A stretch of 32,748 nucleotides of DNA from an uncultured Candidatus Altimarinota bacterium (GTDB lineage Bacteria; Patescibacteriota; Gracilibacteria; BD1-5; UBA6164), in NCBI GenBank assembly GCA_938015455.1, contig CALLPL010000011.1, positions 1-32,748 on the forward strand, read 5' to 3'. This document shows, piece by piece, positions 1-32,748 of this stretch; the stretch's first letter is position 1, and each line of letters opens with the position of its first letter. The notes under the pieces are model-generated. The model was given only the letters and a program-made list of their open reading frames with translations, did not search any database and was not told where the DNA came from. The position numbers and the translations under genes are program-made.

Positions 1-33
1 GTCGGAGTAATATTTTATATTATTCAGAAGTAA
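1..33 (+). CDS. possible C-terminal tail of an upstream gene (partial)
   Basis: The first ten codons from the window edge read VGVIFYIIQK and end in UAA. This would be the end of a gene that starts outside the window. The stretch is hydrophobic and too short to identify. Nothing else supports coding, so it may be chance. Confidence 0.25.
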   Translation, partial: VGVIFYIIQK

Positions 34-87
34 CTTTAACCCTAACCTGAATCCTTTCCCTTTAAGAATAAGAGAAAGGGGCTACAT

Positions 88-333
88 ATGAAGTATTTTC
101 AAGAACATGATAATCTCTTAGAAGCTACATTTGAATTTCAAGATTTTCAAAAAGCCTTAGATTTTGTAAACATAGTTTGAAATATTGCTCAGATAAGTAA
201 TCATCACCCGGATATTCTCATTCACGAATACAAAAACGTAACTATCCGAACAACTACTCATGATGCTGATAATACAGTAACAAAAAAAGATTACGCAATA
301 GCCAAACTTATAGAAGCATCATATAAAAAATAG
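88..333 (+). CDS. pterin-4a-carbinolamine dehydratase-like protein (PCD/DCoH fold)
   Basis: 81 aa, somewhat shorter than the usual 90-110. The family dehydrates 4a-hydroxytetrahydropterin and recycles the pterin cofactor of aromatic amino acid hydroxylases; bacterial members without a hydroxylase partner may have other pterin or molybdopterin-related roles. Seen here: the FxF..A..FVN start, the signature SNHHPDI near residues 37-43, then the THDAD motif and a C-terminal helix with DYAIAKLIE, in the family order. One UGA (residue 31) is read as Gly. The start is preceded by GAAAGGGG, the only convincing Shine-Dalgarno-like sequence in the window. The RNHCP gene follows after 3 nt, so they are probably co-transcribed. 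No hydroxylase gene is visible nearby, so the physiological substrate is open. Confidence 0.85.
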
Positions 334-336
334 CTT

Positions 337-633
337 ATGGGATTTATTATGAGAAATGAGAGTTTTATTTGCGAAAACTGCAAATCTGAAGTTTCAAAAC
401 ATCCCTCAGGTAGTGCTCGAAATCATTGTCCAAAATGTCTGTATTCAAAGCATCTAGATGCAGAATTTCCTTGAGATAGAGCTAGCGAATGTCAAGGACT
501 TATGAAGCCTATATGACTTGATCACCGAAAGAATAAAGGCCTTATGATTGTGCATGAGTGCACTCAGTGTCAAAAAATAATGCTGAATAGAGTTGCTGAT
601 GATGACAACCAGGAGGTTATAAGGGGCTTATAG
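337..633 (+). CDS. RNHCP-domain zinc-ribbon protein
   Basis: 98 aa, the typical length of the RNHCP family, whose function is unknown. Four CxxC/Cx-type pairs are visible: FICENC, RNHCPKC (which includes the name-giving RNHCP string), ASECQG and ECTQC. The conserved PGDRAS and GLMKPIG segments and a final NRVADDD complete the family pattern. Two UGA codons fall on Gly of PGDR and PIG, both conserved. The cysteines probably bind zinc. An internal Met at residue 5 (MRNESF) could be the true start. The last six bases overlap the end of the convergent gene on the other strand. Confidence 0.9.
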
Positions 634-1320
634 AAAATCTTTATATTCATTTAATAGTTCATTATATCAATCTGAAAAAAGAAAGTCTATAATGTACTTA
701 TACCTTTGAGAAGGTGTACAAACTGCAGAATGCTTTCATGAAAGAATGAGTAATTTGAGGTAATGTATTATTTCCGACTTATGAATTGTAAATTCTCATT
801 CCTCACAATAAAATGTAATCTTTTCATTATCAATAAAAGAATTATAACTTCAATTAGATCAATGAGGTCCTTTTCTTAGATTAAATGGTATCGAATGCCT
901 TTCCCTTTTTCTATTTGAGCCTTTTTCAAAAGCAAGAAATGAACTTTCTAAGTTAAGTGAGTAATTATCTCAAATAGATCACTTATAAGAAAACAAGAAA
1001 TTATATAAGTCTCATCATTGTAATAAAAGTAATTCTTCTAAAATTCAGAACTCATGAGCAAATTTTATAAGCAATAAAAACATCTTGTATTCTTCATGTT
1101 GATCTAAGTTAAATCATATGGCATTGTTACTTGACTCAAAACTCACATCTCAATGCGGGTTTGCATATACCTTATACTCTATATCACTAGCTATAATAGC
1201 TGCCTCCCCTCTATCTCCTATAATAGCTTTTACTGAATCTGCTGAACAACAAACAACATCACTACTTAGGTTTGGTATAAGTAGTTCCTTAGGAAAAGTG
1301 CGTCAAAGCTCTAATCTCAT
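628..1320 (-). CDS. uncharacterised 230-aa protein, third gene of a nuclease-containing cluster
   Basis: I do not recognise this protein. It is read through about 15 in-frame UGA (Gly) codons and is soluble, with no signal peptide or membrane segment. The N-terminal third contains a possible CCSAD segment and an acidic GDRGEAA stretch. The rest is rich in Tyr/Phe/Leu, with a cluster YCEEGEF near residue 170. It starts 24 nt after the stop of the PD-(D/E)xK gene and is probably the last gene of a three-gene transcript. Its stop overlaps the convergent RNHCP gene by 6 nt. It could be a partner or immunity-type protein of the nuclease, but that is only inferred from position. Confidence 0.8.
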
Positions 1321-1344
1321 TTAAAATTTATAGTTATGTAATTC

Positions 1345-2049
1345 TTACTCATCTAAAAAATTTGGTCACATATGAAAGACCTTTATTTTATGCCTTCCAA
1401 ATTGGAAAGTATCTTCTTTTGTTTCAAATCAATCAGGATTTTTATGAAATAACTCTATTGCTCGTGTTCTTGAAAGAGCTTTATATGGCAATCGAGAACT
1501 ATTATAATGTAATCTTAGATTACTTGTGTTAAAGAAATTTACCATAGTAGGCTGGCGAAGAATAAGCATAGTTTTTACTGTTATAGATCTTTTTAAATAT
1601 TCTTCAGGTGATATATGCATTTCTTCCTCAATACACTTATCTACGTAAAAGGATGGAGGCTTCGTTTTACCACCATGAGTCCTGAAATACACTAATACAT
1701 ATTTTCCTTTTGATCAAATCCTATTTAACTGACCTTCTCTTATACATGTAGTACTTGAGATAGCTCCCGTTTTCACTTCTACTGGAGTTCAATCACTTTC
1801 CATAAGATCATAAAGCTTTGTTTCATCATCTGGAACTAATCTTGCTCACAGATATTTAGCTGCAATCCTATCTCATATGGATGGAATAGTAGCTTTTACA
1901 ATTTCATGTACTTTTGCTGAGTATCTAGATGGTCCATTTAAACCCTTTCATCATAGTGGCACACCATTATCTACTTCTATATCTTCTATAATACGTCAAT
2001 CTTCTCCCTTCCTTACTCTTGTTGAACGTGAAAAGTCAGTTATTCGCAT
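1345..2049 (-). CDS. PD-(D/E)xK-like nuclease candidate, 234 aa
   Basis: No named family is recognised, but residues 80-95 show a restriction-endonuclease-like core: YDL with Asp81, a short loop ending SDGTPV, then EVKTG with Glu91 and Lys93. It is followed by a helix ending REGQLNRI, then a strand KYVLVYFRTHGG. Order and spacing (D-x9-E-x-K, then a Q-containing helix) are those of PD-(D/E)xK phosphodiesterases. An upstream GDRIAAKYLGARL helix (59-71) could supply the usual N-terminal acidic helix. The C-terminal half (about 110-234) is of unknown type and rich in Arg/His. Several UGA codons are read as Gly. It starts 4 nt after the 177-aa gene and sits between two unknown proteins, so a restriction, defence or recombination role is possible. 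It could also be a Holliday-junction-type or repair nuclease. Confidence 0.75.
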
Positions 2050-2053
2050 GAGT

Positions 2054-2587
2054 TTATATTAATTCATCTAATGCTTCTATGTCTATTCATTCAGCCCTAA
2101 ATTCTGCACATTCCAATTCTGTGAGACCTCGATACTCAATAAAGCATCTCTCTCATCCATATTCAACATCAAAACTAGGTTTTACTGAGCAAAAGTCTGA
2201 TAATAATGGTCATGTAATAATCTTTTTTATATTATTCTTTTTCATAAATCTTATTGAGTCTTCAAATTGAGAAGGTATCTCGGATCAAAGAATATGTTGC
2301 AATCTATCTCAGTATCTACGAAATAAACTTATTCATTCATATTCTTCAATACTTCTCTCTCACATAGCTTCTCACAGTCAATCACGCTTCCAAAATGCAT
2401 ATACTGCAGCTTCTGTTTTTAATTTAATAGCTTTTCTAAGAGTATTGATATTACTATCTAAATGTAAACCGTCTGATAAACTACTTTTTCAAATACTTTC
2501 AAGAAGTCATAAAGTTGCTGTAAGTTCACTTTCTGTATGAGATCTTGCAATTTCTGCAATAGATGCTTTATCTGTTTTAAATTTCAT
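2054..2587 (-). CDS. uncharacterised 177-aa protein, first gene of the nuclease-containing cluster
   Basis: I do not recognise this protein. With UGA as Gly it is one continuous frame. The N-terminal 60 residues are helical and charged (TESELTATLGLLES, then NTLRKAIKLKTEAAVYAFWKRDG). The middle carries GLGEAMGERSIEEYEG, and the C-terminus is acidic (AEGIDIEALDELI). No transmembrane segment or signal peptide is seen. It is rich in UGA-Gly (about ten), like the other two genes of the cluster. It begins just downstream of the hairpin that ends psiE and runs into the nuclease gene with a 4-nt gap, which suggests translational coupling. Confidence 0.8.
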
Positions 2588-2592
2588 AAAAC

Positions 2593-2624
2593 AATAACTC
2601 AAAAAATAATTTCTTTGAGTTATT
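2593..2624. terminator. hairpin terminator after psiE-like gene
   Basis: A perfect 11-bp inverted repeat (AATAACTCAAA / TTTGAGTTATT) with a 10-base loop lies between the psiE-like stop and the next minus-strand start. On the minus strand it is followed by TGTTTT, a weak U-tract. It probably separates psiE from the 177-aa gene. Confidence 0.6.
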
Positions 2625-2650
2625 TATAAGTATTTTTACCCCAAAAGCAA

Positions 2651-3121
2651 TTACACTTTTACTTTCTTCCTGAAATAAGGAAACGTAGCATAGATGACAA
2701 GGAGACCTAGTCCAAAAATAGCAAAGAGCCAGTTGATTTGCATTGAATGGGCTCAGAAGTTGAATACAACTTCCATAAGTAAGGCTATGATAGCAATCTC
2801 TACAAGAGGTTTAATCTCAATATGGTGATGCTTTGAATAGGATATGAGTATCTTAAATGACTTCACAAGTACGAGGATTATCGTCACAACTGAGAGAACC
2901 TCTTCTGTTAGGGTAATACTCATCTGAGAAGCTTTTGAGAGTCATGCCTCAGAAGTATCAGAGAGATAGGAAATATGTATTAACATCACTGAGAAGACCT
3001 TATACACAAGAAATAGAGTCATATACATGATATAGAGTGACACGAGTCACATTAGGGTGTATATAGATCCTGAGATTATCAGTCTCGCTGTCTCACGGAA
3101 AACGTCTTTTTCTTTGGACAT
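2651..3121 (-). CDS. PsiE-like inner-membrane protein
   Basis: 156 aa with four predicted membrane segments: about 14-40, 68-88, 105-122 and 127-147. The segment following the second helix (VKSFKILISYSKHHHIEIKP, then VEIAIIALLMEVV) resembles the conserved region of the phosphate-starvation-inducible PsiE family, whose biochemical role is unknown. The C-terminus is basic (YFRKKVKV) and probably cytoplasmic. Two conserved-looking Gly positions are UGA. It is transcribed divergently from tilS from an intergenic region that holds two interleaved promoters. The family assignment rests on pattern and topology only. Confidence 0.65.
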
Positions 3122-3134
3122 GTGTAATAATTAT

Positions 3135-3162
3135 TTGAGTTTAGTGTAACATACTTTATAGT
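3135..3162 (+). promoter_or_regulatory. promoter of tilS
   Basis: TTGAGT and TATAGT are separated by 16 nt, with the expected transcription start about 20 nt before the tilS AUG. The -35 lies in one arm of a 9-bp inverted repeat (TTATTTGAG, 3131-3139, and CTCAAATAA, 3167-3175) shared with the divergent promoter. Confidence 0.5.
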
Positions 3163-3171
3163 AGTTCTCAA
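3142..3171 (-). promoter_or_regulatory. possible divergent promoter of the psiE-like gene
   Basis: On the minus strand TTGAGA (3171-3166) is followed after 18 nt by TACACT (3147-3142). This overlaps the tilS promoter completely, so the two could not be occupied by RNA polymerase at once. The -10 match is weak. Confidence 0.3.
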
Positions 3172-3187
3172 ATAATCACACAAAAAT

Positions 3188-4117
3188 ATGCTTGATATCT
3201 CTACATTCCTGAATAAATATATCTCAAAGGACGAAAAAGTACTTGTTGCCTGTTCAGCCGGGCCTGATAGTATGTTTCTTTTGTATCATCTGATAGAGAG
3301 TGAGTACAAAGATAATATCGTTGTTTGTTATTTTAATCATGAAACTCGTCCTGAGTGTGATGAGGAGCAGAATTTTCTTTGAGAGCTTTGAGAGACTCAT
3401 TGATTCGAAGTGGAATTTTCACACTACAATTTTGATAACATCGAAGATAATACTCCAAGTAGGTCTTTTGAAGAATTAGCAAGAGAGAAGAGGTATACAT
3501 TCTTTAGAGCTATGAAGCGAAAATATAATGCTCGATACATCATGACGGGGCATCACTTAGATGACAGAATAGAGACATTTTTCTTTAACCTCGTGCGAGG
3601 AACAAAACTTACTGGACTTATAAATATGTCAGAATGCTCAGGTGATGTTCTTCGTCCTATGGTATGAATCGAGAAGGATTATATTCAAAAATACTTGGAT
3701 AAGAATAATCTTACGTATTTTATTGACTCATCAAATGAGGATCAAAATATTACCCGTAATAAAATTAGACTTGATATTATTCCTCGTTTTAGGTCAGTAA
3801 ACAGTAGCTACAAAAAAAATATTTCTCAGCTTCTCTCTCATCTAGAAGAGGTAAAGTCTCATATAGATACTGAAGTGAAGAGATTTCTTGCATGAAATAC
3901 CTATTTTGAAATAGAAGCTTTTAATAGTCTCTCTCAGCTCCTGCAAAAAGAAGTCATTCGCTACATATACTATATATCAAATGATAGCTCTACTATAGGT
4001 CTCTCAGAGAGTAACATAGATGAGATTATTCGCTTTATAAATGGAAAGAACAATAAAACTGTGAAGGAAATTCGGGATTTGAAGATGGAGAAGGATAATA
4101 CAGTAATAAGATATTAA
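3188..4117 (+). CDS. tilS: tRNA(Ile)-lysidine synthase
   Basis: 309 aa. Converts the wobble cytidine of the CAU-anticodon tRNA-Ile to lysidine with ATP, so that AUA is read as Ile. Visible: the PP-loop CSAGPDSM at residues 22-29 (the usual SGGxDS has Ala for the first Gly), NHETRPE, the FEELAREKRY helix, TGHHLDDRIETFFFNLVRG near 119-137, and the D-SN-D-TRNKIR segment (TRNKIRLDIIP near 190), all in TilS order. It is shorter than E. coli TilS and lacks the large C-terminal domains. The standard code would break it into four or more pieces; the UGA codons fall on Gly, for example in FLGELGE. CGA encodes the conserved Arg of LVRG. It has its own promoter and no Shine-Dalgarno sequence. Confidence 0.93.
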
Positions 4118-4229
4118 ACGGTTTAGTATTAGCTCTTGATTACAAATACTTTTAACAAAAAATAAAATACTTTTTACAATCTTAATCTAAAAAATACTAT
4201 GGACGGAATATTTTTTATAAATATCAATA

Positions 4230-5057
4230 GTGCTAGATACTGTTACATGATTTCACCCAGAATGAGGTTGAGTTTTAGAATCACCCCTACAATGAGAAAA
4301 ACATAATATCTGAGATAAAGTTTGTATCATACTTAGGTGATTTGCATGTGAAAAAAATGATCCCTGGTTTAATGTAGCAGTACAAGAATCACAAAGAAGA
4401 TGATATACTCCTCTAAGCATAACTCCTCCTGGGCACTATGAAGACACGGATAATTTCACTCCTACGGCTTATCGAAAAAGGATTCATCGGGCAATATCTG
4501 GTATATCTGATATATTAAGTGAAACTGATAAGGTACGGATCATAGCTCATAGCTCTGGAGCATATGGAACTCTCTCCTCTCTCTCAGATACAAAACTTTT
4601 ATCTCTCTCCCTCTTTGCGCCAGCATTTGATATTTCTAGTATATGGAATTATTCTCCAATCTCTCGTAAACTTGTTACTAAGTATGCTGATTTAAACTAC
4701 GTTAGGTGAGTAGATGTGGCGAATATACTTAAGACTTATGAAAATGAAGATGGCTCTGAAGGCAGAACTGATCGCTGGAAATGATATATATGAGAAGATA
4801 CTAAAAAAATACAAGTATTTCACAATAAAAAAGATAAGATTGTTCCGTATATATCTACCGAAGGATTATTTACTCCATTTTGAATAAATATAGAAAATTT
4901 CTGATTTTGAAAAGGTTCAAATATCCCTAATTTCAAAAAAAAGTTTCTTTGAAATATTAAATATCATTATCTACTTGCTTCGGATATGACTGACTTATTC
5001 AATGCTTTTGATCCTCAAACGCAGGAGGATAGTGAAGATCCTGTAAAGCAGGGGTAA
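4230..5057 (+). CDS. alpha/beta-hydrolase-fold protein, start uncertain
   Basis: About 275 aa of cytoplasmic alpha/beta-hydrolase type. Seen: a first core strand VCIILRGF near 30-37, the nucleophile elbow IIAHSSGAYGT with Ser in HSSGA near residue 115, and a late VFHNKKDKIVP containing the probable acid Asp. The catalytic His may lie in IKYHYLLA near the C-terminus. The substrate cannot be told. The frame opens after UAA at 4218 and contains no AUG before the conserved core, so the listed GUG is only a guess. An AUA at 4221 would give an N-terminus MSIVLD, like the MSIVVI start of the RNB gene. The AUG at 4199 is in another frame. Several UGA-Gly codons occur, including GGG in HPEGGGVLE. Confidence 0.7.
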
Positions 5058-5062
5058 TTAAC

Positions 5063-5089
5063 TTGAATTTAAGCTGTATTCAATATAAT
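5063..5089 (+). promoter_or_regulatory. promoter upstream of the first 3D-domain gene
   Basis: TTGAAT is followed after 15 nt by a perfect TATAAT. The expected start leaves a leader of about 23 nt before the AUG at 5119. No Shine-Dalgarno sequence is seen in the leader. Confidence 0.5.
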
Positions 5090-5118
5090 TTGCAGGTTTA
5101 TAATTAAAAAACCTATTT

Positions 5119-6489
5119 ATGTGCCTGACGAAGAAACTCCTAAGCGGAGTAGTGATCGCGACACTTTCATTTTTTTACTTTCCTTTTTCTGTCTTTGCTA
5201 GTGAGGAAACATCATTTATTATCACAGCCTACTATTCTCCTGTTAAATGACAAGCAAAATATCTTCATGGGAGTTATGAGCGTGAAATATATATAAACGG
5301 AAAAGGAACGCATGGTGCATCTGGAAAAGAAGTATTTGTATGAATGCTTGCTGCACCAAAGAAATACCCTTTTTGAACAAAGATTCATTTCGAATGATAT
5401 TGAGTAGCAGAGGTTCAGGACAGGGGGTGAGCTATTGTTTCAGCTGGAAGTAGAGGAAACAGCTATGATAGAATTGATATTTGGATGTGACATTGAGACG
5501 AAGGAAGAGAGAGGGCTGTTCTCTGGGGTAAGAAAACAATAAAAGGAAAAATAGTAAATTCAGATACTCCTAATTCTCTCAAGTTTGATGAAAAAACTCC
5601 AGTGAATTATCTTTCACTGAGAGTTAACCCCGGCTCCTGACCTACTGACATAAAAAATCTTCAAGAACTCTTTCAAGAAGCAGGACTTTACAGTTGAGCT
5701 GTAGATGGAAACTATGATAGTATCAAGCAAACACTTATAGACTTCCAGCTTGAGCATGATATTATTCCAAGTGCTGATCATGAATCAGCTGGGTATTTTG
5801 GAGCTAAAACTTTGAGTGTTGTTAGCAAAATGATTGAACTCCCACAAGACACTTTGAGCGAAGAAGCACCTCAAAATTTCCATTGAGCAAAGAATCAAGA
5901 AATTACAAAAGGACAAGAGATTCTCATGAATTATGGAGAGTTCAGAGCTAATCCAGAATCCTCAAGAAACGATATACGTAAGCTCCAGGGTCTCCTAAAA
6001 GAACTTTGAAAGTATAATTGAGAGATAGATGGAAATTATAAAAGTGTAGAAAATGACCTGATAACATTTCAAATAGAACTTTGAATTGTTAGAGACAGCA
6101 AAGATTGGTGAGCAGGATACTATGGGAGCCAAACAAGAAGCGTTTTATGGAAACATTATGAAACAGCAGAAATAGATTTGATTCAGAAGCAAGAAGATTC
6201 CGTTCCTGTAGAGAAAGAATCTGTAGTAGAAAATGAAATAGAAGACAAAAAGCAGAAAGTAGAGAAGAAGATCACATCAAGTCATAGACTCTCTTCTACA
6301 GAGAAAACAAAGATCAAGAAGGCTATCTCACTCATAAAAAAAAGACTCCTAAAAGAAGAATCATCAGGAGGAAAATGAATGGAGAGGGTCCTAAATGAAT
6401 TATCTGAACAAATAGAAGAAATACTCCCAAGTATTGATGATCAAGAGCTACTCGCAAAGCTCATTCTCATTAACGAAGAAATCAAATAA
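5119..6489 (+). CDS. exported 3D-domain protein with two peptidoglycan-binding-like repeats (paralogue 1)
   Basis: 456 aa. A signal peptide (MCLTKKLL..., hydrophobic to VFA, cleavage near residue 28) is followed by a 3D (Asp-Asp-Asp) double-psi beta-barrel domain at about 33-150: ITAYYSP, GASGKEVFVGMLAAP, PFGTKI, VQDRGGAI and RIDIWMG with the conserved Asp residues, then AVLWGKK. 3D domains are related to the catalytic barrel of lytic transglycosylases such as MltA. Two PG_binding_1-like repeats follow (about 175-240 and 280-345; LQELFQEAGLYSGAVDGNY and LQGLLKELGKYNGEIDGNY). A Lys/Glu-rich coiled C-terminal region (355-456) is unlike the paralogue. Probably acts on or anchors to cell wall outside the membrane. 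Enzyme activity is not proven by sequence. Confidence 0.88.
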
Positions 6490-6510
6490 AAAATAATTAT
6501 ATATCCAAAT

Positions 6511-6549
6511 AAGCCCCTACTTGTCAATAAGTAATAGGGGCTTTTTTTA
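6511..6549 (+). terminator. strong rho-independent terminator
   Basis: AAGCCCCTACTT and AAGTA-A-TAGGGGCTT form a GC-rich stem around a short loop, followed by a run of seven T. It ends transcription of the first 3D-domain gene. Confidence 0.9.
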
Positions 6550-6619
6550 TAGATGCTCTAGGAAATAGCTTCTTAGATATGCTAGGATATATATGTATTT
6601 ATTTTTATGAACCTATAAT

Positions 6620-7870
6620 ATGAAACGTATTCTTTCCTGAATTCTCATACTCATCATGAGTATCACACTCTTCCCTGCCACACTTTTTGCTCAGCAAGAT
6701 TATTATGTTGTTACAGCGTATTATTCTCCACTCCCTGGCCAAGATTATTATGCAATGGGAAGTTACCATGCAGACATAATCCTTAACTGAGAATGAATTG
6801 CAGGAGCATCAGGACGAAAAGTATTCTCAGGTATGCTTGCAGCTCCTCAAGGCTATGCTTTTGGTACAAAGATTTACCTTGATTGACTCGGAATTGGTTC
6901 TGTAGAGGACCGTTGAGGAGCTATAGTTCCAGCGTGAGAGAGGGGCTTCAAGCATGACCGTATAGATGTATGGATGGGCTATGGTGACGAATGACTTCGT
7001 CGAGCCATGTATTGGGGAAAAAGAACAGTAGCTGGTAATATCGTCAACTGGAATAGTGACACTACTATCAACTACTACAATATACCGACTCCAGCTTGGA
7101 CTGTAGCAGGTTTTAAAAAACAATATTATAATACTGCTCCGACTCCAGTAGTCCCAGCTAAACTTCCAGGAATATTCGAAGTATCACTTGAATCAGGAAG
7201 TAACGCAACTCTCGTATCTAAACTCCAGTCTATTCTCTGAGAGTTATGATACCTAGATGAAGAAGAAAACACTTGAGAGTATGATGAAATAACTCTCGAA
7301 GCTGTATTTCAGTTTCAAGTAGACAGTCAGATCTTAGCAAGCAAAGAAGATGCTTGAGCAGGTCGCTATGGACCAAAAACCAGAGCTGCACTACAAAAGA
7401 GTTATGATGCTCACCTGCAAGAAATTACAAAAAAAGAAACATTTCTCTCTGATTATAAGAAGCTTCAAGAAAGCTCACAAGTAAAAGCTCAAGAGTATAT
7501 AGATAGTCTCTGAACTCCTGAATATGGAGATATATCATCACAGGTTCGAGAACTCCAAAAAACACTTGCGAGATTAGGGTATTTCTCTCATAAAGACACT
7601 GCAATATTTGGAGTAAAAACTCAAAATGCTATCATCGACTACCAGATAGCTCAAAATCTTATACAGAGTTCTAATGATATTGGAGCATGAAAGTTTTGAC
7701 CAAAAACACGCTGAACTATGGTAGAGAGATTCGAAGAGATATATCTAGAAGAAGCTCTAGATTCACAGGGACTACAAGAGGATTTTAATTTGTATATTAA
7801 ACCTAAAGAAACAGTAGCAGAAGAAATTAGTAAAATACTTGATCTCAGTACTCTTTGAATCAGTATTTAA
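6620..7870 (+). CDS. exported 3D-domain protein with two peptidoglycan-binding-like repeats (paralogue 2)
   Basis: 416 aa, a paralogue of the preceding gene. Signal peptide MKRILSGILILIM..., cleavage after LFA near residue 24. The 3D domain at about 29-145 keeps VTAYYSP, GASGRKVFSGMLAAP, FGTKI, VEDRGGAIVPAG, RIDVWMG and YWGKR. A Pro/Tyr/Thr-rich linker (about 148-190) precedes two PG_binding-like repeats (about 195-265 and 305-375), both ending in a GAGxFGPKTR-type motif (GAGRYGPKTR, GAGKFGPKTR). It lacks the long Lys/Glu-rich tail of paralogue 1. Many Gly of the motifs are UGA. Strong terminators flank it on both sides, so it is probably monocistronic. A TATAAT abuts its AUG and is too close to be its -10. 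Confidence 0.88.
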
Positions 7871-7880
7871 TACAAAAGAT

Positions 7881-7917
7881 AAAAAAAGATCCTAAATATA
7901 TCTAGGATCTTTTTTTA
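7881..7917. terminator. bidirectional rho-independent terminator
   Basis: AAAAAAAGATCCTA and TAGGATCTTTTTTT form a stem around an 8-base loop with an A-run on one side and a T-run on the other. It can end both the second 3D-domain gene (+) and grpE (-), which converge here. Confidence 0.9.
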
Positions 7918-7930
7918 TTTCTTTGATTAA

Positions 7931-8485
7931 TTACTGACCATTTCCAACTACAACTTTAGCTACTCTGAGTACTCTCTCTCAGAGCATGTAGCCTTTTTCA
8001 AATTCATTTACTATTTCCCCTTCTACTCATGGGACTTGAGTCATTACCTCATGTTTATCAGGATCAAGAGCAGTACCTATACTCTCAAAGCTTTGTACTC
8101 CGAGTCCATTTAGATCTTTTGTAAGAGCTTTTTGAAGCGATATCACTCCTTCATAGAGGGCTCACGATCTCACATCCTCTGGAGTATTCTCTATGATTCG
8201 TTCTATATCGTCCAGTCTTGGGAGAATTTTCTTAAAAATATCAAGTTTCAAGAAAAATATCATATCAGTCTTGTCTCTCTCAGTACGTTTCTTAAAGTTC
8301 TCAAAATCAGCTTGGCTTCTTGCTAGGGCATCCTTCAGTTTCCCTATCTGACTCTCATCCTTTTCTATCTCTTCTTGCTGCTCTTCGATAATATCCTCTT
8401 GCTCTTCATATAGCTCAGTTTCTTGTTCAGCTTGTTCCTCTAAATCTTGTTCTAATATTTCTTCGTTATCGTGCAGTTTCGACAT
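7931..8485 (-). CDS. grpE: nucleotide exchange factor GrpE
   Basis: 184 aa. GrpE releases ADP from DnaK and resets the Hsp70 cycle. Visible: an acidic, Glu/Gln-rich N-terminal coiled coil (residues 1-60), then LKDALARSQADFENFKKRTERD, the dimer-helix signature, then LPRLDDIERI, and a C-terminal beta-wing with GTALDPDKHEVM, VPGVEGEIV, and GYMLGERVLRVAKVVVG, matching the family closely. UGA falls on Gly of VPGVEGE. No dnaK or dnaJ lies nearby and no CIRCE operator (TTAGCACTC inverted repeat) is seen upstream. The gene converges on the 3D-domain gene and shares its terminator. Confidence 0.96.
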
Positions 8486-8523
8486 ATATTCTTAGTTTTA
8501 TATTTTATAATTTTCGAGTGAAG

Positions 8524-8551
8524 ATTTTATGGATTTTTAAGAGGAAATCAA
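8524..8551 (-). promoter_or_regulatory. probable grpE promoter
   Basis: On the minus strand TTGATT (8551-8546) and TAAAAT (8529-8524) are separated by 16 nt, leaving a leader of about 30 nt before the grpE AUG. It overlaps the stop region of the upstream 285-aa gene. Confidence 0.4.
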
Positions 8552-8552
8552 G

Positions 8553-9410
8553 CTATATTTCTTCCATCCTTGCGATAGTATTTCCCTTATATCTATCTTT
8601 TAAAAACTTCCAAAGACCATTTCAGGATGATGGTTCATTTCATCTCTTTTGTGTGGTTTTTCATTCAGGATAATCATCTGGAAACAAACTTCGAGCTAGT
8701 TTTCATCACTCGCCTCAATATCAGAGTAAATCTAGCACACAATCATCTATAGTTAATTCATTAGTCTCATCAATATTCATCCTAATATCCTCTATCATTC
8801 TTTCAAACTTTCTTCGCTGAACTTCGACCTTATCAGCAGGGTCCTTATCTGGGTTTAGTAAGGTATTTTTTCTAACTACCTCAAATGCACCCCAAGGAAT
8901 GGTATTTATATTCTCAGGTGTAATGCAAGCTATAAAATGTGGAAAGTATGAAGTTGCTCTTGAAAGAGCTCTCGTTAAAAGTTTAGCATCTATCCATCAT
9001 AAGTTCTCAGATGTAAGACTTTCCATTACTAATTCAGGAGCATAGCTTCCCTTTCATGTTTTTAATTGATTCTTTAACGATTCTCAATTAGAAACTCACC
9101 TCTCAGATTTCTCATTCATTGTTTCTAGACCTACTATTATTACCCTAGCAGAAGTCTTTACACTTTCAACCTCATCTTGTGGAAAAGTAATTCAAACCTC
9201 TATTCATACTTGGTGCACAAGATTCTCTCATATAAGCATTCAGGCCCTTATGTTTTCAGGAGAACAAATTCAATCGTCAGTCTGAAGTTTCATTAACTCA
9301 CAATATCTCTTCCATACTGCATGAAGCTCATTATCTGCTAAAAGATTTTTACCACTAAGGTGACCATAAAGGGTTCACAAAGCATTTACTTTCCCTAGTT
9401 TCTCTGACAT
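8553..9410 (-). CDS. uncharacterised 285-aa protein
   Basis: I do not recognise this protein. It is soluble, with no signal or membrane segment. The N-terminal part is helical (LGTLYGHLSGKNLL, ELHAVWKRYCELMKL). A central region has VIIVGLETMNEKSERG, and the second half holds TIPWGAFEVVRKN and a charged helix KVEVQRRKFERMIEDIRM. A Gly-rich stretch LLGYGGEGGKLARSLF (around 225-240) is mostly UGA-coded. The C-terminus is basic. It is separated from its neighbours by 67-77 nt of AT-rich DNA. On the minus strand the upstream gap contains two overlapping TATAAT-like boxes (9425-9435) that could be its -10. Probably lineage-specific. Confidence 0.75.
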
Positions 9411-9487
9411 CTATTAAGATTTTGATTATATTATATTTAAATTATTATGCTAAATAAACTTAAAAAACAAAATTTAAAATAGACAAG

Positions 9488-10363
9488 TTACATGTTGTTC
9501 ATTTTTTTGATAACTTTGATGAGAGCCTGAGTTCAGAGGTTTTCTTCTCAGGATTTTATGAGTTCTTGGTAGAGAGAATATACGAGGCTGAGTCCTGGAA
9601 GCTTGATATCCATTGCTTCACACTCATCTAGGGCTATTTTCATGTCTTTAACGAAGTGTTTTACAAAGAAACAAGTATCGAGCTCTCCCCGTGTAATACG
9701 TGGAGCAAGGTTCTGCCAGCCCCAGCTCCCTGCTGCTCATCCAGATACCACCTCTATAGTCTTCTCGATATCAAGTCATGATTTTTCAGCATAGACCAGT
9801 GCTTCACATAGAGCGATTGTATTTCCTGCTATCCCTATTTGATTTGCCATTTTAGTATGTTGTCCTGCTCCAGCTGTTCCACAATGGATGATGGTCTTCC
9901 CCATAAGTTCAAAGAGAGGAAGGACTTCCTTAAAGATATTCTCCTCTCACCCAACCATAATTGAGAGCTGTCCATTGATAGCTCAAATGTCTCATCCAGA
10001 TACTGGAGCATCGAGAGTTTGAATTCCCCTTTCTCCTGCCTTCTCAAAAATCTCTTTTGCAAGAGTTGGTTCAGTTGTAGTCATATCGACTAAGACATTC
10101 CCTGACTTACTATTTTCTATTATTCCCTCTTCTCAGAAATAGGTCTCTCTCACAGACTGTGGATTTCAGATAATACTAAAGAGTATATCCACAGAGCTTG
10201 CAATAGACTTTATAGTATCATGGTAGTGTGCTCATAGAGCGACTAAGTCATCTGTTTTAGATCGTGTTCTATTAAATACATGAACTTCATATCAAGCCTT
10301 AATAATATGCTGTACCATAGCGTGTCCCATAACACCCGTCCCTATCCATCCAATTTTTTTCAT
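9488..10363 (-). CDS. beta-hydroxyacid dehydrogenase (3-hydroxyisobutyrate dehydrogenase family)
   Basis: 291 aa, normal family length. NAD(P)-dependent oxidoreductase of the 6PGDH-like type. The N-terminal Rossmann domain shows GWIGTGVMGHAM (residues 5-16) with the dinucleotide GxGxxG, and VFNRTRSK after strand beta2, where Arg suggests NADP preference. The substrate motif DAPVSGGDIGA lies near 117-127, and the catalytic Lys is in GAGQHTKMANQ near residue 170. The all-alpha C-terminal domain includes FFVKHFVKDMKIAL and the PG-LV helix. UGA codes Gly in VSGG and elsewhere. Substrate could be 3-hydroxyisobutyrate, tartronate semialdehyde, succinic semialdehyde or similar and cannot be fixed by sequence. 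The 93-aa gene upstream ends 9 nt before it, so the two are probably co-transcribed. Confidence 0.9.
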
Positions 10364-10372
10364 AATTTCTTA

Positions 10373-10654
10373 TTATTTGTTAAGTCTAAATTTCTTAGGA
10401 TGAAAGAGTTCATCTCAAAATCAAGATATTCTTATCCTTTTTAGCATTCAATGCTCCGATGTTTCAGGTGGCTCAACAACGATTTCAGTAAGACTAAATA
10501 CTCGTCATTTGATTTTTTCTCCCTCTTTAGAAATTACGTCTTTAACACAGATTATTTCATCTCATTCTCTTGCAAATTGATCTTCTCACTTTACACGGAT
10601 TCCTTTATTTTTTATATCTTCTCTAGCACGATCAGCATCGATTACGTTCGACAT
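10373..10654 (-). CDS. uncharacterised 93-aa protein
   Basis: I do not recognise this protein. It is small, soluble and highly charged: the N-terminus [14 protein letters not shown], then two likely beta hairpins ([11 protein letters not shown] and [15 protein letters not shown]) and a basic C-terminus ending [10 protein letters not shown]. It could be a small nucleic-acid-binding or regulatory protein, but nothing specific is visible. It precedes the dehydrogenase by 9 nt on the same strand and faces away from exonuclease III across a 79-nt gap. Confidence 0.65.
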
Positions 10655-10733
10655 ATTTTTATACCTAAAGAAATATTTACTTTTTGCTTCGCTGCTATAT
10701 TATTTTGATATAGTTTATAATCAAGTGAAAATC

Positions 10734-11552
10734 ATGAAATATATATCTTGGAACGTAAATGGAGTTCGGGCAGTGCTAAAGAAAAATTTTATGGAATTTT
10801 TAAATGATGAAAATCCTGATATTTTGGCTATTCAAGAAACGAAGTGACGTCCAGAGCAGCTCACTAGGAAAGATCAGGCACTCCTAGAAGAAAGTGAGTA
10901 TCATCAATATTGGAATCCTGCTGTGAGACCTGGGTATTCTGGAACGGCTGTATTTTCAAAGAAAGAAGCCTTAAGTATTATTCATGGCATTGCAAAAGAG
11001 AGTTTTGATCATGAGAGTGTAGAATATGTAGATGAGACGCTTCTTGAAAACCACGAAGGAAGAGTTACGACTCTCGAGTTCGAAGATCATTATTTTGTAA
11101 CCGTCTACACTCCAAACTCTAAAGATGATCTAGCAAGACTCTGATATAGATATAATGTTTGGGACAAGGCATTCTTGCAGTATCTCAAATATCTAGAACA
11201 AACAAAACCAGTTGTTATCTGTGGAGATCTTAATGTAGCTCATAGACCAATTGATCTAGCTAGACCAAAGCAAAATACTATGAGTGCCTGATTTACTAAA
11301 GAAGAGAGAGAATGAATGGATAACTATCTTGACAGCTGATTTATAGACACCTTTAGAGCAAAATATCCAGATACTCCAGATAAGTACACTTGGTGGAGTT
11401 ATAGAGCCGGAGCAAGAGCCCGTAACGTAGGCTGGAGAATAGATTATTTCCTTATCTCCAAAAATTTGAGGGATAATCTCACTGGGGCAAGAATTTATGA
11501 TGAAACTCTCTGAAGCGACCATTGTCCTGTAGGTATTGATATAAAATTTTAA
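10734..11552 (+). CDS. xth: exodeoxyribonuclease III / AP endonuclease
   Basis: 272 aa. Class II AP endonuclease and 3'-5' exonuclease of base excision repair. Visible in order: WNVNGVRA (6-13), IQETK with metal-binding Glu35, [39 protein letters not shown] near 163 (catalytic Asp/Asn), the GFTKEER helix, [22 protein letters not shown] and the final SDHCPV (Asp/His pair near 262). This is the ExoA/ExoIII layout. CGG encodes the conserved Arg of NGVRA. UGA codes Gly in GFTKEEREG. The stop UAA overlaps the next start by one base (TAATG), coupling it to the PH-like gene. The following uvrC makes this a small DNA-repair transcript. Confidence 0.97.
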
Positions 11553-12214
11553 TGAAACTCTACCAAAAATATGTTCCCGAGTGACAAGAAATTCATGCAG
11601 TGATTCACCAACACTGGGTTGTTGTTATTGACGGTTTTATTCTATGGCTTGCATTTTGAGCATTTATTCCTTCGTTTCTATATTATCAGTCAGAGCGTAT
11701 TAGAGATTTGGTACCCTTTTACGCTGTAGAAGCATTACTTTTTGTTGTATTCCTCAAAATAGTCTATGAACTCTTTAATTGGTATCATGACGTATGGATT
11801 ATAACGGATGAAGCTGTCTATGATCTCGAATGGTCACTTTTTAAAACTAACCTTGAGAGCCTCCATCATGAAAATATAGAAGGTATAGAAATAGATAAAC
11901 ATCGTATATGGGATAGTATCTTTAACAAAGGAGATATTATCATCCATAAGTTCTGAGAGGAAGAACTTGCTATACTCAGCGCATATGCACCATATAAATC
12001 TGTAGATATTCTTGAGAACTTTATTCACCCAAAAGATGAAGAAGACGACAAAGATAGATTTGATATGATTATGGATGCTCTTGGATGAGTAGTGACAGAA
12101 CATTTAAAAAAACATGGGGTACAGTGAGACTCTGAGTGAGACGATATAGATGATTTAGCGAAAAAACGTCAGTATGATGATCGCTATACTATAGATCTTG
12201 GGGATGAAAAATAA
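11552..12214 (+). CDS. membrane-anchored bacterial PH-like (bPH2-type) domain protein
   Basis: 220 aa. Two membrane segments at about 23-44 and 52-75 are followed by VWIITDEAVYDLEWSLF and NIEGIEIDKHRIWD, which resemble the first strands and the xIxxV segment of bacterial PH-like domains (YdbS/YdbT-type). The C-terminal 50 residues are acidic and unstructured-looking (HPKDEEDDKDRF, GDSEGDDIDD). Function of such proteins is not established. It sits between xth and uvrC, overlapping the first by 1 nt and the second by 11 nt, so translation of all three is probably coupled. The family call is from pattern, not from an alignment. Confidence 0.65.
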
Positions 12215-14015
12215 TATTACTGACATACTTTCTTCCCTGCCCCACGCTCCTGGTGTGTATAAGTTCTATAATCTCTCGTGAGAGATTATTTATATTGGGA
12301 AGTCAAAAAACCTAAAGTCTCGAGTAAACAGCTATTTTTCATGACAACAAAAACTTAACTTCGCAAAAAAGAAGATGGTATGAAAAATATCTAATATAGA
12401 ATACATCGTAACAAATAATGAAACTGAATCTCTCATACTCGAGAACGATCTAGTCAAGAGGCTCCAGCCAAAGTATAATATCCTGCTCAAGGATGATAAA
12501 AACTTTCTCTACCTCAAGATTACAAAAGAGCAGTTCCCACAAATAAGAAAAACGAGAATATCCCCAACTAATATGAAAAAGTATGATGGAAAATACTTTG
12601 GCCCCTATATATCAGGATATCATGTAGAAGAAATACTAAAACTCTTAAAGAAAATTTACGGCTATGGTGTTGGCTCACATAACTTTTTTAAGAAGAAATG
12701 AGCCTATAGCCTCGATAGTTATATATTTGATGGTAACATACAGGCAGATGAGACTGAAATCAGAGAAATATACCTTAAAAAAATTTCTCAAATACAAAAA
12801 TTCCTCTCAGGAAATACACAAGATATAAAAGAAAGCTTGAGGTCTGAGATGTTAGTATTTGCTGAAAAAATGGAGTTTGAGGAAGCACAGAAACGTAAAG
12901 TTTCACTTGAGGCACTTGAGAGTCTAGATACTCTTCAGGTTGTGAGAGATGGAGTGTCTTGAGACTATATAGTTGTTCAGATACTTGAAAAATACGAAAA
13001 TATCTATATAGGAGTGATAGATATAAAGGATTCACGAATTACAGCGTATGAAAACTATGAGGTTGAAAATAAACTCTCAGAACAATGAAAAGATGTACTA
13101 AAAAAGTTTATAGAATGAAAATGGTTGGAAAACAGAGAGAGAAAGAAACTTATATTTCTTGCTCCTGAAAGCTTCAATGAACTCAGTGATATTTGAATAT
13201 CTATAGAAAAACCTCAATTGTGAGCAAAGTTTGATCTCCTAAAACTCTGTTATAAAAACCTCTATGAATATGCCCATAAGAAATATATGGCTAGTCTCTC
13301 AACCAAAGGATTTACTAAAAAGAATATGCAGGACCTGCTTGACCTCTTAGGCTACTGAGCAATAAATAAAGATATTATTTTTGAGTGTAATGATATCTCT
13401 CATCTCTCTTGAAGTCACACAGTTGCAAGTAGGAGTGTAATAGAGAACTGAAAGCCTAACAGTAAAAAATACAAGAAATTCCGAATTAAAACTTTGCAGG
13501 AAGGAAAAATTGATGACTTTGATTCTATGAGAGAGATTATGCAGCGAAGACTCAAAGAACTTGAAAAAATATGAAACTTCCCTGATCTCATAGTCATAGA
13601 TGGGTGAAAATGACAACTTAGCTCTGTAATGGAAATTATAGAAGCATCTGAATTTTTGCAAAAATCAGATCAAAAACTGCAAATTGTATCTCTTGCAAAA
13701 CAAGAAGAAGAGCTCTTTCTTCCTTGAGCTTCAGAGCCAATAGTCCTCGATAAAGAATCTCCTCAGCTCAGGCTCATACAAGCTCTTCGTGATGAAGCTC
13801 ACAGGTTTGCAATAAGCTTTAACAGGGATTCTCGGAGCAAGTCCATGAAGCAAAGCATCCTCGAAGCTATCCCTGGCATTTGACCAGCAACTCGCAAGAA
13901 AATACTCAAAACCTTTGGAAGTGTTGAATGACTCCAAAAGGCAGAAAAAAAAGAACTCCAAAGAGTCCTATGAAAGTCGGTTATTGAGAATCTAGAAAAT
14001 CATGGGATTACTTAG
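12204..14015 (+). CDS. uvrC: UvrABC excinuclease subunit C
   Basis: 603 aa, normal length. Makes the two incisions around a bulky lesion after UvrB loading. The GIY-YIG nuclease is at 15-95 (GVYKFYNLSG, IIYIGKSKNLKSRVNSYF). The UvrB-binding UVR motif is EKMEFEEAQKRK (near 225). The RNase H-like second nuclease is at about 390-480 (FECNDISHLSGSHTVAS, DDFDSMREIMQRRL, VIDGGKGQL). A tandem helix-hairpin-helix ends the protein (ILEAIPGIGPATRKKILKTF). UGA sits on Gly in SGE, DGGKGQ and PGIG. The N-terminus overlaps the PH-like gene by 11 nt and the C-terminus overlaps the convergent phosphatase gene by 8 nt. Confidence 0.97.
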
Positions 14016-14559
14016 AATATCTAAGAATTTCTCGAATAGAAGAGCCGTTAATACATCCGTAATTTATAGCTTCAAGCAAAGCTCAAAGGTTTCATTTTTG
14101 TCAGGTCATAATTTGGTACATAGCTATTACCATTCCTGTTCTTACTTGTCACTTCTTACAATGAACTAAGATTTGGTTGTCATTATTTTCCTCTAACTTT
14201 AAAATTAATTCAACTATCTCCCTACATCTTTCTTGAGTTAGTTCCTTTCTTAAATTAAAAGGAAAATGATGAAAGTTCATATCATTAAACCATGGGTAAA
14301 AATTTTCTGCTCTGTTACTCCAAGTTATATTATCAACAAGAGAAATAATGTGGTTAATTCATCTTTTTTTTACAGCTAATACTGCTGACGGATAGATAAA
14401 ATCACTCCTGTGTAATTGTTCTGATACTTGATAGAACCTTCTAGGGAGCCCCTCTTTTTTTCAATCAATTTCCATCCAATCTTCTGGACATGGTACTGGA
14501 TCTTGTTTCATTTCAGGTGATACATCTGAGGGGGGAAAGTATTGTACAATGTTTGCCAT
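14008..14559 (-). CDS. protein tyrosine / dual-specificity phosphatase-like protein
   Basis: 183 aa. The cysteine-phosphatase loop is clear: ILVHCKKGQVRTG, with nucleophile Cys134 and Arg140 (HCx5R), followed by a GMVIAMYQIM helix as in dual-specificity phosphatases. Upstream, INHIISLVDN (68-77) and FHHFPFNLRKE (97-107) match the strand and general-acid-loop region, although an obvious general-acid Asp is not placed and Asp93 is the nearest candidate. The N-terminal 40 residues are Pro-rich and unlike the family. Substrate (phosphoprotein, inositol phosphate or RNA 5' end) cannot be told. The start is 21 nt after the stop of the 71-aa gene. Confidence 0.8.
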
Positions 14560-14580
14560 AACTTATCTAGAGATTATTTA

Positions 14581-14796
14581 TTAAATATGTATTTCTATAT
14601 CTGCTCTTATTGATTCATTTCATCAAGTTTGCCATGGAATAAAAGCATTCTCTATTTTTATAAAATAGGATACCTTATCAGAAAAGAATTTAACTACCAC
14701 TTCTGGTTTTAGTTCTTTTAGTAGCTTACGGCAATCATTTACCGATTCTTTCCTCTCACTATCTACGAGGAATGAATTGGGATAGATATATTCCAT
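14581..14796 (-). CDS. uncharacterised 71-aa protein
   Basis: Not recognised. A small basic/acidic mixed protein, MEYIYPNSFLVDSERK..., with a helix NDCRKLLKELKPEV, a hydrophobic segment VVVKFFSDKVSYFIKI and IPWQTGGNES, where both Gly are UGA. A UAA lies just upstream in frame, so the AUG is the first possible start. It is 21 nt upstream of the phosphatase gene and probably shares its transcript. Confidence 0.6.
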
Positions 14797-14830
14797 TCAA
14801 TTTTAAGTTAATTAGTCAATAACGCTAGGA

Positions 14831-14858
14831 TTGCATTGTAATATTTTTGTTGTAAAAT
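14831..14858 (+). promoter_or_regulatory. promoter of the anchored-protein/tatD operon
   Basis: TTGCAT and TAAAAT are separated by 16 nt, and the expected start leaves a leader of about 26 nt before the GUG at 14891. The 94-nt gap otherwise holds only AT-rich sequence. Confidence 0.45.
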
Positions 14859-14890
14859 CAAAATAATATTTGGATATAACTTTACGGATT

Positions 14891-15418
14891 GTGAAAGACC
14901 TGTTTCAGAACTATCATCGTTACAAAATACTAAAACATTTAGGTATATTTTCTATAAGTATTGTCCTAGCTCTGAGTATAAATATGTTTCTATTAGGTGG
15001 AAAAACAGGTGAGTATTTAAAGGCAAATGTACTTGAGTGAGCAGGATCACAAAACGCAACTGCAGACTTTACTGTGAAGTCTGACGGAACTACTCTCAGT
15101 TTTCATAATTCTAAGCTTATGAATCAGGTTACAGAACTGAGCTTTTCTATAAGCTATGATCCAGAGCTATGAGACCCTAGTGAAGTAAAAACCCCTCTTG
15201 CATGATGAGATATTACTGAAATATCTAACCAGGCAGGATTTTCTACATACCTTATAAACTTTAGCTCTGCTACTGATATTTTAGAAGACTCTCCTATAGC
15301 AAGTACTGTATTTAATAAAATTTTAGAGGATACCGTCCATTTAAATGTGATGAATGTTAATTTCAAGGACCTAGATGGAGAAACCTATTTGCTCTCGAGT
15401 TCTTGAACTATGTTTTAG
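14891..15418 (+). CDS. membrane-anchored exported protein of unknown function
   Basis: 175 aa with a GUG start. A basic N-terminus (KDLFQNYHRYKILKH) and one hydrophobic segment at about 18-37 (LGIFSISIVLALSINMFLLG) act as signal anchor; the rest should be outside the membrane. The external part is rich in beta-type residues (ADFTVKSDGTTLSFHN, ELSFSISYDPELGDP, FSTYLINFSS, VHLNVMNVNFKDLDG), reminiscent of cohesin-like or other Ig-like folds that contain a SISYDPE strand. This resemblance is weak. No catalytic motif is seen. It ends 1 nt before tatD, so the pair is co-transcribed. Confidence 0.75.
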
Positions 15419-15419
15419 C

Positions 15420-16235
15420 ATGATGTACGATACTCATTGTCATCCCTATCTTGCAAAAGAAAAATCTCAAAATCTGATTCTTGAGAATTTTTTTTGATCT
15501 GGGTGAGAGTACCTTAATTGTATAGCTGTTGATATACAAAGTTCTAGAGTATCTATTGATCTTTCTAAGAAATACTCAGGAGTACAAGCAGTTATATGAA
15601 TTCATCCAACTCATTGCCTCGAATATAAATGAGCGCTAGAGAAAACAATAGAGGATTTAGAACTCTTATATAAAACTCATTCTCAGCATATAGTTGCTAT
15701 AGGTGAATGCTGACTTGATTACCATTGGTTACAAAGTCTTTCAGAGAAATATGCACTTCCTAAACAGGAGATCATAACTATCCAGAAAGAGTTTTTTAAG
15801 GCCCAGATCAATCTAGCAAAGAAATTAAAACTTCCTATCGTTATACACAATAGAAATGCTTCTGAAGACGTATTTCTGCTGCTCCAAGAGTCATGATTTA
15901 AAAACTTTGTATTTCACTGCTTCAGTGAGGGTTATGACTTTGCAATGAAGCTTATTAACTTTGCTCCTGAGTGTAAACTCTGATTTTGAGGTATTGTTAC
16001 ATTTAATAGTGCCCTTAAAATCCAAGAGGCTGCTGCTAAGATTCCACTTAAGAATATCCTAGTCGAAACAGATAGTCCTTATCTCACTCCTGCTCCTCAT
16101 AGAGGAAAACAAGAAAACGAACCTCTATATGTTCGTCATGTTCTTGATAAAATTATTGATTTAAGAGATGAAAGTCCTGAAGAGATAGAAAGAGAAATTT
16201 TTGAGAATAGTAAAAAATTATTTACTAAAAAATAA
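15420..16235 (+). CDS. tatD: TatD-family metal-dependent deoxyribonuclease
   Basis: 271 aa, family length. Amidohydrolase-fold 3'-5' exonuclease acting on DNA, and on RNA in some members. Metal ligands are all visible: DTHCHPYL (HxH near residue 6), IGIHPTHCLEYKG, IGECGLDYH (Glu near 100), PIVIHNRNA (His near 143), FVFHCFSEG (His near 169) and VETDSPYL (Asp near 220), then LTPAPHRGKQENEP as in the family. UGA codes Gly in IGIHP and ECGLDYH. It lies 1 nt after the anchored-protein gene and 57 nt before the RNB ribonuclease, together with which it may form a nucleic-acid-degrading block. Confidence 0.95.
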
Positions 16236-16292
16236 TTTCTTATTTTGTAAATATTTATTATTATCTATAGTAATAAATGATAATTATCTAAT

Positions 16293-17846
16293 GTGTCAAT
16301 AGTAGTAATTTGATGAAAAGATATAAATCTTCCAAAACCCCTTACGAGTTTCCCCAAAAGACATCCTAAAAAAGTTCGTAATGAAGCAAGGAATGTACAG
16401 GGTTTATTACAAGATATACTAAATAAGGAAGAAAGGAACTGAAGAAGAGATGTTTCTTGAATAACTATAGATAAGGCTGAGGCTGAATGTCTAGATGATG
16501 GTATTTCCGTGGAAAAAACACAAAACTGATATACAGTGCAAGTCTCTATTGCTGACCCTACTCAATTAGCACAACCTGGAAGTTTATTGTTTTGAGAAGC
16601 TTTAAAGAGAATGACCAGCATATATATATGAAATGTACAAGCCTATCATATGTTTCCTCGAGAGATATCTACAGACGCTGGCTCTCTTAATCATAACAAG
16701 AATAGATTAACTCTAACAATTGAAGCAAGAATAAATAATAACTTTGAAGTAGAATGAATTGATATCTTTCCATCAATCTTTTATAATAAGTCTCGAACAA
16801 ATCATAAGGCATTTCAGCAAGACTTCATAAATACGGCTTCATGAAAATATGAGGAATATGCAATTATGCATGAACTTGCAAGATGACTATTCCAAGTGAG
16901 AGGTGCAGAAGAAAGGATAAGGCACTTTAATGATATTGATAGAAGAATAATAGTTGGAGAAAGAATCTTGTGACACTCTAATTCTCACATAGCTAGCTTT
17001 ATTATAGAGGAATTTATGGTACTTGCTAATAGCGAGATTGCAAAATTCTGTAAGACTGAATGATTTCCATGAGTTTATAGAGTTCATATGCCAGATCATA
17101 CCTGATCAAAGCTACCAAAACATGTAGAAAGTGCATATTACAGTACAAAGGCACTTTCTCATCTTGCATTATGAGTAAATTCTTACTCTCACTTTACATC
17201 CCCCTTAAGGAGAATGGCTGATTTTTTCCTTCATATGAATTTATTAGCACATTTATGTAAAAAGGATCTACCAATAAACAGTATAAATCTTGAAGTTCTT
17301 ATTAATCATTTAAACAGAGCCCTAGAATTAATGATTATTGCGCAAAGACAAGAACTTGTAAATATGAATTGACTAAGGGTAATGAGAAAACATGAAAGAA
17401 AAAAAGCCAATTGAGAGGCAGATTGAAATATGAATTGAATACTAGATCATGTACAGTATGTAACAGGGAGAAGAAATTTAGTTCTCTCAGAAGTTGTGAG
17501 AAAAGATATGATTAAACAGATGCAAAGTGAAGAAAAAATCAATGGGAACTATATTGAACGTTTTTTATTTTCTAAAGAAAAGGAAATAATTATGGAGCTA
17601 AGGGATAGAATAATGGCAGATCCATTTACTTCAAGATATATATCGATATTCCAATCTACCTGAAGAATTACAATAAAGCAGCATAATAACAAAAAGTGAG
17701 TAGATGATAAGGGATATAAAATTACTATAAGTATTAAGGGTGAAGCCAGTAGGACTTTTTCAAAAGGGTGAAAGACACAAGCTAGAAAGCATGCTTATGC
17801 CTATATATTTGATAGTGTATTAAGTAGATTTGATAGTAATGAGTAA
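16293..17846 (+). CDS. RNB-domain (RNase II/R-family) ribonuclease with C-terminal dsRBD-like segment
   Basis: 517 aa, GUG start (UAA lies four codons upstream and no AUG is in frame). RNB enzymes degrade RNA 3'-5' to nucleotide monophosphates. The catalytic domain is at about 50-350: ITIDKAEAECLDDGI (57-71), SIADPTQLAQPGS, MFPREIST and SYSHFTSPLRRMADF near 297-311. Compared with E. coli RNase II, Asp201, Asp209 and Asp210 are kept (Asp60, 68, 69), but the position of Asp207 is Cys66. The cold-shock and S1 domains of RNase II/R are missing. The last ~55 residues (YKITISIKGEASRTF, SKGGKTQARKHAYAYIFD) resemble a double-stranded RNA-binding domain. The nucleotidase gene overlaps its end by 8 nt. 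Confidence 0.85.
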
Positions 17847-18624
17847 TCTCCTTAAATGACATACTCCACAAAATTCCTTTAATACTATAGATGCAGACAG
17901 ATGTATTTTTGAATGAACCCCCTGATGTGAAACAGCTTTTTGAGTGTTTTCAAGAGCACATCCAGGAAATAATATAAAAGAAGAGGCATCGGAGCTATTT
18001 CAACATTATTATAAGATTGAAATGGATATTCATATATCTGGTGCCGAAAAATTAGAGCACATGAAGGTATGGAATAAATTAGCATTAGCTATTTTATGAA
18101 AATATATTAATGAAGATCAATTCGAAAAAACTCTGGAATACGCAAGAAAAAATCTTCGAATCAGAGGATGAATGCAAAAATATTTTCAAGATAGCTACAA
18201 CTTATGAATACCTACAATAGTCTTCTCTGCTTGAGTAAGCAACGTCATAGAAGCTGTTCTGGAAGCTAATGAAATGCCATATACTACGGTTCATTCAAAC
18301 AAGTTAGGATTTGTGGATGGAAAGCTTCAACTTTTAAACGAAGGAGTATATATCTGAAACAAAGGCTGGATATCTCTTCCTGAAGAATTGAGAAAAAGTG
18401 TTAGCCAAAGAACGCACCAACTTGTAATTTGAGATTCTATCGATGATATACATATGTGAGATCCTGATAGAATTAGAAGTAATATATGATTCCTAAACTC
18501 TGAACAAATAGAAAAGTGAAATAGGGATAAATATAAACGTCTATTTGATCATGTTGAAGAGTCTGATACTTCTGATAATTGACTACTATTAGAACTCATC
18601 AGAGAGTTGGCAATGGCTGTATAA
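17839..18624 (+). CDS. pyrimidine 5'-nucleotidase, UMPH-1 (cytosolic 5'-nucleotidase III) family, HAD fold
   Basis: 261 aa. The family dephosphorylates pyrimidine nucleoside monophosphates (UMP, CMP); it is best known from eukaryotes. Seen: HAD motif I FNTIDADRCIF with Asp18/Asp20, the cap segment HYYKIEMD near 57, LRIRGGMQKYF, motif II GIPTIVFSAGVSNVIEAVL near 126-144, VHSNKLGFVDG, IGNKG (equivalent to the conserved NK), and motif III/IV LVIGDSIDDIHMGD near 199-212 followed by IGFLN. All are in family order. UGA codes the Gly of SAGV and of GDS. The start lies inside the end of the RNB gene (8-nt overlap), so the two are translationally coupled; an RNase making NMPs next to an NMP phosphatase suggests salvage. 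Confidence 0.88.
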
Positions 18625-18625
18625 G

Positions 18626-19528
<903 letters not shown>

Positions 19529-19532
19529 ATTA

Positions 19533-20222
19533 TTATTTTCAAAAGTTACGCTTTGCTCACTGAAAAAAATCTATCACAGAATCTAACTCATCTTCATCAA
19601 ATTCAGGCCATTTTTTTTCAGTAAAATAATATTCACTGTAGGCACTATCGTAGAGAAGGTATCCTGAATGACGTACATCTCATCCGGTCCGTACTATAAT
19701 GTCAGGAACAGGGAGTATTGCTGTATCTAAATATGTTCGAAATACCTCAGGAGTAAGTGAATCCGGATCTATTCAATCAGCTATAATTTTCTTTGTGGCC
19801 CTCACTATTTCATCTTGTCCTCAATATACCAGTGCTACAGTCAGGATTATTCAGGTATTCTCTGATGTCTCCTGCTTTGCCTCTCTAAGTATTTTCTGAG
19901 ACTCTTCAGGGAGTTTTGAGATGTCTCCTATCATTTCTAACTTTACCTGCTCCTTCATAAACTCTGGAATGAGCTTTGGAACTTGTCCTATGAGCCGGAT
20001 AATTCATTTTACTTCGTCTTCAGGACGTTTTTTGAGATTTTCTGTAGAGAGAGCCCAGAGAGTGAGGTATTTCACTCCTTTATCATTTGCAAGCCTTGTT
20101 ATTTTCTTCACATTATCAAAACCTGCTTTATGCCCAAATATAGAGGGCATAAAACGCTCTTTTGCCCAGCGACGGTTCCCATCCATTATGATAGCCAGGT
20201 GATTAAGGTGCTTTTTATCCAT
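19533..20222 (-). CDS. uppS: undecaprenyl (isoprenyl) diphosphate synthase, cis-type
   Basis: 229 aa. Extends farnesyl diphosphate with cis isoprene units to the C55 carrier lipid used for peptidoglycan. Visible: [15 protein letters not shown] (9-23), [27 protein letters not shown], and the C-terminal [19 protein letters not shown] then [14 protein letters not shown]. The conserved IPP-binding Arg of RTGGD is encoded by CGG and the following Gly pair by GGA-UGA, good evidence for both codon meanings. It lies between the ABC exporter (28 nt) and ispA (4 nt) in the secF operon. Confidence 0.97.
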
Positions 20223-20250
20223 AATGGGCAGGATTATAAGAAGATTTTCA

Positions 20251-21990
20251 CTATCACAAAATTAACTTTTCCGGATTTGCTAGATCATAAAACTTCTTTT
20301 GCTTCTTCATAAGTTCTTTATAGCTCCCAGATTCCACGACTCTTCATGCCTCGAGAACATATATGACATCAGCATGCTGTATGGTTGAGAGTCTATGAGC
20401 TATGATAATACTTGTTTTTCCTTTCATGAGTCTATCAAGTGACTTCTGAATAAGTTTCTCTGTTCTATTATCCAAAGCTGAGGTAGCTTCATCAAGCAGA
20501 AGTATTTCAGGATTTTTTAAAAAGAGTCGCGCTATAGAGATACGTTGTTTCTCTCCACCAGAGAGTTTGAGTCCTCTCTCCCCTATTACGGTCTTAATAC
20601 CCTTTTCAAGATCAAATACAAAGTGTGCTTCAGCCTTTTTCAGAGCATCTTCTAGATCTTTCTTTGTAGCCCGGGGATTTGCAAACTTGAGATTTTCTTC
20701 AATTGAGAGGTTAAAGAGAGAATTATCTTGAGAGACTACTCCAATATGACTTCTGAGTGACGACTTTTTAAGCGTATTAACATTTACTCCATCAAGGAGT
20801 ATTTCTCCATCCTTTATGTCCCAGAATCTCAGGAGTAGACTTACTATAGTCGACTTCCCTGCTCCAGTATCCCCAACTAAAGCAATTTTTTGCCCTGGTT
20901 TAGCTTCGAGTTTAATATTTTTAAGAATGTTTTTTCATTCGAGATATCAAAAACTTACATTCTTAAATTCTATATTTCATTGAGGAATTTTAAGGTTTTT
21001 TCAGATATCTAACTCTTCCATAATTACTTGTCATAAATCATTATCTAGTCTTTTAGCTTCGGTAATTTGTTTAACAGAGGTCCTTAAATCTCTTGTCATA
21101 GCAGAAAGAGGAAAATAAATCCAATCCACGTAAGCAAAAATAATAAATAGTTCCCCAAGAGATAAAGTTCATTGAGTTATAAAATATATTCAAGCTACAA
21201 GCACAAATATTCTGGTGAACATTACAATAAATAATCCATATATTTCAGAAATATTCCAGTATCTATTCAATCGCATCTGTTCTTCATATGTGGAATCAGT
21301 AAGCTCAGTAATTTCTTTCCTAAACTTTGATTGGAGAGTGAGTGTTTTGAAAAGCGAAAAATTAGACATAGCATTTCCAACTATATTAAATATAGCCTCC
21401 CACTTTTGGGAAAGCTTATCTTGTTTTTTAGCAGTGATCTGGACAAATACAAATCATAACCCAATCATTACAGGAAGAAGACTGAGTACTATTAATGCCA
21501 TCCTAATATCAATATATAAGAGAACAGTGACAGCTGTTAATACTTGAATAGTATAAAAGATATATTGTTCGAAAAAAGAAAAAAAGAAGAATAGAACATT
21601 CTCAGTACCTCTATCAATAAGCTTATAGATACTTCAAATCTTTTTTCATAAATACTCTCAAATAGTCATATCAAGAGTTTTCTCACAATAAGACTTTATA
21701 GTTTCCTTGTAATTTATGAGGAGAGGTCGAGTTATAATTTCCTGTCATATATAATATCTTAAAAAAGCTCATAAGAAAGAATAAAGCAACCACACTCAAG
21801 TGATATAAGTGATTGTATCAAAATTAAATACTTGGGTTTGATAATATTTCTCTAGCTCACTTATAATCTTTCAAAAAAATAATGGCTGAAGCGTCATGTA
21901 TATTGAGATGAATACGACTGAAAAAAACATGAGGTAGTATTTCCTACTTCATATATTATCTCTGAGTTGTTCTAAGAGTTTTTTAAGCAC
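20251..21990 (-). CDS. ABC exporter, fused membrane and ATPase domains (1)
   Basis: 579 aa, GUG start (UAA three codons upstream leaves no AUG). The N-terminal part (about 20-320) holds six membrane helices of the type I exporter fold. The ATPase domain shows GDTGAGKST (Walker A, near 375), the Q-loop VSQDNSLF, the signature [20 protein letters not shown] (Walker B) and IAHRLST (H-loop). It works as a homodimer or heterodimer and exports lipids, peptides or drugs; the substrate cannot be told. UGA is used for many membrane-domain glycines. It begins 9 nt after secF and is followed by uppS, so it might move lipid-linked cell-envelope material. A second exporter of exactly the same length lies at 26872-28611. 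Confidence 0.93.
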
Positions 21991-21999
21991 AATAGTTTT

Positions 22000-23010
22000 T
22001 TACACAACCATCTTATCTTCCTCAGATAATTCATCTTTGGGGATATATTCACTGAGAGCTGTTTTTCTGTGAAGCTCATAGAGGAGTGGTGAGGCAATGA
22101 ATATAGAGGAGAATGTTCCGATAATCGTCCCAAATATCATAGCAAGAGTAAATCCTCCAATACTATCTGGTCAAAAGACGAGAATACACACAAGGACAAA
22201 GGCAAGAGTGAGACTGGTGTAGATACTACGAGTAAGAGATTCTGAGACTGAGAGTTGTATTATCTCATCAAGTTCTTTTCATTTTCATCAAAACTCCCTG
22301 AGATTTGATCTAATCCTATCGAATATAACTATGGTATCATTGATCGAGTATCATAAAATTGTGAGAAGCGCTGTAATAAAAAACGTGTCTATTTGAAACT
22401 GTGGAAAGAAGCTCGAAGTAAGTATGTAGAGTCCTGTTGATATAATCACATCATGAAAGAGTGTTATAATAGTTATCAGAGCAAAGCTGAAAGAGCTAAT
22501 CCCAGAAACGGTTCCAGAAAATGTATAGGCTATATACATAGCTATTCAGGCTATAGCTATAAGTAGAGTAATCCTTGCTGTATTTCTAATATAGTCACCA
22601 AAACTTGCACCTATGTTTGTGTATTTTGTGAGTTCAATATCTCACAGAGCACTATATTTTTCCTGCACTGAATCTCTAAATGCAACCTTGTATGTTTCTA
22701 TTTCTGATTCTGAGAGATCTCTTATGAATCAAGCCTCGACTACAAAACTATCTTCTCCTGTAATTTTATAGACATTAACGGTATTAATAACATTCTCTGA
22801 TGCGTTAATCCCCGCTGCAATATCTTGCGCTAGAGTTCATAATCAATCTTTAGAGAATTCATAGTCTGAGTAACGAAACTCACTCTGTGTTCCTCCCGTC
22901 ATATCTATTCAAAGATTAAGGTTTCCAAAAAGGATCATTCCAAGTGAGACAAGAGCAAGAAATCAAGAAAGAGCAAAAAACATATACCGTTTCGCAAGTA
23001 CCTGAAGCAT
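22000..23010 (-). CDS. secF: protein translocase subunit SecF
   Basis: 336 aa. SecDF uses the proton gradient to help pull proteins through SecYEG. A first membrane helix (10-28) is followed by GIDMTGGTQSEF (34-45, the SecD/SecF signature), a periplasmic domain to about 150, then five helices with YTFSGTVSGISSFSF, TLFHDVIISTGLY, LTILGYSINDTIVIFDRIR (near 230, the conserved DTIVIxDRIRE-type loop) and SESLTRSIYTSLT. All match SecF. secD usually lies just upstream, but here the upstream neighbour is the divergent DedA gene, so secD must be elsewhere. It is the first gene of the secF-ABC-uppS-ispA operon. The minus-strand TATAAA near 23023 may belong to its promoter. Confidence 0.96.
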
Positions 23011-23106
23011 AAAAAAGTATTTATAAAATATGGCAAGAGTCTACGAGAAAACAGGAGAAAATCAAAATAAACTTGCGAGATAAAAAAACACCGGTAAAGT
23101 CTGCCC

Positions 23107-23859
23107 ATGACTATAAAAAAACTTGTTCACTACATCATACTTGCTCTACTTATAGCAATGTTTCTCTTCATTCTCGTTTCTCTGTTTAATCCTGAGATTC
23201 TTACTCCTATTATCGATTGGATAAAGGTTCAGGTAGAAGCACTTGGCAGATGGAACATACTCTTAGCTTTTATCTCAGCGCTCGTAGAATCCCTTCCAAT
23301 TATTGGGACTATAGTTCCTGGTCAAGTAATTCTCCTCTCAGTAGGAGGCTTTTATGGATGACTATGAACAAGCCAATTTATATCAGTTCTCATAGCAGCA
23401 ATATCTGGATCGGTTGTATCAAACGCTATCTGATATTACCTAGGAAAATATTATGGAGAGAGCTTCTTTGAAAGTTATGGAATATGGGTCGGGATAGAAA
23501 AGACAGAACTCAAATATCTCAAAAAATGAGTAAATACCTGGTGACCTTGGGGAATAATTCTCTCAAAGTTTCATCCACATGCCAGGGCTTTTCTCCCATT
23601 CATCGCTGGAAGTATGGGCTTTCTGAAGGCTAAATTTTGGATTTACAACATCATAGCATCTACTCTTTGGGCAGCCGTATTTATCACCATTGGAATATTC
23701 TTTGCCGAACACTACGAAGCGATAGTGAAATACATTTGATATATTCTCCTTGGTATCATGCTCCTAGTACTTGCCTACATGTGGAAGTTCAAAAAAGAAA
23801 AACTTGTTGCGTACTGGCAAGAAAAAAATAGAGAAATGGAAGCAAAATATAAAAAATAG
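23107..23859 (+). CDS. DedA-family membrane protein
   Basis: 250 aa. DedA/SNARE-associated proteins are membrane transporters or scramblases; some recycle undecaprenyl phosphate or phosphatidylethanolamine. Features: a first helix (8-30), ALVESLPIIGTIVPGQVILL (57-77, with the family E and the P-G of the re-entrant loop), the GGFYGGLGTSQ loop, SGSVVSNAIGYYLGKYYGE, then the FHPHARAFLPFIAGSMGF motif near 157-174 (the usual FRFIPGxRT.xxxxAGxxxM), and two further helices with a basic tail. UGA is used for Gly in GGLGT, NAIGYY and elsewhere. First gene of a row with three YgjV-like proteins. Confidence 0.9.
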
Positions 23860-23862
23860 TTA

Positions 23863-24390
23863 ATGGACATATTTACTACAGAAATAATATGACAGGCAAT
23901 AGGTTTTATAGCACTATTCTTTGTCTTTTTAGCTTTTAAGGAAACCAATGATAGAAAGCTTATTGTCTATCTCGCTATAGGTTCTGGTATTTGGGGAATA
24001 CACTTTTCGCTTATATGACTCATTGCTGCTGCTGCTGTAAATTTCTTCGACGTTGGAAAAAATCTTATTTGACTCAAGTATGAAAAAAATAATTACTGGG
24101 TTAGTTTTTTTATTGTAAGTTATCTCATTATTTGAATATTTACTTATAACCATACTTGAAATATAGCTTCATTTCTCCCTACGCTTTCTTCTATTATATG
24201 AGCAGTAGCTGTGTTCTGGTTTCGGTGAATACCTCTTAGACTTCTTCTCTTATCAACACTTTGAATCTGGCTTATCTATAATCTCATTGGTGGGTCATAT
24301 GCTTGAATAGCTTCTGATATAGCGCTCACTTGAGCTACGCTTTATGGTATATATAAACTCAAATATAATCCTGAAAAATCGTCTTCATAG
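23863..24390 (+). CDS. YgjV-like membrane protein (tandem copy 1)
   Basis: 175 aa with about six membrane helices. YgjV (Imp-YgjV) is an inner-membrane family of unknown function. Family-like features: GQAIGFIALFFVFLAFKETN at the start, the GSGIWGIHFSLIG segment (compare WLAHF and WGAHF in copies 2 and 3), a middle LPTLSSIIGAVAVFWFRGIPLRLLLL and a late WLIYNLIGGSYAGIASDIAL. These recur at equivalent places in the two next genes, which shows tandem duplication. It starts 3 nt after dedA, so it is co-transcribed with it. UGA-Gly is heavily used. Confidence 0.8.
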
Positions 24391-24420
24391 AGGTAAAATA
24401 TAAGATCTTCAAAAAAAGTT

Positions 24421-24448
24421 TTGGAGAAATCTGAAACTGTTCTATACT
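24421..24448 (+). promoter_or_regulatory. promoter of YgjV-like copy 2
   Basis: TTGGAG and TATACT are separated by 16 nt, giving a leader of about 26 nt. It lies in the 90-nt gap between copies 1 and 2. No terminator is seen in the gap. Confidence 0.45.
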
Positions 24449-24480
24449 CCGAGAAATTTACATAATAATTTCTTTCTGCA

Positions 24481-25125
24481 ATGACATTTTTGTTTCCTCT
24501 TTTTGAGAAAGGGGTTTCTTTATTTATGGAGAATCCACTTGGTCAAAGTCTTGGTTTTATTGCAATGTTTATCCTCTTTTATGGTTTCGCATTAAAAGAT
24601 GATAGACAAGTAGTAAAAGTTTTAATTGTTTCAAATATTTTTTGGTTAGCACACTTTCTCATGATTGATAATCTATGAGCCTTACTTGCTACAGCTATTG
24701 CCATGCTGCGTCTTTATCTCTCTCTCAAATACAAGGGGAGCATGAATGCTATGGCTTTTGTGACAATAGCCTGTCTTGTTTCAGGGATTATAGCTTATGA
24801 ACAGCCAGTATCAATTCTCCCTATTGTCTGAACAATAGCAGCTTCATACGGATTCTTCTTCCTTGAAAAAGTTCCCCTTCGTATGCTCCTCCTACTCGTA
24901 TCATCTATGTGGCTCGTATACCACCTCGAAACTGGTTCTATATCAGGAGTTATTAATGAAATAATCGTTACTATTACCCTGCTTATAACTATCTATAGAT
25001 TCAATTATAGTGAAGAAAAGTCTATCTATCTCAAAAATAGTATTAAAAATATCCTCAAAAAGAGGCCACGACGTGTTGATTTGTGACGATATATGTATTT
25101 AAGAGATTCTAATAGATTTAAATAG
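24481..25125 (+). CDS. YgjV-like membrane protein (tandem copy 2)
   Basis: 214 aa, about six membrane helices. It repeats the layout of its neighbours: GQSLGFIAMFILFYGFALKDD, NIFWLAHFLMIDNLGALLA, an SILPIVGTIAASYGFFFLEK core and MWLVYHLETGSISGVINEII. The tail is basic (KNILKKRPRRVDLGRYMYL), which is longer than copy 1 and aligns with the tail of copy 3 up to the position of the UGA that copy 3 now reads through. The start (AUG) is preceded by a promoter but no Shine-Dalgarno sequence. Internal Met at residue 16 is an alternative start. Confidence 0.8.
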
Positions 25126-25133
25126 ATTCATAT

Positions 25134-25162
25134 TTGACAAATTAACTAATTAATGATTTAAT
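25134..25162 (+). promoter_or_regulatory. promoter of YgjV-like copy 3
   Basis: A perfect TTGACA is followed after 17 nt by TTTAAT, leaving a leader of about 24 nt before the AUG at 25193. The region is almost pure A and T. Confidence 0.55.
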
Positions 25163-25192
25163 TATATTAATAATAATTAATTTATCACAGTT

Positions 25193-25987
25193 ATGTTTAT
25201 TGTAGAGTATCTCAGCTACTTTATAGAGTATATCCTCAGAGATCCTTTCACGCAAGTAACAGGATTCATGGGTATGGCTGTAATTCTCACAGCATATTTT
25301 CAAAAAGAAGACTGTAATGTTAAAAAACTCATGATCTTATCTTCATTTTTTTGGGGAGCACACTTCTACCTTTTAGGTATGTATTCAGGTCTTGCTGCGA
25401 TTATTATCTGGGTTGTTCGTATTTTCTTTTCGATGAAGTGGCAAAAAAGCAAAAATGCTTTTTCTGCAATTATAGTCATCACTCTTGTGACTTGATATTT
25501 TACCTATGACTGATTTATGTCACTTCTGCCTATTGTCACTTCCCTGACCTGAGCATACGCATTCTTCTTTCTTGAGAAAATAAAACTTCGTGTTGTTATG
25601 CTCTTTAACTCTGCTACGTGGCTTATATATAATGGTTTTATATGATCTGTGAGTTGAGTGCTCAATGAGAGTTTTGCACAGATTATCCTCATAATGACTA
25701 TATACCGGATGATGCATCCAGAATGAGGCAGTCATTACTATGTAAATAAAGTTCGTGATATCCTTTGGAAAACGAGCCATCCTGACTATGATAGGTTCAT
25801 CTTTATTCGGGACAAGGTGTCCTGCTACCGAAATAGTATATGAACGAACTTCCAAAAGATCTTGCACTACGACTTGAGAGCATATTTCTGAAACCAGAAA
25901 TGAAAACTATCAAATCTGCATTTACTCAGGAAAAAAGAGCCGTGAGTTTTAGAGTGAACACTCAAAAGTCTTCATGTGAAGAAATAG
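25193..25987 (+). CDS. YgjV-like membrane protein (tandem copy 3) with read-through C-terminal extension
   Basis: 264 aa under table 25. The first ~216 residues are a third YgjV copy: QVTGFMGMAVILTAYFQKED, FFWGAHFYLLGMYSGLAA, SLLPIVTSLTGAYAFFFLEK, TWLIYNGFIGSVSGVLNESF, and a basic tail ending RFIFIRDKVSCYRNSI. The next codon is UGA at 25841, which forms an ATGA stop-start overlap with the rsmB-like gene. Because UGA is Gly here, translation runs 48 residues further to UAG at 25985, in a different frame over the start of that gene (148-nt overlap). The extension is basic and has no visible domain. Copy 2 ends close to the equivalent of the UGA, which suggests the extension arose through recoding. 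Confidence 0.78.
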
Positions 25988-26889
25988 AACAAGCTTTAGA
26001 AAAGTATTCTCTTACCTACACAAAACTAGTTTTTCCAGAAAACTGCTATCTTCTTGATAGCAGTTTTTCTGAATCTGATCTCTGGAAACTTCGGATATAT
26101 AAGGATTGAAAGATATATCTTCAGAGTATCTCAAGTCAAGTTCCTGTACACTTTTTCTCAGACCTCTCTCAAGTCTCTCCTTCTAAAGGAGAGATGAAAT
26201 CTCCAATACGTATTTTAGATGCTACAGCTGCACCGTGAGGGAAAACTTCGCAACTTGCTTCGCTCTATCCTGATTCCGAAATCTTTGCCTTTGAATCATC
26301 AAAGGTACGCTGTGATAAGATGTTATATAATCTTCAGAAACAATGAATTCAAACTCAAGGAGGGAGTTCTCTTCTAAATTCTGAGTCATCACCACAGTGA
26401 GAGAGAAGAGTAACATGTATACATGATGATATAGCAAATATTTGAAAATATATCACACAGGAGGCTTATTTTGATCTCATTCTCGTAGATGCACCTTGTA
26501 GCAGCGAGTGATCAATATCGCTTCACGATACAAAGTTCTTAGAAAATTGGGATATATCTCATGTAAAGAAAAATTATCGGAGACAAAAAGCAATTTGCGA
26601 TAGCGTAGTACCCTACCTTAAGGATGCTTGAGAAATGATATATTGTACCTGTACTCTTGCTCCAGAGGAAAACGAAGCTGTTGTTCATTATTTGCTTTGT
26701 CATTACCCTGAACTCACTCTAGATTCTGTGAGTACTCCAAAAAATAAATACATCAAAACGAAGGCAGCTCTCAGCTCTTTTGAATGACATCCATTTAAGA
26801 AAGAGGTTTCAGAAAACTGTCTGAGGATTATTCCCAGTGAATACTCTGAAGGGTTTTTTATTGCAAAGCTTCTAAAAACCGCTCTGTAA
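25840..26889 (+). CDS. RsmB/NSUN-type RNA m5C methyltransferase
   Basis: 349 aa. SAM-dependent cytosine-C5 methyltransferase acting on rRNA or tRNA. Visible: an N-terminal RVNTQ segment as in the N1 domain, SAM motif I DATAAPGGKTSQLASLY near 128-144, DLILVDAPCSSEGSI with the motif IV Cys near 214, and the motif VI nucleophile in YCTCTLAPEENE near 270. A C-terminal LRIIPSEYSEGFFIAKL closes the fold, as in the family. UGA codes the second Gly of PGGK. There is no NusB-like N-terminal domain, so RsmF/NSUN6-like target choice is also possible. The start overlaps YgjV copy 3. The last 18 bases overlap the convergent ABC exporter gene. Confidence 0.92.
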
Positions 26890-28611
26890 ATCAAGCATCT
26901 GCTTGTAGTACCCCTTCTTTCTAATGAGAGAGGTGTGCGTTCCTCTTTCAATTACTTCTCCAGCTTCAATCACTATTATATCATCTGCATGCTTTACAGT
27001 CTGAAGTCTGTGAGCAATAATTATAACCGTTCTCCCTTTAAAGAGATTGTGCATCGCCTCGGTGATTTTTTGTTCAGATATGCTATCTAGAGCACTCGTA
27101 GGTTCATCAAGAATAATAATTTTTGGGTCTTTGAGAAATATCTTTGCGATAGCAAGACGCTGCTTTTGGCCTCAGCTGAGTTTCACTCACCTCTCTCCTA
27201 TCTCCGTTTCCAATTCATCTGGGAGGTCATAAATGAATTCACAGTGTGCGCTCTCAATTATTTCTTTAATTTTCTTTTTGCTTGGGCTTCAGTTCACAGC
27301 GTAGAGAAGGTTTTCTATAACTGTTCCATCAAAGACAGAAGGTTCCTGAGTCAGATATCCTATATCCTGATAGTAGCTCTTTAGAGAGACTTCTGAAAGA
27401 TTCTGCTTATCTACTATGATATCTCCACTATCTTGTTTAATATATCAAGAGATAAGCTTTACAAGTGTTGATTTCCCTCCTCAACTTGGGCCCACGAGAG
27501 CTGTTATCTGCTTTCACTTTAGGTCAAGAGAAAGGTCTTTGAAAATAGGATTTTCTGGAGTGTAGCCGTAAGTAATATCTTTGAGTTTTATCTCTCACCT
27601 AGTATGCTTAAAGGTAGTTCCCTCTTCGTAACCCTCTGTTTTCGGGGTAGAATCAAGGAAATCCCAAAGTGATTCTACCATTGCAAACTCTTTCGTAAAA
27701 TTCTTAAAGAAATCTATAAAATTCATAACTGTTTTCTCGAGTATGAGCATAATAGCAAAAACTCAAACAAACGTCGCAATAGAGATACTTCAAGAGAAAA
27801 TTTGCAGAGATATGTAGTAAAGAAATCATATCTTTAAAAGTACTAAAAGAAAATATGGTCCATGGTAAAATGCATGGAAATATGGAGACATTCGAAGATT
27901 ATATTTCTTAGAAATATCCATATATTTTGAAAGCCTTTCTTTTTCATCTTTCATATTATCTCCCTGCATTACCTCAAACTTACTCATGATAAGTCGCACT
28001 AGGTGTTTTGTGTGCAAATGAACCTGCTCATTTCTTTTTTTACGAAGCCCAATCATCCTATCATTCATAATAGATGAAAAGATAAGTGATCATATGAATA
28101 TACACAGAAACAAAAGCGATCACAAAAGATGTATCGTTCATAGATAGTACAATGCTATTGCAAAACTAGCTATAAGTCATGACCCATTCCAAAGCATTCT
28201 GGTGAGCCCTGAAGCCCAAGTATCTATTCATTTATCTATAATAGAAATTGCTTTACCTGTTCCTATCTTTTCAGTAAGTGTGTTATCTAACTGAATATAT
28301 TTTGATATATACCTATTTCATAAAAGCTTATGTATTTCTGGATCCATTCAAAACCATCACCAAAAGTAGGTTCCACCATGAACTAATTCATATAATATCA
28401 CATAGACTAAGTAATACATGAGTAAATCCATACTCCGATCACTATTTCCTGATTCAATAGAAAAAACAATTTTTTGAGCAAATAGTACATGAATAAATGG
28501 GGTTGTCCATGATAGCACTCACTTAAAAACCTGCTGAAATGAATAAAACTTTGCCTCTCTTACAGGTTCTAAAAATCGAATAACAGATGATAGTAAGTTT
28601 TGTTTAGACAT
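26872..28611 (-). CDS. ABC exporter, fused membrane and ATPase domains (2)
   Basis: 579 aa. Membrane domain at about 20-320 with six helices, including a Trp/Gly-rich helix (TYFWGWFGMDPEIHK). ATPase domain: GPSGGGKSTL (Walker A near 378), LTQEPSVF (Q-loop), VKLSGGQKQRLAIA (signature, with Gly as UGA), IIILDEPTSALD and IAHRLQT. The H-loop and Walker B are intact, so it should hydrolyse ATP. The loop FGYTPEN-type strand before Walker A is TYGYTPENPIF. Substrate unknown. It stands alone between a bidirectional terminator upstream and the convergent methyltransferase gene, whose end it overlaps by 18 nt. It could pair with the other 579-aa exporter as a heterodimer, but they are not adjacent. Confidence 0.93.
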
Positions 28612-28655
28612 AAAAAAAGGCTATGATGAATATATTTCTATCATAACTTTTTTTT
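28612..28655. terminator. hairpin terminator after the patatin-like gene
   Basis: TATGAT and ATCATA (28622-28627, 28640-28645) pair around a 12-base loop, and the flanking A7 and T8 runs can extend the stem. On the minus strand it lies 15 nt past the patatin-like stop and ends in seven T. It sits directly before the ABC exporter start. Confidence 0.7.
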
Positions 28656-28669
28656 AGATTTTTTGAAGT

Positions 28670-29668
28670 TTATCCTCTTTTATCTGAACTTCTCCTCTCT
28701 TGCTCTAATACGTACTTAAATACATTTGGCATTTCTTGAACTTTTGACCTATGTTCTTCTTGAATACTTGCGCGATATGTAGAAAAATCTCAAGCAACAC
28801 TTTTTAGTTTACTTGTTCCTTCACTTACATAGAGATTTGAAACACAAGCTGCTTTCTCTAATTTCTCATTAACCTGTCAACATATCTCCTTATTTTCTTG
28901 TGTTGATACATAACTCGTGAATACTATTATTGATTCTCAATCTTGTACATGTTTCGCAAATTCTCACTGATAGTCAGAATAATTCCCATCTATTCAGAAG
29001 CTTTCTCATGAAAAATTAACTGGAGTTTTTCCATCAAAAGTAGAGGATGCATTTCACCCAGATGGTGTTGTATGTTCATTTGCCGTAAAAGTGGGTACTC
29101 ATGTAGTGTCATCTTCACTATCTGTTGCTGAGTACGTAATTATAAAATCAAAATGTTTGTAATCATCTTCATATCCAGGAAAAGGTTCATGTATTCAAAT
29201 TTTCTCATAGAAAGGTTGAAGATCCATTCAATTATCAAATACTCAAGATACAAATGATCAAATTACATCAAATATATCAGTGTCCTCTATAATCTTCGGG
29301 ACTTTTTTGGTAAAAACATCTATGAGAGAGTCCTTCATTGCATTTCTTAACTCGTTTTCATACCTAATATCATCTTCTCATCATGAACTTAGTTCAATAT
29401 CCTTAACACTATCACGTAATATATTTCAAATAAACGATCAAGCACTCGAACCAACTATAACTTTAGGAAGTGGATTATTTGGCTCTTCAAGATATGCAAC
29501 TAGTTGAGCTGCCATTGCTGCTCAAGCTCCGGGTCATCATCAATGTAGCATAAAAATAGGGCCTCATCAAGCTTCTTTGAGTCTCTCAGCTCATTCAATT
29601 GGAATTATAACTCTTTCTATAGGAGCTTCGTTACTCTCAATTGCACTAAGACTTTCTCAGTTTCACAT
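28670..29668 (-). CDS. patatin-like phospholipase/acyl hydrolase
   Basis: 332 aa, cytoplasmic-looking (no signal peptide). Patatin-like enzymes are Ser-Asp lipid acyl hydrolases. The oxyanion loop is LHGGGPGAGAAMAAQL (41-56), the nucleophile elbow VIVGSSAGSFIGNIL with Ser75 in GxSxG, and the second half has NASSTFDGKTPVNFSG then GIDGNYSD with the likely catalytic Asp227 (family DG[GA]), in the usual order ASS..P..DG. In the oxyanion loop HGGG is coded by three consecutive UGA codons (29534-29542). The second codon of the gene is also UGA. The GxR of the usual GGGxRG is replaced by GGGPGA, so this is a divergent member. Some bacterial patatins are virulence effectors, though nothing here shows export. 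Confidence 0.72.
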
Positions 29669-29722
29669 AAGCTATAGTTTAGATATATATAAATATATTC
29701 TAACATACTTATAGACGAGATA

Positions 29723-29752
29723 CAAAAAGAGCTATGAAGTTCGATTCATAGC
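29723..29752 (-). terminator. terminator downstream of ychF
   Basis: GCTATGAA and TTCATAGC (29731-29738, 29745-29752) form a perfect 8-bp stem with a 6-base loop, followed on the minus strand by TCTTTTTG. It ends the ychF transcript and isolates the patatin-like gene. Confidence 0.75.
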
Positions 29753-29753
29753 C

Positions 29754-29940
29754 TTATTTTTGCTCTTTCTTCATAATTTCATCCCACATCTCAGGTTTCA
29801 TTGGAGTTTTTCAGCCAGGTTGAGAAGCTAATAAAGCAGCAACTATCATCTGCGCTGGTCATGATAGTTTTTTCAAATTATCATATAACTCAGCTTTTGC
29901 TGCTTGTTTTTTTTTCTAGTCTTTCCTCTCTACTTTCCAC
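29754..29940 (-). CDS. small ORF split by an A9 run, probable frameshifted gene
   Basis: Reading from a GUG 4 nt after the ychF stop gives VESREERLEK, a charged helix, up to a run of nine A (minus strand). The original frame then ends soon. If one A is skipped, the frame continues AAKAELYDNLKKLSGPAQ, then LLASQPGGKTPMKPEMW and ends KKEQK-UAA just before the terminator, giving a plausible 61-62-residue protein. No good start exists for the second part alone. Either a sequencing or assembly error in the homopolymer, or a real slippage site or a fresh mutation. Function unknown. Confidence 0.4.
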
Positions 29941-29944
29941 CAAC

Positions 29945-31030
29945 CTAGTTATTAAACTTAAACAACATGACGTCCCCATCTTGGACAATATATTCTTTTC
30001 ATTCTAGACGAACCTTTCCATTATCACGTGCTCCTGACCAGCCTGCGTGTTCAATGATGTCTACTGCATTTACAACATCAGCTTTAATGAAACCTTTTTC
30101 AAAATCTGTATGGATAACTCCTGCAGCCTCTGGTGCTGATGCTCATTTTTTGACCGTCCAGGCCCTGACTTCTTGTTCTCAGGCTGTGAAGTAATACTGA
30201 AGACCAAGAGCATCGTAGCTCGCTTTGATGAGTTTATCGAGGCCTGTAGACGTTAATCCTAGGTCATCTAAGAATTCTTTTTTTTCTTCTAGACTCATTT
30301 CAAGCATATCTTCCTCCAGTTTTGCGCAAATAGGGACTACCTGAGTGTTGGGATTGCTTACACCTATGAGCTCTTTGAGTTCAGATTCTGTAGCATCCAT
30401 CATTTCTTCCGAGACATTACAGGCATAGACAAACTGCTTATCAGTAAGTAAATGACAGTCCCTAAGATGTTCTCTTTCATCCTCTGAAAGATCAATTCCT
30501 GATGCAAGCTCTCCTGCCTCAAGTTTCTCGAGAACTTTCTCTAATGTTTGTAATTTTTCTGCTATGTCTTTATCTGATCTCGCTTTCTTTGCATCCCCTG
30601 CTATTCTCTTTGTGAGGGTTTCTATATCTGCGATAATCAGTTCAGCATTGATAACTTCAATATCATTTTTTGGATTCACTTCTCCATGTACATGGATGAT
30701 ATCTCAGCTTTCAAATATACGTACCACCTGGAGTATTGCGTCAGCCTCTCTGATATTCGCAAGAAACTTATTCCCCATTCATTCTCCTTCGCTTGCTCAT
30801 TTAACTATACCTGCTATATCCGTGAATTCGCAGCTTGCAGGAATAGTCTTTGCCCCATTCACAGCCTTCTGAATCTTCTCTAGACGTGGATCGTTAACAT
30901 TTACTATCCCTACATTAGGTTCTATCGTACAAAATGGGAAGTTCTGAGCGTCTGCTCCATAGTTCTTTGTCAGCGCGTTAAACAGGGTTGATTTACCAAC
31001 ATTTGGAAGTCATACAATACCGATTTTCAT
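29945..31030 (-). CDS. ychF: ribosome-associated GTPase/ATPase YchF (OLA1 family)
   Basis: 361 aa, family length. OBG-like P-loop ATPase that binds ribosomes. Motifs: [18 protein letters not shown] (4-21, where the Gly before LPN is UGA), [10 protein letters not shown] (switch I), DIAGIVKGASEGEGMGNKFL (near 71-90, switch II), and NVSEE instead of the GTP-specific NKxD, as is normal in YchF, which prefers ATP. A coiled region (about 130-200, [14 protein letters not shown]) precedes the C-terminal TGS domain, ending [13 protein letters not shown]. The start is UAA-free with no Shine-Dalgarno sequence. It shares a short transcript with the split small ORF behind it. Confidence 0.97.
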
Positions 31031-31099
31031 AGCTTAGTTTTCAAAAAGTATTATCGCTGAAGATTCTAATAAAAAATACAGAGATAGCGAGTTTAATGT

Positions 31100-32185
31100 C
31101 TAATATAAAACTCTTCAAAGAAATATTTGTCATTCTTTCCAACACTCTCCTCTTACAACATCTACTGTCTCAGTTAGCTCCCCATTACTAATCTCAATTC
31201 TGCAAATACACATACCTGAGCCACAGTATTCAAACCTTTCTACTTCTCATAATTCTTTGACAGTCCAATCATTTACCTCCCCGTATAATAACTTTGTGTT
31301 AAGTAGGTCTCACATTTTTTTTAAGAATCGTAATAAATTAAATTTTTCTTCTAATCAAAAACCTTTAATAAAGTTAGTTTTGTTCACATGTGTTCACAAT
31401 AAAAGCGCTAGGGTAGTCGCATCTTGTTGAGTAATTTCTTCTGCTTCTTCTCGGGTATATAAGTTTATTCATCATCTATTTACTGTATAGGTATATTCTT
31501 TGTTTCAGATACATAATATCTGGGGCTTAATAGAAAACCATTCTAAGCTTCATTTTATATCCTCTTCTCATTTCATCCTTAAAGAAGGTGTAAAATTTTT
31601 AATAATCAAGCGTTTAATAAATCATTCTTGTCGGGCAGCTAAGGACATTTCTTTAATGGTAAATATTCTCTTAATACTTTGACAAAATTGCTCATAATCA
31701 TTTTGTAATGTCATTCAATATCTGGAAATGGAGTCTTGATGAAACAAGAGTCTATCAAAATCCTGGTATGACTCTTCTCAAAGTCTATCTTTCGTACACC
31801 AATCAGGGATTATCGGGTCTCAATTAATGACTGAGGCAGATTTATCTCAGGTAGTTGTAGTTGCAGTTCAAACATGAGGGTTTAAAGACTGAGGGTCATG
31901 AGTATTAGGATAAAATAATAGCGTTTGTCCTTTTAAGATTAAAAAATAAGGGAAACGATCATCCTTTAATATCAATGCTAAATCTACTGCTTGGGTAAAT
32001 AATTCTATAAGTTTAGCACTGAATCATGCAGCTACTAGATTAATATCAGGTCATCATAATGCTGCTAGTAAAACACTATCCCAATCTCTAGGAAGCTTAT
32101 AATGAGCTATTAGTAAATTTGTTAAATCCGATCGTTCACTAGCATTTAACTTTTCAGCTCATATGCTTCAAGTAAATTCATTCAT
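31100..32185 (-). CDS. uncharacterised 361-aa protein
   Basis: I do not recognise this protein. It has no signal peptide or membrane segment. Regions that stand out: an N-terminal alpha region with VLLAALGGPDINLVAAGFSAK, a strand-rich section FPYFLILKGQTLLFYP, a Thr-rich patch TATTTTGDKSAS (near 107), a helix-rich middle with KRIFTIKEMSLAARQEGFIK, a C-terminal Cys cluster EYCGSGMCICRIEI (near 325) that may bind metal or be structural, and a basic end. It has its own promoter upstream (32211-32241) and ends 69 nt before ychF. Probably a lineage-specific protein. UGA-Gly is frequent. Confidence 0.75.
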
Positions 32186-32210
32186 ACAGATAATTATATA
32201 ATATATATAA

Positions 32211-32241
32211 ATTATAATAAGTGTAATTTATGTTATGTCAA
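32211..32241 (-). promoter_or_regulatory. possible promoter of the 361-aa gene
   Basis: On the minus strand TTGACA (32241-32236) is followed after 19 nt by TATAAT (32216-32211). Both boxes are perfect but the spacing is slightly long. The leader would be about 20 nt. Confidence 0.4.
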
Positions 32242-32247
32242 TAATAC

Positions 32248-32748
32248 TTATTTTATATAAAAGCTAGATTTTCTATCGAGTACCATGAGCTTTGAAGAGT
32301 TGCTGAGTACATCAGTTGAGAAGAATCAGTTTGTGTAGGTTTTGTTTGTAGCTCAGATATATCACTGCATTGCGAGGTCGTCGGTAATGAGAAAATCAAA
32401 GCTTGAGGCTATTTCTAGAAAGTGTGATTTGAGGTCATCCGATATGAGAACATGTCCTATCATAGCTCATAGAGGTTGTGATCAGAATGAGCTTCTTGCA
32501 TGGGCGAAGAGTTCTATATTTTCAGAGAGTTCTTCGCTACTATTTCTCAGGTCAAGCACTCCGTTGTGTGAATCAACTGAACCAAGCCCTACTCATGGGA
32601 AATGTTTAAGATACACAAATACTCATGTTTCACGAGAAGCCTTTGCGAATGCATCCAATAATTGATTATATTTTTTACTATGTTTAGAGAAACTTCGTCC
32701 AAGAGGAGTGATGGAAGGGTTTCCTCTACTCAGATCAGTGGCAAGACC
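32248..32748 (-). CDS. GH3 beta-N-acetylhexosaminidase-like protein, C-terminal part (5' end outside window)
   Basis: 166 residues remain. GH3 NagZ-type enzymes remove N-acetylglucosamine from wall fragments. Seen: NPSITPLGRSFS, KHFPGVGLGSVDSH (Lys-His and Asp-His of the NagZ active site and substrate loop), MIGHVLISDD in place of the usual hM..H, then LITDDLAMQGYIGA, which matches the conserved [ST]DDLxM segment. Gly in several places is UGA. The protein ends shortly after this with a basic YIK tail, so the last helices are shorter than in E. coli NagZ. Whether it has a signal peptide lies outside the window. Together with the exported 3D proteins it suggests work on peptidoglycan. Confidence 0.8.

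Follow-up and report, generated by a model that had tools for sequence, protein, structure and literature searches.

The window analyzed here is a 32,748-nt stretch of DNA that constitutes contig 11 of the 1.33-Mb assembly of an uncultured Candidatus Altimarinota bacterium (lineage Gracilibacteria; 91% complete, genetic code 25; denoted G000, with other sampled genomes given G-labels and fetched loci L-labels). On its plus strand, three consecutive genes encode a TatD-family metal-dependent nuclease (positions 15420–16235, start approximate; PF01026, TIGR00010), a divergent second RNB-domain 3'-5' exoribonuclease, hereafter RNB2 (16293–17846; PF00773), and a nucleotidase of the UMPH-1 (cN-III/HAD) family (17839–18624; PF05822). 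All three reading frames are open only under code 25, in which TGA is read as glycine; under that code they are intact and score well above the curated Pfam cut-offs, which confirms the three-gene arrangement noted in a preliminary description of this locus. A gap of 57 nt separates TatD from RNB2, and the UMPH-1 start codon (ATG, 17839) lies upstream of the RNB2 stop codon (TAA, 17844–17846), such that the reported 8-nt overlap is present as ATGAGTAA at 17839–17846 on the plus strand. The block had been placed from position 14891 onward, where the first gene in fact encodes a small protein (14870–15418, plus strand) with one N-terminal hydrophobic segment that is pilin-like or membrane-anchored and falls outside the pair proposed below. 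This small protein matched no Pfam family, and homologs occupy the same position upstream of TatD in L117, L122 and L134.

Does TatD belong with the two genes that follow it? The protein is an ordinary member of the TatD-family DNases (PF01026, E = 7e-66; full match to TIGR00010, 222.8 bits against a cut-off of 206), and it sits in a wider conserved neighborhood. The window's genome and G024 share the longer order exoA, membrane protein, UvrC, phosphatase, pilin-like protein, TatD, RNB2 and UMPH-1. Two further genomes (G119 and G186) carry the pilin-like, TatD and RNB2 genes without an adjoining UMPH-1, and in G172 and G175 the RNB2–UMPH-1 pair is found elsewhere, away from TatD. For this reason TatD and the pair are separable, and the earlier inclusion of TatD in the block is not supported. 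A phosphatase encoded at 14008–14559 (minus strand) is of the dual-specificity/tyrosine type (PF22784, E = 3.9e-8) and occupies the same place in G024. Assignment of TatD to QatD of the Qat defense system was rejected at 55 bits against an equivalog cut-off of 230; PADLOC gave no match among the other three proteins of the block, and its defense models miss RNB2 and UMPH-1. Elsewhere in the window, two tandem related proteins with a signal-like N-terminus (5119–6489 and 6593–7870) resemble, by eye, 3D-domain, peptidoglycan-binding enzymes, and three successive alike small membrane proteins (23863–25987) are apparently tandem duplicates.

The RNB protein of the window is distinct from the housekeeping RNase R. 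Of the two RNB proteins in G000, one is a full RNase R whose gene lies on contig 36 (350 bits); the other is RNB2 in the window (137 + 37 bits). RNB2 matches PF00773 at E = 1.3e-51 (176 bits against a cut-off of 29.3) and falls below the RNase R equivalog TIGR02063 (172.9 against 597.85 bits). With RNase R and RNase II it shares the RNB core, the aspartate motif and a TSPxRR motif, and RNase R is a structural match with a Z-score of about 12. RNB2 differs from RNase R in that neither cold-shock nor S1 domains were found, positions ~231–278 of the RNB profile are unmatched, and the C-terminus is of another kind. Reading of the hit list from an order-wide search placed RNB2 in 24 of the 77 genomes surveyed; most members are ~510 residues long and have in common the RNB core followed by a distinct C-terminus, with RNB the sole Pfam domain shared across 18 aligned members. 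In a survey of 145 genomes of the class, RNB-family exonucleases were found in 20, nearly all of them in the window's order; RNase R appears to be missing from most of the class.

Alignment of the 18 RNB2 proteins reveals that three of the four active-site aspartates are present in the window protein (D60, D68 and D69), while the fourth position is Cys66, encoded by a TGT codon (16488–16490, plus strand) that is two changes from GAT. An aspartate occupies this position in 17 of the 18 proteins, it is intact in the other three genomes that carry the pair, and the family as a whole has all four residues. The substitution of a conserved aspartate makes the activity of the window copy uncertain. 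The AlphaFold model of RNB2, built from three sequences, was poor overall (pLDDT 47.8), and only its C-terminus was interpreted, with caution. Residues 430–514 (17577–17834, plus strand) have local pLDDT values of mostly ~70–85 and are predicted to form a helix-strand-strand-strand-helix arrangement as in a double-stranded RNA-binding domain (dsRBD). The best structural match is the third dsRBD of ADAR1 at Z = 6.5, a value below 8 that may reflect no more than a common arrangement, and a Pfam scan of the 18 members gave no match to a dsRNA-binding domain. We therefore describe this region only tentatively as dsRBD-like. RNB2 has a DEAD-box RNA helicase gene as a near neighbor, a few kb away at most and in varying orientation, in six other genomes (L128:3292–4560, L129:8575–9834, L130:102–1361, L132:3144–4394, L134:9107–10378 and L135:2252–3964), which agrees with a role for RNB2 in RNA turnover.

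The second protein of the pair matches PF05822 with E = 1.6e-30 (106.9 bits against a cut-off of 23.7). UMPH-1 had been characterized as mainly a eukaryotic family, which is misleading here given its occurrence in 37 of the 77 genomes of the order and 28 of the 145 of the class. The best solved relatives of the window protein are the m7GMP-preferring cN-IIIB nucleotidases, which hydrolyze CMP and UMP as well (PMC9144445). UMPH-1 resembles cN-IIIB/IIIA (PDB 4nv0 and 7zee) in its HAD motifs, in a cap helix with a base-stacking tryptophan and in a Phe-Gly slot. The HAD residues D18, D20, S130, K175, D199 and D203 (acidic GDSxxD) are invariant in all four RNB2-linked proteins, as are Phe34 and Trp78, which would stack the base. 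In Drosophila cN-IIIB the base slot is formed by Phe-Gly-Trp-Trp (PMC3946280), whereas the second slot tryptophan is replaced by Asn or His in the linked proteins; moreover, the window copy has a motif I Thr-to-Cys change, and the protein is bacterial and encoded beside an exonuclease gene. The AlphaFold model of UMPH-1 (three sequences, mean pLDDT 40) was poor and was left unused.

UMPH-1 lies directly 3' of RNB2 in four genomes (G000, G024, G172 and G175) that represent two genera and two genomic settings, with junctions of -8 (the overlap in the window), +2, +2 and +7 nt. The pair is thus not unique to the window's genome. The four linked UMPH-1 proteins form a separate clade (support 100/99) that is divergent from other UMPH-1 proteins, and every member of that clade is directly behind RNB2. 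Their RNB2 partners, on the other hand, fall in two clades, with a single clade rejected at p-AU = 1.5e-94. Between G000 and G024, same-position genes of the shared locus are 73% (exoA), 55% (UvrC) and ~62–63% (TatD) identical, whereas the RNB2 proteins are only 30% identical, and RNB2 of G024 groups with that of G014 (54% identity), apart from the window protein. Replacement of the nuclease with retention of its partner would produce such a discrepancy, and the simplest account of these trees is that the link apparently outlived an in-place replacement of the nuclease while UMPH-1 stayed. A one-clade UMPH-1 beside a two-clade RNB2 suggests selection for the pairing, or functional coupling. 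Both window proteins have long branches (1.2–1.3), which is a caveat on the trees; together with the lost aspartate in RNB2 and the motif I cysteine in UMPH-1, these branches indicate that the window copies may be weakened. There is no general co-occurrence of the two families, with UMPH-1 in 10 of 24 genomes with RNB2 and 27 of 53 without (Fisher p = 0.47), and in the genomes sampled the pair is limited to a single UMPH-1 clade spanning two genera. The fetched flanks of UMPH-1 relatives in uncultured Bacilli contained no RNB2-like gene, and a literature search returned no paper linking RNase R-type enzymes with UMPH-1.

The preliminary description regarded these genes as suited to bacteria that lack nucleotide synthesis, and named complete de novo pyrimidine synthesis as evidence that would count against it. 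Family searches, together with two fetched stretches, located a fused PyrF-PyrE, PyrB, PyrC and PyrD in one cluster in G000, with the same cluster in G024. The pathway is therefore largely there, which counts against the description on its own terms: carbamoyl-phosphate synthase was the only component not found in G000 by these searches, and G024 additionally has CarB. In the fusion the decarboxylase comes first and the phosphoribosyltransferase second (L143:3980–5398 on contig 4 of G000, and L144:14436–15854). Most genes for purine and pyrimidine synthesis have been reported from another Gracilibacterium (PMC6851277), so the pathway in G000 is not unique, and the picture of this organism as a pyrimidine auxotroph is corrected. 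No convincing dihydroorotate dehydrogenase was found in G172 or G175. Across the 77 genomes, UMPH-1 shows no association with dihydroorotate dehydrogenase (p = 0.43) and no significant association with CMP kinase; RNB2 and dihydroorotate dehydrogenase gave p = 0.04, uncorrected for multiple tests and relatedness. UMPH-1 tracks neither RNB2 nor pyrimidine auxotrophy. CMP kinase (PF02224) was undetected in all four pair genomes and in most of the order, with or without UMPH-1. Nucleoside kinases had also been proposed as a check, and uridine kinase (PF00485) was undetected in all four pair genomes and found in 2 of 11 genomes tested in the order, so nucleosides produced by the pair could not be reused by that route.

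What, then, would the pair do? The reading we favor, though with slightly less than even confidence, is that RNB2 and UMPH-1 act as a two-step system, cytosolic and translationally coupled, in which RNA decay is followed by dephosphorylation of the resulting nucleoside monophosphates (NMPs). RNB2, as an extra RNase R-like exonuclease, would degrade RNA 3' to 5' into 5'-mononucleotides, and its C-terminus may hold structured RNA. The cN-III-type phosphatase would then strip some of these of their 5'-phosphate, with CMP, UMP and/or modified NMPs such as m7GMP the likeliest substrates, and the products would exit the nucleotide pool as nucleosides. We infer that both enzymes would act on the same RNA and with these substrates, and that the purpose would be disposal or homeostasis rather than feeding. 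In a cell able to phosphorylate NMPs, dephosphorylation is a loss except where the NMPs are in excess or of no use to the cell. CMP kinase and uridine kinase were undetected and the nucleotidase resembles the m7GMP/CMP type, so disposal of CMP or modified NMPs released by RNA decay fits better than scavenging; the pyrimidine operon in two of the four pair genomes is also consistent with disposal. Against a coupled system are its restriction to four genomes and the absence of CMP kinase from many genomes of the order, whether UMPH-1 is present or not.

The strongest competing explanation, which we consider unlikely, is that the two genes are neighbors with no joint function, UMPH-1 serving in pyrimidine overflow and lying behind RNB2 by inheritance. 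Across the order, UMPH-1 and RNB2 genes mostly occur unlinked, the linked ones come from two related genera, and overflow is an established role of another HAD phosphatase, E. coli UmpH (NagD; PMC8475336). The clearing of surplus UMP-type nucleotides as nucleosides is likewise a feature of the system proposed here, but UmpH belongs to HAD subfamily IIA and, despite its name, not to the UMPH-1 family. We know of no coupling of E. coli UmpH to a nuclease. Inheritance alone accommodates less readily the tight junctions kept by all members of the clade in two settings and beside RNB2 partners of different clades.

A second possibility is the one originally advanced, in which TatD, RNB2 and UMPH-1 digest host or prey nucleic acid to nucleosides for a cell that cannot make nucleotides. 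Gracilibacteria have been portrayed as reliant on a host and restricted in nucleotide synthesis (PMC11452946). A chain from RNA through NMPs to nucleosides is plausible from the enzyme families and the pair recurs, so that this interpretation is partly supported. Feeding on such RNA is nonetheless improbable: G000 encodes the pyrimidine enzymes listed above, inspection of the three proteins revealed no obvious export signal, UMPH-1 is no more frequent where dihydroorotate dehydrogenase is lacking, and TatD is unlinked from the pair in two of the four genomes. Moreover, intracellular 5'-NMPs would be directly usable, and their conversion to nucleosides would be wasteful; no PF00485 kinase was detected in the pair genomes. 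Could the phosphatase instead act not on free mononucleotides but on the ends of RNA or oligonucleotides, opening substrates to RNB2? Its coupling to a 3'-5' exonuclease, the divergence of the linked clade and the Asn or His in the second slot would be compatible with this idea, yet the stacking Phe and Trp and the HAD motifs match those of mononucleotidases, and we regard end-processing as improbable.

A more specific form of the two-step system, in which RNA decay precedes NMP dephosphorylation, is speculative and in our estimate quite unlikely as a whole. In this dedicated module, as structured RNA is turned over, an RNB enzyme with a dsRBD-like tail would supply a cN-IIIB-type phosphatase with modified or otherwise unusable NMPs for removal: m7GMP or, in genomes lacking CMP kinase, CMP. 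The nuclease could be exchanged, whereas the phosphatase would be retained. If the proposed pairing is right, it would provide a bacterial case in which gene organization ties RNA decay to elimination of the monophosphates it yields, and bacterial relatives of cN-IIIB would gain a role open to testing.
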